Assembly (NCBI GenBank): GCA_021325275.1
Contig: JAJPHL010000054.1
Location: 1-64,000 of the forward strand
Source of the DNA: Terriglobia bacterium
GTDB taxonomy: Bacteria > Acidobacteriota > Terriglobia > JAJPHL01
Reading direction: 5' to 3'
DNA length: 64,000 bases
The notes under the pieces were generated by a model that saw nothing but the letters and a program-made list of their open reading frames with translations, was not told the DNA's origin and ran no database searches. Position 1 is the first letter of the stretch. Every line of letters begins with the position of its first letter. Both the position numbers and the translations under genes were made by a program. Positions 1-64,000 of this stretch are shown here, one piece after another.

Positions 1-362
<362 letters not shown>

Positions 363-490
363 AAGATTTACTCGGAGCATAGGCTTCAAAAACCTACTCC
401 GGGCTTTCCAAGTACTTTTAAGGCAAACTTGTTTGCCAAACCATATTCAGTTCTGATCGCGATAGCTAACGCAATCGCGGTCGACAATTT
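363..490 (+). other. 23S-5S spacer with three hairpins
   Basis: No gene is present. Three inverted repeats are visible: CGGAG/CTCCG with an inner TAGG/CCTA pairing at 373-401, a perfect GGCAAAC-TT-GTTTGCC at 422-437, and CGCGAT/ATCGCG at 458-479. Paired stems in this position are expected substrates for processing of the rRNA precursor. That role is inferred from position only. Confidence 0.6.
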
Positions 491-606
<116 letters not shown>

Positions 607-614
607 ATTAAATC

Positions 615-657
615 AAAAGCCCCGACCCGCTCAGCGGAGTCGGGGCTTTTTGTTTTC
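615..657 (+). terminator. Intrinsic terminator of the rRNA operon
   Basis: A 12-bp stem, AAAAGCCCCGAC (615-626) against GTCGGGGCTTTT (639-650), encloses an inner CCGC/GCGG pairing and is followed by TTGTTTT. The A-rich 5' arm gives a T-run in the opposite direction too, so it may also stop transcription arriving from the minus-strand yraN gene. Confidence 0.93.
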
Positions 658-706
658 CATCATTGCGCGTAGTATCCCGGTTGCACGGAGTCTTGGCTGG
701 TCGCGT

Positions 707-1177
707 TCAGCGGCCCCACCGATTCCGAAAGCGCCACCGCGGCTTCTCGCGAAACGCGTTCGGAAAATGCTCCACCAGCGGCTCGCCCTCGACCGTGATG
801 GCCGGATACACGGAGATCACATCGAATCTCCGCGGAATATTCCTGCGAAAACGCTGCGCGTAGCTCTTGCTCATACGAATGATCGCGCGACGTTTGCCGG
901 AATGCACCGCGAACTCGGCGGGAGCGAAGTCTCTCGACCGCCGTGTCTTCACTTCCACGAACACCAGACAGTTGCGATCGCGCGGATCGCGCGTGATCAA
1001 ATCGATCTCGCCTTTCAGGGACGACACGCGGTAACGGCGTTCCAGAATCAGGTGACCTTGCTGGCGCAGAAAGTCGGCGGCGATCTGTTCGCCCCACTCG
1101 CCGAACTTCATGTGATCGCCAAGCGGCGCGGCCGGCGGCTTCTTCGCGAACCACGACTTAAGGCGCTCCCACAACAT
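707..1177 (-). CDS. yraN: UPF0102 family endonuclease-like protein YraN
   Basis: This 156-residue protein belongs to the YraN/UPF0102 family, small proteins with a PD-(D/E)xK nuclease-like fold. The signature is visible: G-E-I-D-L with Asp59 and V-E-V-K-T with Glu75 and Lys77. The in vivo role is not established in most bacteria; links to DNA processing have been proposed. The start is the ATG at 1177, which overlaps the upstream oxidoreductase stop as TGATG and implies translational coupling. Longer open frame upstream in the same phase overlaps that gene and is non-coding. The roughly 30-residue N-terminal extension before G-x-x-G-E is slightly longer than in typical members. Confidence 0.9.
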   Translation of the reverse strand: MLWERLKSWFAKKPPAAPLGDHMKFGEWGEQIAADFLRQQGHLILERRYRVSSLKGEIDLITRDPRDRNCLVFVEVKTRRSRDFAPAEFAVHSGKRRAIIRMSKSYAQRFRRNIPRRFDVISVYPAITVEGEPLVEHFPNAFREKPRWRFRNRWGR

Positions 1178-2313
1178 CAACGCATCTCCGCGTATAGTTT
1201 CGCGTGCGCCGCGACAATGCGTTTTTGCGCGTCGAAATCGGGCGCCAAGTCCCACACGTCGCGATCGTGCGTGCCGCCCAGCAGGATGCCGTCTCGCCGA
1301 GCGAACATGTACAGGTCGCGACTCAACACGGCGTAATCGATTTCCGGTTGCGGCAGCAATACGCTCAGTTGCCCCTTGATCGGCGTCAATTCCTGATCGT
1401 TGAAGAGCGCCCGCGCGCCAAGGCCCGTACAGTTCACGATCACCGGCTCCGGCAGCGCCGCCACTTCCGACAAATCGTGCAGTTCGCGTACTTGAATCTG
1501 CGCGCCGGCCAGGCGAATGTCGCGCATCAGCGTTTCGAGATACACCGGCGTCTCGATCATCATCGTGGTGTAGCGCCGCACGTACTTGAACGGAAACGGA
1601 TGCGATCCCTCCGGAAGATCGATCGATTCCGGAACCAAGTGATGGATCGGACTTTCTGTGCCAGTTAGCTCGTCCGCATGGAAAGGGCGGTCTCGCATGG
1701 CGTAGTTGACCATCCACCGCACGCCCCAATCGCTCCTCAACAGCAATTGGTAGCGGCGGTAGGCGAACTCCGCGGCCTTCACAAACTGCGGCATGAAATC
1801 GGGCGAGATGCGATCGTCGTCGTAGACGGTCACAGGAAACCACTGCGCCGCGGCGATATTCGACGTCGTGTTCGGTGGAATATCTTTCGCATAAACCGTC
1901 ACGGCGACGCCGCGTTCGAGAAGCAACCGCGTAGTCGCCATGCCCACGGCGCCCGATCCCAGCACGGCCATGCGTTTCGCGCCCGTCTGCATCGCTTGCT
2001 CGACGGCCAACGACGCCGTGCCCCACGATAGTGTCACGCCGCCTCCGCCGTGACCGTAGTTGTGCACCACCGTCTTCTCGCCGGCCTTTTCAACTTGCAC
2101 GCGAAATCCCGAGGGGCGGAACGGCCGCAGACCCGTTACCGTGCGAATGATGCGATCGTCGGAAACGCGCACTTTCGGCAGCGACAACGTCGTCGCGCCG
2201 GGTGTCGGCGTGGTCAATCCAGGTGCGGCAATTCTGCGCGGACCGCATCCCGCCGCGAGAGCCGCGCTCGCGATCGCCGCGTGGCCAAGAAGTTTCCGTC
2301 GTGTGATTTGCAT
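1177..2313 (-). CDS. FAD-dependent D-amino-acid-oxidase-type oxidoreductase, Tat-exported
   Basis: This 378-residue protein resembles the DAO family, flavoenzymes oxidising C-N bonds of amino acids and related amines. An N-terminal twin-arginine signal (ITRRKLLG) is followed by a hydrophobic stretch and a Cys at about 23 in an A-A-G-C context, so it could be an exported lipoprotein. The dinucleotide-binding glycines lie in VLGSGAVGMATT near residue 120. The conserved middle motif NYGHGGGGVTLSWG is typical of D-amino-acid and D-aspartate oxidases, and GGTHD near the C-terminus fits the flavin-contact region. Substrate is unknown. Its stop overlaps the yraN start. The Tat signal is unusual because most DAO proteins are cytoplasmic or peroxisomal. 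Confidence 0.85.
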   Translation of the reverse strand: MQITRRKLLGHAAIASAALAAGCGPRRIAAPGLTTPTPGATTLSLPKVRVSDDRIIRTVTGLRPFRPSGFRVQVEKAGEKTVVHNYGHGGGGVTLSWGTASLAVEQAMQTGAKRMAVLGSGAVGMATTRLLLERGVAVTVYAKDIPPNTTSNIAAAQWFPVTVYDDDRISPDFMPQFVKAAEFAYRRYQLLLRSDWGVRWMVNYAMRDRPFHADELTGTESPIHHLVPESIDLPEGSHPFPFKYVRRYTTMMIETPVYLETLMRDIRLAGAQIQVRELHDLSEVAALPEPVIVNCTGLGARALFNDQELTPIKGQLSVLLPQPEIDYAVLSRDLYMFARRDGILLGGTHDRDVWDLAPDFDAQKRIVAAHAKLYAEMR

Positions 2314-2369
2314 TGCTATCCGCTAATACTACTCCGCTCCGTCGATTGAATTCGCATTTTCGCGCGACT

Positions 2370-2378
2370 TGCTATAGT
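2370..2378 (+). promoter_or_regulatory. Extended -10 promoter for the glycerol facilitator gene
   Basis: TGC followed by TATAGT (2373-2378) is an extended -10 element. It ends 10 nt before the ATG at 2389, so the transcript would have a leader of only a few bases. No clear -35 and no Shine-Dalgarno is visible. Function is inferred. Confidence 0.5.
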
Positions 2379-2388
2379 ATGCCGCCTC

Positions 2389-3156
2389 ATGGACAATGCG
2401 ACGCCTTCGTTCGCCAAGCAACTCTTGGCGGAATTCATCGGCACGTTCATCATTATTTTCATTGGCGACGGCTCGGTGGCCGTGGCCGTCTTCACGGATG
2501 CGTACAACCTGGCGGGCGTGTCAATGTTCTGGGGCGTGGCGGTGATGCTGGCCGTCTACACGGTCGGCTACATTTCGGGCGGTCACTTCAATCCCGCTGT
2601 GACTGTGGCGATGACCGCGTTTGGCGGATTCTCGCCGCGTAAAGCGATCCCCTACATTTGCGCGCAGATCGCCGGCGCGTTCACCGCCGCCGCGACCGTG
2701 TATGGAATGTGGCAGACGTTCTTCGCGCCGACGGCAACGAAAATGGGCTTGACGATCGGCGGTCCCGGGAGCGAACGTCTCGCCGGAATCTTCTGCAGTT
2801 TCTACCCGCGCATCTCCACCACCAGCGCGATTTTCACCGAAGTCGCATTGACCTGCGGATTGCTGATCGTGATTTGGGCCGTCGGCAACGCACGCAACAC
2901 CAACGCGCCGCAAGCGAACTTGGGTCCCGTGTTCATCGGACTCGCGGTGATGGTCCTGGTCGCGATCGGCGGACCACTTACCAGCGCCTGCATGAATCCG
3001 GCGCGCGATCTCGGCCCGCGATTGCTGACCTACGTTGTCGGCTTCGGTTCAGTTTCATTTCCCGGGCCGCATGGACACGAGTGGTGGGCGTTTTGGGTTG
3101 GACCCATTGCCGGCGGACTGCTCGGCAGCGTGATCTATCGCTTCGCCGAAAAATAA
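2389..3156 (+). CDS. glpF: Aquaglyceroporin, glycerol facilitator (MIP family)
   Basis: This 255-residue, six-helix inner-membrane channel allows passive passage of glycerol and small polyols. Both half-helix motifs are present: H-F-N-P-A-V-T with Asn68 and M-N-P-A-R-D-L-G-P with Asn203. The Asp following NPAR (residue 207) is the classic marker separating glycerol facilitators from strict water channels, and the protein is GlpF-sized. No glycerol kinase or glycerol-phosphate dehydrogenase is adjacent, so the substrate is inferred from the selectivity motif. An extended -10 lies just upstream. The next gene is convergent and begins only three bases after this stop. Confidence 0.92.
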   Translation: MDNATPSFAKQLLAEFIGTFIIIFIGDGSVAVAVFTDAYNLAGVSMFWGVAVMLAVYTVGYISGGHFNPAVTVAMTAFGGFSPRKAIPYICAQIAGAFTAAATVYGMWQTFFAPTATKMGLTIGGPGSERLAGIFCSFYPRISTTSAIFTEVALTCGLLIVIWAVGNARNTNAPQANLGPVFIGLAVMVLVAIGGPLTSACMNPARDLGPRLLTYVVGFGSVSFPGPHGHEWWAFWVGPIAGGLLGSVIYRFAEK

Positions 3157-3159
3157 TCG

Positions 3160-4056
3160 CTACTTAACCTTCGCGGCCAGCTCGCGGGCCGGCTGTTGAT
3201 ACGGTCCCGGAATCTGCACCAGCTTCGCGAGGATCGCGCGCGCTTCCGCCATGCGTTTCAACTTACCGTAGGCGAACGCCAGATTGTACATGGCCGGCGC
3301 GGCGAGCTGATTGTTGCCGGCGAGCATGTCGACCGCCGGTTTCAGCTCTGCAATCGCGGCTTCCGATTTGTCCTGTTGCATCAACGCTTGACCAGCAATC
3401 GAATGCGCCGAGCCGCCGATCGTTTTCGTGTACGTCGTCCAAGCTTCGTCGGAAGTTCCCTCGGGTTTCTTCTTGGCGTCGAGAGCTTTGAGTGCGGCGC
3501 GCGCGTGCTCGATCGAACTGGGCAACTGTTTCGCGGCCAAATCGCTGTCGGCGAGCATCAGATGCATGCCCTCGTTATCGGGATCTGACTCCAGCACCTT
3601 TTTTGCGGTCGCCAACGCCTTGGCTTTATCGCCGGTCTGTTGATACAGTCCTGCTAACGCTGCGACCGACTGCTTGCTGTATGTGCCGCCCTCAAACGCG
3701 GCGCCGAACGACTCCAGCAATTTGATTTTCTTGGCGGGATCCGTCTCTTGCGTCGTGGCCAGGTAGCACGCGTACTCCGCTTGCGCGCGTTGCGCACGCC
3801 AGCGTTCCTGCATGTTACTCCACACCGCGTCGGTGACGGTGTCGGGTTTCGCCGCCTTCAACGCCTTCGCGATGAGATCGGACTCGGCGATGCCGTTCTG
3901 CATCACGCCGGCCCAGTCGCTTTTTTCCTGCGCGGCCTTCATCTGTTTTTCCGCCGCGTCGATTTCCGACTCCTGGCAAAACGCCGGCACGCCGAATGTA
4001 ATCAGCGCTCCAAACGCGCTCGCTAGAAAGAGCCCCTTGATTTCTCGTTTCAACAT
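3160..4056 (-). CDS. Secreted tetratricopeptide-repeat protein
   Basis: The protein has 298 residues. An N-terminal signal peptide (KREIKGLFLASAFGALITFG, cleaved near A-F-C-Q) precedes an alpha-helical body with at least three TPR-like units. Clear examples are in AALAGLYQQTGDKAKALATA, GMHLMLADSDLAAKQLPSS and PAMYNLAFAYGKLKRMAEAR. TPR arrays are protein-interaction scaffolds; no enzymatic domain is seen and no specific role can be assigned. The ATG at 4056 is preferred over one 16 codons upstream because AAAGGGGC lies 7-14 bases ahead of it and the signal peptide begins there. A TACAAT -10-like element lies further upstream. Confidence 0.8.
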   Translation of the reverse strand: MLKREIKGLFLASAFGALITFGVPAFCQESEIDAAEKQMKAAQEKSDWAGVMQNGIAESDLIAKALKAAKPDTVTDAVWSNMQERWRAQRAQAEYACYLATTQETDPAKKIKLLESFGAAFEGGTYSKQSVAALAGLYQQTGDKAKALATAKKVLESDPDNEGMHLMLADSDLAAKQLPSSIEHARAALKALDAKKKPEGTSDEAWTTYTKTIGGSAHSIAGQALMQQDKSEAAIAELKPAVDMLAGNNQLAAPAMYNLAFAYGKLKRMAEARAILAKLVQIPGPYQQPARELAAKVK

Positions 4057-4143
4057 GGGATCAGCCCCTTTCCCTGCAACGCATTGTACGCTTTTCGCAT
4101 CCAACTACAAGGGGTAGGCCGCCTTCTTTTCTCGCATGGGGTG

Positions 4144-4149
4144 TACAAT
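4144..4149 (+). promoter_or_regulatory. -10 element (TACAAT) for the first VWFA gene
   Basis: TACAAT lies 7 nt before the ATG at 4157, which would place transcription initiation at or next to the start codon. No SD precedes that ATG. No convincing -35 is seen. Confidence 0.4.
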
Positions 4150-4156
4150 GCATCTT

Positions 4157-5407
4157 ATGAGACGAGTCCTTGCCGTGATTGCCGCCGCCGTGGTGCTGGG
4201 CGTCATTGCCCTCTCGCAACAGCCGCAATTGCAACCGGTCCCGCGACCGGGTCAGGCGCCGGGCACTCCGCTGCCGGCTGTGCCCCAAGTCCCGCCACAA
4301 GCGCCACGAGCCGCGCCGCAGGGCGCCACCGGCGCAACGGGAGCCACCGGCGTGAAGCCGGGCGCAGCGCAGGCCGCGCCGACAGACGAGCAGGAAAAGC
4401 CATACAAGATTATCTTGCCGGTCCGCGAAGTCGCGCTACCCATTACGTTCACCGACGCGAAGGGTGAATTTGTCACCGACGTCGAACGGCCCGAAGTCAC
4501 GATCTACGACAACAAGGTCGCGCAGAAAATCGAAAGCTTTGAGATTTCCTATCGACCCATTTCGCTGGTGATTCTCATCGACACCAGCGCGCGCATGGAG
4601 GGCGTGCTGCCCGATCTGCGCACGTCCGGCATTCTCTTTACGCAACTGGTGATGGGAGAAACCGGCGAGGCCGCCGTGCTCACCTACGCCAAGGACGTCG
4701 ACGTTCGCCAGACCTTCACCACCAACGGCGATCTCGTCGAAAAAGTGTTCAAAGAGCTGCGGCCCGAAGAGTCCTCGTCGCGCGTCACTGACGGAATCTT
4801 TCGCGCCATCGCCATGCTTCAGAATCGCCCGCAGGAGCGCCGCCGCGTTGTGGTGGCGATCGGCGAAGGCCGCGACATGGGCAGTGAGTTGAAGAAGAAT
4901 CAAGCGCTCAGCGAAGCGCAACTCGCCAACGTTTCGATCTATTCCGTGGAAACCAGTTCATTCAAGGCGATTGCCAAGAAGCCGTTGCCGCAAGGTCCTA
5001 CGTCCGATCCTTTCCCGGCAGGTTCAAAGCCGGGTCCCTCGGGCACGCTGCCGATTCCGATGGGCGAGAATACGATGGATCTTTGGACGCCGACGATCGA
5101 AACGCTGCGCTACGCCAAAGGGCTGTTGTGGAATCATCCGTTGCGCACATTTGCCGGCGGCACGGGGTCGAATCACATCGACGCTTACAGCTTGAAAGGC
5201 GTGGAGCAAGCGGTGCAGTTGATCGGGAAGGAATTGCACAGCCAATATTGGCTCACCTATAAGCCGAACAACACGGCGAACGAGGAATACCACACCATCG
5301 ACGTGCGGATTAACCGGCCCGGCGTGAAAGTGCGCGCGCGTCCCGGATATCTCTACATTCCTTCGGGCGGCGAGAATCTTACCGAGCCGCCGAAGATCCC
5401 GCAGTAA
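4157..5407 (+). CDS. Secreted VWFA-related acidobacterial domain protein (paralogue 1)
   Basis: This 416-residue protein matches the von Willebrand factor A-like family expanded in Acidobacteria. After a signal peptide (MRRVLAVIAAAVVLGVIALS) comes a Pro/Gln/Ala-rich linker containing three Gly-Ala-Thr triplets, then a short beta-domain and the VWA domain. The metal-site segment L-V-I-L-I-D-T-S-A-R (Asp142) has Arg where the DxSxS motif usually has its last Ser. The C-terminal block E-L-H-S-Q-Y-W-L-T-Y is shared with the paralogue at 14541-15626. Function is unknown; adhesion or scaffolding outside the inner membrane is the usual guess. The ATG at 4157 is chosen over 4136 and 4148 because the signal peptide starts there. 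The 3' end overlaps phnW by 29 nt. Confidence 0.85.
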   Translation: MRRVLAVIAAAVVLGVIALSQQPQLQPVPRPGQAPGTPLPAVPQVPPQAPRAAPQGATGATGATGVKPGAAQAAPTDEQEKPYKIILPVREVALPITFTDAKGEFVTDVERPEVTIYDNKVAQKIESFEISYRPISLVILIDTSARMEGVLPDLRTSGILFTQLVMGETGEAAVLTYAKDVDVRQTFTTNGDLVEKVFKELRPEESSSRVTDGIFRAIAMLQNRPQERRRVVVAIGEGRDMGSELKKNQALSEAQLANVSIYSVETSSFKAIAKKPLPQGPTSDPFPAGSKPGPSGTLPIPMGENTMDLWTPTIETLRYAKGLLWNHPLRTFAGGTGSNHIDAYSLKGVEQAVQLIGKELHSQYWLTYKPNNTANEEYHTIDVRINRPGVKVRARPGYLYIPSGGENLTEPPKIPQ

Positions 5408-6530
5408 CTTTCGCGATCGCCCCGAGCAGTCCTTCGATCTCGCATCGGCCGATGCTGCCGATGTTGCCGATGCGAAACGTGTCGCGGTGCGTCAATTTGC
5501 CCGGATAAATGATGTATCCGAGCTCGCGCAGTTGGCGATAAAAGCGGTCAAAGTTAAAGTGTGGCGTGGGAAACAAGAAGGTCGTGATGATGTGGCTTTG
5601 AATCGACGCCGGGATCAGCGGCTCGAAGCCCAGCTTCTTCATGCCGGCGATCAGGGTGTCGCGATTGTCCTTGTAGCGCCGCTCGCGCGCCGGCACGCCG
5701 CCTTCCGCGCGCAGTTCCCGCAGAGCTTGACGGAAGGCCATCAACACGTGCGTCGGTGGAGTGAAGCGAAACTTGCCGCGCGTCTCGAAGCCGTGCCATT
5801 GGTCGTGCAGATCCAACGCGTAGGATCGCGCGTTGCCGGCGCATTCTTCCACCGCGGCGCGCCTGGAAATGATGAAGGAAAAACCTGGCACGCCTTCCAC
5901 GCATTTGTTCGACGACCCCACCAAGTGATCGATCGGACCGGCGCTGAAGTCGATGTCGGCGCCCACGCCCGTGGCGTACGCGCCGAAACTCGAAATCGCA
6001 TCGACCGTAAAGCGACGCTTCTGGCGCGCGACCGCGAGTCCGATTTCGCGCAGCGGATTCACAAGTCCCGTGGTGGTTTCGCAATGCACCGCGGCGACAT
6101 GCGTGATACTCGCGTCTTCCATGAGTATTTTCTCAACGCGCGCAGGGTCGTGCGTTTCTTCCTCGGAGTCGCGCATCTCGACAAACGGAATGCCCAGCGC
6201 CCTGCAGCTTCGGATCATGCGGACGCCGTACGCGCCGTTGTTGAGGATCAGCACCTTGGCGGCGTTTCTTGGAATTGCTGAACCCAGCACGCATTCCACG
6301 CCCATGCTTCCGGAGCCTTGCATCAGCGTGCACGTGAGGTCGTCACCGTTGGCGAGCTCCACGAGCGCCGCGCGAATTTCGCGCACCAACTCGATCGCAT
6401 CGTCGTCCCACGTGCCGATGTCGTCGCGCATCGCCGCGCGCACGCTGGCGGTGGTGGTCAAGGGGCCTGGCGTCAGGAGAACGCGATGCCCGTAGCGATT
6501 CTCAGGCGTGAACTCGATCATCGGCTTCAT
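5379..6530 (-). CDS. phnW: 2-aminoethylphosphonate--pyruvate transaminase
   Basis: This 383-residue class-V PLP aminotransferase converts 2-aminoethylphosphonate plus pyruvate to phosphonoacetaldehyde plus alanine. The family signature is extensive: L-L-T-P-G-P-L-T-T near the N-terminus, T-W-D-D-D, L-M-Q-G-S-G-S, N-G-A-Y-G-V-R-M, H-C-E-T-T-T-G, D-A-I-S-S-F-G and the PLP lysine Lys209 in S-S-N-K-C-V-E-G-V-P-G. Length is close to characterised PhnW, with about 15 extra N-terminal residues. The ATG at 6530 overlaps the stop of the phosphonatase-like gene as ATGA. The pairing with a phosphonatase-type hydrolase supports two-step phosphonate breakdown. The last 29 nt overlap the convergent VWFA gene. 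Confidence 0.93.
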   Translation of the reverse strand: MKPMIEFTPENRYGHRVLLTPGPLTTTASVRAAMRDDIGTWDDDAIELVREIRAALVELANGDDLTCTLMQGSGSMGVECVLGSAIPRNAAKVLILNNGAYGVRMIRSCRALGIPFVEMRDSEEETHDPARVEKILMEDASITHVAAVHCETTTGLVNPLREIGLAVARQKRRFTVDAISSFGAYATGVGADIDFSAGPIDHLVGSSNKCVEGVPGFSFIISRRAAVEECAGNARSYALDLHDQWHGFETRGKFRFTPPTHVLMAFRQALRELRAEGGVPARERRYKDNRDTLIAGMKKLGFEPLIPASIQSHIITTFLFPTPHFNFDRFYRQLRELGYIIYPGKLTHRDTFRIGNIGSIGRCEIEGLLGAIAKVTAGSSAAR

Positions 6531-7198
6531 GAGAGCAAATCCTTCAGTTCGGCCAGCGAGTGAATCAATCCGTCGTTCGGATGTGCCGCGAGTTGTTGAT
6601 GCGCATGGGAACCGCTGGTGATTCCGAATGTCCAACCGCAGCCGGCGTTGCGGCCGGATTGCAAATCGGATGGCGTGTCGCCGACCACCGCCACGCGGCG
6701 CACGTCGTCGACGCCCAACATTTCCATGGAGTGATGAATCAGGTACGGCGCGGGCCGGCCTTTTGACACTTCGTCGCTTGTAACGCACGGCATCTCTTCC
6801 CACTTCATCCGGCGCAAGATGATTTTCGTGACGCGCCGGTAGAATCCGGTATTCAGGCAAATCTTCACGTTGTGGGCGCGCAGCCAGTCGAAGCATTCGA
6901 GACACCCGGGCGTCGGTTGCACGTCGGCGGTCTCGTAATGATGTTCAAGAATCCGCCGAAAAGCCTCGTACGACGTTTCGACGCGCGAATGCAAATCGGG
7001 ATGCGACGCTCCTAGTTTCTCCGTCCAAAGAATGTCGAAGACCAAGCGCTTGGCGCGTCCCATTTGCTGGACGATTTTCTCGCGCTCGACGTGCAGGCCC
7101 GTTTCTTTCGCGGCGGCTTCGAAACAATCGCCGACTTCGCCGTGATCGAGAACGGTCGTTCCCGCCATATCGAAGCAAACCAACTCTACGTTTTTCAT
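6527..7198 (-). CDS. Phosphonatase-like HAD hydrolase
   Basis: This 223-residue HAD protein belongs to the phosphonoacetaldehyde hydrolase/PhnX-like branch. The catalytic motif is F-D-M-A-G-T (nucleophile Asp10) instead of DxDxT. A cap-domain Lys50 lies in M-G-R-A-K, the position of the Schiff-base lysine of PhnX. The residue before the C-terminal acidic motif is Arg (K-G-R-P-A-P), another mark of this branch, and G-D-T-P-S-D closes the active site. PhnX proper is longer, about 265 residues. Position directly before phnW suggests cleavage of phosphonoacetaldehyde to acetaldehyde and phosphate; a related substrate is possible. It overlaps both neighbours by ATGA. Confidence 0.88.
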   Translation of the reverse strand: MKNVELVCFDMAGTTVLDHGEVGDCFEAAAKETGLHVEREKIVQQMGRAKRLVFDILWTEKLGASHPDLHSRVETSYEAFRRILEHHYETADVQPTPGCLECFDWLRAHNVKICLNTGFYRRVTKIILRRMKWEEMPCVTSDEVSKGRPAPYLIHHSMEMLGVDDVRRVAVVGDTPSDLQSGRNAGCGWTFGITSGSHAHQQLAAHPNDGLIHSLAELKDLLS

Positions 7199-8073
7199 CC
7201 CGCCCCCTCGATGTACTTCCGCAGAAATGCTGCCGACTCCGCGATTTCGCCGAGACCGTTCATGCCGTCCTCAATGGAAATCCATCCGTCGAAATTCACT
7301 TCGCGCAAGATCGCGAAGACGCGATCGTAGGGAATCAGCCCGCGGCCGATCACGCCGTGACACAAATTCGGCGAATAGCCCAGTGTGCCGTCCGATTGCC
7401 GCAGATCGTCGAGCGTTCCGGCTTTCAAGTAGCGATCGCTGGCGTGCATGCTCACGACGCGATGCTTCACGGCTGAAAGCAATTCGATGGGATCGTCGCC
7501 GGCCAGCACGGCGTTCGACGGATCGTAGTTCACGCCAAACCACTTGGAGTCGATGCGGTTGACGATTTCCAGAAACACGTCCTGCTTCTGAGCGAACTCC
7601 GGATATTCCCAGTAGTTGTCTTTGTAGTGATTCTCGATGGCGAGGATCACGCCGCACTCTTCCGCCATCGAGAGCAGGGAATGGATGCACGCCACAACCC
7701 AAATGACTCCCAACTCGCGCGAGACTTCCGGCCGCCGCTGGCCGCTCAGCACGCGGCACGTCCGGCCGCCGAAAAACGCGGTGGTTTCGATCATGCGCCG
7801 CTGCTTCCACAACTCTTGCGATCGCTTCACGGGATCGGGATGCGTGAAGTCCGGCGAGAAGCACATCATCGGCATCGCCAAATTGTGCCGGCGCAGTGCG
7901 TCGCGCACTCGCGTGAGGTATTCCAGGTCGAAGCTCTCGAAGAACCCGTCGTACATCTCGAGACCTTCGATGCCGGGAATGGTCGCTGCTTGCTCGATCC
8001 AATCGAAGATGGTCATGGTGCGCTTCACGCACAGATCGTCCATGAAGCACTTGGGAAAGGCGGCAATTCTCAT
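7195..8073 (-). CDS. Sugar phosphate isomerase/epimerase (TIM barrel)
   Basis: This 292-residue protein is of the xylose-isomerase-like TIM-barrel superfamily that includes hydroxypyruvate isomerase, IolE and endonuclease IV relatives. Likely metal ligands are visible in L-A-I-E-N-H-Y (Glu), N-Y-D-P-S-N (Asp), S-M-H-A-S-D (His) and S-I-E-D-G-M (Glu). The exact reaction cannot be told from sequence. It heads the phosphonate-type operon, overlapping the HAD gene by ATGA, so it may act on a phosphonate-derived or co-metabolised carbonyl compound. The start at 8073 overlaps the end of the toxin stub (ATGA). No good SD is visible, so reading may depend on coupling. Confidence 0.82.
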   Translation of the reverse strand: MRIAAFPKCFMDDLCVKRTMTIFDWIEQAATIPGIEGLEMYDGFFESFDLEYLTRVRDALRRHNLAMPMMCFSPDFTHPDPVKRSQELWKQRRMIETTAFFGGRTCRVLSGQRRPEVSRELGVIWVVACIHSLLSMAEECGVILAIENHYKDNYWEYPEFAQKQDVFLEIVNRIDSKWFGVNYDPSNAVLAGDDPIELLSAVKHRVVSMHASDRYLKAGTLDDLRQSDGTLGYSPNLCHGVIGRGLIPYDRVFAILREVNFDGWISIEDGMNGLGEIAESAAFLRKYIEGAG

Positions 8074-8147
8074 TTTTCGGAAGCGACCCAGTTACTTAGA
8101 CGCCCGGCCATCGCGTCCTCATCTAGGTGGGATCTGATTTCGCTCAA
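8070..8147 (-). pseudogene. Remnant of a DUF5615-type (PIN-like) toxin gene
   Basis: In the frame after DUF433, starting at a possible TTG at 8147, 25 codons read L-S-E-I-R-S-H-L-D-E-D-A-M and then unrelated residues up to a TGA at 8070. R-x-H-L-D-E-D-A-M matches the start of the DUF5615 toxins that usually follow DUF433 antitoxins. The remaining 90 or so residues are missing. The frame now stops in an ATGA shared with the isomerase start. It appears to be a deletion scar; alternatively the short match is chance. Confidence 0.5.
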
Positions 8148-8436
8148 GGCCGTTCCCGGGGGGATGTTTTGCAGCCATTTCATCGTACAAGCGTTGATCT
8201 TCCTGTATGACGGCGTCAATTTCAGCCTTATTAGCATGGTAGTAGGCAAGGGCGGCATGAACCTGTGCAAGAGAAACATACGTGTTGATGCCGACAATTT
8301 CTTCCGGGCTGTAACCCATGTTGGACCATGTGGCGATTGTCTGCACCCGCACACGAGTGCCGGCGACGCACGGCCGTCCGCCTTGAACGCCCGGCGTGCG
8401 CGAAATCAACGTGCCGATCTCAGTTTCAACTGCCAT
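8119..8436 (-). CDS. DUF433 domain antitoxin-like protein
   Basis: This 105-residue protein has a clear DUF433 core: G-G-R-P-C-V-A-G-T-R-V-R-V, then G-Y-S-P-E-E-I-V and a C-terminal helix A-A-L-A-Y-Y-H-A-N. DUF433 proteins are winged-helix, often antitoxins of VapBC-like pairs with DUF5615 PIN-like toxins, and are expected to bind their own promoter. Here the downstream toxin is only a stub, so this looks like an orphaned antitoxin. About 30 residues follow the core, longer than minimal members. A TATACT element 10 nt upstream of the ATG suggests a short-leader transcript. It reads toward the phosphonate operon and could contribute transcription to it. Confidence 0.85.
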   Translation of the reverse strand: MAVETEIGTLISRTPGVQGGRPCVAGTRVRVQTIATWSNMGYSPEEIVGINTYVSLAQVHAALAYYHANKAEIDAVIQEDQRLYDEMAAKHPPGNGLERNQIPPR

Positions 8437-8446
8437 TGATGAGTCC

Positions 8447-8452
8447 AGTATA
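8447..8452 (-). promoter_or_regulatory. -10 element (TATACT) for the DUF433 gene
   Basis: TATACT on the minus strand ends 10 nt before the ATG at 8436. No -35 consensus and no SD are visible. The rest of the gap 8453-8671 has an AT-rich patch near 8515-8535 and a CGCGCG/CGCGCG inverted repeat at 8542-8562, but no gene. Confidence 0.4.
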
Positions 8453-8671
8453 GCCCAACCTTTGACGGTCGGCTCACGATTGAAACCACAGGCTTTAACC
8501 CCTCGGTAGGTTCGTTTTGTAATTTTAGTTTTTTCGAAACTCGCGCGACCGCTTGCCGCGCGAATGCGAACGCGCGGCTGAAAATGAGTATAGCAGGCGT
8601 CCGTTACAATTCGTTGTCGTGGCGGCGCGAGGTCATTGATTCGGCGGGAAATAAAATCCGCAGTCTGGCTT

Positions 8672-11125
8672 CTAACCTTGCACCACCACGTTCACGAGCT
8701 TGTTCGGAATCACCACGACCTTGACGATCTTCTTGCCCGCGGTCAGCTCCACGATTTTCGGATCGGCCTTGGCGCGCGCTTCCGTTTCTTCCTTCGACGA
8801 GTCGGGCGGCAGCAGGATGTGACTGCGCGGCCGACCGTTGACCTGCACCACGACCTCGCATTCTTCGTCCGCGGCCAGCGCGGGATCGAACGCCGGCCAC
8901 GTTTCGCGCAACAGCATCGACTCGCGGCCCAACTCCTGCCACAACTCTTGCGCCACGTACGGCGCCATCGGCGCCATCAACAGAACCAAAGCTTCCAGCG
9001 TCTCGCGCAACACTCCCGGCGAGACTTCCGATTCCGCCGACTGCAATTCGTTCACCAATTCCATGATCGCGGCGATGCAGGTGTTGAAATGCCAGCGTTC
9101 CTCGAACTCCATGGTCAATTTGCGGATCGTTTGATGCAGCTTGCGCCGAATATCGCGATCCACTTTCGAGGTCGCATCTACCGGGCTTGCCTTGCCCGCG
9201 CGATCGGCGTTTCGCGTGACGAAACGGTAGGCGCGTGAAATGAATCGCGACACGCCCTCGACGCCTTGATCGCTCCATTCCATGTCTTTGGCAGGCGGCG
9301 CGGCGAACAGCGCGTACATGCGCGCGGTGTCCGCGCCGTAGTCGGCGACCAGTTTGTCGGGATCGACCACGTTGCCCTTGGACTTTGACATTTTCGCGCC
9401 GTTGCGGATCACCATCCCTTGCGTGAACAGCCGCTCTACCGGCTCGTCCAGACGCGCTTCGCCCAGCGCGCCGATGTCGCGCATCATCTTCGTCCAGAAG
9501 CGCGAGTAAATCAGGTGCAGGATGGCGTGCTCGATTCCGCCGATGTATTGCTCGATGGGGAACCAATGTGCGATGTCCGCCGTTTCAAACGGCGCTTTGT
9601 CGTCGTGCGGACAAACGTAGCGGAAGAAATACCACGACGAATCGACGAACGTGTCCATTGTGTCGGTTTCGCGCTCGGCGTCCGCGCCGCACTTCGGACA
9701 CTTCACGTGCAGAAACTCGGGACTGTCGCGCAGCGGGGACTGACCCGTGCCCGTGATCTTCACGTTCAGAGGCAGCACCACCGGCAATTGCGACTCCGGC
9801 ACCGGCACGATGCCGCAAGTCTTGCAATGGATCATCGGAATCGGTGTGCCCCAATAACGCTGGCGCGACACGCCCCAATCTTTCAGTCGATAGGTGATCG
9901 ATCCTTTGCCGAAGCCTTGCCTCTCCGCGTCGGCGGTCATGCGCTCCAGCGCTTGTTCCGTTTGCAATCCGCTGTACGGCCCGGAATTTACCGCGACTCC
10001 GTACTCGGTGAACGCCACGCCGGCGGGTGCGTCGCCAGATTTCGGTTTCACGACTACAGGAATCAGCAAGCCGTACTTGTTGCAGAATTCAAAATCGCGC
10101 TCATCGTGCGCGGGCACCGCCATGATCGCGCCCGTTCCGTAGTCCATCAGCACAAAGTTGCCCACCCAGATGGGAACCAGTTCTTTGTTGAACGGATTTA
10201 CCGCTTTGTGGCCCGTATCGAATCCATCTTTTTCCACCGCGCCTGGATCGGCTCCTTGACGCGCGTTCACCATTTCGCGCGCCCGCGCGCCCTGCTCGGG
10301 CGATGCCAGTTCCGCGACCAACGGATGCTCGGGAGCCAGAATGATCGCCGACGCGCCATAAATGGTGTCGATGCGCGTGGTGAAGATTTCCACCTTCGAC
10401 TTGCTGCCGCTGACGTCGAAGAAAACGCGCGCGCCTTTGGAGCGTCCGATCCAGTTGCGCTGCATGGTCAGCACTTTTTCCGGCCAGTGCTTCAGTTTGG
10501 CCATGTCGTCCAGCAACTGGTCGGAGTACGTCGAGGTCCGGAGAAACCACTGCTCCAGCTCCTTCGAAATCACTTGCGTCGTTTCATGACGCCAGCAGCA
10601 TCCGTTTTCCACTTGCTCGTTGGCCAGCACGGTGGCGCATTCGGGGCACCAGTTCACTTTGCTCTTCTTGCGATACGCGATGCCACGCTCGTACATCTTC
10701 AGAAAAAACCATTGATTCCAGCGATAGTATTCCGGCTCGCACGTTGAGACTTCGCGTTCCCAGTCGTAGGCGAAGCCGAAACGGCGATGCTGTTCCTTCA
10801 TTGCGGCGATGTTGCGGCGCGTCCACTCGCGCGGATGCGCGTTGTTCTTGATCGCGGCGTTTTCCGCCGGCAATCCGAACGCGTCCCAACCCATGGGATG
10901 CAGCACGTTGAAGCCGCGCATCCATTTGTAGCGCGCCAGCGCGTCGCCGATGGAGTAGTTACGCACGTGACCCATGTGCAGCGTGCCCGAGGGATACGGC
11001 AGCATCTCGAGTAAGTAATATTTCGGGCGCGAAGTCTCCTGCTCCGCGCGATAGGCCTTACCGTCTTCCCAAATCTTCTGCCACTTCAGTTCGATTGCTT
11101 GCGGGTCATATTGCTTTTCCGGCAT
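8672..11125 (-). CDS. leuS: Leucyl-tRNA synthetase
   Basis: This 817-residue class-I synthetase charges tRNA-Leu in the cytoplasm. The HIGH motif reads H-M-G-H (50-53) and the KMSKS motif is intact at 578-582 (K-M-S-K-S-K-G-N). A zinc-type Cys cluster (C-P-E-C) lies near residue 159 and another near 443-475. The CP1 editing domain is present, with T-T-R-I-D-T near 247 and V-P-A-H-D-E-R-D near 343. The length is standard for bacterial LeuRS. The start codon lies inside the 3' end of nfo (20-nt overlap), so the two are probably co-transcribed. Confidence 0.98.
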   Translation of the reverse strand: MPEKQYDPQAIELKWQKIWEDGKAYRAEQETSRPKYYLLEMLPYPSGTLHMGHVRNYSIGDALARYKWMRGFNVLHPMGWDAFGLPAENAAIKNNAHPREWTRRNIAAMKEQHRRFGFAYDWEREVSTCEPEYYRWNQWFFLKMYERGIAYRKKSKVNWCPECATVLANEQVENGCCWRHETTQVISKELEQWFLRTSTYSDQLLDDMAKLKHWPEKVLTMQRNWIGRSKGARVFFDVSGSKSKVEIFTTRIDTIYGASAIILAPEHPLVAELASPEQGARAREMVNARQGADPGAVEKDGFDTGHKAVNPFNKELVPIWVGNFVLMDYGTGAIMAVPAHDERDFEFCNKYGLLIPVVVKPKSGDAPAGVAFTEYGVAVNSGPYSGLQTEQALERMTADAERQGFGKGSITYRLKDWGVSRQRYWGTPIPMIHCKTCGIVPVPESQLPVVLPLNVKITGTGQSPLRDSPEFLHVKCPKCGADAERETDTMDTFVDSSWYFFRYVCPHDDKAPFETADIAHWFPIEQYIGGIEHAILHLIYSRFWTKMMRDIGALGEARLDEPVERLFTQGMVIRNGAKMSKSKGNVVDPDKLVADYGADTARMYALFAAPPAKDMEWSDQGVEGVSRFISRAYRFVTRNADRAGKASPVDATSKVDRDIRRKLHQTIRKLTMEFEERWHFNTCIAAIMELVNELQSAESEVSPGVLRETLEALVLLMAPMAPYVAQELWQELGRESMLLRETWPAFDPALAADEECEVVVQVNGRPRSHILLPPDSSKEETEARAKADPKIVELTAGKKIVKVVVIPNKLVNVVVQG

Positions 11126-11963
11126 GTTTTGTCCTCAGTTTACGGATCACTTGCAAGTTGCGGTGATCGTCTCCGTCTTCGTCAATCGGTGTTTCGAGAA
11201 TGAAAGCCTTGTCGCGAAGTCGCTCGTGATTCACCAGCGCGCGAAAGCCGGCGCGCCCGATGCCGCCCTTGCCGATGTGCTCGTGGCGATCGCGGCGCGA
11301 TCCGAGCGGCGCGCGCGAGTCGTTCGCGTGAATCAAAGGCACTGAATCCCAACCGATCGTCGCCTCGACCGCGACGGTCCACGTTTGTACGCCCTGAGGC
11401 GTTGACAGATCAAAGCCCGCCGCAAAGCTGTGCGCCGTGTCGAGACAACACGCCATCGGCAGATTCGGCCGACGCACGAGTTCCGCTACTTCTTGCAAAT
11501 CGCAACCCAGGCACGAGCCTTGTCCCGCGGTGTTCTCGATCAGAATCGTCAAGTGTCCCAACGGCAATCCACGGGCGCTTTCTTCGAGGCCATCGATGAC
11601 ATTTTGCACCGCGACCTTGCGATCGCCGCCCCGCGCCGATCCGGGATGCAACACCAGATACTCCGCGCCGATCGCGATGCCGCGTTCCAACTCGCCGCGA
11701 AACGCCGTGATCGATCCTGTGCGCACGCGCGGATCGCCGGACGCCAAGTTGATCAAGTAATTGCAGTGAATCGCCAGCGGATACAAATCGTGGACTTCGC
11801 GCAGGCGCTGGAACTCGCGCAGTTGCGCGGGATCAATTCGCGATGGCCGCCAGTTTCTTGGATTTGCGGAGAAAATTTGGAACGAGGTACACCCCAACTC
11901 ATTCGCCGACTCAACAGAATGAGTCAGCGACCCGGCGATCGAGGTGTGGACACCCAGGCGCAT
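11106..11963 (-). CDS. nfo: Endonuclease IV (AP endonuclease)
   Basis: This 285-residue, zinc-dependent AP endonuclease acts in base-excision repair by cutting 5' of abasic sites. Family motifs are in order: H-T-S-I-A-G-S-L near the N-terminus, F-S-A-N-P-R-N-W, V-L-H-P-G-S (His ligand), I-L-I-E-N-T-A-G-Q-G (Glu), C-L-D-T-A-H-S-F-A-A-G (Asp and His), H-A-N-D-S, R-D-R-H-E-H-I-G-K-G, and I-L-E-T-P. All metal ligands seem retained. Length is typical. It overlaps leuS by 20 nt. The 66 nt between its start and the vapC stop (11964-12028) hold no gene. Confidence 0.97.
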   Translation of the reverse strand: MRLGVHTSIAGSLTHSVESANELGCTSFQIFSANPRNWRPSRIDPAQLREFQRLREVHDLYPLAIHCNYLINLASGDPRVRTGSITAFRGELERGIAIGAEYLVLHPGSARGGDRKVAVQNVIDGLEESARGLPLGHLTILIENTAGQGSCLGCDLQEVAELVRRPNLPMACCLDTAHSFAAGFDLSTPQGVQTWTVAVEATIGWDSVPLIHANDSRAPLGSRRDRHEHIGKGGIGRAGFRALVNHERLRDKAFILETPIDEDGDDHRNLQVIRKLRTKHAGKAI

Positions 11964-12028
11964 ACGTAAGGGCAGGTTCGGTGCTTAGAAGTTCGGATAG
12001 CACCTGATTATGATATCAGATTGCTCTG

Positions 12029-12460
12029 CTAAGCCTCTTCGCTGGTCGGAAACAATCGGACTCCGCTGGCCTCCGCCGCCTTCGCGAGTCTTGTGTCCTT
12101 CGTCGCAATTGGCACGCTCATTCTCATGGCCAATTCGAGATACGAAGCGTCGTAGGCCGTCAGTCCGCTCGATCGAGCAAGCTCTACGATTCGGAGCCAA
12201 ACTGCGGCGTCCGCCTCGGAATCGGTGATGACGTTCAAACGCAAGAGCAGATTCAGGAACGCCGCTGTGTTTTCGGCGGTGACACGGTTCTTTCGCTCAG
12301 CGACAATCAAAGCGTTGGCGATTTCAAGCTTCCAGACGGAAGGAGCAACGGCAATGGCCGTCGTCTTCAATAGATCCAATAATTGTTCTGACTCTGAGTT
12401 GGCTTCGTCTTCAAAGCACCATGAAACCGTCGTGGAGGCATCGAGTACGAAAGCCCTCAA
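12029..12460 (-). CDS. vapC: VapC-type PIN-domain toxin
   Basis: This 143-residue PIN-domain protein is predicted to be a Mg-dependent RNase. The acidic residues are all present: V-L-D-A-S at the N-terminus, K-L-E-I-A-N-A near residue 44, A-Y-D-A-S-Y-L-E-L-A near 103, and T-K-D-T-R-L-A near 120. It starts with TTG at 12460, sharing TTGA with the stop of the antitoxin gene. Target RNA is unknown. Both members look complete, so this pair is probably functional, unlike the DUF433 locus near 8100. Confidence 0.9.
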   Translation of the reverse strand: MRAFVLDASTTVSWCFEDEANSESEQLLDLLKTTAIAVAPSVWKLEIANALIVAERKNRVTAENTAAFLNLLLRLNVITDSEADAAVWLRIVELARSSGLTAYDASYLELAMRMSVPIATKDTRLAKAAEASGVRLFPTSEEA

Positions 12461-12741
12461 AGTCGGCGTCCCTCGTCAATCAGATTGCGAATCGTTAGCG
12501 TCGGCCCAAGCGTCACTCCCTTTCTCAATTGTCGAAGTTGGTCAATGGCTTCGGCGCGAGCCGCCTGCGACTCGGGCGTTTCGCTCGTGACAATTCGCTC
12601 CAGATCCTCTCTCGCCATGCTCACAGAGCCGCTGATGTTTCTTGCAAGAATGCCCGCAACGTAGTCTTCTAGAGACACTCCGAGTACCTGAGCCCGCCGG
12701 GCTAGCGTGGCTTCAAGCGCGGGAGGAATCACAATGGTCAT
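12457..12741 (-). CDS. VapB-like antitoxin
   Basis: This 94-residue partner of the PIN toxin begins M-T-I-V-I-P-P-A-L-E, a beta-strand plus helix (A-R-R-A-Q-V-L-G-V-S-L-E-D-Y-V) typical of ribbon-helix-helix DNA-binding antitoxins. The C-terminal half, ending in L-I-D-E-G-R-R-L, would wrap the toxin. Antitoxins of this kind usually repress their own operon together with the toxin. The gene leads vapC and the two overlap by four nucleotides. Confidence 0.82.
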   Translation of the reverse strand: MTIVIPPALEATLARRAQVLGVSLEDYVAGILARNISGSVSMAREDLERIVTSETPESQAARAEAIDQLRQLRKGVTLGPTLTIRNLIDEGRRL

Positions 12742-12919
12742 TCCCGAATCTTACTCCTTCTGAATTCGAAACAGAATGGACTCCGCGAAGGCGAGCAGGG
12801 CAAGCGCCCTGATTCGGCCCATAATTATGGTAGCATCGCGGCCAGATGAACGGCTACCTCGGACAGACGTTGTTTCTTAGGTCGTTCTGACTACCTGCAG
12901 GAATTGCTGAGAATCAAAC

Positions 12920-14137
12920 ATGACGAAAACCTACCGTGTTCTGACGCTGATTTGTCTTGGCGGACTGTTCCTGCTCGCGCAGCAGGCGGCCGTCGCCGTG
13001 AAGGAGACGAGCGAGCAACGGAACGCGCGTTTTCTGAAACAGTCGAAGGACGCCGAGGCGAAGGGTCTCGCCGAGCCTTTCAGAGGCGTCACGACGAACG
13101 GCACGGTTCAGACAGGACTGTTCGGTATCCAGTCGACGGGCGTGTCAACGGCGCCGGTGCGCAAAGCCGCCGACGCGTTTCTCGCCGCGTTGACGCCGGA
13201 GGAACGCAGCAAGACGATGTTTCCCGTCGACGATCCCGAATGGCGCAAGTGGATGAATCAACATTTTTATGTGCGCCAGGGCGTGAGTTTCAAGGAAATG
13301 TCGGAGTCTCAGCGTGCCGCCGGTATCGGCTTGCTACGCGCCGCGCTGAGCGCCAAGGGACTCAAGCTGTCGCGCGACATCATGCGTTTGAATCAAACGC
13401 TCGGCGAGCTCAACAACGATTTCGAGCAGTATGGAGAGTTTCTCTATTACATCACTGTGATGGGCAAGCCGTCGGAGAAGGAGCCTTGGGGATTTCAAGT
13501 CGACGGTCATCATTTGATCATCAACTATTTTGTGCTTGGCGATCAGGTAGTGATGACTCCGCTGTTCGTCGGATCCGAGCCGGCCGTCGCGCACTCGGGG
13601 AAATATCAAGGTGTCGCTGTGCTTCAAGTGGAGCGCACGCGCGGTCTGGCGATGATCCACGCGCTCGACGACGCGCAGCGCAAGAAAGCGGTAATCCGGG
13701 TTTCGAAAACCGGCAACGACAACGTGGGTGAGGCGTTCAAGGACAACCTCGTGCTCGACTATGCCGGCATTCGCGCGGACGCGTTTAGCCCGGAACAAAA
13801 AAACCTGCTGCTCGAGCTCGTCGGCGAGTTCGTCGACAATATGGACGACGGCCACGCGCGCGTGAAGATGTCGGAGGTGAAGGCGCACTTGAACGAAACG
13901 TATTTCGCCTGGATCGGCGGCGACAGTGTGGACAGTGTTTTCTACTATCGCGTGCACAGTCCGGTGATCTTGATCGAGTTCGACCATCAGTTGCCCGCAA
14001 ATTTGCGGCAGCTAGCGGCGAATCCGAACCTGCCGAGCCTTGAGCACATTCACGCCGTGGTGCGCACGCCAAATGGCAACGACTACGGCAAGGACCTACT
14101 GCGCCAGCACTATCAAATGGACCCGCATACGCGCTGA
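12920..14137 (+). CDS. Secreted DUF3500 domain protein
   Basis: This 405-residue protein has a signal peptide (T-Y-R-V-L-T-L-I-C-L-G-G-L-F-L-L-A) and a full-length DUF3500 domain. Recognisable blocks are W-R-K-W-M-N-Q-H, W-G-F-Q-V-D-G-H-H-L-I-I-N-Y-F, M-T-P-L-F-V-G-S-E-P, Y-F-A-W-I-G and V-I-L-I-E-F-D-H-Q. DUF3500 proteins are common in soil bacteria and of unknown function. The conserved His/Asp/Glu residues hint at a metal-binding or enzymatic role, but that is a guess. The gap upstream (12742-12919) shows nothing convincing. Its 3' end overlaps DUF4180 by 25 nt on the other strand. Confidence 0.87.
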   Translation: MTKTYRVLTLICLGGLFLLAQQAAVAVKETSEQRNARFLKQSKDAEAKGLAEPFRGVTTNGTVQTGLFGIQSTGVSTAPVRKAADAFLAALTPEERSKTMFPVDDPEWRKWMNQHFYVRQGVSFKEMSESQRAAGIGLLRAALSAKGLKLSRDIMRLNQTLGELNNDFEQYGEFLYYITVMGKPSEKEPWGFQVDGHHLIINYFVLGDQVVMTPLFVGSEPAVAHSGKYQGVAVLQVERTRGLAMIHALDDAQRKKAVIRVSKTGNDNVGEAFKDNLVLDYAGIRADAFSPEQKNLLLELVGEFVDNMDDGHARVKMSEVKAHLNETYFAWIGGDSVDSVFYYRVHSPVILIEFDHQLPANLRQLAANPNLPSLEHIHAVVRTPNGNDYGKDLLRQHYQMDPHTR

Positions 14138-14526
14138 TTAAGTTCATCGAGCGATGCGACGAACCAAACTTCGCGGCCGCGATTCGTTTCGCGCACGAAA
14201 TCGGCGAATGTGGGACTGCGTGCGATGTGCTCAGCGATGTCCCCAACAATCGCGACGCGGAAGTGGTAGACGACCAGCTTTTGAATGATCGCGCCGGCCA
14301 CGCCGCTTTTCAGTTGAAAGAACGACGGCGCAAGTCGCGCGGCGGGAATGGCGATCAGCTTGGCTTTTTCCGCCCATGCCGATTCCATCAGTGGGTTCAC
14401 GTCGCGTTCGCCGGCGAGCGGCGGTCCGCTCGGATCGCATTCGAGAATTCGGATATCATGGACTTCGTAGATGCGGTTGGCCACACGAGCGATGGTAACA
14501 AATTGCTTGCGGGCCGCGTCTACCAA
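14113..14526 (-). CDS. DUF4180 domain protein
   Basis: This 137-residue protein matches DUF4180 (I-Y-E-V-H-D-I-R-I-L-E-C, L-I-A-I-P-A-A-R-L, F-F-Q-L-K-S-G-V-A-G, Q-K-L-V-V-Y-H-F-R-V-A-I-V-G-D-I, E-T-N-R-G-R-E-V-W-F). The function of the family is unknown; members are small soluble proteins. No ATG fits, so the start is taken as the TTG at 14526, which has GGAG nine bases upstream. A GTG some 12 codons further in is an alternative without an SD. Only 14 nt separate it from the divergent VWFA gene, and its 3' end overlaps DUF3500. Confidence 0.82.
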   Translation of the reverse strand: MVDAARKQFVTIARVANRIYEVHDIRILECDPSGPPLAGERDVNPLMESAWAEKAKLIAIPAARLAPSFFQLKSGVAGAIIQKLVVYHFRVAIVGDIAEHIARSPTFADFVRETNRGREVWFVASLDELNQRVCGSI

Positions 14527-14540
14527 GCAGAGGGACTCCC

Positions 14541-15626
14541 GTGAAGCGAATTAGCATTGTCGTCATATTGCTGACGGCATCGGCATTTGCCCAGCAACAA
14601 GCGCCACAGCCTGCGCAGCCGGCGCCGCAGCCCATTCCAGAAGACGCGTTTCGCATTGTCACGCGAATCTCGGTGGTCGACTTGCCCGTGAGTTTCATCG
14701 ATCAAAAGGGCCAATTCCTCAGCAACGTCAAAATCTCCGACGTTACGGTCACCGACAACGGCGTGTTGCAAAAAGTGGCGCTGTTCGACGAGACGATGCG
14801 ACCGATTTCGATGGTGATTCTCATCGACACCAGTTCGCGCCTCAGCGACTTGATTCCGCATTTGCGCAAGTCCGGGATTCTCTTCACGCAACTCGTGATG
14901 GGCGGCTCGGGCGATGCGGCTGTTGTTACCTACGATCACACCGTCGACGTTCGGCAGGAGTTCACGTCCGACGCCGACGCCGTGGAAAAGGCATTTCAAC
15001 AATTGCCATGCCAAGGTGAAGACGCGCACTTAACCGACGGTGTTTTTCGATCGCTCGACATGCTGAAGACGCGTCCGCCGGAGCGCCGCCGCGTGATCGT
15101 GATCCTCGGCGACGGCCTGGATGCAACGGGCGAGAATCGCCGCAATCAGGCGCTGGCCGAAGCGCAGCTTGCCAACGTGTCGATCTACAGCGTGCAGTTG
15201 AGCGGATTCAAGAGTCAGGATTTCGCCGAGGGTCCCGAGCCGCTCAGTTCGATGCCGGCGGGCGCGGTGCCGCACGAACCGGGCGTGCCGAACGGGACGA
15301 ACACAGGCGCGTCGGGGTTTAGCATCGGCGGCAACGTGTCATCGGGCACAGCGCTCATTCGGGGCGCCATGGCGCGCGCGCTGACAACGTACTCGGAAGG
15401 CACCGGCGCGGAACACATGAGCGCCAAGAATATTCGCGCGGTGGAAAACGCCGTGCAGGCGATCGGCCGCGAGTTGCACAGTCAATATTGGCTGGCGTAT
15501 CGGCCGAACAACTTGGGGTCAACTCCCGGCGCCGCGGAGTTTCACAAGATTGTGGTGAAAGTAAACGCGAAGGGCGTGACGGTTCACAATCGCCCGGGAT
15601 ATTTCTACGTCGCTCCCACGCAGTAA
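14541..15626 (+). CDS. Secreted VWFA-related acidobacterial domain protein (paralogue 2)
   Basis: This 361-residue paralogue of the protein at 4157-5407 has a GTG start, signal peptide (K-R-I-S-I-V-V-I-L-L-T-A-S-A-F-A), a short Gln/Pro/Ala linker, then the VWA domain. The metal-site motif is I-D-T-S-S-R (Asp96), again with Arg in place of the last Ser. Shared blocks with paralogue 1 are F-T-Q-L-V-M-G, A-E-A-Q-L-A-N-V-S-I-Y-S-V and R-E-L-H-S-Q-Y-W-L-A-Y-R-P-N-N. AGAGGG lies 6 nt before the GTG. Function unknown. Its stop codon abuts the glgB stop. Confidence 0.85.
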   Translation: MKRISIVVILLTASAFAQQQAPQPAQPAPQPIPEDAFRIVTRISVVDLPVSFIDQKGQFLSNVKISDVTVTDNGVLQKVALFDETMRPISMVILIDTSSRLSDLIPHLRKSGILFTQLVMGGSGDAAVVTYDHTVDVRQEFTSDADAVEKAFQQLPCQGEDAHLTDGVFRSLDMLKTRPPERRRVIVILGDGLDATGENRRNQALAEAQLANVSIYSVQLSGFKSQDFAEGPEPLSSMPAGAVPHEPGVPNGTNTGASGFSIGGNVSSGTALIRGAMARALTTYSEGTGAEHMSAKNIRAVENAVQAIGRELHSQYWLAYRPNNLGSTPGAAEFHKIVVKVNAKGVTVHNRPGYFYVAPTQ

Positions 15627-17828
15627 TTACCGGCGCTTGAAGTAGACCGCGGCCAGCGGCGGAAGCGTCAGCGCGATCGAGCACGGCCAGCCGTTGTGCG
15701 GCACGCGTTCCGCGTCCACGCCGCCCGCGTTTCCTACGTTGCTGCCCCAATACGCTTCGGAATCGGTATTGAGCATTTCGCGATAACGTCCCGCTTCATT
15801 GACGCCGATCCGATACGATTCGCGCACCACCGGTGTGAAGTTCAACACCACCAAAATCTCTTCGGCCGGCTGCCCCTCGTCGCCGGGACCGCACTTGCGC
15901 AGGAACGCGAGCACGCTGTTGTCCGCGTCGTTGGGCTGGAGCCACTGAAATCCGGTCCACTCGAAATCCACTTCGTGGAGCGCGCGCTCCGATCTGTACG
16001 TGTGATTCAAGTGTTGCAGCAAGCGCTGAATGCCGTGATGCGATTCATGCTGCAACAGCGGCCAATCGAGCTGCGCGGCTTCGTTCCACTCGCTGCGCGT
16101 CGCCAATTCCGCGCCCATGAACAGGAGTTTCTTCCCGGGATGCGCGTACAAATACGCGTACATCAGGCGCAGGTTGGCGAATTGCCGCCAGGAATCGCCG
16201 GGCATCTTGGTGAGCAGCGATCCCTTCAGGTGCACGACTTCGTCGTGTGAAAGCGGCAGCATGAAATTCTCGCTGAACGCGTACATCATCGAAAACGTGA
16301 TTTGGTTGTGATGGTATTTGCGATGGATTGGCTCGAGCGACATGTAGTTCAGCGTGTCGTGCATCCATCCCATGTTCCATTTCAAATCGAAACCCAGGCC
16401 GCCGAGGTACGTCGGCCGCGTGACCGCCGGCCACGCCGTCGATTCCTCGGCGATGGTCACGCATCCAGGCTGAAGTTGATGCACCACTTCGTTCAAGCGC
16501 TTGAGAAACGCGACCGCTTCCAGATTTTCGCGACCTCCGAAGCGGTTGGGAATCCATTCGCCTGACTTGCGCGAGTAATCGAGATACAGCATCGACGCCA
16601 CGGCGTCCACACGCAGGCCGTCGAGATGATATCGGCCCAGCCAAAACAACGCATTCGATAGCAGGAAGTTTTGCACTTCGTTGCGCCCGTAGTTGAAAAC
16701 CAGCGTGCCCCAGTCGGGATGCTCGCCTTGGCGTGGATCGGCGTGCTCGTAGAGATGCGTGCCGTCGAAAACGCCCAGCCCGTGACCGTCTTTCGGGAAA
16801 TGTCCCGGCGTCCAGTCGAGAATCACGCCGATATTCGCTTGATGGCAGCGATCGACGAAATACATGAAGTCGGCGGGCGTGCCGAAGCGGCTGGTCGGCG
16901 CAAAGTAGCCGATGGTTTGATAGCCCCACGATCCGTCGAAGGGATGCTCCATCACCGGCAACAGCTCCACGTGCGTGAACCCCATCTCCGTAACGTACGG
17001 CACCAACTCGTCGGCGATTTCCCGGAAGTTCAGCATGGTGCCGTCGTCATGACGTCGCCACGATCCCAAATGCAACTCGTAAACCGAAAACGGCGCATCC
17101 AATCGATTTCGTTGGCGGCGCGCTTCCTGCCACTCGCCGTCTTGCCACTGGTGGCGGTCGAGGTTCGCCACCACCGATCCGCTCTTGGGCCGCAATTCGG
17201 CGAAAAATCCATAGGGATCGGCTTTCAGCAAGCATCCGCTGTTACGCGTCAGGATTTCGTATTTGTAGATTTCACCTTCGTCCAGGCCGGGGATGAAAAT
17301 CTCCCAGATTCCCGGCGGATGAAAGCGCATCGGATGGATTCGGCCGTCCCACTGATTGAAGTTGCCGACAACGCTGACGCGCCGCGCGTTCGGCGCCCAC
17401 ACCGCGAAGTGCACGCCTTGTACGCCGCGCATTCCGTGCGTGCGCAAATGCGCGCCGAGCTTTTCGTATTGCCGGTAGTGCGTTCCCTCGCCGATGAGAT
17501 ACAGATCCATCTCGCCGATGAGCGATGGAAACGCGTAGGGATCTTCAATCTCGATCGCCCCGGCGGGATAAGCCACGCGCAAACGATATTCATCGGTGCT
17601 GTGACCGGCCGGCAATGCCGCTTCGAAAAAACCCTCAGGATCGGCGACCGCCGCGACGACGGGATCGGAGCCCGGGCGGAGGATTTCCACACGCGTGGCT
17701 CCTGGGCGCAAAACCCGGATGATCAACTTTCCGCCTTCTTCGTGCGGCCCGAGCACGCCGAACGGATCGCGGTGCTCCGCGCGCAGCAGTTGTTCCATGT
17801 CCTCGGTGAGATTCGCGACGCTGCTCAT
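15627..17828 (-). CDS. glgB: 1,4-alpha-glucan branching enzyme
   Basis: This 733-residue GH13 enzyme introduces alpha-1,6 branches in glycogen. An N-terminal carbohydrate-binding module (F-G-V-L-G-P-H) and a second one ([15 protein letters not shown]) precede the catalytic barrel. Catalytic positions are L-R-V-D-A-V with Asp408 as nucleophile, A-E-E-S-T-A-W as acid/base Glu, and L-S-H-D-E-V. Length equals E. coli GlgB. The ATG at 17828 is preferred to one 17 codons upstream because the family alignment begins there and a TATCAT -10 lies six nt before it. No other glycogen gene is adjacent, so it is either separate or at the end of the ndh-amidohydrolase transcript. Confidence 0.96.
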
Positions 17829-17834
17829 GACCCT

Positions 17835-17840
17835 ATGATA
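17835..17840 (-). promoter_or_regulatory. -10 element (TATCAT) directly before glgB
   Basis: TATCAT (five of six consensus bases) ends 6 nt before the ATG at 17828, which would place the transcription start on the A of the ATG. There is no SD. This would be a leaderless transcript. Confidence 0.45.
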
Positions 17841-17859
17841 TCCCCTTGCCGCCGCAGAC

Positions 17860-20031
17860 TTATGGCCGCTTTTGAACACCGTTTAGCGACCGCTCGACCG
17901 CATCCTTGGGATCGGCCGACACCGGATGATCGCGCCACAGCCAGCGCATCATTTCGGGAAACACGGTCCGCAACATTCGTTGGCCGTGGCTCTGGATTCC
18001 CCATTCGTAATTCAGTTCGTAGCCCTTCTCCGTGAGCGCCTGCTGCATCCGGACATTCTGATAAAACCAATCCCAGCGCTGATCGTAGCCGCCGGCCCGT
18101 TCACCGCGATTGTCGTTGCGCCCGTCGACCATAAAAATTCGCAATGGTTTTTTCTCTGTGCGCCGAATGATATCGGGATATGCATCGCCGCCGCGAATGT
18201 TCGTAAAGCTTCCCACGTTGCTCAGGATTTTGTGAAATTGATCCGGCCGCTGCCACGCGACCGTGAACGCGGCGATCGCGCCGGAACTGGAGCCGCCGAT
18301 GCCGTGGCGCTCCGGATCCTTCGAAATGTTGTATTCCTTGTAGAGCACGGGCATCAATTCGTCTACGATCACGCGCGCATATTTGTCGTCGAGCGTGTTG
18401 TATTCGGTCGGGCGATTCGTATCGCGATCGCCCCAGTTGCTGAGCGTCGGTTCGGGCTGATCGGGCCGGCGGCCGGGATTGATGAACACCGCAATCATCA
18501 CCGGAAGCTCGCGACGAAAGATCAAATTGTCCATGACCACCTGCGCGCGAACGTCGCCGTTCATGTCCATGAACGCTTGACCGTCTTGATAGATCATCAG
18601 GCTCGCGGGGGCCGTGGGATCGTACTGCGCGGGCACGTAGACCCAATATGTGTGCTGCGTTCCGGGATACGCTTGGCTCGGCAGCGTGAATGGTCCGCGG
18701 ATTTCGCCGTGCGGAACGCCGTCTTGCGGACTCGCGTCCGGTGCGAATTGGTAAAAGTCATTTGGACTCGGAGTCGCGGAAGTCTGCGCCGCGCGCTTGT
18801 CGACGACGACTTCGCCATTTTTCATCACCCATCGGACTCTCTTGGTGACCACGGAGATGTCGGCTAGCGGATCGCCTTCCACCGCCGCGATGTCGGCGAA
18901 ATATCCGGGCGCGATCGCGCCGAGATCCTTCTCGTGACCCAGCATCGTGGCCGGAACCGTCGTGGCCGCGGCGAGAGCCTGCGCCGGAGTCATGCCGGCT
19001 TTGATGAACCATTCCAACTCGTGTGCGTTGTCGCCGAAATAGTTGTATACGGCATCCGATCCCATGCAGAATTTCACGCCGGCTTTCCAGGCTTTCTTGG
19101 CCGTCTCGAGATTGCGATCGATGTAGTTGTGCAGATTGTCGACCTGTGTTTGGTTCCAGCCGAATTTCGATGCGTTGTCGGCGTAAAAACGATTGTGATC
19201 GATCGTCGGCACGTAATACGTCCCGCGCTTGACCATTTCGGCGATGGTGGCGTCGTCCATGTCGGTGGCGTGTTCCACCGAATCCGCACCGGCCACGATC
19301 GCGTCGTGCGCGCCTTTCGGTCCGTACGAGTGAATCGCGATCTTGTGTCCCAAGCTGTGTGCCGTGTCCACGGCCGCTTTCATTTCCTCGAAGCTGAAAG
19401 TCTCGTCGCCGGTGACATCCTGAAAACTTCCTGTCGATCCGTACATCTTCACCCAATCCGCGCCCGCGGCAATCTGCTGACTCGCGACGCGCACCACTTC
19501 CGCGACGCCCTTGGCCTGACCACCCGGCGGCGGCGCCATGCCCGTGCGCGGCGGATTTCGCGCCAGCCCCAGGCCGTAGCCCGCCACAAACATGCGCGGG
19601 CCCATCATCTTGCCCATGTTGATCAAGTCGCGCATCGCGATGTCCATGTAGTCCGACGCACCGAGATCGCGCACCGTGGTGACGCCGGCCTCGAGCGTGC
19701 GCTTGGCATTTTCGCCCGCTAGAACCACGTTGACGGCGGACATGCGCGGCGGCTGGCCCAGCGGCCGCGTGCCGGGCGCTTCGTCCCAGTAGTAGGTCAT
19801 GTGCGTGTGCACGTCGATGAGTCCGGGGATCGCCGTGTAGCGGGAAAGATCGATCATCTTCACGCCGGGCGGCGCCGTCGCGCCGACTGAAACGATGCGG
19901 CCGTTGTCCACCACCACGTAGGCGTTGGTCAGATTTCCGCCGCGGCCATCAATCAGTTTGCCGAAGCGAATCGCCAACGGTGCGGCGGAAGCGTGTACCG
20001 CCAAAAGCACAAGCAAAAGAATGCGTCGCAT
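17860..20031 (-). CDS. Fusion of metal-dependent amidohydrolase and alpha/beta-hydrolase esterase
   Basis: One 723-residue secreted polypeptide combines two enzymes. After a signal peptide ([16 protein letters not shown]), residues about 20-435 form an imidazolonepropionase-like amidohydrolase with its metal ligands: D-V-H-T-H, the bridging Lys in D-W-V-K-M, I-H-S-Y, V-E-H-A-T and G-S-D-A. Residues about 450-705 form an enterochelin-esterase/esterase-D type hydrolase with nucleophile motif G-G-S-S-S-G and C-terminal S-H-G-Q. Both halves look catalytically intact, so a linked two-step degradation, perhaps of peptide-like or ester-bearing compounds, is possible. Substrate is unknown. It lies 21 nt downstream of ndh and 31 nt upstream of glgB. 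Confidence 0.88.
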
Positions 20032-20052
20032 ACGCGACAGTATGTCACTTTT

Positions 20053-21330
20053 TTACGAAGGCGGCGCGCTGCTTGGGTCGCTGCCGACAATCAACATTGC
20101 GGCGCGATCATAGGTAACGTAGGTCCATGCCCATGTGAAAATCGCCACCAAGCGATTCCGAAATCCGATGAGGAAAAAGATGTGAATCGCCAGCCAGGCG
20201 ATCCAGGCGACCAATCCTGACAATTTGATCTTTCCCAAGTCGGCGACTGCGGCCGCGCGCCCGATGGTTGCGAGATTTCCCTTGTCGAGATAATGAAAAT
20301 CCTTCAGCGCCTGGCCGTCGCAGGCACGCACGATGTTGTGCGCTGCGTGCACGCCCATCTGCATCGCGACGGGAGCGACGCCGGGCAACGGATGGCCGGT
20401 TTGATGCGTGAAACACGCCAGATCTCCGATCACGAAAACGTTGGGCTGACCGGGAATCGTCAAATCCTTGTTGACCATCACGCGGCCCGCGCGGTCCAGC
20501 GGCCCGCCGAGCGATTTCGCGAGCGGAGACGCGACGACGCCCGCGGCCCACAACACGGTTAGCGCGGGAATCGCGCGATCGCCCATGAGTACGCGCCCCG
20601 GTTCGATGCCGGTGACGAGCGATCCCGTGAGCACTTCCACGCCGATCCGCCGCAGCGATTCACACGCGGCTTGCGCCAGGTCTTCGGGAAACGACAACAG
20701 AATGCGGGGTGCATTTTCCACCAGCAGCACGCGAATCTCCGACGGGCTGATGTTGCGGAATCCGGGCGAGACCAAGTGTCGCGCGATTTCTCCGATCGCG
20801 CCCGCCAACTCAACGCCCGTTGGACCGCCACCGACCACAACGAACGTCAAGGCCGCCGCCTTCGCCGCCGCATCAGTCTCGCGGTCTGCCTTTTCGAACG
20901 CCATCAAGATGCGCCGCCGGATCTCGAGCGCGTCCTGAAGGGTTTTCAATCCGGGGGCGAGGCGTTCCCATTCTTCGTGTCCAAAATACGAATGGCGCGC
21001 TCCGGCGGCGACGATCAAGTAGTCGTAGGGAAGGCTGTCGTTTCGCAAACCGCCGTCATGAAATTCGATCTTGCGTTGTTGCGTGTCCACTGCCGTGACT
21101 TTGCCGAGCACGACTTCGCAATTCGCTTGGCGCGCCAGTATCGCGCGAATCGGCCGAGCGATCTCGGCGGGCGACAGCGCGCCGGTGGCCACTTGGTAGA
21201 GCAGCGGCTGAAACAAATGGTGATTCGCCTCGTCGACGATGGTCACCTCCACCGGCGCGTTCGCCAACGCGCGCGCGGCGGTCAGTCCGCCGAATCCCGC
21301 GCCGATAATCGCGACTCGCGGCTTGCTCAT
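20053..21330 (-). CDS. ndh: Type II NADH:quinone oxidoreductase
   Basis: This 425-residue, single-subunit, non-proton-pumping dehydrogenase oxidises NADH and reduces quinone at the inner membrane face. The FAD site is I-I-G-A-G-F-G-G-L at residues 8-16 and the NADH site V-V-V-G-G-G-P-T-G-V-E-L near 165. The quinone-proximal A-P-V-A-M-Q-M-G motif is present near 330. The C-terminal segment (V-A-W-I-A-W-L-A-I-H-I-F-F-L-I-G-F) provides membrane attachment. The quinone is likely menaquinone, since mqnD lies nearby. It probably forms the first gene of a transcript with the amidohydrolase fusion. Confidence 0.93.
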   Translation of the reverse strand: MSKPRVAIIGAGFGGLTAARALANAPVEVTIVDEANHHLFQPLLYQVATGALSPAEIARPIRAILARQANCEVVLGKVTAVDTQQRKIEFHDGGLRNDSLPYDYLIVAAGARHSYFGHEEWERLAPGLKTLQDALEIRRRILMAFEKADRETDAAAKAAALTFVVVGGGPTGVELAGAIGEIARHLVSPGFRNISPSEIRVLLVENAPRILLSFPEDLAQAACESLRRIGVEVLTGSLVTGIEPGRVLMGDRAIPALTVLWAAGVVASPLAKSLGGPLDRAGRVMVNKDLTIPGQPNVFVIGDLACFTHQTGHPLPGVAPVAMQMGVHAAHNIVRACDGQALKDFHYLDKGNLATIGRAAAVADLGKIKLSGLVAWIAWLAIHIFFLIGFRNRLVAIFTWAWTYVTYDRAAMLIVGSDPSSAPPS

Positions 21331-21368
21331 TGAGTCCAGCTTACCGCCTTTTGTGTTACCTTTTATTC

Positions 21369-21539
21369 ATGGCAATCAGCAAAGAGTTGCTGGACATCCT
21401 GGTTTGTCCGCTGTGCAAAGCGCCGGTTCATCTCACTCCGAGCGGATCGGGGCTGAAGTGCGAAAAGTGCTCGCGCGTCTATCCCGTGAAGGAAGATATT
21501 CCGGTGATGCTCGTCGACGAAGCGAAAATCGAAGCCTGA
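21369..21539 (+). CDS. Trm112-family small zinc-binding protein
   Basis: This 56-residue protein contains two zinc-type Cys pairs: L-V-C-P-L-C near residue 13 and C-E-K-C near 35, followed by Y-P-V-K-E-D-I-P-V-M-L. This matches the Trm112/YcaR family. In eukaryotes and archaea Trm112 is the activating subunit of methyltransferases; bacterial members are poorly characterised. The ATG at 21369 matches the family start (A-I-S-K-E-L-L-D-I-L); codons upstream are not conserved. The next gene begins 6 nt after the stop. Confidence 0.9.
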   Translation: MAISKELLDILVCPLCKAPVHLTPSGSGLKCEKCSRVYPVKEDIPVMLVDEAKIEA

Positions 21540-21545
21540 TCTCCG

Positions 21546-22571
21546 TTGCCCGATCGCATCCTCATCGTTCGAGCCGGGGCGTTGGGCGACACGCTGATGG
21601 CCACGCCCACGGTGCGGGCACTCAAGCAGCGTTATCCTGAAGCCGAGTTGGATTTTCTTTGTTCCGCCGCGGCGCGTCCGCTGCTCGAGGAGAATCCCGC
21701 GATCGCGCATCTGTTTTCGCTCGAAGGACGCAACATTCCCTACGCTTTTTCCTTCGAGAAGCAGCGGCTCGCGCGAGCCTTGCGCGACCGTCGCTACGAT
21801 TTGGCCGTGCTGCTGGAAAGCGGAAAAACGTTTCGCGAATTGATCGAGCACAGCGGGGCCAAGGAAATCCGCGATATCCGCGCGACGCACGATCCGCACG
21901 TCCATGCGATCGTGAACAACTTGCGCGCGGCCGGCTGCGGCGACTTGCCCGCGCCGCCCATGGAAGTTCACTTGGCGCCGCGCGACGAAATGCGCGCCGT
22001 CGAAATGCTCGGCGGGCTTCCGCGCCCCTGGATCGGCCTGCATGCCGGATACGGTCCGCCCCGGCGCAAGGACTCGCGGCAACAAGGCGAGCGTTTGAAA
22101 GCGTGGGGCGCGGAGAATTTCGCACGTCTCGGAAAGATGCTGCGCGAACGTCACGGCGCCAGCTTGATTCTCACCGGCGGCGCGAGCGATCTGCCGGAGG
22201 TATCGCGAATCGCCGCGCTCATCGGCGCGCCGGAACCGCTGGTGCTCGCGGGGCGGACATCGGTGCGCGAATTGGCCGCGGTGATTGAACAGGTGGACGT
22301 GTTCGTATCCGTCGATTCAGGACCCGCGCACATGGCGGCGGCGCTGAACACGCCGCTGGTGGTGCTCTGGGGACCCGCGATCCTCGAGCAAGTGCAGCCG
22401 ATCGGCGATCGCGTGACGGTGGTGCGTCATCCCGTGTACTGTGCGCCGTGTTACGGAACGCCGATGATGAAGCAGTGCCGGCGCAACATTTGCATGGAGG
22501 CGATTTCTCCCGCGCGCGTGGCCGCGGAAGTGGAAAAATGGCGGACAGGGCGCGAGGTCGTAAATGCTTAA
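21546..22571 (+). CDS. Glycosyltransferase family 9 (heptosyltransferase-like)
   Basis: This 341-residue GT-B enzyme has the family-9 N-terminus R-I-L-I-V-R-A-G-A-L-G-D-T-L-M-A-T-P, the catalytic Asp in L-G-D, and the C-terminal donor-binding region with D-V-F-V-S-V-D-S-G-P-A-H-M-A-A-A and L-W-G-P. Family members add ADP-heptose to lipopolysaccharide core. The gmhA-rfaE1 pair at 38094-39628 supplies heptose precursors, consistent with this role. The start is a TTG at 21546, directly ahead of the conserved N-terminus. It overlaps coaE by 8 nt. Confidence 0.9.
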   Translation: MPDRILIVRAGALGDTLMATPTVRALKQRYPEAELDFLCSAAARPLLEENPAIAHLFSLEGRNIPYAFSFEKQRLARALRDRRYDLAVLLESGKTFRELIEHSGAKEIRDIRATHDPHVHAIVNNLRAAGCGDLPAPPMEVHLAPRDEMRAVEMLGGLPRPWIGLHAGYGPPRRKDSRQQGERLKAWGAENFARLGKMLRERHGASLILTGGASDLPEVSRIAALIGAPEPLVLAGRTSVRELAAVIEQVDVFVSVDSGPAHMAAALNTPLVVLWGPAILEQVQPIGDRVTVVRHPVYCAPCYGTPMMKQCRRNICMEAISPARVAAEVEKWRTGREVVNA

Positions 22572-23166
22572 GGTCGGCTTGACCGGCGGTGTCGCCAGCG
22601 GCAAGAGTACGGTTGCCGAAGTTTTGCGTCTAAAGGGATGCGAAATTGTCGACGCCGACCGTTTGGGGCACGAGGCCATTGAGCCGGGAGGTCCGGCGTA
22701 CGATGCGTTGATCGCCGAATTTGGGCGCGAAATCACGGGTGACGACGGGCGCGTTGTTCGGCCCAAACTCGCCGCGATGGTCTTCGGCCATCCCGAAAAG
22801 CTGGCGCGATTGAACGCGATCGTTCACCCGGCCATTATCGAGTTGGCGGAGCGTCAATGCAAAGCGTTCTTGCGCCGCCAGCCGAGAGGTATCCTGATAG
22901 TAGATGCGGCGTTGCTGTTCGAGGCGCAAATGACCGCCCGGCTACAGAAGATCGTAGTGGTCGACTGCGATCCCGAGGAGCAAGTGAAGCGTTTTGTGGC
23001 GCGCGGACTTGGCACGGCGGAAGAAGCGCGCCGCCGAATCGCGGCGCAGTGGCCGCGCGAAGACAAACTGGCGCGCGCCGATTTTGTGGTGGACTCGAAC
23101 GGCACGGTCGAAGAAACGCGCGCGCGCGCCGCTGAATTGTATGAGGAACTGGCGAAACTGATATGA
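22564..23166 (+). CDS. coaE: Dephospho-CoA kinase
   Basis: This 200-residue P-loop kinase catalyses the last step of coenzyme A synthesis, phosphorylating dephospho-CoA. The Walker A motif is G-G-V-A-S-G-K-S-T (residues 8-16), followed by D-A-D-R-L-G-H and later H-P-A-I and V-D-A-A-L-L-F-E, all family hallmarks. Length is normal. It starts inside the glycosyltransferase gene and ends with ATGA shared with the protease gene, so all four genes from 21369 look like one transcript. Confidence 0.97.
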   Translation: MLKVGLTGGVASGKSTVAEVLRLKGCEIVDADRLGHEAIEPGGPAYDALIAEFGREITGDDGRVVRPKLAAMVFGHPEKLARLNAIVHPAIIELAERQCKAFLRRQPRGILIVDAALLFEAQMTARLQKIVVVDCDPEEQVKRFVARGLGTAEEARRRIAAQWPREDKLARADFVVDSNGTVEETRARAAELYEELAKLI

Positions 23167-24344
23167 AAATCCGACATCTTGTGCTGGCCGTGGCGATCAC
23201 CGCCGTTTTCGTTTACTACACGACATCTCAACTCGGTGTCCATGCGCATTTCGGTGGGGCTTCCAGTGCACCCTGGCGTTTCGCCGTTGACAGTGCCCCG
23301 CGATCGGCGGCTGCGAATGCGGCGGCCGTGGAAAAAAACGAAGCCGCGCTGGGCGTCGATGAGCGCAACAGCATCGACGTCTACAAAGACGCGAGCCCCG
23401 CCGTGGTCAACATCACCACCAAGGCCATCTCCTACGACTTCTTCATGAACCCTGTGCCGGTGGAAGGCGCGGGGTCGGGTTTCTTGATCGACGACCAAGG
23501 GCACATTGTCACCAACTCGCATGTGATCGCCAACGCCCGCGGCGTGCAGGTGACCGTGGTCGGCGGCTCGAAACCTCTTCCCGCGCAGATTATCGGCCAG
23601 GATTCTCGCAGCGATCTCGCGGTGCTGAAGATCAATGCGGACCGCAAGCTGCCGTTCGTGAAATTAGGCGATTCATCGGCGTTGCTGGTGGGACAGAAGG
23701 TGCTGGCCATCGGCAATCCGTTTGGGCAATTCCAGAACACACTTACCACGGGCGTCATCAGTTCGTTGGGGCGCACCATCCGCGACGAGCAAGGTCAGGA
23801 AATGGAAGACATGATCCAAACCGACGCGGCGATCAATCACGGCAATTCCGGCGGACCGCTGTTGAACTCGCACGGCGAAGTGATTGGCATCAACGCGGCG
23901 ATCATCGGCCAGGCGTATCTGGGCATCGGTTTCGCGATTCCCATCAGCCACGCGCGCACGATTGTCGACGAGTTGTTGAAGGAAGGCCACGTGCAGCGTC
24001 CCTGGTTGGGCGTGGAAACGTGGACCATTCCGCAGGAAGTAGCCGAAGCCTTGAAATTCCCCGTGCATGAAGGGGCGCTGATCGTGCGCATGGTCGATAA
24101 CTCGCCGGCGGATCTCGGTGGGCTTCATGGACCTGATCGCACGGCGATGTACGGCTTTCAGCAATTACCGATCGGCGGCGATTTGATCGTGGCCTTGGAT
24201 GATAAGCCCATCACGTCGCGCGAAGAAGTAAACCGCGCGATCGACCATCACAAAGTGGGCGACACGATGAAGGTGACGATTTACCGAGGCACTCGCAAGA
24301 TGGACATCAATATTCGTCTCGACGCGCGGCCGGTCTCTCGCTAA
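23163..24344 (+). CDS. HtrA/Deg-family serine protease with PDZ domain
   Basis: This 393-residue periplasmic protease is anchored by an N-terminal hydrophobic segment (H-L-V-L-A-V-A-I-T-A-V-F-V-Y-Y). The trypsin-like domain has its triad: His120 in T-N-S-H-V-I, Asp151 in R-S-D-L-A-V-L and Ser229 in G-N-S-G-G-P. A single PDZ domain follows (V-Q-R-P-W-L-G-V-E to the end), interrupted by a short insertion around P-D-R-T-A-M-Y-G-F. Such proteins degrade or refold damaged envelope proteins. A DegS-like signalling role cannot be excluded, given the one PDZ and the anchor. The ATG at 23163 overlaps the coaE stop (ATGA). Confidence 0.93.
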   Translation: MKIRHLVLAVAITAVFVYYTTSQLGVHAHFGGASSAPWRFAVDSAPRSAAANAAAVEKNEAALGVDERNSIDVYKDASPAVVNITTKAISYDFFMNPVPVEGAGSGFLIDDQGHIVTNSHVIANARGVQVTVVGGSKPLPAQIIGQDSRSDLAVLKINADRKLPFVKLGDSSALLVGQKVLAIGNPFGQFQNTLTTGVISSLGRTIRDEQGQEMEDMIQTDAAINHGNSGGPLLNSHGEVIGINAAIIGQAYLGIGFAIPISHARTIVDELLKEGHVQRPWLGVETWTIPQEVAEALKFPVHEGALIVRMVDNSPADLGGLHGPDRTAMYGFQQLPIGGDLIVALDDKPITSREEVNRAIDHHKVGDTMKVTIYRGTRKMDINIRLDARPVSR

Positions 24345-24382
24345 AGGCGCCCACGTCGTGGGCTGGGGCGCTGGGGCGATGA

Positions 24383-24415
24383 TATAATCAAGGTTCACAA
24401 CGAATTCCAAGGAGA
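24383..24415 (+). promoter_or_regulatory. Promoter -10 (TATAAT) and strong ribosome binding site
   Basis: A perfect TATAAT at 24383-24388 is followed by AAGGAG at 24409-24414. The SD is 7 nt from the ATG at 24422 but only 3 nt from the out-of-frame ATG at 24418, which decides the start of the zinc-ribbon gene. No good -35 is seen. Confidence 0.6.
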
Positions 24416-24421
24416 CAATGA

Positions 24422-24604
24422 ATGGCAACCGGAAAAACGGCCAAGACGGCGGATCGCGCCAAGAAGAGCGCAGAAGTAGAAATCCCCTGTCCCACTTGCG
24501 GCAAACCCACGCGCATCGTGAAGCGGATGAAAGACCGCTCCATGGGCGTCAGCGGCGGGATGTTCCGCAGTTGCTCGGTTTGCGATTACGCGGTCAAGCT
24601 GTAA
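24422..24604 (+). CDS. Small zinc-ribbon protein
   Basis: This 60-residue basic protein carries two Cys pairs, P-C-P-T-C-G-K at about 23-26 and S-C-S-V-C-D-Y near the C-terminus, expected to bind one zinc. The first 20 residues are Lys/Ala-rich and resemble a flexible basic tail. Between the Cys pairs is R-M-K-D-R-S-M-G-V-S-G-G-M-F. The function is unknown; size and charge suggest nucleic-acid binding. Its own TATAAT promoter and SD are strong, implying high expression. The end overlaps the following secreted-protein gene. Confidence 0.82.
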   Translation: MATGKTAKTADRAKKSAEVEIPCPTCGKPTRIVKRMKDRSMGVSGGMFRSCSVCDYAVKL

Positions 24605-25377
24605 CAATCCTCAGCGCAATTCTGTTATTGGTTTCCGCGGCGGCGCCTGCTGTCGCGGACACCATCATTCTCACCGACGGCCAGAAAATCACCGGCACGG
24701 TTGTCGGAATGGAAAATGGATCGTTTCGAGTAGAAACCGACTACGGGGTGGCTTTGATCCGTAAGGACAAAGTCGCGCGCATCGAAGTTGCGAAAGGTTC
24801 CACGCCGGCCCCTCCGGCGAAAGCGCCCGATAAATCTGCCGATAAGCCGTCCGAAAAAGTAATTCCGAAACCAGCGCCGCGTCCCGCGGCGATCCAACCG
24901 CGACGTCCGCCCAGTGGACACATGGAAGAACACGTCGACGGCACCACGTACTTCAACGATAGTTTCGGATTCCAGATGTACAAACCGCCTGGATGGAAAC
25001 CGCTGCCGGAAACTTCCGGCACGATTCCGAGCGCCGTCGTCGTGCTCGGCACAGAAGACGAGGCCACGGTGATGATCGTGGGCACCGTGCTGTTCGATGG
25101 ACCGCCTGCGGTGTATGCTGCGACCATCACGGATTCGCTGAAACGCGTCTATCCCGACTTTGAGATGCTGCCCGGCGAGCAAACCGAAGTGGCGGGACAT
25201 CCGGCGGCGCGCTGCGGCTTCACCGGATCATCGGCGGGCCGTGCGTGGCACGGAATGATCGTGAACTTTGCGGATGGTCAGGTGCAGTACGCGCTGATCG
25301 GAATGACCAGCGAGGAAAATTATCAGTTCAAGTCGACGGTGCTAGGAAAAATTGTGACGTCGTTTCGGCTGCGCTGA
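24571..25377 (+). CDS. Secreted protein of unknown function with SH3-like N-terminal domain
   Basis: There is no ATG near the natural beginning of this gene. A TTG at 24571 (or 24580) gives a good signal peptide (V-T-I-L-S-A-I-L-L-L-V-S-A-A-A-P, cleaved near V-A-D) and a 268-residue product. Residues 30-75 form a small beta-domain (L-T-D-G-Q-K-I-T-G-T-V-V-G) with a gene-context pattern seen in other acidobacterial envelope proteins. A Pro/Lys/Ala linker follows, then a C-terminal domain with F-G-F-Q-M-Y-K-P-P-G-W-K. It overlaps the zinc-ribbon gene by about 30 nt. The same frame is open back to an ATG at 24418, but those codons are the shadow of the zinc ribbon. Confidence 0.7.
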   Translation: MLGLRLRGQAVTILSAILLLVSAAAPAVADTIILTDGQKITGTVVGMENGSFRVETDYGVALIRKDKVARIEVAKGSTPAPPAKAPDKSADKPSEKVIPKPAPRPAAIQPRRPPSGHMEEHVDGTTYFNDSFGFQMYKPPGWKPLPETSGTIPSAVVVLGTEDEATVMIVGTVLFDGPPAVYAATITDSLKRVYPDFEMLPGEQTEVAGHPAARCGFTGSSAGRAWHGMIVNFADGQVQYALIGMTSEENYQFKSTVLGKIVTSFRLR

Positions 25378-25386
25378 ACTTTCCAG

Positions 25387-26223
25387 CTACGACACAAAGT
25401 CGATTTCGCCGACCTTTGGGATCAATCCGCGTTCGTGACCGAGCTCCAGCATCCGCCGGACGCCCTCACGCCCGCGCTCGCCCATGTCGAGCGTCAATTC
25501 ATTCACCCACATGCCGACAAATTTGTCGGCCAGCGGCTGATCGAGGTCGCGGCCGAATTGCAGCGCGTACTGGAGCGCTTCTTCGCGATGTTCCATCGCG
25601 TATTCCACGCTGCGGCGGATCAGCCTTTGCATTTCCTCTTGCTGATGCTCGGGCATGTCGCGCCGCACGGCGACCGCGCCCATCGGCAGCGGAAGTTTTT
25701 CTTGCTGCAGCCACCAGCGTCCCAGGTCGACAATGCGATGCAAGCCGACGCGATCGAACGTGAGCTGGCCTTCGTGAATGATCAGGCCCGCGTCCGCCTC
25801 GCCGTTCTTCACGGCGTCGAGAATTCGATCGAAGGGCACGACAGTTGGTTCGAAGTCGGGCTCGAGCAAACGCAGCGCCAAGTACGCCGACGTCAATTCG
25901 CCGGGCACGGCAATCCGTTTGCCTTTCAGTTCTTCCATGGCGTAAGGGCGCGCGGCGACCACCAGCGGCCCATAACCGTCGCCGATGCTGCCGCCGGTGG
26001 AGAACAAACGGTAGCGATCCTTCACGTAAGGATACGCGGCGATGGAGATCGCGGTGATTTCGTAAATGCCTTCGCCGGCCTTCTTGTTCAGCGTCTGAAT
26101 ATCTTCCAGGTGATGTTCGAGCTTCAATCCGCGCGGACGCAGCTTGCGCGTGGCCAACGCGTAAAACATGAATGCGTCGTCCGAATCGGGACTGTGGGCA
26201 ATAATCAACTCACGCCTATCCAT
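25387..26223 (-). CDS. mqnD: 1,4-dihydroxy-6-naphthoate synthase (futalosine pathway)
   Basis: This 278-residue protein converts cyclic dehypoxanthine futalosine to 1,4-dihydroxy-6-naphthoate in the alternative menaquinone pathway. It shows the periplasmic-binding-protein-like fold of MqnA/MqnD with the MqnD start I-A-H-S-P-D-S-D-D-A-F-M-F. Further family blocks are T-L-N, I-T-A-I-S-I-A-A-Y-P, G-D-G-Y-G-P and L-I-I-H-E-G-Q-L-T-F. MqnA-type proteins lack the S-P-D-S-D-D motif. Other mqn genes are outside the window. The convergent neighbour ends 9 nt away. Confidence 0.94.
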   Translation of the reverse strand: MDRRELIIAHSPDSDDAFMFYALATRKLRPRGLKLEHHLEDIQTLNKKAGEGIYEITAISIAAYPYVKDRYRLFSTGGSIGDGYGPLVVAARPYAMEELKGKRIAVPGELTSAYLALRLLEPDFEPTVVPFDRILDAVKNGEADAGLIIHEGQLTFDRVGLHRIVDLGRWWLQQEKLPLPMGAVAVRRDMPEHQQEEMQRLIRRSVEYAMEHREEALQYALQFGRDLDQPLADKFVGMWVNELTLDMGERGREGVRRMLELGHERGLIPKVGEIDFVS

Positions 26224-26282
26224 AATTGCAAAACCTTTTCTTAGAAATCTGGCCTTTTGATCAACCGGGGATGATACTTCAA

Positions 26283-26312
26283 TTTATCACAGGTCCTTTT
26301 ATCACAGGTCCT
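26283..26312 (+). repeat. Tandem direct repeat, two perfect 15-bp copies
   Basis: TTTATCACAGGTCCT occurs at 26283-26297 and again, head to tail, at 26298-26312. It sits in the 107-nt gap between mqnD and the PQQ-like gene, 60 nt upstream of the mqnD start. It could be an operator or a replication-slippage product. No gene is present in the gap. Confidence 0.75.
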
Positions 26313-26330
26313 TGTTCGAACCGTTGCGCC

Positions 26331-27656
26331 CTATCGGATGCAGAAGAGCGTCGTCTCGCTGCGCAGATAGATGCTGCCGCCGGCGACGGCGGGCGTGGCG
26401 ATGAACGATTGATCGTTGAGCGTGTTGGTCGCGAGCACTTCGTACTTCTCGCCCATCTTCACGACCACCACGTCGCCCTCTTCAGTGGAGAGATAAAGGC
26501 GATCTTTCACGCCCACCGGCGACGCCTTGAAGTTGTACGGCTTCGGCAAGCGCTGCTGCTGATAGAACGCCTCGCCCGTCTTGGCGTTCAAGCATGTGAG
26601 CATGCCGTTGTCGGTGACGAAATACAGCTTGCCGCCGCTGAGAACCGGCGACGCCGTGTAGGAATTGCCGCGATCGTTGGTCCACACGATCGAGTCGCTG
26701 CCGGCGAGATCGCCTTGCGCGCTGAGACGGATCGCCTGCAGTTTGGGACGCTGATATCCGCTCATCACGTAGACCAAATCGCCGTCGCTGACGGGTGCGG
26801 GGATCACGTTCGCGCCGAGTCCCGCCGCTTCCCAAATCAATTTACCCGTCGCGGTGTCGTAGGAACGCGTTTTCCCGGATGCGCTGACGATCAATTGTTT
26901 CTTTCCGCCGAACGTAGCCACCAAAGGTTGCGACCACGACGTCTGTTCGTCGCGTGGAACGCTCCATAATCCCTTGCCGGTGCGCGCGTCGAGCGCCAGC
27001 AGCAGGGAATCGCGCTCCTGATCGAACTTCAGGTAGAGTACGCCGGCGTCGAGCGTCGGGGCGGCCCCTTCGCCGAATTGCAGCTTCATGCGCTGCGGTG
27101 GGAAATCCCTCTGCCAAACCAGTTTTCCGTCGAGGTCGTAGGCGAAGATGCCGCGCGATCCGAAAAACGCGTAGACCATCTTGCCGTCGGTCACCGGACT
27201 GTTCGAGGCGTAGCTGCCGTAGCGCGGATGATAGCCTTCATGCGGCGCGGCGACTTTCGCCGTACGCTCCCAAATCAAATCGCCAGTGTTGCGATTGAAA
27301 CACATCAGCACGAACTTGTGATCTTGGCCGACGGCGCCGGCCGACGGCATGCCGCGCCCACCGCGGCCTCCGGGCGCGGGGTCCGGCGGAGGCGGCGCGG
27401 GAGCGCCGGTGGGAATCGCGGTGGTGATGAAGATTTTGTTGGCCCAAATCACTGGCGACGAATTGCCTTTGCCAGGCAGCGCTTTCTTCCACGCGACATG
27501 CTCGTTGTCGGACCAAGTGAGCGGCGCATCGCCGCGCGCCATGCCGTCGTCGGCGGGGCCGCGCCAGCGCGGCCAATCGTCGTCGCCTACTGAGGATGCG
27601 GCCAGGCACACGACGGCGGCCAGAAGGATGAGGGAAAGGAAAAAATATCGGCGCAT
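26331..27656 (-). CDS. Secreted PQQ-like beta-propeller protein
   Basis: This 441-residue protein has a signal peptide (R-R-Y-F-F-L-S-L-I-L-L-A-A-V-V) and then W-P-R-W-R-G-P, the start typical of outer-membrane-assembly YvrB/BamB-like and planctomycete PQQ-like propellers. Repeated blades carry patterns such as A-L-D-A-R-T-G-K-G-L-W, S-Y-D-T-A-T-G-K-L-I-W and C-L-N-A-K-T-G-E-A. A Pro/Gly-rich insertion lies near residues 84-105. No PQQ-binding Asp or disulphide of true dehydrogenases is evident, so it is probably a binding or scaffold protein. The ATG at 27656 is chosen because the signal peptide starts there. The small transcript unit at 27685-27889 lies directly upstream in the same direction. 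Confidence 0.85.
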   Translation of the reverse strand: MRRYFFLSLILLAAVVCLAASSVGDDDWPRWRGPADDGMARGDAPLTWSDNEHVAWKKALPGKGNSSPVIWANKIFITTAIPTGAPAPPPPDPAPGGRGGRGMPSAGAVGQDHKFVLMCFNRNTGDLIWERTAKVAAPHEGYHPRYGSYASNSPVTDGKMVYAFFGSRGIFAYDLDGKLVWQRDFPPQRMKLQFGEGAAPTLDAGVLYLKFDQERDSLLLALDARTGKGLWSVPRDEQTSWSQPLVATFGGKKQLIVSASGKTRSYDTATGKLIWEAAGLGANVIPAPVSDGDLVYVMSGYQRPKLQAIRLSAQGDLAGSDSIVWTNDRGNSYTASPVLSGGKLYFVTDNGMLTCLNAKTGEAFYQQQRLPKPYNFKASPVGVKDRLYLSTEEGDVVVVKMGEKYEVLATNTLNDQSFIATPAVAGGSIYLRSETTLFCIR

Positions 27657-27684
27657 GAATACAAGAATGCCACAAGAAGGCCGG

Positions 27685-27721
27685 AAAAAACGCAGGCCCG
27701 GGATGCTTTGCATCCCGGGCC
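27685..27721 (-). terminator. Intrinsic terminator of the small transcript unit
   Basis: A perfect 12-bp stem (GGCCCGGGATGC against GCATCCCGGGCC) with a 3-nt loop spans 27695-27721. On the minus strand it is followed by TGCG and six T residues (27690-27685). It lies 29-65 nt upstream of the PQQ-like gene's ATG, so it could also act as an attenuator for that gene. Confidence 0.88.
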
Positions 27722-27784
27722 CGGCAGCCGTGTTGATTTTCCTGAGGGAAACCTCAACAACACGCAGTTACGAGGTCGTCAACC

Positions 27785-27832
27785 TCAAGCCGCAGCTACC
27801 TCACGCGGTTTACTAGGTACATCTAAGGGCAT
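27785..27832 (-). CDS. 15-codon small ORF with a near-perfect Shine-Dalgarno
   Basis: The ORF encodes M-P-L-D-V-P-S-K-P-R-E-V-A-A-A and ends in TGA at 27785. It is preceded by AAAGGAGGT (27846-27838), a nine-base match to the anti-SD, with ideal 5-nt spacing. A consensus sigma-70 promoter lies upstream. A small hairpin (27772-27776 with 27782-27786) covers the stop codon. A larger hairpin follows (27730-27735 pairing with 27758-27763, inner stem 27743-27747 with 27752-27756), and then the terminator. It may be a regulatory leader peptide, a small secreted or toxic peptide gene, or the ribosome-binding part of a regulatory RNA. I recognise no family. Confidence 0.6.
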   Translation of the reverse strand: MPLDVPSKPREVAAA

Positions 27833-27859
27833 GGACCACCTCCTTTCTCGTGTAATTGA

Positions 27860-27889
27860 AATGTACGGCTGGTGCGCGCCGCGTGTCAA
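27860..27889 (-). promoter_or_regulatory. Consensus sigma-70 promoter of the small transcript unit
   Basis: TTGACA (27889-27884), an 18-nt spacer and TACATT (27865-27860) on the minus strand. The predicted start near 27853 leaves a leader of about 20 nt before the small ORF. This is the best -35/-10 pair seen in the window. It is preceded by an A/T-rich patch (27890-27905) that could act as an UP element. Confidence 0.78.
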
Positions 27890-27929
27890 ATAAAAAATAG
27901 AAAATGTACCGTCTTATGGCACAAGCTTT

Positions 27930-28901
27930 CTATGGGCGCGGGCGGCGGATTGGCGGCGGCACGGGTTTCGCGCTCGCCAGCTTCACGTACTCTTCGGTGA
28001 TGCGTTCCTTCTGCGCGGGATCGAGAATCAGATGGCGATGATTGCCGCCCGGAGACGGCGTGAACTTTGTGCGGCCGTCCGCTGCGATGTCTACACGTCC
28101 GGGTTCCGACAATTTGAAGTAGGTCTCCGCGGGCTTCGCCGCAAAAATCACGGCGGCGAGCGGCGTGCCCGGTGAATTCGGCGAGTTTTCCGCGTTCCAC
28201 GCATCGACTACCGGATGCGCCGTCGACCATGCGAAGTCCGCGGCGATGCTGGCAGCGGGATAGGGAAGCGCGCGCCCTACTTCTGCGCCGCAAACCACAA
28301 TCGGCGTGGGCCAATCGGCGAGCACGCGTCGCGCCGCGGCAACATCGGTGCGCGCATACAACTCCGGTTCGGCATCCGGCGCGAAATCGCCGATCGCCAG
28401 CACGAGGGTTTTGCACTTCGACACGATGGTTTCGTGCGACGCCTTCAGCGCGACCAGATGCGCCAGCGTATTCATGGGACCGCTCGCGACAATCACGGCG
28501 TTGCCGTCCGGTTGCGTGGTCAGCGCGTTGCGAATAACGGCGACCGGATCGGCTGTATCGTTCATCTTCTCGATGTTGTGCGGGTAAGAATGTTCTTTCA
28601 GCGGCGCGGTGAATAGCGGCAAATCGCTAGAGAGCTTCCCGTCGATCGCGAGCCCCACAGGCAGCGTGCGCGCGGCACCGCCGAACGCACCGCTCACGGG
28701 GCCGGCGTAAAACCGCCCGACCGCTTCGCAAAACGCCGCCGCTTGCAGATTCGATCCACTGACCGTGACTGCGAGCAGGCGCGCGTCATTGCGCCCGTTC
28801 AAGCCGTACAGCATGGCGAGCGCCAGCACGTCGGCGGCGTGCGCCAATCCAGTATCGAAGGCGATTCCCAGGGGAGGAGGCGATTGTGGTCCCTGCTGCA
28901 T
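27930..28901 (-). CDS. Nucleoside-hydrolase-like protein with degenerate metal site
   Basis: This 323-residue protein has the inosine-uridine nucleoside hydrolase fold by overall pattern: early F-D-T, V-S-G-S-N-L-Q-A-A-A-F, G-P-M-N-T-L-A-H-L, and F-A-W-S-T-A-H-P near the C-terminus. The calcium motif of true nucleosidases, DTDxGxDDA, is replaced by D-T-G-L-A-H-A-A-D, so the metal ligands are largely lost and catalysis is doubtful. No signal peptide is seen. A Pro/Arg-rich C-terminal tail ends it. The ATG at 28901 overlaps the stop of the DUF1552 gene (TGATG); a TTG one codon earlier is possible. It closes the DUF1592-DUF1552 operon and may take part in the same unknown process. Confidence 0.78.
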   Translation of the reverse strand: MQQGPQSPPPLGIAFDTGLAHAADVLALAMLYGLNGRNDARLLAVTVSGSNLQAAAFCEAVGRFYAGPVSGAFGGAARTLPVGLAIDGKLSSDLPLFTAPLKEHSYPHNIEKMNDTADPVAVIRNALTTQPDGNAVIVASGPMNTLAHLVALKASHETIVSKCKTLVLAIGDFAPDAEPELYARTDVAAARRVLADWPTPIVVCGAEVGRALPYPAASIAADFAWSTAHPVVDAWNAENSPNSPGTPLAAVIFAAKPAETYFKLSEPGRVDIAADGRTKFTPSPGGNHRHLILDPAQKERITEEYVKLASAKPVPPPIRRPRP

Positions 28902-30250
28902 CAACCTAAGTCGAGACCTTCCAGGCGGCCGGTGGAGTCACCAAATTCCTCAGCGTGAACGCCCATGCGATCCATCATGGTGAGGAACATGTTGCACATC
29001 GGCGTTTCCTTGCGCGCCACGATGCGGCGCCCTGTCTTGAAGCTATTTCCGCGGCCATCGTCGCCGCGGCCGGCGATCAGCGTGGGCAAATCTTCGTGCG
29101 TGTGACGATTGCCGTCGGAGAGTCCCGCGCCGTAGACGATCATCGAGTGATCGAGCAGGCTGCCGGTGCCTTCCCGCGTGTTCTTCAATTTCTGGATCCA
29201 CGCGGCGAACTGCTGTAAGTGATACGCGTTGATCTTGGTAACCTTCTCGATCAGTTCGGCCTGTCCGCGATGATGCGTCAACGGATGATGGCCGTCGGGG
29301 ATTTCCAGTTCGCGATAGCTGCGCGACGTGCCTTCGTGCGTCACAAGGAACGTGGCCACGCGCGTCAAGTCCGCCTGAAATGCGATGGTCATCATGTCCG
29401 TCATCATGGCGAAGTGCTCGGCGAAATCGGCGGGCACGCCGTACGGCTTGTCCATGTGCGGATCGATTTGCGCGTTGTCTTTTTCGGCGCGCGAGATGCG
29501 CGTTTCTACTTCGCGGATCGACGTGAGGTATTCGTCGAGCTTGCGGCGATCCGAGGGGCCGAGTCCCGTTTCCAAACGCTTGGTGTCGCTGGAGACAAAA
29601 TCCAAAATGCTGCGGCGATTGCGCGCTTGCAGCGCGCGCGCCTCCGGCGTCAGTTCCGCGCCGTCGCCAAAAAGCCGCTCGAACAAGGCGCGCGGGTCGA
29701 GGACCGGCGGAAGCGGTTGCGTTTCACTCTTCCACGCCAAGTTGTTGGTGTAGGCGCAGGAATATCCGGAATCGCAATCGCCGGCTTGCCGGGCATCTTC
29801 CAATCCCAATTCAAGCGATGGAAACTTGGTTTGCTGGCCGATTTGGTTGGCGACAATTTGATCGCAAGAAATGCCGGCCTTGATATCGACCGTCGTCTTC
29901 TTCGGATGCACGCCCGTAAGATACGCTCCGCAGCAGCGGCCGTGATCGCCCGCGCCATCGAGCAGCGCGCGACCGCCGTTGTGCGTCAGGTTGCCGAGCA
30001 GCAAGATATCGTCGCGCATCGGCTCCAGGGGCTTCAAGATGCGCGGCAGCGTGGAAAGCGCGCCCTCGTAGCTGGGATTCCAGTCGCGCATGATGATGCC
30101 GTTCGGCACGTAGACGAACGCCATACGCACGGGCGCCGACACGGTGCTGGCGTGCAGCGCGGGCGTCATGCAGTCGAGGACCGGCAGTGCGACGGCTGCG
30201 CCCATTCCGCGCAGGAGTGTCCGCCGCGAAAGCGTTTTTCCAGTGATCAT
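28901..30250 (-). CDS. DUF1552 domain protein with Tat signal
   Basis: This 449-residue protein begins with a twin-arginine signal (L-S-R-R-T-L-L-R-G-M-G-A-A-V-A-L-P) and is DUF1552 throughout. Typical blocks are F-V-Y-V-P-N-G-I, L-L-L-G-N-L-T-H-N, D-H-G-R-C-C-G-A-Y-L-T-G, H-H-P-L-T-H-H, and M-I-V-Y-G-A-G-L-S-D-G-N-R-H-T-H-E-D-L-P. The alkaline-phosphatase/sulfatase-like His and Asp residues suggest a metal-dependent hydrolase fold, but function is unknown. In many Planctomycetes and Acidobacteria this gene sits beside a DUF1592 cytochrome, as here (ATGA overlap at 30247-30250). The Tat signal implies folding with cofactor before export. Confidence 0.92.
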   Translation of the reverse strand: MITGKTLSRRTLLRGMGAAVALPVLDCMTPALHASTVSAPVRMAFVYVPNGIIMRDWNPSYEGALSTLPRILKPLEPMRDDILLLGNLTHNGGRALLDGAGDHGRCCGAYLTGVHPKKTTVDIKAGISCDQIVANQIGQQTKFPSLELGLEDARQAGDCDSGYSCAYTNNLAWKSETQPLPPVLDPRALFERLFGDGAELTPEARALQARNRRSILDFVSSDTKRLETGLGPSDRRKLDEYLTSIREVETRISRAEKDNAQIDPHMDKPYGVPADFAEHFAMMTDMMTIAFQADLTRVATFLVTHEGTSRSYRELEIPDGHHPLTHHRGQAELIEKVTKINAYHLQQFAAWIQKLKNTREGTGSLLDHSMIVYGAGLSDGNRHTHEDLPTLIAGRGDDGRGNSFKTGRRIVARKETPMCNMFLTMMDRMGVHAEEFGDSTGRLEGLDLG

Positions 30251-32598
30251 TTTGCGGCAACCTCCTTGGTCTTAGCCGGCGTATGCGGGGCGATTTCGCC
30301 GCGGCCGTTCAAAAACGGATAGCTGTCGACGACAGCGGCGATCAAAGTGCGCGACCGGTATCCGGACGCCTGCACCTTCCGCACGATCTCGTCGACGTAC
30401 CGTTGATCGGAAGGGTCCAGGCCGCGCCCTAAGGCGTATGTTAGCATTTTCTCGGTCAAGCAGCGCGTGAAGTCGGGCATTTGGTCGAGCAGCAGTTTGC
30501 GCATTTCCGCGGGCGTGGCAAACGACTTGCCGTTTGGCATCGTGCCGCTGGCATCCACGTCGAATTTGCCGTCCTTGCTGCGCCATTTTCCCAAACCGTC
30601 GTAGTTTTCCAGGCCGAACCCGAGCGTATCCATCTTGGAATGGCACGATGCGCACGTGGCGTCGTTGCGATGGCGTTCCATCTGCGCCCGCAGCGACGCG
30701 TTTTGTCCGATCGACTCTTCGTCGAGCACGGGAACGTCGCCCGGCGGCGGCGGCGGAGGCGCGCCCAGGATGTTTTGCAAAACGTATTTGCCGCGGATCA
30801 CCACCGACGTGCGCGTGGGATAGCTCGATACCGTCAGGACGCTCGCTTGACCCAGCAGGCCTCCGCGCTGCTCGCCGTTCTTTCCCGAGAGCTCGACGCG
30901 TCGGAAATCGGGTCCCGTGACGCCGTCGATGCCGTAATACTTGGCGAGGCGCTCGTTCAAGAATGTGTACGGCGCGTCGAGAAACTCCGAGAGCGGGCGA
31001 TTCTCCGTGAAGATGTACTCGAAGAACATGCGCGTTTCCGTGCGCATCGCTTCGCGCAACTCCGAATTCCACGCCGGAAACTTTTGCGGATCGGGCTTCA
31101 CTTCGTCGAGACTGCGCGTTTCGAGCCACTGTCCCGCAAAATTGCCGGCCATCGCCGATGCCCGAGGGTCGGCCAACATGCGCTTCCACTGCGCGTCGAG
31201 CACCGCGGGCTGATGCAAGCGTCCCGATTCCGCGAGCGACAGCAGCGTATCGTCCGGCATCGAGCTCCATAGGAAATAGCTGAGGCGCGCCGCCAACTCG
31301 CTGTCGGAAATCGCGTGTGCGCCCGGGGTCGCGGGATCGTGTTCGATTCGGAATAGAAAATGCGGCGACACCAGCATCGCCTCGATGGCCAGTTGTAGGC
31401 CTTGCTCGGTCGATTGTCCCTCGGCGCGGGCCCGATCGACGAAGCGAACGAGCGACGCGACTTCCAGCGGTGTCACCGGGCGGCGGTAGGCGTGATGCGC
31501 GAGCGTGGCAACGATGCGGTTCACGCACGCGGGTCCGGTTTTCGGGTCGCACACCAGAATCTTCTTGCGGCTCGGGCGCTCGGCAGTCGACGGATACGGG
31601 CCGACGAAAACCATGGAGTCGAGGAATTTGTTCTTCTTGCGATCGTAGGCGGTTTTTGAATCGAGGCTCTTGACGAACGGATCGTCGATGAAGCCGGCGC
31701 GGAAAACGTGATCGCCTTCCGGCAGCGTCAGACGCATCTGCGCCTCCGAGTACGGATCGAAATACTCCAATCCCGAGGGCTTGGTTTCCACTTCAATCGA
31801 GTTGAGAAGCTTGCCGTCCATCCAAAATCCAAGTTTCACCGGCGCGGCGTCGGCGGCGCGCTGGCCTGGCATGCCGAAGCGGATCACATAGTCGCCGTCC
31901 CACTGCACCGAGTGCGTCGCTTCGATCGTCGAGAGGTCGATGCGGCGAATCTTCTTGTCGCGATTCATGTACGCGGCTTCTAGCGGCTTTTTCGGCAACG
32001 GATCGGCGCCCAGTGCGCGCGCGGCGATTTTTTCGGCGGCCGAGAGATAGCGCTCCATCAGCACCGGCGACACCGTCAGCACGCTGCCGATGTTGTCGAA
32101 GCCAAATCCCAAATCGTCGGTGGGAAATTCCTTGCTGGCGCGAAAATCCACGCCCAAAAGATCGCGGATCGTGTTGGTATATTCGCTGCGATTCAACCGG
32201 CGCGCCACCACCCGTCCGGGATCGCGCGGCGTGGCGCGATCATAGCGGTCCAGTTCGTTTTCCACGAACTTGGCCATCGCATCCAGCTGCGATTGTTCGG
32301 GATGTGGACCGTCTTTGGGCGGCATTTCGCCGGATCGCACGCGCACCAGGATTCGGGCCCAGGTCTCGCGATTCTCCAGCAGCGACGACGGCGCCATGAG
32401 CGGCTTCAAGTTCAATCCGCCGGACATCAGACGATCGTTGTGGCACAGCGTGCACGTACCGGCGAGAACCGGCTTTACCGCTTGATTAAATCTAGCGGGA
32501 TCGGTGGGCGGCACGGAGGTTTTCGGCGGCGCAGCGGCGAAGGCTGCGGCGGCAATCGTAAAGATACTGATGTTCCAAACAGCGACGCGCCGGATCAA
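30247..32598 (-). CDS. DUF1592/DUF1588/DUF1585 cytochrome c-type protein
   Basis: This 783-residue secreted protein has the planctomycete-type arrangement. After a signal peptide comes a cytochrome c segment with heme motif C-T-L-C-H (49-53). Then DUF1587 (R-R-L-N-R-S-E-Y-T-N-T-I-R-D-L-L-G), DUF1595 (H-A-Y-R-R-P-V-T), DUF1592 (L-S-Y-F-L-W-S-S-M-P-D-D), DUF1588 with a second heme motif C-A-S-C-H, and C-terminal DUF1585 (L-T-Y-A-L-G-R-G-L) follow. It is probably a periplasmic electron-transfer protein partnering the DUF1552 enzyme, perhaps in polysaccharide or other polymer breakdown; that is inferred. No ATG fits. The TTG at 32598 has AGGAG six bases upstream. Confidence 0.92.
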   Translation of the reverse strand: MIRRVAVWNISIFTIAAAAFAAAPPKTSVPPTDPARFNQAVKPVLAGTCTLCHNDRLMSGGLNLKPLMAPSSLLENRETWARILVRVRSGEMPPKDGPHPEQSQLDAMAKFVENELDRYDRATPRDPGRVVARRLNRSEYTNTIRDLLGVDFRASKEFPTDDLGFGFDNIGSVLTVSPVLMERYLSAAEKIAARALGADPLPKKPLEAAYMNRDKKIRRIDLSTIEATHSVQWDGDYVIRFGMPGQRAADAAPVKLGFWMDGKLLNSIEVETKPSGLEYFDPYSEAQMRLTLPEGDHVFRAGFIDDPFVKSLDSKTAYDRKKNKFLDSMVFVGPYPSTAERPSRKKILVCDPKTGPACVNRIVATLAHHAYRRPVTPLEVASLVRFVDRARAEGQSTEQGLQLAIEAMLVSPHFLFRIEHDPATPGAHAISDSELAARLSYFLWSSMPDDTLLSLAESGRLHQPAVLDAQWKRMLADPRASAMAGNFAGQWLETRSLDEVKPDPQKFPAWNSELREAMRTETRMFFEYIFTENRPLSEFLDAPYTFLNERLAKYYGIDGVTGPDFRRVELSGKNGEQRGGLLGQASVLTVSSYPTRTSVVIRGKYVLQNILGAPPPPPPGDVPVLDEESIGQNASLRAQMERHRNDATCASCHSKMDTLGFGLENYDGLGKWRSKDGKFDVDASGTMPNGKSFATPAEMRKLLLDQMPDFTRCLTEKMLTYALGRGLDPSDQRYVDEIVRKVQASGYRSRTLIAAVVDSYPFLNGRGEIAPHTPAKTKEVAAK

Positions 32599-32622
32599 AA
32601 AGTTCTCCTAAATCTCTTGCCG

Positions 32623-32631
32623 ATTATAGCA
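32623..32631 (-). promoter_or_regulatory. Extended -10 promoter of the DUF1592 operon
   Basis: TGC followed by a perfect TATAAT (minus strand, 32628-32623) gives an extended -10. It lies 24 nt before the TTG start, leaving room for the AGGAG site. No -35 is evident, as expected for extended -10 promoters. Confidence 0.6.
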
Positions 32632-32691
32632 CTGCGGCAAGGGGCTTGCCTGCCCCAGAGAAGAACAGGCCCGTGATAACCTGTGGTCGCT

Positions 32692-34344
32692 ATGCGAAAC
32701 TTGCGAAACTTGAGTTGGCTTCCTCTATTTGCTCTGGCCGTTGCGCCCGCAGCGCAGACTCCCACGTTCGACTTTTCGGCGTCCGAATTGCTCGACGATA
32801 TCAAGACGCTATCGTCGGACAAATTCGGCGGACGCGGTCCGGGATCGGCAGGCGAAAAACTGACGGTCGATTTCATCACCGAGCGTTTCAAGAAGCTTGG
32901 GCTGAAGCCCGGCAATCCGGATGGCACGTATGTCCAGAAAGTGCCGCTCGCCGGCATTACTCCCGAAATCAAAGAAGAATTGAGTTTCACGGGGGCCGGA
33001 GGCAAAAAGCTCGCATTCAAGTATCGCCAAGACTATGTGGCATTCACGAACCGCGTGACGCCCGACACCGGTTTCGACGCGCCGCTTGTTTTCGTCGGCT
33101 ACGGCGTCGTGGCGCCGGAGTACGGCTGGGACGATTACAAGGGACTCGACGTGAAGGGCAAGGTTCTGGTGATGCTGATCAACGATCCGCCGGTGCCCGA
33201 TCCCGCGAATCCCGCCAAACTTGATCCGAAAATGTTCGGCGGATCGGCGATGACCTACTACGGACGCTGGACCTATAAGTACGAGATCGCCGCCGCCAAG
33301 GGCGCGGCCGGATGCTTGATCGTCCACGAGACCGAACCGGCCGCGTATCCGTGGGAAGTGGTGCGCGGGAGTTGGGGCAAGGAGAGTTTTGTCACCGCCG
33401 ACGCCAACAAAAACATGAGTCAGGTTGCGGTGCAAGGCTGGATCACGCACGAGACCGCGGGACAACTCTTCGACTACGCGGCGCTGAAGAAATCCGCGGT
33501 GTCGAAGTCGTTCAAGCCCGTGGAACTGCCTTGGACCGCGCACTTGAAGATTCACAACGCCATCCGCCACATCGATTCGCACAACGTGCTGGCGAAACTC
33601 GAAGGCTCCGACGCCGCGTTGCGCGATCAATTCGTGATCTACTCGGCGCACTGGGATCATTTGGGAATTGGTCCCGGACCCGACGGCGCGCCGAACGCGA
33701 TTTATCACGGCGCGCAGGACAACGCCAGCGGGACCGCCGGATTATTGCAGTGGGCGCGCGCCTACACGCATCTCGCGAAGCCTCCTCGGCGTTCCGTGCT
33801 GTTTCTCGCGGTCACGGGCGAAGAACAAGGATTGCTCGGGTCCGAGTATTACGCGCTGCATCCGCTTTATCCGCTGAAGAAGACGGCGGCGGTGATCAAT
33901 AAAGATGTGCTGAACGTTTACGGTCGCACCAAGGACATCACGATTACCGGCACGCGCATGTCGTCGCTCGAGGACGATCTGGAGTCGGCGGCGAAGGCGC
34001 AAGGTCGCGTGGTGAAAGGCGATCCCGAGCCTGAGAAGGGCCACTACTATCGCTCGGATCATTTCAGTTTCGCGAAGCAAGGCGTGCCGGCGCTGGAAAC
34101 GGGATCGGGCGACGACTACATTGCGCATCCCGGCGATTGGGGCAAGAAGAAGCGCGACGAATACACCAACAACGACTACCACAAGCCAACCGACACCGTG
34201 CGTTCCGACTGGGATTTGACCGGCGCGGTGGAAGATTTGTCGCTACTGATGACGGTCGGGTTGAAGGTGGGAAATTCGAACGCTTGGCCGCAGTGGAATC
34301 CCGGCACGGAATTCAAGGCCAAGCGCGACGCGATGATGAAGTAG
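32692..34344 (+). CDS. Secreted M28-family zinc metallopeptidase with PA domain
   Basis: This 550-residue protein has a signal peptide (R-N-L-R-N-L-S-W-L-P-L-F-A-L-A-V-A). A first part (residues 20-100) is followed by a protease-associated domain (V-F-V-G-Y-G-V-V-A-P-E-Y-G-W-D-D-Y) and then the co-catalytic zinc domain. Zinc ligands and catalysis are visible in Y-S-A-H-W-D-H-L-G, A-Q-D-N-A-S-G-T-A-G, T-G-E-E-Q-G-L-L-G-S, and a terminal Y-H-K-P-T-D-T. M28 enzymes are aminopeptidases or glutamate-carboxypeptidase-like. The ATG at 32692 is preferred to a GTG three codons upstream. Secreted nutrient peptidase is the likely role, as for the S9 enzyme at 49045. Confidence 0.93.
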   Translation: MRNLRNLSWLPLFALAVAPAAQTPTFDFSASELLDDIKTLSSDKFGGRGPGSAGEKLTVDFITERFKKLGLKPGNPDGTYVQKVPLAGITPEIKEELSFTGAGGKKLAFKYRQDYVAFTNRVTPDTGFDAPLVFVGYGVVAPEYGWDDYKGLDVKGKVLVMLINDPPVPDPANPAKLDPKMFGGSAMTYYGRWTYKYEIAAAKGAAGCLIVHETEPAAYPWEVVRGSWGKESFVTADANKNMSQVAVQGWITHETAGQLFDYAALKKSAVSKSFKPVELPWTAHLKIHNAIRHIDSHNVLAKLEGSDAALRDQFVIYSAHWDHLGIGPGPDGAPNAIYHGAQDNASGTAGLLQWARAYTHLAKPPRRSVLFLAVTGEEQGLLGSEYYALHPLYPLKKTAAVINKDVLNVYGRTKDITITGTRMSSLEDDLESAAKAQGRVVKGDPEPEKGHYYRSDHFSFAKQGVPALETGSGDDYIAHPGDWGKKKRDEYTNNDYHKPTDTVRSDWDLTGAVEDLSLLMTVGLKVGNSNAWPQWNPGTEFKAKRDAMMK

Positions 34345-34355
34345 CGAGGCTCGCG

Positions 34356-34649
34356 CTACTCCTTGCGCGGCGCGCCCATCGGTCCGCGCTGAAACGCGCG
34401 GCTCTCGTCGAGAATGCGCTCGAAAACGCGCTGCACGGCGTCGTCGGTCAGGGGACCGGCGTTGGCGTTTCGCACGTTTTCGAAAACCTGCATTTCGCGT
34501 TGCGGTTCGTGCACCGGGAGATTCCGTTCTTTTTTTACTTTGGCGATTTCCACTACGTAGCCAAAGCGTTCGTTCAACAGCGCCACTAACCGCCGGTCCA
34601 CGTCGTCAAGTTTCGTGCGCCAGTCACCCAGCTCCGGTTTACGATCCAT
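34356..34649 (-). CDS. Chorismate mutase (AroQ class)
   Basis: This 97-residue all-helical domain converts chorismate to prephenate. AroQ residues visible include R-T-K-L-D-D-V-D-R-R-L-V-A-L-L-N-E-R, then A-K-V-K-K-E-R-N-L-P-V-H-E-P-Q-R-E, with Arg, Lys and Glu at active-site positions, and a C-terminal helix F-E-R-I-L-D-E-S-R. It overlaps the 3' end of trpA by 11 nt and is the last gene of the trp operon. This places a Phe/Tyr branch enzyme under the same control as tryptophan synthesis. Confidence 0.93.
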   Translation of the reverse strand: MDRKPELGDWRTKLDDVDRRLVALLNERFGYVVEIAKVKKERNLPVHEPQREMQVFENVRNANAGPLTDDAVQRVFERILDESRAFQRGPMGAPRKE

Positions 34650-35439
34650 TTTTCAGGCCCCGTACGAACGCTGCCAAACGCTCTGGACTATTGTGCTCTT
34701 CGATATTCTGCACCAGCGCGCTACCCACCACCGCCGCTTCGATTTTACCTCGCAGGACCGCCATATGCTCGGGGCGGGAAATGCCAAAACCCGCGGCGAT
34801 CGGCAAATCCGTCGCGGCGCGCAGGCGATCGATGAGTGGCAGCAGTTGACTCGAGAGCGCTTGCCGAGCTCCCGTGACGCCGGTGCGCGACACCGCGTAG
34901 ATGAATCCGCGCGAATGGCCGGCGATGGCGCGTAATCGCGCGTCTGTGCTGGTCGGCGCGGCCAGAAAGATCGTGTCGAGATTCACGCGCCGCGATTCCT
35001 CGACAAAAGGCGTTGCTTCTTCCACGCTGACGTCGGTCAGCAAAACGCCGTCCGCGCCCGCGCTCGCCGCATCGTCGGCGAAACGCGCGAAACCATACTT
35101 CAATATCGGGTTCAAATAGCTAAACACGACGACAGGAAGCTGGCTCGTCTGGCGCAGCTTTTTAACGAGCGCGAGAATGCCGGCCAAATTTGTTCCGGCG
35201 CGCAGCGCGCGCTCCACGCCCCGCTGGATCACCACGCCATCGGCGAGCGGGTCGGAAAACGGCACGCCTAGTTCGAGCACGTCGGCGCCCGCTTCATCCA
35301 GCGCCAGCGCGAATTCGAGCGTGCGATCGAGATTCGGGTCGCCGGCCGTGATGTACGCAACGAAGCCAAGCTGGCCCGAAGCGCGCAGCTTGGCGAAACG
35401 ATCCGAGATGCGCGAGACCTTTGTAGGTTGCGCGCTCAT
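34639..35439 (-). CDS. trpA: Tryptophan synthase alpha subunit
   Basis: This 266-residue TIM-barrel subunit cleaves indole-3-glycerol phosphate to indole and glyceraldehyde-3-phosphate. Catalytic Glu and Asp are in [10 protein letters not shown] (Glu near residue 56) and L-L-T-D-V-S near 136. The phosphate-binding blocks A-G-F-G-I-S and V-V-G-S-A-L-V-Q are present near the C-terminus. The ATG at 35439 shares ATGA with the trpB stop; its own 3' end overlaps chorismate mutase. Confidence 0.97.
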
Positions 35440-36599
35440 AGGCTCAACTCGCGCTTCAGGATTTCCATATCTTTGTCGCCACGGCCCGAAACGTTCACGA
35501 TGAAGAGCTCACCCTTGGCCGACGGCGCGCGGCGGATCGCTTCGGCCACCGCATGCGACGACTCGAGCGCCGGAATAATTCCCTCGGTGCGCGCCAACGT
35601 ACGGCATGCTTCGAGCGCGTCGCGATCCGAGCAGGCCACGTAGTCGGCGCGTTTCGCGTCGCGCAGCATGGCGTGCTCGGGACCAATCGCCGGATAGTCG
35701 AGGCCGGCGGACACCGAATGCGTCGTCGCGATCTGGCCGTCGGCGTCTTGGAGCACGTACGTGTACGTTCCTTGCAGCACGCCGGGACTGCCGCCGCGGA
35801 ATCGCGCCGCGTGTTCGCCGAGCGCGTCACCGCGGCCGCCGGCTTCCACGCCGACCATGCGTACGCTCGAGTCCGGAATGAACGCGTGGAACAAACCGAT
35901 GGCGTTGCTGCCGCCGCCAACACACGCTATGAGTACGTCGGGAAGCCGGCCTTCCGCTTCGAGAATCTGCGCGCGGGCTTCCACGCCGATCACGCGATGG
36001 AAATCGCGGACCATCAACGGATACGGGTGCGCGCCGAGTACCGATCCCAGCAGGTAATAGGTTGTTTCAACGTTCGTGACCCAGTCGCGCATCGCTTCGT
36101 TGATGGCATCTTTCAGCGTTTTGCTCCCGCTGCCAACCGGTACGACGTCCGCGCCCAGCAATTTCATGCGCGCCACGTTCAAACTTTGCCGCGACATGTC
36201 TTCTTCGCCCATGTAGACGACGCACTCAAGTCCCAGCAACGCGCATACCGTCGCGGTGGCGACGCCGTGTTGTCCCGCCCCGGTTTCCGCGATCACGCGG
36301 TGCTTGCCCATGCGCCGCGCCAACAGCGCTTGTCCGATGCAGTTGTTGATTTTGTGCGCGCCAGTGTGCAGCAGGTCCTCGCGTTTCAGGTAAATCGTCG
36401 CCCCGCCGAGTCTTGCCGTGAGGCGTCGCGCCGGCGTCAGCGGCGTGGGTCGTCCGGCGAAGCGATGCAGCAAATCGTCCAGCTCCGCTTGGAACGCCGT
36501 GTCTTGGCGAGCTTCCAGATACGCGTGTTCCAGTTCTTCGATCGGCGACATCAACGTTTCCGGAACGAAACGTCCGCCGTAAGCGCCAAAACGGCTCAT
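35436..36599 (-). CDS. trpB: Tryptophan synthase beta subunit
   Basis: This 387-residue PLP enzyme condenses indole with serine. The start is [14 protein letters not shown], and the PLP lysine is in H-T-G-A-H-K-I-N-N. The [12 protein letters not shown] motif, the phosphate loop [10 protein letters not shown] and the C-terminal N-V-S-G-R-G-D-K-D are all intact. The ATG at 36599 is chosen because the conserved sequence starts there; the frame upstream is the shadow of trpF. It overlaps trpF and trpA by ATGA. Confidence 0.98.
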
Positions 36600-37237
36600 T
36601 CGGATTCCTCGGCCTTTCGTGCCGCGCGAACAAACTCGCGGACCATTGAGTGATTCTTGATTCCCGGCGAATCTTCCACGCCGCTCGCGACATCGACGCC
36701 CCACGGTTTCACGGCGCGAACCGCTTGCGCGATATTCGCCGGCGTCAAGCCGCCTGCCAGCACGACGTTCGCTCGTACGGAAGCGTCCGCCGCGATGCTC
36801 CAATCAAACGTTTGCCCCGTGCCTCCCGGAGTTGCTCCTGCCGCGTCCAGGAGAAACGCCTCGACGCTCGTGTACCCTGCGAACGCATCCGGCGTCCATC
36901 CGGGTTTCACGCAAAACGATTTCCAGGTACGAAATTGCGTGAACGCCGCAACGTACTCCGGCGATTCTTTTCCGTTCAACGGCAGCCCATGCAACTGCAA
37001 TGTATCGAGCCCCACCAGCTCGGCGATCGAGCGAACCGATTCCGCCGATTCATCGACAAAAACTCCTACCCGCCGAACCCCGCCCGGCAGCGCTCGCGCA
37101 ATTTCCGCGGCGCGCTCCGGCGCGATGTACCGTTTCCCCGGACGCCAGAAGTTGAATCCCAGCGCGTTCGCTCCGGCTTCGACGGCGGCGAGCGCGTCTT
37201 CCAGGCGCGTGATTCCGCAAATCTTCACGATCTGCAT
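36596..37237 (-). CDS. trpF: Phosphoribosylanthranilate isomerase
   Basis: This 213-residue TIM barrel performs the Amadori rearrangement of phosphoribosylanthranilate. It starts V-K-I-C-G-I-T-R with the catalytic Cys at residue 7. The motifs [28 protein letters not shown] and V-D-V-A-S-G-V-E are intact, including the catalytic Asp region. It lies four nt after trpC and overlaps trpB by ATGA. Confidence 0.96.
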
Positions 37238-37241
37238 ACGA

Positions 37242-38060
37242 TCACGCCGGTTGCGCTTCCGCGACCGGTTGCGCGACTGGTTGCAGCAGCAACTCGCGCA
37301 GTGCCGCTCCTGGATCGGCCGCAGTCATCAATTGCTCGCCGATCAGGAACGCGTGGTACCCCAGCGCGCTCAGCCGCTGCAAATCGGCTGCCGTGCGCAG
37401 TCCGCTTTCCGCTACCGAAATCGCGCGCTTCAGTTTTCCGGCGAGCCTGGCGGATGTTTCGAGACTCACTTCAAACGTTGTCAGGTCGCGATTGTTCACG
37501 CCGATCAGCGTCGCTTGCGCGGCGAGCGCGCGATCCAGTTCTTCTTCGTTATGCACTTCCACCAGCGTGTCCAAGCCCCAGCGCCGCGCCTGATGCATCA
37601 TTTCGCGCAGCGCCGTGTCGCGATGTTCGTTCGGAAACGCGGCGACAATCAGCAGAATCGCATCGGCCCCGGCGGCCGCCGACTCCAGCACCTGCCAGGG
37701 ATCGATCAGAAAGTCCTTGCGCAAAAGCGGCACCGGCGTGACTTCGCGCACCACTGCGAGATGTTCGAGCGCGCCGCCGAAGAATTCGCGATCGGTGAGA
37801 ATCGAAATCGCGCGCGCTCCACCCTGGGTGTACGCTTGCGCCAACTGCACCGGCCGATAATCCGCGCGCAACAAACCCTTCGATGGAGACGAGCGTTTCA
37901 TCTCCGCAATCACCGAGACCCCCGCGCGCACCAGCGCCGGAGCGAAGGGCCGCCGCGAAAAGCGTCGCGCCGCCGCTTCCATTTGCGTCGTGTCCGCCGC
38001 GGACTTGCGTTCCGCGGTTTCACGGCGCTTCGCGTCCAGGATTTTCTCTAAGCGGTTCAT
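37242..38060 (-). CDS. trpC: Indole-3-glycerol phosphate synthase
   Basis: This enzyme of about 272 residues closes the indole ring in the fourth step of tryptophan synthesis. Family motifs are V-I-A-E-M-K-R-S-S-P-S-K-G (Lys, Glu), L-T-D-R-E-F-F-G-G, L-L-R-K-D-F-L-I-D, L-V-E-V-H, I-G-V-N-N-R-D-L-T-T-F and A-E-S-G-L. The C-terminal tail is a low-complexity Q-P-V-A repeat beyond the family end. The start is ATG 38060 or the GTG one codon upstream. A TATACA -10 lies 12 nt before it, shared with the divergent gmhA promoter. It heads the trpCFBA-chorismate mutase operon; trpE, trpG and trpD are elsewhere. Confidence 0.96.
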   Translation of the reverse strand: MNRLEKILDAKRRETAERKSAADTTQMEAAARRFSRRPFAPALVRAGVSVIAEMKRSSPSKGLLRADYRPVQLAQAYTQGGARAISILTDREFFGGALEHLAVVREVTPVPLLRKDFLIDPWQVLESAAAGADAILLIVAAFPNEHRDTALREMMHQARRWGLDTLVEVHNEEELDRALAAQATLIGVNNRDLTTFEVSLETSARLAGKLKRAISVAESGLRTAADLQRLSALGYHAFLIGEQLMTAADPGAALRELLLQPVAQPVAEAQPA

Positions 38061-38072
38061 CACTTGCTAAAT

Positions 38073-38080
38073 TGTATAAT
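38073..38080. promoter_or_regulatory. Overlapping divergent -10 elements for trpC and gmhA
   Basis: On the plus strand TATAAT occupies 38075-38080, 13 nt before the gmhA ATG. On the minus strand TATACA occupies 38078-38073, 12 nt before the trpC ATG. Start codons are only 33 nt apart and no SD is seen for either, so RNA polymerase probably cannot use both at once. Confidence 0.5.
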
Positions 38081-38093
38081 GCTGTATCGACAC

Positions 38094-38642
38094 ATGGCGG
38101 AACTTTCCGAACGAATCAAGACATCGCTCGCGGCACAGGAACAGTATCTCAACTTGCATTTGCAAGGGTTGAAGCGCGCGGGCGCCAATTTGGCTGGTGT
38201 GTTGGCGCGCGGCAACAAACTCTTGACGCTGGGATGCCCCACCGTGGCGCAGCATATGGTGGCGGAACTCACGGGACGATTTGTACAGGAACGTCCCGGC
38301 TTGCCGGCGATTTTCATCGGCGAAAACGCCTCGGCGGTTACCTCGATCCTCAACGACTACGGCCGCGATCGCATCTACGCGCGTCAACTGATGGCCTTGG
38401 CGAACCGCGGCGATTTTGTGTTGGGCTTCATGGCGGGCGTCGATCACGCCGCGCAAGACGGCATCGAGCTCGCGCAGCGCGAAGGGCTGGAGACGCTGGT
38501 GCTGGAAATTCCCGGCGCTGAGGAATGGGTAGCCGTGGAAATTTTTCTGACCGCCGCGCACATCCTCACGGAGGAAGTGGAAGCCGAACTGCGGCGCACG
38601 CAACCCGACTGGTTCCCCGCGCCGGCGGTGGTCAAGGCATGA
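38094..38642 (+). CDS. gmhA: Phosphoheptose isomerase-like SIS-domain protein
   Basis: This 182-residue SIS-domain protein resembles D-sedoheptulose-7-phosphate isomerase, the first step toward ADP-heptose for lipopolysaccharide. The SIS core contains G-N-K-L-L-T-L-G and later G-D-F-V-L-G-F-M. The usual GmhA glycine-rich motif is weaker (G-C-P-T-V-A-Q-H), so it could be another SIS phosphosugar isomerase. Coupling by ATGA to a heptose-7-phosphate kinase gene argues for GmhA. The ATG at 38094 is chosen over in-frame starts at 38064 and 38079 because the latter overlap the -10 element. Confidence 0.78.
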   Translation: MAELSERIKTSLAAQEQYLNLHLQGLKRAGANLAGVLARGNKLLTLGCPTVAQHMVAELTGRFVQERPGLPAIFIGENASAVTSILNDYGRDRIYARQLMALANRGDFVLGFMAGVDHAAQDGIELAQREGLETLVLEIPGAEEWVAVEIFLTAAHILTEEVEAELRRTQPDWFPAPAVVKA

Positions 38643-39628
38643 AAACGCCCGCCGGCAACACGCATCTCCTTTCGTTATTGAAGAAATTCACGGGACGGCG
38701 CATCGCCGTGGCCGGCGATTTCATGCTCGACCACTTTATTTGGGGCCGCGCGTCCAGGCTGTCTGCCGAGGCGCCCGTGCCGGTTGTGGAGTGTACGAGC
38801 GAAACGTATCATCCCGGCGGCGCGGGCAATGTGGTGGCGAATTTGGCGGCGCTTGGCGCGATCGTCTCGCCGTTCGGCGTGGTGGGTCGAGATCGCGCGG
38901 GGCAATCGCTGGCACGGGCGCTGAAAGCCCGCGGCGTCGCGGGCGTCGGATTGCTCGCGGCCGGCGGACGGCCGACCACGCTCAAACTGCGGATCGTCGA
39001 AACAGGACGGCGTCATCAAATCGCGCGCGTCGATACGGAAATCTCGACGCCGCTCCCCGCGAAACTCGCCCATCGCTTGGCCGCGGCAGTTCTCGCAGGC
39101 CGCTTCGATGCCGTGATCGTTTCCGATTACGACAAAGGCGTGATCACTCCGGAGTTTCTCGCGGCGCTGTTACCGGAATTGCGCCGCCGCCGCACGCCCG
39201 TGTTCCTCGATCCACGGACCCGTCAGCCCGAAATCTATTGTCCGATTTCGGTGATGACGCCGAATCGCGGCGAGACCGAGCGAATCACGGGAATCAAGAT
39301 TCGCGACGACGACTCGTTGCGCGCGGCCGGCGAAGCATTGCTGAATCTCACCGAAGGCCTCGCGGTGTTGATCACGCTCAGCGATGAGGGAATGGTCTTG
39401 ATCGAATCAGGCGGACGCTTGCAGCGCATCCCGACCGTATCGCGCGAGGTTTATGACGTCACCGGCGCCGGCGACACCGTGATCGCCGCGTTTGCGCTGG
39501 CCTACGCCGCCGGCGCGACGCTCGCCGACGCGGCGCGCATCGCGAACTACGCCGCCGGCATTGCAGTGGGTCACGTCGGCACGGTTGCTCCGACAATTCA
39601 GGAATTGCGCGACGCGTTGGCCGTCTGA
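38639..39628 (+). CDS. rfaE1: D-glycero-beta-D-manno-heptose-7-phosphate kinase
   Basis: This 329-residue PfkB/ribokinase-family protein matches the kinase half of HldE: A-V-A-G-D-F-M-L-D-H-F-I-W-G, S-R-L-S-A-E-A-P-V-P, H-P-G-G-A-G-N-V-V-A-N, V-I-V-S-D-Y-D-K-G-V-I and the C-terminal catalytic D-V-T-G-A-G-D-T-V. The adenylyltransferase half found in bifunctional HldE is absent, so a separate RfaE2 enzyme must exist elsewhere. It uses heptose-7-phosphate from GmhA and ATP. Its ATG overlaps the gmhA stop (ATGA). The convergent sigma-like gene begins 10 nt downstream. Confidence 0.93.
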   Translation: MKTPAGNTHLLSLLKKFTGRRIAVAGDFMLDHFIWGRASRLSAEAPVPVVECTSETYHPGGAGNVVANLAALGAIVSPFGVVGRDRAGQSLARALKARGVAGVGLLAAGGRPTTLKLRIVETGRRHQIARVDTEISTPLPAKLAHRLAAAVLAGRFDAVIVSDYDKGVITPEFLAALLPELRRRRTPVFLDPRTRQPEIYCPISVMTPNRGETERITGIKIRDDDSLRAAGEALLNLTEGLAVLITLSDEGMVLIESGGRLQRIPTVSREVYDVTGAGDTVIAAFALAYAAGATLADAARIANYAAGIAVGHVGTVAPTIQELRDALAV

Positions 39629-39638
39629 GCGTTGAGGT

Positions 39639-40655
39639 CTAGGGTTTCAGCATTGAGCTGATATGTGAATTCCCAAGGAGTCGGAAAAGTAGTGTTGTTT
39701 CAAGCTGCAGCCATACCTTCTGCACTTCGCGCAGATGCCGGTAGACCGTGACGGGTGTGACGCACAGCCGACTTGCTGTAAGAGAAATGAACTTCTCTCG
39801 AGTCAGGTTCGCTTCCGGTCTCCCGTCGTCGTTAAAAAGCATCCACTTGCAGAGACGAAATAAGTCATGCCCTTGGTGCCGGTAGTCTCTGGCAATCTCA
39901 ATAATTGCCAGAGCCATCGGGCAGGTCGAGGCGAATGAGTTTAAGAATTGCTCCAGGACGATGCTCTGCTCGAAGATAAGGAGCTCAGACTCAGGATTGA
40001 GCTCCGGAGCTTTCGTCGTTTCGGCCAACTCCGCCTCAAGTGGCTCGGGGCGGTGGCGCGAAGCCCGGATCGCATCAATCGCCGTTCTTATTGCCATGCT
40101 GACAAGGAAAGCCTCCGGATTCCGGATCTTGGCACCTGGCTTAGAAAGAAAGCTGAACAGCTTGAGAAAAACGTCTTGGCAGATATCATCGACATCAATT
40201 TCCGGAAACTGTCTCAGCTTGGCTTGCAGAACTCGGACGACTATAGCTTCGTACGTGTTTCGGAGCTCGGTGAACACGACGGAACGAAGTTTTTCCTCAA
40301 GCAGCGAGCGACGCAATCGCGCCGACCTTGGTTCCGTCGCTGCTACGAACGCGCCAACGATCGTGTCCGCGAGGTGCTTGGCGCGCGGCAGGTTCTGAAC
40401 CAAGTCGTAGACTCTGCGCTCAATGGCTAAGTAGTTGTCGCGGCGGTCCACGTATTCAAACGACAAGCGTCTAACGATTGCCTGCAGCCGAGAAGCTCTC
40501 TCCTCGGGAGCAACCTGGTCCCATTCCTCGAACAGGGAATCAAACGCAGACTCAGCAATAGATTGGGCTTGAGTATGTTCCTGAGTGATCTGGAGGGCTA
40601 CTTGATAGACCTGATAAGTTGCCGAATCTTTGAGGCGCGCTTTGTCGGTGACCAT
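39639..40655 (-). CDS. Sigma-70-like protein with two region-2-like modules
   Basis: This 338-residue protein has a sigma region 2 at about residues 133-200 (D-V-D-D-I-C-Q-D-V-F-L-K-L-F and A-I-R-T-A-I-D-A-I-R) and a C-terminal helix-turn-helix near 284-312 (L-T-A-S-R-L-C-V-T-P-V-T-V-Y-R-H-L). Residues about 14-74 (A-E-S-A-F-D-S-L-F-E-E-W, then A-I-V-R-R-L-S-F-E-Y-V-D-R-R) repeat the same helical pattern, as if region 2 were duplicated. That makes it longer than ordinary ECF sigma factors. ATG 40655 is chosen over 40676 because GGAGG lies 5 nt upstream. It follows the zinc-finger gene by 180 nt on the same strand. The promoters it recognises are unknown. Confidence 0.75.
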   Translation of the reverse strand: MVTDKARLKDSATYQVYQVALQITQEHTQAQSIAESAFDSLFEEWDQVAPEERASRLQAIVRRLSFEYVDRRDNYLAIERRVYDLVQNLPRAKHLADTIVGAFVAATEPRSARLRRSLLEEKLRSVVFTELRNTYEAIVVRVLQAKLRQFPEIDVDDICQDVFLKLFSFLSKPGAKIRNPEAFLVSMAIRTAIDAIRASRHRPEPLEAELAETTKAPELNPESELLIFEQSIVLEQFLNSFASTCPMALAIIEIARDYRHQGHDLFRLCKWMLFNDDGRPEANLTREKFISLTASRLCVTPVTVYRHLREVQKVWLQLETTLLFRLLGNSHISSMLKP

Positions 40656-40764
40656 AAATTCCTCCGTGCAGGGCATGAAGGTTCTATGAGTCTTTATAGA
40701 CAGTCTAAGCCTTCCGACTTCTTACCAATGTTTATCTACGGTGTTTCACTGATCACACTAAACC

Positions 40765-40829
40765 CAATCCTAGAACAGCAGACGTAGGACCCATAGTTTT
40801 TTTATCGGTAAAGGGTTGTCCTAGGATTG
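40765..40829 (-). promoter_or_regulatory. Competing inverted repeats between zinc-finger gene and sigma-like gene
   Basis: CAATCCTAG (40765-40773) is an exact inverted copy of CTAGGATTG (40821-40829). TAGGAC (40785-40790) is an exact inverted copy of GTCCTA (40818-40823). Because 40821-40823 belongs to both, the pairings exclude each other. Seven T residues (40797-40803) lie between. It could be a transcription attenuator or an operator. Apart from this, the 179-nt gap 40656-40834 shows nothing. Confidence 0.45.
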
Positions 40830-40834
40830 CTGGC

Positions 40835-41929
40835 CTAGTCCTGCATGCCAAGACTGCCTGACCAAACTTGGCCGAAGCGTTTCAACCAGCGCATTTGAAA
40901 TCGGTCGCGAAACGCGCAGGTAGGGAAGTGCTCCTTGAGCCTGCTCAAAAGCACTTCAAGATCTGCGCGTACGAGGAGCTTCAGCCTCTCGTCCTGCAAA
41001 GCGTCGAGAATCGCCCGATACGCTAACCACCCGCTCCGGATGGAACACCAAACATCCGCCGTTCGACTAGGCCGTTGAATTGGAAGGAAAGGGGCCGGGA
41101 GATTGGAAGTTAGAGGTCCAAAGAATCGCCGAGGCAGGTCGCAACCCGCGGCTGTGGAAAGGATCGCTGCACGGATCGAAACATCTTGGTCAACATAGGC
41201 TTCGAGGAGCGCGTCCCGCTCCGCTTCGCGCGTGGCGACGAGTTCGGGTGGCGCTATGGGAAGCGTGAAATCGCAAGTGAACCCCGCTCTTTCCCAATCC
41301 TCTCGCAGTCCCAACAGGAGAACAATTTGGCCTGGTTGGGCATCCCAGAGCTGCAGGTCTTGACGGTCATACGCAGGCGCATCCAGCAGAATAGCGATTT
41401 CGCACGCCTCGCCACTGGCACCCTGACTCGCCGGGCGAGCCGGAGGTTCGGTGGACGCGAATACGCGGCCTCTTACTCGTCCGCTGAAGAGCGTTCGTTT
41501 CATTCGATTGAGAAAACGCGCGACAACGGAATGCAGTTCCGGCTCCATGGGCCACTCGGCGCCGCAGATAATCCGGCGGCCCAAGACTAGCTGAGCTGTA
41601 TCCGAAGCGTCACCTTCCACTCGAGGTCCCAGCACCATGGAGACGAGACGATCAACTAGCGATTCCACTGTTGGTGGCATCAGCAGGGACGGTGGACCCG
41701 CCGGACGACCGAAGATGGTCACGAACGCTTCATCATTATCGGCGGCTCGTGACAAAAGCTTACAGCACGCTGGACACCCGTCGAGATGATCTGTCATCGC
41801 CTCTTCCACGTTTTCCGGCAATTCACTGTTAAGGTACGAGGTCCACTCCCCGACGTCGTAATGCATCGGGCGCTCGTACGCAGTTTCGGTGGACGGCGAT
41901 GTTGCGGTCTTTGCGGCGGCTGCTGTCAT
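40835..41929 (-). CDS. Soluble zinc-finger (putative anti-sigma) protein with large novel C-terminus
   Basis: This 364-residue protein carries an anti-sigma-type zinc finger at residues about 45-57 (H-L-D-G-C-P-A-C-C, His-x3-Cys-x2-Cys) after W-T-S-Y-L-N-S-E-L-P. The remaining 300 residues match no family I know. No transmembrane segment is visible, unlike membrane anti-sigma factors. The C-terminus includes L-L-L-G-L-R-E-D-W-E and F-G-P-L-T-S-N-L-P-A-P-F-L-P. ATG 41929 is chosen over 41989 because AAAGGGAG lies 7 nt ahead. It is upstream of, and probably co-expressed with, the sigma-like gene. Anti-sigma function is inferred from the finger and the neighbour. Confidence 0.7.
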   Translation of the reverse strand: MTAAAAKTATSPSTETAYERPMHYDVGEWTSYLNSELPENVEEAMTDHLDGCPACCKLLSRAADNDEAFVTIFGRPAGPPSLLMPPTVESLVDRLVSMVLGPRVEGDASDTAQLVLGRRIICGAEWPMEPELHSVVARFLNRMKRTLFSGRVRGRVFASTEPPARPASQGASGEACEIAILLDAPAYDRQDLQLWDAQPGQIVLLLGLREDWERAGFTCDFTLPIAPPELVATREAERDALLEAYVDQDVSIRAAILSTAAGCDLPRRFFGPLTSNLPAPFLPIQRPSRTADVWCSIRSGWLAYRAILDALQDERLKLLVRADLEVLLSRLKEHFPTCAFRDRFQMRWLKRFGQVWSGSLGMQD

Positions 41930-42576
41930 GGGCCACTCCCTTTCATTTTTGCGAAGTTGCGCGCTAGTGGCATCGGAGCAGCGAGGCATCTATTGGACAC
42001 GACCGTAGCCCTATTCGGGCAGTCAGCACCCAATACCGGCAGAAAGGAGCACGGTCCCTTGGGGGAGCAGAGATACGCTTAGTGACTCTGCCGCGCTGTA
42101 CCTGCTATTGAAGACGAAATGGTTCCCCTTTTCCTATCATCGAACATCCATTCCGACTCTAGGCCGAGGTGGTCCGGACGAGCGCGCCGTGCCGTTGCGA
42201 GTAGATAATGGACTTGCTTGCGGAAGGAGGAGTGGGCCTTCGCGGCGAGCCGCGCCGGCCCATCTCTGCTGCGCACCAACAATCCGGAGCCGCCACCACA
42301 TCCTCGAACACTTCGTCGGAGGTGTTCGTTAATGTAGGAGCAGCCATGCCAGACTGAAATGCAACAGCCACAACGGAACGAACATTCTCCGTACCTTTCT
42401 GGCTGAGGAACTCAAGTCGGTGTAGTTGAACTTGGATCTCAGTGTGGACATAGTCGTCTCCTTCCTTTGCGTGTGCCGCTGAAACCGAATCGTTGGCACT
42501 TGCTACAGCAGTAGACGGACATCCTACAAGTTCTCAACCAAACAGAGTCGCTTGCGAACCGACCGGCTAATCTCGC
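41930..42576. other. Gap with a small ORF and unclear coding frames
   Basis: No large gene is present. Minus-strand frames are open at 42079-42282 and from about 42450 down to 42159; the latter reads T-N-T-S-D-E-V-F-E-D-V-V-A-A-P-D-C-W-C in its middle but lacks a start with an SD. Together with the SD-led small ORF (42329-42451) this could be a frameshifted small gene. Base composition is visibly less GC-rich than in flanking genes. Confidence 0.4.
42329..42451 (-). CDS. Possible 40-residue peptide with strong SD
   Basis: An ATG at 42451 is preceded by AAGGAAGGAG with a 6-nt spacer and opens a 40-codon frame: a basic, Ser-rich N-half (S-T-L-R-S-K-F-N-Y-T-D-L-S-S-S-A-R-K-V-R-R) and a hydrophobic C-half (F-V-P-L-W-L-L-H-F-S-L-A-W-L-L-L-H). 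It could be a small membrane peptide. Alternatively the true product follows a frameshift into the overlapping frame described for 41930-42576. It leads the zinc-finger and sigma-like genes. Confidence 0.4.
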   Translation of the reverse strand: MSTLRSKFNYTDLSSSARKVRRMFVPLWLLHFSLAWLLLH

Positions 42577-42939
42577 CTAAGCCTCGCGATGCACCGTCGC
42601 CGGCGAGAACGCCGGCACGCACACCGCGACATACTCGGCACCCTCAGGACCCGGCGTCGAGTAGCGCACCCATTCGCCGCGCGGCGCGATCACGGCTTGC
42701 CCTGCCGCGATGTCCACGGTTTTCTCTCGTGATTCTACGCGCAGTGATCCGCGAAGCACCACGGTGAATTCGTCGAACTCGGGCGTCTGTCCCGGCTCGG
42801 ACCATCCTGACGGACTTGTCATTTTGGCGACGGACACCGCCGCCGTCGAGGAATTCACGCGGCCGATAAATTCAAGAATGGTTTTCGGAGGCGTGCCAAC
42901 GGCCTCCACTTTGGTGGGTGCGGAAATAATGGTGAGCAT
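42577..42939 (-). CDS. Cupin-domain protein
   Basis: This 120-residue single-domain cupin is built of beta-strands with motif 1 around G-Q-T-P-E-F-D-E-F-T-V-V-L-R-G and motif 2 around V-I-A-P-R-G-E-W-V-R-Y. Motif 1 has Asp/Glu but lacks the usual His pair, so metal binding is uncertain. Similar small cupins resemble ethanolamine-utilisation EutQ-like and sugar-binding types. Its ATG lies immediately after the rsmI stop with no gap, so the two are co-transcribed. Function unknown. Confidence 0.8.
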   Translation of the reverse strand: MLTIISAPTKVEAVGTPPKTILEFIGRVNSSTAAVSVAKMTSPSGWSEPGQTPEFDEFTVVLRGSLRVESREKTVDIAAGQAVIAPRGEWVRYSTPGPEGAEYVAVCVPAFSPATVHREA

Positions 42940-43812
42940 TTACTCGTCGGTTTGTTCCAGTTCTTCGTATGCCTGGCGTTTCGAGATGCCGCGCTCTTTG
43001 GCTGCAAACTTGAGCGCGTCCATCTTACGCAGACTCTTTTGCTTCATCAACTCTTCCACGCGTTGACGCAACGGTTTCGTCGCCGCGACGGCGTGCGCGT
43101 CTTCCGGATGCGGCCGGTCCACGATCAACGTAATTTCGCCCTTCACGCGATCGCGCCGGGAAAGCTCTTCGAGTACTTGCCGGCAAGTCCCGCGCAGAAA
43201 TTCCTCGTGAATCTTGGTAACCTCGCGCGCCACCACCACCAGGCGATCGCCGAGCGTCTCAGCGATGTCCTCGAGCGTTTCGAGAATGCGGTGCGGCGCT
43301 TCGTAGAACACTAGCGTATCGGCCAAATCCTTCAGGGTCTCCAGTTCCTTGCGGCGCTGTCCCTTCTTCGGCGGAAGAAAGCCGGCGAAGCGGAACGATT
43401 GCGTGGACAATCCGCCCGCCGCCAACGACGCGAGGAACGCGGATGGTCCCGGCACCGGTTGCACTTCGATTTCATGGCGTATGCACAGCGCGACCAAGCG
43501 ATGTCCCGGGTCGGAAATGCCCGGCATGCCGGCGTCGGAGACCAGCGCGATGTGTTCGCCTTCTTCCAGCCGCAGGATCAACTCGGGCGCGCGCGTCAGC
43601 TCGTTGTGCTCGTGATAACTGATGGTCGGCGTGGTGATCTGGAAGTGATCGAGCAGCACTTGCGTGTGCCGCGTGTCCTCGCACGCCACCACATCCACTT
43701 CGCCGAGCGTGCGAATCGCGCGCAGTGTGATGTCTTCCAAGTTGCCGATCGGCGTGCCGACCAGAAACAGCGTTCCCGTTTTATTCGATGACGAGGTGGA
43801 TGAAGAAGGCAT
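42940..43812 (-). CDS. rsmI: 16S rRNA (cytidine-1402-2'-O)-methyltransferase
   Basis: This 290-residue tetrapyrrole-methylase-fold enzyme methylates the ribose of C1402 in 16S rRNA using S-adenosylmethionine. Signature blocks are L-F-L-V-G-T-P-I-G-N-L-E-D-I-T-L-R-A, A-C-E-D-T-R-H-T, S-D-A-G-M-P-G-I-S-D-P-G, P-G-P-S-A-F-L-A and F-Y-E-A-P-H-R. The length is typical, with a Ser-rich N-terminal extension. A short inverted repeat, AGCCTA/TAGGCT (43817-43830), lies just upstream of its start. The gap 43813-44040 has no gene; it has an inverted repeat TTGACG/CGTCAA at 43926-43947. Confidence 0.96.
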   Translation of the reverse strand: MPSSSTSSSNKTGTLFLVGTPIGNLEDITLRAIRTLGEVDVVACEDTRHTQVLLDHFQITTPTISYHEHNELTRAPELILRLEEGEHIALVSDAGMPGISDPGHRLVALCIRHEIEVQPVPGPSAFLASLAAGGLSTQSFRFAGFLPPKKGQRRKELETLKDLADTLVFYEAPHRILETLEDIAETLGDRLVVVAREVTKIHEEFLRGTCRQVLEELSRRDRVKGEITLIVDRPHPEDAHAVAATKPLRQRVEELMKQKSLRKMDALKFAAKERGISKRQAYEELEQTDE

Positions 43813-44040
43813 GCAGAGCCTAGTTTAGGCTAGCAGTCCGGCGAAAGTCCAGAATCGCCGCGCAGCCCAGCCGGTTTTTGGGAAAGATCAGGTGCTCCGC
43901 CCCTCCAGGTTAGACGATCTCACCGTTGACGCTTGGTATACCGTCAAGGACTTGAGATTGTCCCAGGCGGCGAAAATATTTTCCGAGCAGTGCCCACTGT
44001 CGGAGGTTTCCGGGCTTGTGATACAAGGGACAGAACTAGC

Positions 44041-44646
44041 ATGGGTTTCTGGAACAAAGGCTTATCCCGCGGTTTCTCCGACGAGGATCTCATGGCCCAG
44101 GTGTGTGCCGGACGCGACGACGCACTGGCTGTGCTCTTCGAGCGCTATCACCGCCTGGTGTTGAGCATCGCGCTGCGGATTGTCCGCGACCCGGGAGAGG
44201 CGGAAGATGTCATGCAGTCGGTTTTCCTGGAAGTCTTTCGGGCGGCGGGACAATTTGACGCTTCCAAAGGCACTACTAAAGTGTGGATTCTCCAGTATGC
44301 CTACCACCGCAGTCTCAACCGGCGACAGTACCTGAGTCTGCGCGGGTTCTACGAGCGAACGGAAGACACCGCCGCTCCCACGACCGGGCCGGGAACGTTG
44401 GAATCCGCCAGGATGGTGCGGCAGGCGCTGGATCGCTTGAGTGAGGGGCAGCGTACGACGCTGGAAATGGCCTTCTTTGAAGGCCTGACGATGCAGGAGA
44501 TCGCGGCTAAGACGGGCGAGTCGTTTAGCAACGTGAGACATCACTACTATCGCGGCTTGGAAAAGCTGCGCGGCATTTTGTGCGAGCCTTCCGCGCGTGC
44601 ATCGCGGGGAACTTCGGGGCAGGAGATTGCGCATGTCGGTTCATGA
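44041..44646 (+). CDS. ECF-family RNA polymerase sigma factor
   Basis: This 201-residue sigma factor has region 2 (L-F-E-R-Y-H-R-L-V-L-S-I-A-L-R-I-V and A-E-D-V-M-Q-S-V-F-L-E-V-F) and region 4 (L-S-E-G-Q-R-T-T-L-E-M-A-F-F-E-G-L-T-M-Q-E-I-A-A-K-T-G) with a helix-turn-helix ending in H-H-Y-Y-R-G-L-E-K-L-R. The start at 44041 fits the domain layout; the frame continues upstream without conservation. It overlaps the anti-sigma gene by 14 nt. The likely regulon includes the downstream receptor-peptidase pair, by position only. Confidence 0.92.
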   Translation: MGFWNKGLSRGFSDEDLMAQVCAGRDDALAVLFERYHRLVLSIALRIVRDPGEAEDVMQSVFLEVFRAAGQFDASKGTTKVWILQYAYHRSLNRRQYLSLRGFYERTEDTAAPTTGPGTLESARMVRQALDRLSEGQRTTLEMAFFEGLTMQEIAAKTGESFSNVRHHYYRGLEKLRGILCEPSARASRGTSGQEIAHVGS

Positions 44647-45850
44647 GCACTACCAAGAATTGGGAGCGCTCGCGGCGATCGGCCAGGTGACGGCCGAAGA
44701 GCAGGCAGATCTCGATACTCACCTGATCGAGTGCGAAACCTGCCGCGAGGCATACCTGGACTACTCCCGCGTCTTGCGGCAGCAACTTCCTTTGGCTCAA
44801 CCTTCCAAAGTGAGGCTTCCTTCATTGACGGAAGGCGATCAATTGCGCGAGCGGTTTTTCGCGCGGGCACGCGCGGAGGGTGTGCGGCTCTCGAGCCCTC
44901 CCGCGCGGCGAAGTAATCGCTGGACTCTTGCCTTCAGCCTCGCTTCCGCATGCACCGTTCTGGCTGTGGCCGCTTGGATCGGCCTGCGGCCGCCGATACA
45001 GCCGGCAACTCCTGCAACTCCCGCACCTCCGGTCATGAAAGCAGATCCACACGCTGCCGAAGAGCGCGCCGAACTGACCGCTTTGACGCTCTCGTTGCAA
45101 TCGAAATCCGCGGAGATCGATCGCTTGAAGCAGGCGAGTCTACTTTCGGCGGAATCCGCGCACGCCGTGGAGTCGGACTTGGCGGCGGCCCGCGACCAAG
45201 TGGCGCATCTGACGGAAGCGTTGCAACAGGCGCAACGGGAGAATGCGGACCTCTTCAGCACCGGCCAGCAGTCGCAGAAGCTGCTCGCCGACCTGCACGC
45301 CCAAGTTGAAAAGATGCGCCTGGCAGAAAGAGACAACGGACTCACCGTGATGTCGTTGCAGGCGCGCATTCGCACGCTGACCGATAACTTACAAGCGGAG
45401 TCCGTGAAGCTCGAGCGGGAGCGCCAGATCACCGGCATCGGCGATGATGTCCGCAAACTGATGGGTGCGCGGAACCTGCATATTATCGATGTGCACGACG
45501 TGGACGGCGTCGGGAAGTCCGCCAAATCCTTCGGGCGTGTCTTTTACTCCGAGGGGGAATCTCTGGTCTTCTATGCCTTCGACCTGCCGAACGGCAAACT
45601 AACGCCCGCAAAATATTCCTTCCAGGCTTGGGGACAACGCGAAGCCAAGGCTGGCGCGCCACGCGATCTCGGCACGTTCCGCGTGGACGATCAGGAGCAA
45701 CGCCGCTGGGTCCTGAAGGTGAGCGATCCCGCGGTGTTGCGCGACCTCGATGCCGTATTCGTGACCGCCGAAGTCATGGGCGACGTCCGCGAACCGCGCG
45801 GCAAGCGCGTTTTGTACGCTTACTTGGGCGGACAGCCGAATCATCCTTAG
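44633..45850 (+). CDS. Anti-sigma factor with zinc finger, membrane segment and coiled coil
   Basis: This 405-residue protein starts with an anti-sigma zinc finger (H-L-I-E-C-E-T-C, residues about 32-39). A single transmembrane helix follows near residues 95-115 (A-F-S-L-A-S-A-C-T-V-L-A-V-A-A-W). Then comes a Pro-rich linker, a long coiled coil from about 140 to 275 (E-L-T-A-L-T-L-S-L-Q-S-K-S-A-E-I-D-R-L-K) and a beta-rich C-terminal domain like that of RskA-type anti-sigma-K proteins. It would hold the ECF sigma factor at the membrane until a periplasmic signal arrives. AGGAG lies 7 nt before the ATG. A coiled coil this long is unusual for anti-sigma proteins. Confidence 0.88.
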   Translation: MSVHEHYQELGALAAIGQVTAEEQADLDTHLIECETCREAYLDYSRVLRQQLPLAQPSKVRLPSLTEGDQLRERFFARARAEGVRLSSPPARRSNRWTLAFSLASACTVLAVAAWIGLRPPIQPATPATPAPPVMKADPHAAEERAELTALTLSLQSKSAEIDRLKQASLLSAESAHAVESDLAAARDQVAHLTEALQQAQRENADLFSTGQQSQKLLADLHAQVEKMRLAERDNGLTVMSLQARIRTLTDNLQAESVKLERERQITGIGDDVRKLMGARNLHIIDVHDVDGVGKSAKSFGRVFYSEGESLVFYAFDLPNGKLTPAKYSFQAWGQREAKAGAPRDLGTFRVDDQEQRRWVLKVSDPAVLRDLDAVFVTAEVMGDVREPRGKRVLYAYLGGQPNHP

Positions 45851-45901
45851 CATTGGGACAGACTGCTCCTGCTGAGCGGCATACTCAAGCGGGGGTAACC
45901 A

Positions 45902-48900
45902 ATGAGAGTTTTCCTTCTTCTGGGATTGTGCGCCGTGCTCTTCGCGCAGTCACCCACAGCCACCATCAACGGGCGAATCACCGATCCTCGTGGACAGGCG
46001 ATTCCCGGCGCGAAAGTCCAAGCCACCAACATCGATACGAATGTGACCTATCCGGGGCAGACCAACGACGAGGGCTTTTACAACATTGTCAATCTTCCGC
46101 CCGGAAAATATCGCGTGGTCGTCGAAAAAGAAGGGTTCTCCCAAATTGTCAAGCCCGACGTGCAGCTCCATGTGCAAGATATCGCCGGGTTGAACTTCGC
46201 GATGCAGGTTGGATCCGTCACCCAGAGCATCACCGTGGAAGGCGGCGCGCCGTTGCTGAGTACAGAGTCGGCGGCAGTGGGTACAGTTGTGGATCGACAG
46301 TTCGTCGCAAATATGCCGATGAACGGCAGGAGCTTTCAATCGTTAATATTGCTTTCTCCGGGCATCGTGCCAACGCCGGCTTCCACAACCAATAGCGGCC
46401 AGTTTAGCGTGAACGGCCAGCGCACAACGACAAACTATTTCTCCGTGGATGGAGTGAGTGCGAACATCGGCGCCGCTGGCAGCGGGAGCGCAGGCCTCTT
46501 TGACGCCATCGGCGGCGGCGCGCAGCCCGTGACTGCGGTTGGTGGATACAACGGTCTAGTCTCCATCGACGCCATTCAAGAATTCAGGGTTCAAACCTCG
46601 AGTGTTGCGCCGGAGTTTGGGCGGACGCCGGGAGGTCAGTTCGAGATCGTAACACGCTCCGGAACAAATCACCTTCACGGCACGGTTTTCGACTACTTGC
46701 GTAATGACGTTTTCGATGCGAACAACTGGTTCACAAACCGCAGTGGTCAGCCTAAGCCTCCGGAGAGGCAGAACGATTTTGGCGGCACATTCAGTGGTCC
46801 GGTCAGATTGCCAAGCTACAGCGGGCGTAACCGGACGTTTTTCTTCTTCTCCTATGAGGGCCTGCGTCTTCGCAGGCCCTCAGCGGGAGTCACGGAGGTA
46901 CCATCGTTAGCCCAGCGACAAACTGCCACGTCATTCTACCAGCCGTTACTAAATGCGTTTCCGCTACCGAATGGTCCAACACAAGCTGACGGGTTTGGGT
47001 TACTCTCGGTCACTTACTCGAATCCCTCCAACGTGGATGCCTCAAGTCTTCGGTTAGACCATACGGTCAACCCACACCTGACCCTCTTTGGCCGCTACAA
47101 CTATTCCCCTTCTGTTTCGGAAACTCGCGGGACTTCGAATGTCTCACCTAGCGTCGTAACAAAGAGCCATGTGCTTACTCAGACACTGTCCGTGGGAGCG
47201 ACGCTGACTCTCAACAATGCCGCCACGAATGATCTTCGCCTGAACTACAGCCGAAACACGGCTGGTACAGCAATGTCGCTCGATACTTTTGGCGGCGCAT
47301 CTCCTATAGACCCCCTGGCCTACGTTCCTAGTTCGATTTCCGGTAATATCCTCACGGCGCTGCTGGTTCAAGGCGGTAATTCGACATGGATCACCGGGGC
47401 CCTCGTCGACAATCTTCAGCGACAATTGAACCTCGTAGACACAGCGTCGGTGTCTCGCAAGAGCCACCACTTCAAGGTTGGCATCGATTACCGACGATTG
47501 ACTCCGGAATTTAACCCCTTGAGCTACGAACTGTCGTTGACTGCCGCGCCGACCGATCTTACGAAGACAAACCTGGCCCGGATGACCGTAGCAACTCAAC
47601 AGCCCGCAACACCGGCCGTCACCAACGTGTCGCTATTCGCACAGGATGCCTGGCATATCGGCGGGCGAGTTGTGGCAACCTACGGTCTTCGGTGGGAGCT
47701 GAATCCACCACCGTCGTTTGATGGCACAACTCCCATTGCGGTCGCCGGATTTACGCTCGCTAATCCGTCCGCTGCGACCGTTGCGCCATTGGGAGCGAAG
47801 CTCTACCAGACAACCTACAGGAATTTCGCCCCACGGATCGGTATTGCCTACGAGTTGCGGCGGGACCCGAACACGGCAACTGTGATACGCGGTGGCTTTG
47901 GTTATTTTTACGATCTTGGCACGAGCCCGATTGGGTCTTTACTAGGAGGGCCGCCCTACACGGCTACGCGCACTCAGACCAATATCGCTTTGCCTCTAAC
48001 AGCAGCTCAGCTCGCCCCACCGGTGCCGAGCACAGCACCTCCTTTTTCCAATGTGTCGGCGATCGATCCAAGTCTCAAGCTTCCCTACACCTTGCAATGG
48101 AACGTCTCGGTCGAGCAGGGACTAGGGCAGAATCAGAGCGTGACCGCGAGCTATGTTGCCGCTGCCGGGCGCAACCTCCTCACGCAATTCAATCTTCCTC
48201 TGCCAAACAGCAGCTTCACCACGAGTTTCAGCTATCTCACAAATCTTGCGACATCGGACTATGATTCATTGCAAATAGAGTTCCAGCGGCGTCTTTCGCA
48301 GGGCGTCCAAGCGCTGGGCTCCTACACTTGGCAGCACTCTATCGACGTCCAGTCTGGCGACTTATTCTCATCTACCTCCGCGCCGGCGCGCGGGAATTCC
48401 AGCTTTGACATTCGTCACCGAGCATCTGGTGCGCTGACTTTCGATCTGCCCGGCCCGAAACAGAATCCTGTCGCCCGTGCAATCCTGGGAGGTTGGGGCC
48501 TTGATCCGATCTTCAGTATCCAGTCTGCCGCACCCGTCGACTTGGTCGGCGTAAGCAACGTCGACATCAATGGCTTATTGCTGCCCACCAGACCCAATGT
48601 CGTGTCCGGCATTCCTTTCTACCTTTACGGTCCCCAGTACCCTGGCGGAAAGATTATTAACAACACGCCAAACCAAGGTGGTACGGGATGCAAGGGGCCA
48701 TTCTGCGCCGCTCCGGCCGGGCAACAAGGTAACTTGGGCCGTAACGTTATCCGCGCATATCCGATTTCACAGGTCGACCTTTCGTTGCGACGGCAGTTCC
48801 GGATTAAAGAGCGGCTGAACCTCCAGTGGAGATGCGATGCCTTCAACGTCTTTAATCACCCGAACTTTGGCAGCCCTAACGCGATCCTCTCTTCCGCCCT

Positions 48901-49027
48901 GTTCGGAACTCCAGCGAACATGTATGGCACTTTCTTGGGACCCGGAGGAATCGGCGGTGGTTTGAATCCGCTGTATCAACTTGGCGGCCCGCGCTCGTTG
49001 CAACTGTCGGCAAGGCTGACCTTCTGA
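45902..49027 (+). CDS. Oar-like TonB-dependent receptor with carboxypeptidase-regulatory domain
   Basis: This 1041-residue outer-membrane protein has a signal peptide (R-V-F-L-L-L-G-L-C-A-V-L-F-A), an N-terminal Ig-like carboxypeptidase-regulatory domain (residues about 20-105, I-N-G-R-I-T-D-P-R-G-Q-A-I-P-G-A), and a plug domain. A large beta-barrel follows and ends in L-S-A-R-L-T-F with the C-terminal Phe recognised by the BAM complex. The arrangement is that of the Oar/TonB receptors expanded in Acidobacteria, thought to import oligosaccharides or peptides. It lies between a sigma/anti-sigma pair and an S9 peptidase, suggesting a coordinated uptake-and-degradation unit. A GGGGGT site lies just upstream. 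Confidence 0.92.
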   Translation: MRVFLLLGLCAVLFAQSPTATINGRITDPRGQAIPGAKVQATNIDTNVTYPGQTNDEGFYNIVNLPPGKYRVVVEKEGFSQIVKPDVQLHVQDIAGLNFAMQVGSVTQSITVEGGAPLLSTESAAVGTVVDRQFVANMPMNGRSFQSLILLSPGIVPTPASTTNSGQFSVNGQRTTTNYFSVDGVSANIGAAGSGSAGLFDAIGGGAQPVTAVGGYNGLVSIDAIQEFRVQTSSVAPEFGRTPGGQFEIVTRSGTNHLHGTVFDYLRNDVFDANNWFTNRSGQPKPPERQNDFGGTFSGPVRLPSYSGRNRTFFFFSYEGLRLRRPSAGVTEVPSLAQRQTATSFYQPLLNAFPLPNGPTQADGFGLLSVTYSNPSNVDASSLRLDHTVNPHLTLFGRYNYSPSVSETRGTSNVSPSVVTKSHVLTQTLSVGATLTLNNAATNDLRLNYSRNTAGTAMSLDTFGGASPIDPLAYVPSSISGNILTALLVQGGNSTWITGALVDNLQRQLNLVDTASVSRKSHHFKVGIDYRRLTPEFNPLSYELSLTAAPTDLTKTNLARMTVATQQPATPAVTNVSLFAQDAWHIGGRVVATYGLRWELNPPPSFDGTTPIAVAGFTLANPSAATVAPLGAKLYQTTYRNFAPRIGIAYELRRDPNTATVIRGGFGYFYDLGTSPIGSLLGGPPYTATRTQTNIALPLTAAQLAPPVPSTAPPFSNVSAIDPSLKLPYTLQWNVSVEQGLGQNQSVTASYVAAAGRNLLTQFNLPLPNSSFTTSFSYLTNLATSDYDSLQIEFQRRLSQGVQALGSYTWQHSIDVQSGDLFSSTSAPARGNSSFDIRHRASGALTFDLPGPKQNPVARAILGGWGLDPIFSIQSAAPVDLVGVSNVDINGLLLPTRPNVVSGIPFYLYGPQYPGGKIINNTPNQGGTGCKGPFCAAPAGQQGNLGRNVIRAYPISQVDLSLRRQFRIKERLNLQWRCDAFNVFNHPNFGSPNAILSSALFGTPANMYGTFLGPGGIGGGLNPLYQLGGPRSLQLSARLTF

Positions 49028-49044
49028 GGATGGAACTGGAACCT

Positions 49045-51588
49045 ATGTATCGACGAACATACTCGCTTGTCCTCCTTCTAGAGTTGGCAGTCGCATTCGT
49101 GGGAGTCAACACGGCCCAAACACCCGCGCTCAGGCCGGTCACGCCCCAAGATTTTGACCGGCTAGAGCATTTGCGGACCCCAAAATTGTCGCCCGATGGC
49201 GAATTGCTGGCGTATATCTTTACTCGCTCGCTGGCGTCGGGTGTTTCCGGCGAACACGACGCCCTGCACACGGAGCAACTCAGCGAGGTCTGGGTGGCTC
49301 CGGTGGCAAGCGGAACGCCCAAGAGGATCGCCGGCGGCGGAAGCGACGGCGTAGGATTCTGGAGTATCGAATGGTCGCCGGATGGGCAACGGCTTGCGCT
49401 GAAATCGGCGTTGCCAAGCGGCAGGGTCGGACTTTGGGTTTGGAATCGAAACGACGGATCGCTCAGAAAGCTAGTGGAGGCGGGGTTGTCTTACGGCGCC
49501 GATCCCCAGTGGATGACGAACGAGCAACTCCTCTACTCCCTCGCTGCCGAAGGCGGTCCTCCTCCTCTCATTTGGCCGAAAGTCGCCATCGACGAAGCGA
49601 ACGCGGCGTGGGCCAAGGCTTTGAGGGGTCAGTCGTCTGTGAGTGTGCTGGAGAGTGGCGTTGTCGAGAAGCAGCCGCAGGAATCTTGGGCAACGGCCAA
49701 CGTTCAAACCATGGAGCGAAAGACGATTTACACCGGTAACAGTTCCGCCGCTCTGATTTCTCCAGGAGGGCGCTACATTGCATGGACTTCGCGTTTGGAT
49801 ACCACGAAGGCCGCAACCGGTAGAGCGTACGAACAAGGGCCGCAAGGCTTGCTGGGTCTTGATGTCGCCACCGTTGACGGCAAAGTTCTGTCTGGAACGG
49901 ACCGTGCCCAAGACGTGCTGCCTTACTCCCTGCGCTGGTCGCTCGACGGTTCGCAAATCGCCTTGATCGCTCATTCCCGCCTGGCCGCCGACGCGCCGCT
50001 TCAGGTCTTCGTCTATCGCGTCGACTCGCAGGCGCTCGTCCCAATGAATACGCGGGGAATTATTCCTGTGGCTGATTACTATCGGAATCTGGCCAAGATG
50101 TTCTGGACAGCGAACAATGAGTTGCTGGTCTATTCCCGGCCTGACTCTGTGGGAGCCGTTCGCAACGATTGGTGGGTTGTCTCCGAGAAGGAAGAGCCGC
50201 ACAACCTCACGCAGGGTATGAAGGCGGCGCCAACCAGGCTCCTTCCGGAGCGGGCCAACCAGTCGTTCCTCGGCATTGCGCAAGGACAACTCTGGCGTTT
50301 GCCGGTGGACGGCGTTCCCCAACAACTATCTCTCAGCATGGGAGGACCATTGACGGCTATTTTCTGGCCATCTGGCACCCTGGTGCAGCAAGTAAAAGCC
50401 AGTGCGAATGACCTCAATGCGATTCTCGTTTCAAGCCTCCGAACTGCCTCCGCCGTACTCGCTGGACAAGAGCCATCTGGGATTCCTGGCCTAGCGGGGC
50501 TGCAGGTTGACCTCTTTGCTTTTGACCTCACAACAGGCAAATCTGCTCGCCTGGATCCACCCGTCGAAGGTGCAACGTTTCACGATTTCGCTCGGAAGGG
50601 CGGAGCGGCTGTCTACAGCGTTGAGGATCACACAGGCACATACTTATGGCTCGCTGGCACCTCGGTAAAGGCTCATCGAGTGCTCGAGACTAATTCCTTC
50701 TTACGGGAAATTGCCCAGCCGGTGTGGAAGAAGATCCAGTACCGCGGTCTCGATGGCAACGACTTAACTGGCTGGGTCTTGCTGCCGATCGGCTATCAGG
50801 AAGGGAAGCGGTATCCGCTCATCACATGCCCGTATCTGGGGTTGGAACAGGGAAGCGCTCCCCCGGCTTTCGAGACCGTCAACGACACTATCGGCTACCA
50901 TAACGGGCCTCTCCTTTCGGCGCATGGCTACGCCGTGCTATATCCGAGTATGCCCCGCAAAATATTCGGGACGACAGCAGACAATTACATGGAACTGACC
51001 AAAGGCGTATTGCCAGCCGTCGACAGAGTCATCGAAATGGGGATAGCGGACTCGAAGAGACTCGGGCTATTGGGTAATAGCTATGGCGGATTCTCTGTCT
51101 ATGGTCTGATCACCCAAACGAAACGTTTCCAAGCGGCGGTGGCGCAGGCCGGTCCTGCCGACTTTATCAGCAACTATGGCCAGTTCGACGGGCGCGAACG
51201 GTACGGGTCCTTCCCGCAAGCGCAAGCAGTCAGTATTCAGGCTATGAGTGAGACAGGTCCTTTGTCACTGGGAGTGCCGCCGTGGAAAGACGCGGAGCGA
51301 TACATCAGGAATAGCCCCATCTTTTACGTAGACCGCGTCGAGACCCCCGTCCTGATCATTCAAGGCGATATGGATTACGTCCCCATTCAACAAGGGGAGG
51401 AATTCTTCATGGCGATGTATCGCCAGGGCAAGCGGGCGCGCTTCCTGCGTTACTGGACCAGCGGCCACGCTATCGGAGGCGCGAACATGGAAGACATGTG
51501 GAAGCAGATCTACGCTTGGCTGGATGAATTCCTGAAGCCCCGCGAGGACTCCAAGGAGTCCCTTTCCGGCACAACCAAGGAGCGGTGA
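49045..51588 (+). CDS. Secreted prolyl-oligopeptidase-family (S9) peptidase
   Basis: This 847-residue serine peptidase has a signal peptide (Y-R-R-T-Y-S-L-V-L-L-L-E-L-A-V-A), an N-terminal WD40-like propeller (P-K-L-S-P-D-G-E-L-L-A-Y, then W-S-P-D-G-Q-R-L-A) and a C-terminal alpha/beta hydrolase. The triad is Ser679 in G-N-S-Y-G-G-F, Asp777 in G-D-M-D-Y-V-P and His808 in S-G-H-A-I. It would hydrolyse short peptides in the periplasm or outside. ATG 49045 gives a basic N-terminus for export; the alternative ATG at 49030 adds M-E-L-E-P and abuts the receptor stop. Confidence 0.93.
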   Translation: MYRRTYSLVLLLELAVAFVGVNTAQTPALRPVTPQDFDRLEHLRTPKLSPDGELLAYIFTRSLASGVSGEHDALHTEQLSEVWVAPVASGTPKRIAGGGSDGVGFWSIEWSPDGQRLALKSALPSGRVGLWVWNRNDGSLRKLVEAGLSYGADPQWMTNEQLLYSLAAEGGPPPLIWPKVAIDEANAAWAKALRGQSSVSVLESGVVEKQPQESWATANVQTMERKTIYTGNSSAALISPGGRYIAWTSRLDTTKAATGRAYEQGPQGLLGLDVATVDGKVLSGTDRAQDVLPYSLRWSLDGSQIALIAHSRLAADAPLQVFVYRVDSQALVPMNTRGIIPVADYYRNLAKMFWTANNELLVYSRPDSVGAVRNDWWVVSEKEEPHNLTQGMKAAPTRLLPERANQSFLGIAQGQLWRLPVDGVPQQLSLSMGGPLTAIFWPSGTLVQQVKASANDLNAILVSSLRTASAVLAGQEPSGIPGLAGLQVDLFAFDLTTGKSARLDPPVEGATFHDFARKGGAAVYSVEDHTGTYLWLAGTSVKAHRVLETNSFLREIAQPVWKKIQYRGLDGNDLTGWVLLPIGYQEGKRYPLITCPYLGLEQGSAPPAFETVNDTIGYHNGPLLSAHGYAVLYPSMPRKIFGTTADNYMELTKGVLPAVDRVIEMGIADSKRLGLLGNSYGGFSVYGLITQTKRFQAAVAQAGPADFISNYGQFDGRERYGSFPQAQAVSIQAMSETGPLSLGVPPWKDAERYIRNSPIFYVDRVETPVLIIQGDMDYVPIQQGEEFFMAMYRQGKRARFLRYWTSGHAIGGANMEDMWKQIYAWLDEFLKPREDSKESLSGTTKER

Positions 51589-51855
51589 GGTCCAGAAGCG
51601 GTCTGGGACCTGACAAGCTTCATGAGAGATGGTCAGTTGCGGCCGGATGAGCGGGCCTCAACTTGCCGCCTGACATTTCAGATTGTTGGCTTTCAATCAT
51701 TGCAAGGGAATCGGGATAGAGGCGGTACGTTTCTGCAATTTGATGCCAGGATATACGCCAAAATCGGCAGCGATTCGACGGCGCCCTAAGAAGGCGCACG
51801 ACGAGGCCGATTAGTGTATTAGTTTGTGTACCTCTCAAGGAACGCGGGAACTAGC
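51589..51855. other. Intergenic region between convergent S9 and moeB genes
   Basis: No gene is found. A weak inverted repeat (GGCGCC...GGCGC around 51780-51797) without a T-run is the only structure noticed; it is not a convincing terminator. Confidence 0.4.
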
Positions 51856-52887
51856 TTAACTCCCGATATAGCGCGCGTACAAACTTCGCGCGACACCGGG
51901 ATCGGTGGTGCCTTTGATGATCGCGCGGCCGTCGGGGAACAATGTAATTTGCGTGGCGCTGCCCGCCGCAGGCGCGGGAGCAAATTGCAATGCGAAACGA
52001 TTGGCGCGCACGCTGCCCAACGATTCCAAACGCTCCCGCATCGCCGCCAGATCCACCGGGCGATTGTGTTCGTGGATCTGCACCTGATTGCGTCCGCACA
52101 TCGTGATCACCGGACGACCTTCGCCGGCCAAATGCGCGAATTGCCGCGCGCCACAAACCGTGCAACCCGGCGTCGGCTCGCCCGTCTGCAACACGCCAAT
52201 TCGTCCGGTCCACACGTCGATGGATCGCAGCTCCGGCCGGACGTCGGCACCCGCGAGCAACTGAATCGCCGAGACCACTTGAAACGACGCAATCGCCGAC
52301 ACCGCGCTCAAAAGGATGCCTGCCGTGTCGCAGGTTTCGAGTGGTCCCGTGGGGAGCGCGGGAAAAACGCACGCTAAACAGGCGGTTTTCCCTGGGATCA
52401 CCGGCATAGTGACGCCATAGCTGCCAACCGCCGCTGCATAAATCCAGGCAACCCCGTGCTTGACGCAAGCGTCATTCATTAAGAAGCGCGTCTCGAAATT
52501 GTCGGTGCCGTCCAGCACGACGTCGGCGTGTTCAATGAGTTCCTCGACGCTCGACGGCGTGATATCCATGATGCGGCTTTCCACGCGTACACCGGAGTTG
52601 ATGGCTCGCAAGTGTGTTTCGGCCGCGGCGGCTTTCGGGAGCGCTTGGCGCGCGTCATTTTCGTCGTAAAGCGATTGCCGTTGCAGGTTGCTGGATTCCA
52701 CGTAGTCGCGGTCGGCCAGAATCACCGTGCCCACGCCGGCGCGAACCAGCGCCTCGGCGGCGAAACTGCCCAGGCCGCCGCATCCGGCCACCACCGCGCG
52801 CGCGGCCAGCAAACGCTCCTGACCCTTCTCGCCCAAGGGCTGGAAGAGCACTTGGCGGGAATATTTTTCGCGGTCCTCGGAGGTCAC
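51856..52887 (-). CDS. ThiF/MoeB-family adenylyltransferase (E1-like)
   Basis: This 343-residue E1-like enzyme would adenylate the C-terminal Gly of a ubiquitin-fold sulfur carrier (MoaD or ThiS) for thiolation. ATP-binding G-C-G-G-L-G-S near residue 36 and D-x-V-x-x-S-N-L-Q-R near 65 are typical. The catalytic Cys is in E-T-C-D-T-A-G, and two zinc Cys pairs, C-L-A-C and C-T-V-C, are present. A C-terminal extension of about 90 residues goes beyond a minimal MoeB and may be a carrier- or substrate-binding segment. It starts with GTG, 6 nt after a TATAAT. No moa or thi gene is adjacent, so the pathway is unassigned. Confidence 0.9.
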   Translation of the reverse strand: MTSEDREKYSRQVLFQPLGEKGQERLLAARAVVAGCGGLGSFAAEALVRAGVGTVILADRDYVESSNLQRQSLYDENDARQALPKAAAAETHLRAINSGVRVESRIMDITPSSVEELIEHADVVLDGTDNFETRFLMNDACVKHGVAWIYAAAVGSYGVTMPVIPGKTACLACVFPALPTGPLETCDTAGILLSAVSAIASFQVVSAIQLLAGADVRPELRSIDVWTGRIGVLQTGEPTPGCTVCGARQFAHLAGEGRPVITMCGRNQVQIHEHNRPVDLAAMRERLESLGSVRANRFALQFAPAPAAGSATQITLFPDGRAIIKGTTDPGVARSLYARYIGS

Positions 52888-52892
52888 ATCGT

Positions 52893-52899
52893 TATTATA
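52893..52899. promoter_or_regulatory. Overlapping divergent -10 elements for moeB and the Omp85 gene
   Basis: On the minus strand TATAAT (52899-52894) precedes the moeB GTG by 6 nt. On the plus strand TATTAT (52893-52898) precedes the Omp85 GTG by 13 nt. The two -10 elements overlap in inverted orientation in a 24-nt gap between start codons, with no SD for moeB. Confidence 0.5.
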
Positions 52900-52911
52900 A
52901 GCTTGGAACCG

Positions 52912-55893
52912 GTGAACCGCGTCGCGCTGCTCTTCACGATCATGGGAGCTTTCTGCCTGTCCGCCGCCGAATCAAAAGCCGAGGTCCGGCTAGACGGCGC
53001 CGAGGGACAGACGGTGCGGGAAATCCGTTTCGATCCGGCGGTATTCGGCGAGCGCTTTCGCGATCGCGTGACCTTAAAGGCCGGTGAGGAGTATTCCGCC
53101 GTAGCCGTTCGCGAGAGTATCGCCCGGCTCTACGCCACCGGGCGATTCGCCGAAATCTCGGTCGATGCATCGCCTGCACCGGCGGCGACCGGCGTAATCG
53201 TCACGTTTCAACTTCAACCCAGCTTTTTTGTCGGCAACGTCACCGCGACCGGCGTGAAAGATCATCCCACGCCGGTGCAGGTTGTGAACTCCGCGAAATT
53301 GCAGCTTGGCGAGCCGTACACGGAAGCGAAGCGCAACGCCGCGCTTGACGCGATCCATCGCGTGATGACGGCCAACGGCTACCATCAAGCGAAGGTTACC
53401 GAAAGCGTCACCAAGCACAGCGACACGCAACAGGTCGACGTGCTTTTCGCGATCGATTCCGGCAAACAGGCGCGCATCGGCAGTTTGCAGTGGGCCGGCG
53501 ATCCGGGATTCCCGCCGGAAAAGCTGATGTCGAAGAGCGGATTGCGTCCCGGACGTCCGGCCACCGCGCAGTCGATCCAGAATGCGATGAATAAGCTGCG
53601 CAAGTTTTATCAGAGCCAGCAACTGCTGAGCGGCCGCGCCGACTTGACGGAACGCGTCTACGATCCCAAGACCAATACCGAAGCGCTGAGCGTGCGCATG
53701 ATTCAAGGGCCGAAGATCTTGATCAAAGCGGAGGGCGTAAAGATCTCCGACGGCAAATTGCGCAGCCTGATGCCGTTCCAGGAAGAGGGCTCCGCCGACC
53801 TTGACCTCGTACGCGAAGGCGCGCGTGAGTTTCGCGACTATTTGCAAGCGCAAGGATATTTCGAGGCCGACGTGCAAGGCAGCATGCAAGAAGACTTGCG
53901 CAACGGCATCATCACCGTCGTCTATGAAGTAGACCGCGGACCGCGCCACCATTTGGATCGCATCGAAATCCACGGCAACAAATACTTCACCGACGAACTC
54001 TTGCAGGACAAGATGAGCATCACGCCGGAAAGTTTGAACAGCAGCGGACGCTACAGCCGCGCGCTGCTCGATCAAGACGTCGCGGTCATCAAGGACGTGT
54101 ATCATGCCGGCGGATTTCGCCAGGTCGCGGTGGCGGTGAAGGTCGACGACGATTATCAAGGCAAGCCGGGGCTGGTTCACGTGCGCCTCGACATCACCGA
54201 GGGGCCGCAAACGCGTGTCGCCGAATTGCGTTGGGAAGGGAACGTGGAGATTCCGGTTGCGCAGTTGCAAAAGGTGGCCAAGCTCGAGCCCGGCGTGCCG
54301 TTCAGCGATGATCGCGCGGCGCGTGATCGTGACGGCGTGCTCGCCTACTACTACGATCGCGGTTTTCCGGACGCGAAGTTTTCTTGGAAAGCTGTGCCGG
54401 CTGCTGCGGACGCAGCGTCGAAAGACGCTTCAGATAGAGTCACGCTGATCTACACCGTCGACGAAGGACATCGGGAATACGTCGAACGCATCTTGGTCGC
54501 GGGACTCAGCCGCACGCATGAAGGTCTGGTCGACAAACAAATCGAGATGAAGCCGGGCCAGGCTCTCTCGCAAACCGAACGCCTCGACACGCAGCGCAAT
54601 CTCTACGACCTCGGCGTCTTCAATCGCGTGGACATCGCCGTGCAGAATCCCGATGGGCAAGAGACCAAGCGCACCATGCTCCTGCAGGTGGAAGAGGCGG
54701 GGCGTTGGTCGCTGGCCACGGGATTCGGACTGGAACTGGCGCGTTTGGGCGGCGGACAAATTAGTCTCGACGAACCGCAAGGCACGCAGACCGTTTCGCC
54801 GCGCGTTTCCTTCGACGCCACACGCGTGAACATTTTCGGCACCGGACAAACGCTGGCCTTCAAGTCGCTGGTAAGTTTCTTCGAACAGCGAGGCGCGATC
54901 ACGTACACCGCGCCGCGCATTCTCGATCATCCCAAGGTCACGCTCTACTTGACGACGTCCGCCGATCGCACCAGCGACGTGCGCACATTCACCGCCGAGC
55001 GCTACGAGGCGTCGGCGTCGCTGGCGTGGAAGCGCAATCGCCGGGATACGCTGATCGGGCGCGTGTTCTACCGTCACGTGAATGTCGACGCGAGCTCGCT
55101 GAAGATTGAGCCGTCGTTGATCCCCATCGATAGCAAGCCAGTGCGCGTCGCGGGTCCGCAAATCACGTTCATTCGCGATCACCGCGACGATCCCACCGAT
55201 TCCACGCGCGGCTACTATCTCACCGCCGACGCGTCAATGCCGGGCAGCTATTTCGGCAGTTCGACGAACTTTACGCATCTGTTCTTGCGCCACTCAAGCT
55301 ATTACCGCTTGAGCAAAGATCTGGTCTTGGCGCGCAACACGCTCTTCGGCATGCAGCAGGCGTACGGCGGCTTGCGCGCCGTTACGATCAACAATCTCGA
55401 CGGCACCACGTCCACTGAATTCACGCGCGCCATCCCCTTGGCGGAAGGATTTTTCTCGGGCGGCGCGTCCACCGACCGCGCCTTCAACATCAACCAAGCG
55501 GGACCGCGCGACCCTGATACGGGATTTCCCATCGGTGGCAACGCGCTGTTGATGAACAGCGTGGAATTGCGCTTTCCGATCAACAAGCCGAATCTCGGCG
55601 GCGTATTTTTCTGGGACGCCGGCAACGTTTACGACAAGTTCGGCGACATCAGTTTCCGTCTCAGCCAGCGCAACGTCACCGATTTCGATTACATGGTGCA
55701 CGCCGCGGGTATTGGTGTTCGATACCGTACGCCAATCGGTCCGGTGCGCGTGGATATCGCCTGGGCGTTCAATCCGCCGAACTATTTCGGACTGCTCGGC
55801 ACGGAAGATCAGTTGGTCGCGGGAACGGCGCCGCGTGTGCTGCGGAACCTAGGTCACTTCCAATTCTTTTTCTCGATTGGACAAACGTATTGA
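52912..55893 (+). CDS. Omp85-family outer-membrane assembly protein (BamA/TamA-like)
   Basis: This 993-residue protein has a signal peptide (V-A-L-L-F-T-I-M-G-A-F-C-L-S-A), about seven POTRA-like repeats between residues 30 and 610 (openings such as V-T-A-T-G-V, I-E-I-H-G-N-K-Y, L-R-W-E-G-N-V, I-L-V-A-G-L), and a C-terminal 16-strand Omp85 barrel ending in an aromatic residue. The barrel motif near residue 855, F-F-S-G-G-A-S-T-D-R-A-F, aligns with the usual x-R-G-F/Y motif but has Ala for Gly. BamA has five POTRA domains and TamA three. The following genes encode SurA-like and TamB proteins, so a TamA role is favoured. It starts with GTG at 52912; an ATG at 52942 is possible. Confidence 0.85.
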   Translation: MNRVALLFTIMGAFCLSAAESKAEVRLDGAEGQTVREIRFDPAVFGERFRDRVTLKAGEEYSAVAVRESIARLYATGRFAEISVDASPAPAATGVIVTFQLQPSFFVGNVTATGVKDHPTPVQVVNSAKLQLGEPYTEAKRNAALDAIHRVMTANGYHQAKVTESVTKHSDTQQVDVLFAIDSGKQARIGSLQWAGDPGFPPEKLMSKSGLRPGRPATAQSIQNAMNKLRKFYQSQQLLSGRADLTERVYDPKTNTEALSVRMIQGPKILIKAEGVKISDGKLRSLMPFQEEGSADLDLVREGAREFRDYLQAQGYFEADVQGSMQEDLRNGIITVVYEVDRGPRHHLDRIEIHGNKYFTDELLQDKMSITPESLNSSGRYSRALLDQDVAVIKDVYHAGGFRQVAVAVKVDDDYQGKPGLVHVRLDITEGPQTRVAELRWEGNVEIPVAQLQKVAKLEPGVPFSDDRAARDRDGVLAYYYDRGFPDAKFSWKAVPAAADAASKDASDRVTLIYTVDEGHREYVERILVAGLSRTHEGLVDKQIEMKPGQALSQTERLDTQRNLYDLGVFNRVDIAVQNPDGQETKRTMLLQVEEAGRWSLATGFGLELARLGGGQISLDEPQGTQTVSPRVSFDATRVNIFGTGQTLAFKSLVSFFEQRGAITYTAPRILDHPKVTLYLTTSADRTSDVRTFTAERYEASASLAWKRNRRDTLIGRVFYRHVNVDASSLKIEPSLIPIDSKPVRVAGPQITFIRDHRDDPTDSTRGYYLTADASMPGSYFGSSTNFTHLFLRHSSYYRLSKDLVLARNTLFGMQQAYGGLRAVTINNLDGTTSTEFTRAIPLAEGFFSGGASTDRAFNINQAGPRDPDTGFPIGGNALLMNSVELRFPINKPNLGGVFFWDAGNVYDKFGDISFRLSQRNVTDFDYMVHAAGIGVRYRTPIGPVRVDIAWAFNPPNYFGLLGTEDQLVAGTAPRVLRNLGHFQFFFSIGQTY

Positions 55894-56525
55894 TGCGAAT
55901 TCTGGGCCGCCTCGCGTGCTGTGTATTGCTGGCCGCGGCCGGGCGCGCCGAGATTGTGGATCGCATTGTGGCCAGCGTGAACACGAGTATCGTGACGCTG
56001 AGCGACGTGCAGCAGGAACAGCGCATGGTCTGCTTTCTAAACAACGGCCAGCCGTCGCTCAATGATCCCGCGAAGATTCGCGACCTGGCGTCGAAACTCG
56101 TCGACCGCATTTTGATCCGGCAGGAAATGGAAGGCGGCGTTTTCCCGTCGAGTCCGAAATCCGAAACCGACGCGGCGATGCGCGCAACACGGCAGCGCTT
56201 TCCCACCGAGGACGCGTACCGCGCGGCGCGGGACCGTTGCGGCATTTCGGAAGTGGAATTGGTGCGCTATTTGGAACTCCAGAACCAAGTGCTCGACTTC
56301 ATCGATTTCCGCGTGCGCCCGGGTTTGCAGGTTACTCCCGAACAGGTGCGCGCGTACTACGACGAGCAACTGGTGCCCGCATGGACCAAGAACAATGAAG
56401 CCGCGCAGCCTCTTGACGCGGTCCGGGAGCAAATCATCGCGCTGCTCACCGAAAACGAAATCAACACGCGCCTCGACGCGTGGATGAAAGACTTGCGCGC
56501 GCAGGCGGAGATTCGCTTCCGATGA
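55893..56525 (+). CDS. SurA N-terminal-like periplasmic chaperone, without PPIase domain
   Basis: This 210-residue protein has a signal peptide (L-G-R-L-A-C-C-V-L-L-A-A-A-G-R-A) and a SurA-N-type helical domain beginning V-D-R-I-V-A-S-V-N-T-S-I-V-T-L-S-D-V. The helices continue to I-N-T-R-L-D-A-W-M-K-D-L. No parvulin PPIase module is present, so it should be a pure chaperone. It starts at the ATG inside the Omp85 stop (TGATG) and shares ATGA with tamB, which fits a joint outer-membrane-protein assembly role. Confidence 0.82.
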   Translation: MRILGRLACCVLLAAAGRAEIVDRIVASVNTSIVTLSDVQQEQRMVCFLNNGQPSLNDPAKIRDLASKLVDRILIRQEMEGGVFPSSPKSETDAAMRATRQRFPTEDAYRAARDRCGISEVELVRYLELQNQVLDFIDFRVRPGLQVTPEQVRAYYDEQLVPAWTKNNEAAQPLDAVREQIIALLTENEINTRLDAWMKDLRAQAEIRFR

Positions 56526-59500
56526 GAATCCCGTATCTCAGTTCGATGCAAGTGGCTCTGCGGCGGATTCTCATCCTGTTGGGTATCGCCGGGATCGCAC
56601 TGTTCTTCTATGTGCAATCGGATTCCTTCCAGCAACAGATCGAGCGCCGCTTGATTCAAGCCCTCGAAGACTCTACCGGCGCACGCATCCAGCTCGCGGG
56701 ATTCCACGTGAGCGTTTGGGATCGCGTGATCGTGCTGCGCGGCGTCACGGTGCGCGCTCGCGGCGTGGATCCCAACGCGACGCCGTTTTTCCGCGCTGAT
56801 TCCGTCTTGGCGCAGATGCGCTTGGCGACATTGTTCCTGTCCGAGAAGGAATTGTCGCGCCTGCGCATCGAGAAGCCGCGCATCGCCGTCGTCTTCGATG
56901 CCAAGGGCCGCAGCAACGTGCCGCGGCCGAGTGAAGTGCGCGATCCGCGACGCAGCCCGCTCGACCCACTGTTCAATCTGGCGATCCGGCGCCTCGAAGT
57001 GATCGACGGCGTGTGGCAGTGGAACGACCAAAGCCGCAGCATGGACTTCAACGCCGAGAACGCCACGGCGTCGCTCGCCTACGAGCCGTCGCGCGACCGT
57101 TACCAGGGACTCGTGGCGATCCGTTCCGCCGCTTTGACGGACTCGCGCCGGCCGCAACTTTCCTGGACGTCGCGCGTGCGCTTCGCGCTCGATCGCCGGA
57201 CCCTGGAGGTGCAGGAAGCCGCGTTCGAATCGGGGCACACATCGGTGAAAGCGCAGGGATCGCTGCGCGATTTTCTCAATCCGGTGCTGCATGCGATCTA
57301 TGACGCCAACATCGATCTCGCCGAGGCCAGCGCGCTTTTCCATGTCGCAGCGCTGCGCGAAGGTCGCGTGAGCGGAACCGGTTCGCTGAGCTACGACCCG
57401 GCGAAGGGCGGATTCCACATGAGCGGCGACGCGAGACTCGACCGCGCCACTTTGCTCACGTTCAAAGATCTCAGCGCGACAGCGAAGTTCGAAGCAACGT
57501 CCGACAGCATCGTTTTCAAACCATTTCAACTACAAGCGCTCGGCGGCAGCGTGGACGGCCGGCTGCGTGTGCTGAACCTAGGCCGCTCGCCGCGCTATTC
57601 GATCGAAGCGCAGGTCAGCGGACTTAGCTACGCGCGGCTGGCCGAGACGATCGAACAGCTTTTTCCGAGCGTGCCGCTCACGCGTCCGCATTACATGACG
57701 TCGATCAACGGCGACGCTGAAATCAGTTTCGGCGGCGGTTCGCCGGTGGAAGTCGCGTTGCGAGGATCGTTCACTGAGCCGGGCGCGACGCCGCCTGGAT
57801 TCGTGCCGGTGCATGGGCACACCGATATGCATTTGTCCACCGGAACTGAGTATCTGATCTTGCGCGACACGGAACTCGTGACCGCCGCGTCGCATGTGAC
57901 GATCGAAGGAGCCGGCCGCTTCCACATCGCGCTTAACACCACCAACGTGAAGGAATTCGAGTGGGCCGTCAAGCTCCCGGTCAACAAAACACGGCGGGGC
58001 GAACTTGACGGCACGCTCTCGGGGCCTTTGCGGTCGCTGCAATTCGATGGCAACGCCGCGCTCGAAGGACTATCGTGGACCATCGGCGGGAAGGACTACG
58101 CCTTCGACGCCTTTCGCGGCAACGTGTCGCTAGCTGCCGGTCACGTAGCGATCCGCGACGGGCGACTGGAACGCGGTGCGTCGCAAATTCTTTTCAACGC
58201 GTCGGCGCCGCTGGTTGACGGCGCGATTCCGGAACACGCACCGGTCAATGCGTCCGCCGAATTGCATCAGTGGGACGCCAAGGATTTGCTTGCGTGGCTG
58301 AAACTCGACATCCCGATCAAAGGCGCGGTGCGCGGAGCCGTGACGGCCGGAGGAACAATGGCGTCGCCGACGGCGCGCGGGAGCCTGGAAATCACAAACG
58401 GTGAAGCGTGGGGCGAAACGTTCGATAGCTTGGCGGCCAATATCGTTTGGGCGGAGCCGCGATTCCAAGCCGACAACGTCCGCGGATCGCGCGGGCGCTC
58501 ACGGCTGACAGGGAATTTCCAATATCGCGACGACAACTCGTCGTACAGCTTTCAAGCCAACGGAACCAGTTTGCCGCTCGGCGATTTGCGGCGTCTGCAA
58601 TGGTCGAAGCTCCAGTTGGGCGGACTGGCCGACGTGCAAGCCTCGGGATCGGGCGTCTGGGATGCGTCTCGTTTTGCGCCCAATGGCCGCGCGACGCTGG
58701 CCGTGCACGATTTCACCGTGAACGGTGAAGCCGCCGGCGCCGTCACAGGATCGGTGGAAGCGGACGGCGCGCGCGCACTCTACACGTTCCGCGCGACGCC
58801 CGTGTTGAACGCCGGTGCGGGGTCGCTGATGCTCTCGGGCGATCTCACCCTGCAAGCGCCGTACGCGTTTCAAGGCAAAGCCACGATGACCGCGATGAAT
58901 CTCGACCCGTTGTACCGCCCGTGGCTTGAGCAGCGCATCTCCGCGTCGAGCCGCGTCGATGGCGACGCCACGCTGCGCGGCGAATTGCAGCACATGGAGA
59001 AGACCAGCGGATCCGGAGAAATGCGGGCGTTCGAAATCGGCATCCAGAACGTCGACGTGCACAACGACGGCGTCTGGCGGTTCAGCCTGCAAAACGAAAT
59101 CGTGAAGATCGAACCATCGAAGGCCGCGGGGAAAAATTATTCCGCTACGCTGCAAGGCAACGTGGGTCCGCTGAGCGCCGATTCCCTGCCGCTGGATCTG
59201 CGGCTGGAAGGCGCGGCCAATCTGAAATTGCTGGAGACGTGGCAATCGGGAATTTATGCCGGCGGCACGGGACGTTTGCATCTTCGCCTTGGCGGCACGG
59301 TGGCGCATCCGCAATGGGGCGGCACCGCCGACTTGGAAGAAGCGCAGATCGGCTCCGAGACGTTTCCGAATTCGTTGAATCATTTCAACGGCACTTTGGT
59401 TTTCAACGAGACGGGCGTGCGCATCGACAATTTGACCGGCGAATCGGGCGGCGGCGGAATCAAACTTTCGGGCGTGCTCGACTACACGCGTACCCCGCTC

Positions 59501-60469
59501 ACGTTTCAGATGCACGTCGAGGCGCACGACGTTCGCGTGCGTTATCCTCCCGGCGTCAGCACGCTGTTGAACGCCGACCTCAACTTGACCGGCACGCCGC
59601 AGCACAACCAACTGACCGGCGACATCACGATCTTGCGCGGCAGCGTCAACGCGAACTTCGATTTGGCGGAGGCGCTGGCGCAGATCAAGCAGGCGTCCAC
59701 GGCGCCGTCGGAAGTCTCCTGGGCGCGATCGCTCGGACTGTTCGTGCACGTCGGCTCGGCGCCCGACATTCGTTTCGAATCCACGTCGACGCGCAATCTG
59801 GAAGCGCAAATCGATTTGCGCGTGCGCGGTACGCTCGCCGATCCGGCGCTCTTGGGCGCGGTGAACATCCTCGACGGTCACGCGACGTTCGGTGGAACCG
59901 AATACGCGATCAATCGCGGGGCGATTCAGTTTCTCAATCCGTTTCACATCGATCCGATCATTTCGATGGACGTGAGCACGCGCAAACAAAAGTACGATAT
60001 TTCACTCGATTTCGCGGGCCCGCTCGACAAATTGCGCGTGAATTACCGCTCCGATCCGCCCTTGCCCGTTCCCGACATTCAATTATTGCTGGTCCTGGGC
60101 CGCACGCCGCAATCCGGCGCGGCCGACGCGTCGAATCCCGCGCTGACGCAATTGACCACCACCACGGTTCTCTCCGATACCACCGCGGCCACGGTCAACA
60201 GCCGGCTGGGACGCTTCTTCGGGGCGAGCCGTTTGCAGATCGATCCACAGTCCACATCCGCCGACATCGCCAATCCCGCCGCGCGCATTTCCGTGGCGCA
60301 ACAAGTCACGCCGAATGTCACGCTGACCTACATCACGAACCTCAACAACGCGCAGGAACAGATCGTGCAGATCGAATGGACCGTCAACCGCCGCGTTTCC
60401 GTACTCGCCACGCGCGATCAAGACGGATTGTTCGGCGTCGATTTCAAAATCCGGAAACAAATCCGCTGA
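56522..60469 (+). CDS. tamB: TamB-family translocation and assembly protein (DUF490)
   Basis: This 1315-residue protein spans the periplasm. A single N-terminal membrane anchor (I-L-I-L-L-G-I-A-G-I-A-L-F-F-Y-V) precedes an extended beta-helical body with repeated V-x-x-G-x-L patterns. The C-terminal DUF490 domain (I-D-L-R-V-R-G-T-L-A-D-P and L-G-A-V-N-I-L-D-G, then I-Q-F-L-N-P) contacts the Omp85 partner. TamB-like proteins are hydrophobic grooves moving phospholipids or assisting outer-membrane proteins. Start ATG 56522 overlaps the SurA-like stop (ATGA); a later ATG at 56546 is possible. The operon context supports the TAM system. Confidence 0.92.
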   Translation: MRIPYLSSMQVALRRILILLGIAGIALFFYVQSDSFQQQIERRLIQALEDSTGARIQLAGFHVSVWDRVIVLRGVTVRARGVDPNATPFFRADSVLAQMRLATLFLSEKELSRLRIEKPRIAVVFDAKGRSNVPRPSEVRDPRRSPLDPLFNLAIRRLEVIDGVWQWNDQSRSMDFNAENATASLAYEPSRDRYQGLVAIRSAALTDSRRPQLSWTSRVRFALDRRTLEVQEAAFESGHTSVKAQGSLRDFLNPVLHAIYDANIDLAEASALFHVAALREGRVSGTGSLSYDPAKGGFHMSGDARLDRATLLTFKDLSATAKFEATSDSIVFKPFQLQALGGSVDGRLRVLNLGRSPRYSIEAQVSGLSYARLAETIEQLFPSVPLTRPHYMTSINGDAEISFGGGSPVEVALRGSFTEPGATPPGFVPVHGHTDMHLSTGTEYLILRDTELVTAASHVTIEGAGRFHIALNTTNVKEFEWAVKLPVNKTRRGELDGTLSGPLRSLQFDGNAALEGLSWTIGGKDYAFDAFRGNVSLAAGHVAIRDGRLERGASQILFNASAPLVDGAIPEHAPVNASAELHQWDAKDLLAWLKLDIPIKGAVRGAVTAGGTMASPTARGSLEITNGEAWGETFDSLAANIVWAEPRFQADNVRGSRGRSRLTGNFQYRDDNSSYSFQANGTSLPLGDLRRLQWSKLQLGGLADVQASGSGVWDASRFAPNGRATLAVHDFTVNGEAAGAVTGSVEADGARALYTFRATPVLNAGAGSLMLSGDLTLQAPYAFQGKATMTAMNLDPLYRPWLEQRISASSRVDGDATLRGELQHMEKTSGSGEMRAFEIGIQNVDVHNDGVWRFSLQNEIVKIEPSKAAGKNYSATLQGNVGPLSADSLPLDLRLEGAANLKLLETWQSGIYAGGTGRLHLRLGGTVAHPQWGGTADLEEAQIGSETFPNSLNHFNGTLVFNETGVRIDNLTGESGGGGIKLSGVLDYTRTPLTFQMHVEAHDVRVRYPPGVSTLLNADLNLTGTPQHNQLTGDITILRGSVNANFDLAEALAQIKQASTAPSEVSWARSLGLFVHVGSAPDIRFESTSTRNLEAQIDLRVRGTLADPALLGAVNILDGHATFGGTEYAINRGAIQFLNPFHIDPIISMDVSTRKQKYDISLDFAGPLDKLRVNYRSDPPLPVPDIQLLLVLGRTPQSGAADASNPALTQLTTTTVLSDTTAATVNSRLGRFFGASRLQIDPQSTSADIANPAARISVAQQVTPNVTLTYITNLNNAQEQIVQIEWTVNRRVSVLATRDQDGLFGVDFKIRKQIR

Positions 60470-60518
60470 TCTTTCCGTGTCGCTGTCTCAGTTGCGATAA
60501 CATGAGCTTTTCCACGCC

Positions 60519-63056
60519 ATGCCTTCCGTCGCGCGTAAGCGTCTATTCCTTCTCGACTCGATGAACTTTGTGTTTCGAGCGTTTCACCAACCGCAAACGC
60601 AGGCGCTTCACAGGAACGACGGCGTGCCCACCGGCTGCGTGCTGGTCTTCCACAACATGCTGCGCAAGTTGATCGACGAGCAGAAGCCCGATTACTTCGC
60701 GGCAGTCTACGACCACGCCGCACCGACGTTCCGCGATAATCTTTTCGCCGAATACAAGGCGAATCGCGCGGCGATGCCCGACGAACTGGCGCTCCAGCTT
60801 CCTTATGTCCGAAAACTTTTGGAAGCGATGCGCGTGCCGATCCTGATCGAGCCGGGATTCGAAGCCGACGACATCATCGGCACATTGGCGATCGAGGCCG
60901 CGCGCGGCGGCACCGAGGTCTACGTGGTTTCGGGCGATAAAGACATGCGCCAACTGGTGCGTCCGGGAATTTTCATTTTCGATCCGATGAAGAACATTTT
61001 GTACGACGAGGCGAAGGTCCTGGAAGTGAGCGGCGTGCGGCCCGATCAAATCGTCGACATGATGGCGCTGCAAGGCGACGCCGTCGACAACATTCCCGGT
61101 GCGCCGGGCATCGGCGCAAAAGGCGCCAAGGACCTGATCACGCGCTTCGGCACGCTCGACGCCCTGCTCCAGTCGGCGGATCAGGTGGAGCGCAAAACGT
61201 ATCGCGAGTCGCTGAAGGGGAATCGCGAGCAAATCCTGCAATCGCGCGTGCTGGTGACGGTGCGCACCGACGCGCCGGTGACGCTCGATCTCGATGCGCT
61301 CGAAGTCCGCGGTCCCGATCGCGCGTTGCTGCGGGAAATCTATCGCGAGATGGAATTTCACAGCTTGCTCAAGGATTGCTTGCCGGAACTGCAGTCGAGC
61401 GGGCACGACTACGCGGAACTGGCCGCGGGAGATGCGCCGGCGCGTCCGGAGTTGCCGGTGGCACTCGCCGTATCGTCCTACGACGCGGAGGCGTTCGTGG
61501 CATTTTCCGCCTCGCCCGGAGTTGCGCGCACGCTCGGGTCGGCGCGATTGCCGGAGGTTCGTGCGTGGCTTGAGGACGCATCCGTGCCGAAGAGCGTCCA
61601 CGACGCGAAGACCACGTTGTTGGCGCTGCGGCGTCACGGCGTGGAGCTGCGCGGCGTGGTTCACGACACCATGCTGTACTCGTTCCTGCTCGATCCCACC
61701 GAGAGCGGCTATGAATTGGAGAAACTTGCCGAGCGACACTTTGAAGCGCGCCTCACAGGATCGCTCGCGGAGCGAGCGGATGTTCTTGGGCAAATGGCCG
61801 GCAAACTTGCGGCGCGATCCGAGGAAGCCGGCTTGACGCCGCTGTATCGCGACGTGGAATTGCCGCTGGCTTCCGTGCTGGCCGACATGGAGTCGCGCGG
61901 AGTGCTCATCGATTCCGAAGCATTGCGCGCGCTCTCGAACGAAACAGGCGAGCAAGCGGACCGGCGCGCCAAGGAAATTTATCGGCTGGCGGGCGTCGAG
62001 TTCAATATCAACTCGCCGCAGCAACTCGCGCACGTGTTGTTCGAGAAACTGAATTTGCCCGCGCCGAAGCGTCCCGGCAAAGGGAAAGTGCAATCCACCG
62101 CCGCCGATGTGCTGGAGGAACTGGCGCGCACGTTCGATTTGCCGCGCGAAGTGCTCGAATACCGCCAACTCACTAAATTGCGAGGCACGTACATGGACGC
62201 GTTGCCGGCGCTGGCCGATTCCGCGGGACGCATCCACACCAGCTTCGAGCAAACGGGCGCCGCGACGGGACGTCTCTCGTCGCGCGAGCCGAATTTGCAG
62301 AACGTGCCCGTGCGCACGGAACTAGGGCTGCGGATTCGCGCGGCCTTCATCGCGCCACCCGGCTGGAAGATCCTATCCGCCGACTACTCGCAAGTGGAGT
62401 TGCGTTTCTTGGCGCATTTTTCCGGCGATCCCACGCTCGTGGACGCGTTCCAACGCGGCGAGGACATTCACGCACGCACGGCCGAAGCCGTGTTCGGCGT
62501 CGCGCCGCTCTTGCAAACGCATGAACATCGCCGCGCCGCCAAAGCGATCAATTTCGGCATCGTCTATGGACTCAGCGCATTTGGATTGTCGCAACAATTG
62601 AATATTTCCAAGAGCGAAGCGCAGGATTTCATCAACGGATACTTCGCGCGATACTTGGGCGTGCGCGCGTATCTCGATTCCGTGTTGGAAGCCGCCCGCC
62701 GCGACAATTTTGTGACCACGATTCTGGGGCGCCGCCGCCCGATCCCCGGCTTGACCAGCAAGAACGCCACCAATCGCGGATTCGCCGAGCGCACCGCGAC
62801 CAACACGCCGCTGCAAGGCTCTGCCGCCGACTTGATCAAAGTCGCGATGATCCGGATTCATCACGCGCTGCGCGAACAGAAACTCGAAGCGCGGCTCCTT
62901 CTGCAGGTTCACGACGAGTTGGTTCTGGAAGCGCCGGATTCCGAAGTGGAAACCGTCAGCCGCCTCACTCGCGAGCACATGGAAGGTGCGATGAAACTGA
63001 AAGTGCCGCTCGCGACATCGGTGGGCGTGGGACCGAATTGGCGCGACGCAAAATGA
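60519..63056 (+). CDS. polA: DNA polymerase I
   Basis: This 845-residue polymerase acts in replication gap filling and repair. The N-terminal 5'-3' nuclease is intact: Asp13 in L-L-D-S-M-N, F-E-A-D-D-I-I-G, S-G-D-K-D-M-R, and G-D-A-V-D-N-I-P-G. Polymerase motifs A (D-Y-S-Q-V-E-L-R), B (R-R-A-A-K-A-I-N-F-G-I-V-Y-G) and C (V-H-D-E-L-V) are complete. The 3'-5' exonuclease region is shortened and lacks the D-x-E motif, so proofreading is probably lost, as in Taq polymerase. The ATG is 49 nt after tamB. Its stop overlaps the first ATG of the next frame. Confidence 0.97.
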   Translation: MPSVARKRLFLLDSMNFVFRAFHQPQTQALHRNDGVPTGCVLVFHNMLRKLIDEQKPDYFAAVYDHAAPTFRDNLFAEYKANRAAMPDELALQLPYVRKLLEAMRVPILIEPGFEADDIIGTLAIEAARGGTEVYVVSGDKDMRQLVRPGIFIFDPMKNILYDEAKVLEVSGVRPDQIVDMMALQGDAVDNIPGAPGIGAKGAKDLITRFGTLDALLQSADQVERKTYRESLKGNREQILQSRVLVTVRTDAPVTLDLDALEVRGPDRALLREIYREMEFHSLLKDCLPELQSSGHDYAELAAGDAPARPELPVALAVSSYDAEAFVAFSASPGVARTLGSARLPEVRAWLEDASVPKSVHDAKTTLLALRRHGVELRGVVHDTMLYSFLLDPTESGYELEKLAERHFEARLTGSLAERADVLGQMAGKLAARSEEAGLTPLYRDVELPLASVLADMESRGVLIDSEALRALSNETGEQADRRAKEIYRLAGVEFNINSPQQLAHVLFEKLNLPAPKRPGKGKVQSTAADVLEELARTFDLPREVLEYRQLTKLRGTYMDALPALADSAGRIHTSFEQTGAATGRLSSREPNLQNVPVRTELGLRIRAAFIAPPGWKILSADYSQVELRFLAHFSGDPTLVDAFQRGEDIHARTAEAVFGVAPLLQTHEHRRAAKAINFGIVYGLSAFGLSQQLNISKSEAQDFINGYFARYLGVRAYLDSVLEAARRDNFVTTILGRRRPIPGLTSKNATNRGFAERTATNTPLQGSAADLIKVAMIRIHHALREQKLEARLLLQVHDELVLEAPDSEVETVSRLTREHMEGAMKLKVPLATSVGVGPNWRDAK

Positions 63057-63085
63057 GCAAGAGCCAAATAAAGGATAATGAAGAG

Positions 63086-64000
63086 ATGAACCTTTCCGCG
63101 ATTCAAGCTGCATTGCGCGAACAAGGCGCCGACGCTTGGTTGTTCGCCGACTTCCGTCACTCCGATCCGCTGGCGTATCGCATTCTCGGCCTCGACGGCG
63201 GCGGACTCTGCACGCGCCGCTGGTTTTATCTAGTGCCCGCGCACGGCGATCCCGTGAAGTTGAATCATCGCATCGAGCCGGGGAAACTCGATTCGCTGCC
63301 GGGCAGCAAGTTGATCTACAGCCGGTGGCAGGAACTCCACGAAGGTTTGCGGAAAATGCTCGCTCCGCACAAGAAAGTCGCGATGCAGTATTCGGCGATG
63401 AACAACATTCCGTACGTCTCCACCGTCGACGCCGGCACAATCGAGTTGATTCGCAGCTTGGGCGCGGAAGTTGTCTCCTCCGCCGACCTCGTACAGATTT
63501 TCGAGGCGCGCTGGTCGCCGGAACAGAAAGAATCGCACTTCGCCGCCGCCAAAATTGTCGACGGAATCCGCGCCGACGCCTTCGCCGAAGTCGGACGGCA
63601 GATTCGCGCGCACGGTTCCACCGACGAGTACACGATCGCCCGCTACATTCTCGATCGCTTTGCAGCCGCGGGACTGGCCACGCACGACACGCCGATCGTC
63701 GGCGTGAATGCGAACGGCAGCGATTGCCACTATGAACCGGCGCCTGGCCGCAGCACGCCGATTCGTCCCGGTGATTGGTTGTTGATCGACATGTGGGCCA
63801 AGGAGAAGAAACCGGGCGCGGTGTATTATGATATTACTTGGTGCGGTTACATCGCAGCCAAGCCCGGCGACAAGCCTTCCGCGAAGCATCAAAGCGTTTT
63901 CGAAGTAGTGCGTGAAGCGCGCGATTCCGCCGTGGCGTTTGTGAACGACGCCGTGAAGGCGGGCCGCGCGATTTGCGGATGGCAAGTGGACGACGTGGCG
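63086..64000 (+). CDS. M24-family metallopeptidase (Xaa-Pro peptidase-like), 3' end outside window
   Basis: At least 305 residues are visible; the gene runs off the window. An N-terminal creatinase-like domain (A-L-R-E-Q-G-A-D-A-W-L-F-A-D-F-R) is followed by the pita-bread fold with V-G-V-N-A-N-G-S-D-C-H-Y-E-P and D-W-L-L-I-D-M-W, the first metal Asp. A second Asp follows in Y-Y-D-I-T-W. Such enzymes remove N-terminal residues next to proline. ATG 63086 has AAGGA 10 nt upstream; an in-frame ATG at 63053 overlaps the polA stop. Confidence 0.88.
   Translation, partial: MNLSAIQAALREQGADAWLFADFRHSDPLAYRILGLDGGGLCTRRWFYLVPAHGDPVKLNHRIEPGKLDSLPGSKLIYSRWQELHEGLRKMLAPHKKVAMQYSAMNNIPYVSTVDAGTIELIRSLGAEVVSSADLVQIFEARWSPEQKESHFAAAKIVDGIRADAFAEVGRQIRAHGSTDEYTIARYILDRFAAAGLATHDTPIVGVNANGSDCHYEPAPGRSTPIRPGDWLLIDMWAKEKKPGAVYYDITWCGYIAAKPGDKPSAKHQSVFEVVREARDSAVAFVNDAVKAGRAICGWQVDDVA

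Follow-up and report, generated by a model that had tools for sequence, protein, structure and literature searches.

On the minus strand of the 64,000-nt stretch of Terriglobia DNA analysed here (hereafter, the window), positions 27685-27889 hold a unit with a predicted transcript of ~170 nt and an ORF predicted to encode ~15 amino acids. Sequence comparison places this unit, as one of the divergent members, in a widespread RNA family that is old, usually single-copy, and common to acidobacteria, actinobacteria and other phyla. Family members share a sigma-70 promoter, a 16-nt complement of 16S rRNA as Shine-Dalgarno (SD), an ORF of 11-22 codons, a 3' box and, usually, a terminator. Among them RNA structure and translation are conserved, and the peptide hardly at all. 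The unit is most likely a translation-gated, ribosome-binding small RNA, and we put at about even the chance that it is a gene in its own right, usually present once per genome, whose tiny messenger-like RNA behaves in this translation-gated manner. The promoter, the extended SD, the in-frame short ORF and a covarying long-range helix (H1) are shown by comparison among loci, and the terminator by the window itself; the helix and the frame are what we claim, and translation gating is their likeliest reading.

Architecture of the unit

A previous reading made from the sequence alone had proposed (positions as found here) a TTGACA-18 nt-TACATT promoter, a near-perfect SD (AAAGGAGGT, 27846-27838) five bases before an ATG at 27832, a 15-codon ORF with a TGA stop (27787-27785), a hairpin across the stop codon, a second hairpin, a GC-rich terminator whose 12-bp stem (27721-27695) precedes six T residues (27690-27685), and a PQQ-like gene whose ATG (27656) lies 29 nt past the T-run. 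All of these were found where this sequence-only reading had placed them, exact to the base and beyond what chance would give (Table 1). The transcript would start near 27853-27855.

Table 1. Features of the unit in the window.
Feature	Position	Strand	Basis
-35 element TTGACA	27884..27889	-	sequence; promoter-like pair in family
-10 element TACATT	27860..27865	-	sequence; family position relative to AAGGAGG
Extended SD AGAAAGGAGGTGGTCC	27833..27848	-	16-nt complement (one G-U) of a relative's 16S 3' end
15-codon ORF MPLDVPSKPREVAAA, stop TGA	27785..27832	-	translation; frame kept in family
H1 5' strand GGTAGCTG (end of Glu11, Val12, Ala13, start of Ala14)	27793..27800	-	pairing, covariation
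Small hairpin over stop codon, GAGGT/ACCTC	27772..27786	-	sequence
Second hairpin with AAAATCAACA stretch (27740-27731)	27731..27764	-	fold
H1 3' strand CGGCTGCC (3' box directly before terminator)	27723..27730	-	pairing, covariation
Intrinsic terminator: 12-bp GC stem, AAA loop, TGCG, six T	27685..27721	-	sequence, fold

The RNA folds better than 200 of 200 shuffled sequences (z -3.9). In its predicted minimum-energy fold the 3' arm of the stop-codon hairpin pairs with the SD instead, and in the alignment the AAAATCAACA stretch of the second hairpin occupies the position of AATCCCAACA in relatives. A search of the genome (6.86 Mb) for the SD core plus start, AAAGGAGGTGGTCCATGCC, gave a single occurrence, even with 3 mismatches allowed, and 100 shuffles of the window gave none.

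Promoter-like pairs with a score of at least 8 precede 91% of the 77 loci of the Acidobacteriota set and 44% of all 193 loci, against 1.7% of controls. The -10 element of the family usually ends 12-13 nt before AAGGAGG, the distance between promoter and SD being fixed. Downstream, a crude test detected terminator-like stems at 27 of 59 loci and at 10 of 59 controls.

Distribution of the family

The sequence-only reading would have been abandoned had the unit not been conserved in relatives; conservation was found by BLASTN, by pattern search and by covariance model. BLASTN against 60 relatives returned four matches, spanning the SD and the ORF, and a pattern combining the SD with the ORF box was present in 31 of 399 genomes of the class, while the reversed control gave none. 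When named genomes were scanned with a pattern, the matches listed (at least 120) were mostly from Actinomycetota, and also among them were three Zixibacteria/GN15 MAGs, one Spirochaetia MAG, one Acidobacteria gp4 MAG and one Proteobacteria-labelled MAG. The exact pattern was unmatched in viral contigs, where we had looked for carriage by phages.

Of 299 genomes of the class, 193 were matched at E<=0.01 by a covariance model built from 40 loci (R1), almost always at a single place; ~30 of these 193 have E values above 1e-4, and some of them may really be the antisense of a 16S rRNA 3' end. In the phylum, which is taken to be Acidobacteriota on the sequence-only reading and the related gp4 MAG, R1 matched 56 of 317 genomes at E<=1e-4, some of them in families that do not belong to the class. 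In another phylum strong matches were limited to 2 of 247 genomes, and R1 matches of ~18-20 bits were discounted as likely antisense to 16S 3' ends. One locus (L040) was judged a false positive. The window itself gives the only match in its genome (E 2.6e-18), a value to be read knowing that its sequence is part of the training alignment; many loci outside that alignment match too.

A long-range helix built partly of codons

From the comparison of loci, H1 emerges as the main conserved long-range pairing of the family, one that is invisible from a single sequence. It is an 8-bp helix joining a segment of the ORF to the box just before the terminator, and all eight pairs form in the window. Across the family, the ORF segment GGUGGCUG and the CAGYYACC box pair at 8 of 8 positions in 135 of 148 loci and at 7 of 8 in 12 further loci, while random 8-mers in the same RNAs do so in 0.5% of cases.

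The helix comes in different versions in other lineages, its two strands changing in concert: GGGUGCUG/CAGYAUCC, GGGAACUG/CAGUUCCC, GGGCCCUG/CAG(U)GGCCC, GGUGACUG/CAGU(U)CACC, GGUGUCUG/CAGA(U)UACC and GGUGCCUG/CAGG(C)CACC, in a survey that mostly took the best-pairing downstream site and is biased toward pairing to that extent. The window has the version GGUAGCUG/CGGCUGCC, with compensatory changes, and two further versions, GGUGGUGAC/GUCACCACC and GGUGGUGUC/GACACCACC, were read by eye at single loci. In the model alignment columns of 100 loci, five of the eight pairs show two-sided changes. The covariation score of H1 is 0.274, compared to 0.131 (sd 0.010) for shuffles, none of 500 reaching it, and to at most 0.093 when the helix is slid. 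H1 is in this way backed by covariation in R1; since the alignment was fitted to H1 (misplacing some boxes) and contains related rows that inflate the counts, support for the helix rests on the independent sequence versions. In one lineage (f5) the placement of the 3' box is unreliable.

Folding of naked RNA gives H1 a mean predicted probability of 0.59 over 170 RNAs and of 0.29 in Acidobacteriota members. For the window RNA the prediction is ~0.03-0.3 depending on the ends folded; the most stable fold masks the SD, and forming H1 would cost ~4 kcal/mol there. Over the family as a whole, blocking the SD raised the predicted probability of H1 by a mean of 0.06 (p 0.014), an effect so small that it lends little weight to a two-state switch, and a switch driven by SD blocking was set aside on these grounds. 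Neither the 5' leader nor the SD pairs with the variable middle clearly more than in shuffles when all loci are taken together (mean z 0.50 and 0.37, respectively). Two lineages, L022-L036 (f4) and L214-L233 (f5), display leader/middle-loop pairings (CGCUAG/CUAGCG and CACUG/CAGUG) that would form a pseudoknot, a pattern devoid of significance in the whole set.

Conservation of the frame and near-neutral change of the residues

In the 29 acidobacterial loci first read, all had an ORF of 13-18 codons starting 6-12 nt after GGAGG and sharing its end position. In actinobacterial loci the ORF ends in E-V-A-[AV]-x, mostly with a TAG stop. In the larger set, 102 loci have an ATG, and in 98 of them the first such codon shares the frame of the conserved GAG. 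The ORF frame is free of stops in 192 of 192 loci, versus 77 and 1 for the other two frames, and as loci were scored by possessing such an ORF, the first-ATG count is the fairer figure. Start, stop and frame are kept through indels in multiples of three. A few loci (L158, L063 and L120) seemingly start at ATT or have a start choice that the scan did not resolve.

Amino acids behave differently. Pairwise comparison of the variable part of the ORF gave an omega of ~0.8-1.05 (pairs are not independent): amino-acid change is close to neutral, and the reading frame is conserved. Glu is found in all loci scored, the scan itself having required it, and is often followed by Val-Ala; the residues after it vary when H1 varies (V/G, then A/T/S/P/V). 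The composition is hydrophilic and rich in Ser, Arg, Thr and Cys. Over the whole family the GC3 of the variable part is 0.33, with AGT, TGT and CGT as the commonest codons, in genomes that are mostly GC-rich; a start region free of structure, or the use of slow codons, may lie behind this low GC3.

Complementarity to 16S rRNA

The remark that the SD region mirrors the anti-SD end of 16S rRNA holds as complementarity: 16 bp with one G-U form against the 16S 3' end of a relative (G041, GGATCACCTCCTTTCT). With this relative's 16S the window SD gives a duplex of -28.2 kcal/mol; 40 long ORFs in the window average -9.3. The 16S of the host, 3' end included, was looked for and is absent from the assembly, so for the host itself we infer this complementarity. 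The contig opens inside a 23S rRNA followed by a 5S (window 1-607, plus strand). Across the family the duplex averages -29 kcal/mol (range -19 to -30.5). Among the loci of group f10 (L198, L199, L196, L202 and others), some read AAGGAGGATGGTCC or AAGGAGGGCGATCC, which puts an additional base into the 16S complement, and retain the rest of the unit.

Alternative roles of the unit

Among the three roles that the sequence-only reading had offered, a regulatory RNA that loads ribosomes fits best. From the nearness of the PQQ-like ATG, one could suspect a leader or attenuator acting in cis on that gene. This has very little probability left: the unit ends in its own terminator, and it is kept while its neighbours differ in every lineage examined, where a cis leader should show conserved linkage to the gene it regulates. 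Neighbouring ORFs, chosen by a simple rule, were a nucleoside hydrolase and the PQQ-like gene in the window, a class IV aminotransferase in mycobacteria, a pyridoxamine oxidase in Streptomyces, a methionine sulfoxide reductase in Micromonospora, and NUDIX, amidohydrolase and other genes in further lineages; on this diversity we rejected the PQQ-like gene as a target in cis. Of the proposed independent small peptide gene, the conserved frame stands, and the near-neutral amino-acid change speaks against the peptide. A functional micropeptide with the consensus ...E-V/G-A-x-x would account for the kept frame, the recurrent Glu-Val-Ala and the hydrophilic composition, but it is highly unlikely given omega, the requirement for Glu in the scan, and the residues after Glu that change along with H1.

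The 16S-tail complement could occupy or protect the anti-SD of free 30S subunits, the ORF being incidental to such a 30S-binding or sponge RNA. The stability of the SD:16S duplex across the family, the strong promoter and the usual single copy per genome argue for it; yet a sponge would not need a frame, start and stop kept through indels in threes, and we hold it to be unlikely. Quite unlikely, in our opinion, is a dual-function RNA that would act in trans, base-pairing with target mRNAs through the AAUCCC loop and 3' box of its 3' half while translation of the ORF regulates or accompanies this pairing. It would agree with the differing neighbours, which leave no target in cis, and with an AAUNCC-CAG element conserved directly before the terminator in several phyla; the 3' box, however, is already accounted for by H1, and what separates AAUNCC from the box is variable among lineages.

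Translation gating as the preferred reading

Under translation gating, the extended SD would recruit the 30S subunit. H1 begins at least 20 nt past the start codon in most loci, which would make initiation compatible with a closed H1, and elongation not. An initiation complex could sit next to the closed helix, and a translating ribosome would have to melt it, halting just inside the fold. The RNA would consequently be open when translated and closed when not, and its stability, or else the accessibility of its 3' box to a trans-acting partner, would depend on ribosome loading. What is conserved would be the act of translation, more than the peptide. A frame that is kept around a near-neutral peptide makes this a testable claim: the function would be translation of the RNA, not its product.

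A broader version, which we regard as possible though rather unlikely, takes the ribosome as the input of a sensor in a single ancient family that would unite the acidobacterial units with Ms_IGR-5 and possibly with CC2171/rreB. Once captured by the 16-nt SD, a 30S subunit would either rest beside the closed helix or translate a disposable ORF and open it. If true, the RNAs of this family would report ribosome availability to the cell.

Relation to known RNAs

At its own cut-offs, Rfam has no match at the unit, and the sequence-only reading had recognised no known family. The latter does not hold: a permissive scan gave a full-length collinear match to RF02471 (Ms_IGR-5; model 1-184 of 184, 39.2 bits, E 6.4e-8). 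The gathering cut-off of RF02471 is 45 bits, so the unit is a relative of Ms_IGR-5 and not a formal member; it also resembles the small mRNA rreB. Three MAGs outside Actinobacteria (Zixibacteria, GN15 and Proteobacteria-labelled) exceed this cut-off, and RF02471 gives sub-cut-off signal in Caulobacter and Thermus controls.

Ms_IGR-5 is typed by Rfam as an sRNA ('Actinobacteria sRNA'), with an ORF unmentioned in the entry or in the papers found, which assign no role to the RNA. Actinobacterial loci of the kind have the same SD as the window, an in-frame ORF ending in E-V-A-[AV]-x and H1; the window differs in its GGUAGCUG/CGGCUGCC helix and in its TGA stop. Ribosome footprints in M. abscessus and M. 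smegmatis (PMC4974804) and transcription in Streptomyces (PMC8079986, PMC8780764) support Ms_IGR-5 being a transcribed, ribosome-bound RNA in Actinobacteria. What was known as a common, usually single-copy actinobacterial sRNA now has a conserved ORF and extends into Acidobacteriota and other phyla. Also new is a covarying helix built partly of the RNA's own codons, in several versions, with amino acids changing along.

The Caulobacter sRNA CC2171 (RF01867) gave a weak full-length match (22.7 bits, E 0.003; cut-off 75 bits). Its layout is like that of the window, with GAAAGGAGGUGAUCC, an ORF-like stretch and a helix from there to just before the terminator. The score is far under the cut-off, and the window preserves the aligned helix poorly. 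A literature search on CC2171 found nothing. RF02471 and RF01867 match one stretch full length below their cut-offs, and may belong in one clan.

By analogy, the closest in behaviour would be rreB of Bradyrhizobium, reportedly a small mRNA of ~165 nt with a 14-aa ORF. Its 17-nt SD is reportedly complementary to the 16S 3' end; the RNA is said to bind 30S and to be weakly translated, translation affecting RNA stability. If at least 16 nt of complementarity to the 16S 3' end are taken to mark an SD of the rreB type, that of the window qualifies, forming 16 bp (one G-U) with the relative's 16S. The rreB and rreR RNAs (Hahn et al. 2017, RNA Biol 14:1353, PMID 27834614) belong to Alphaproteobacteria, in a phylum other than that of the window, and by description, on which this comparison is made, their layout is like that of our unit.
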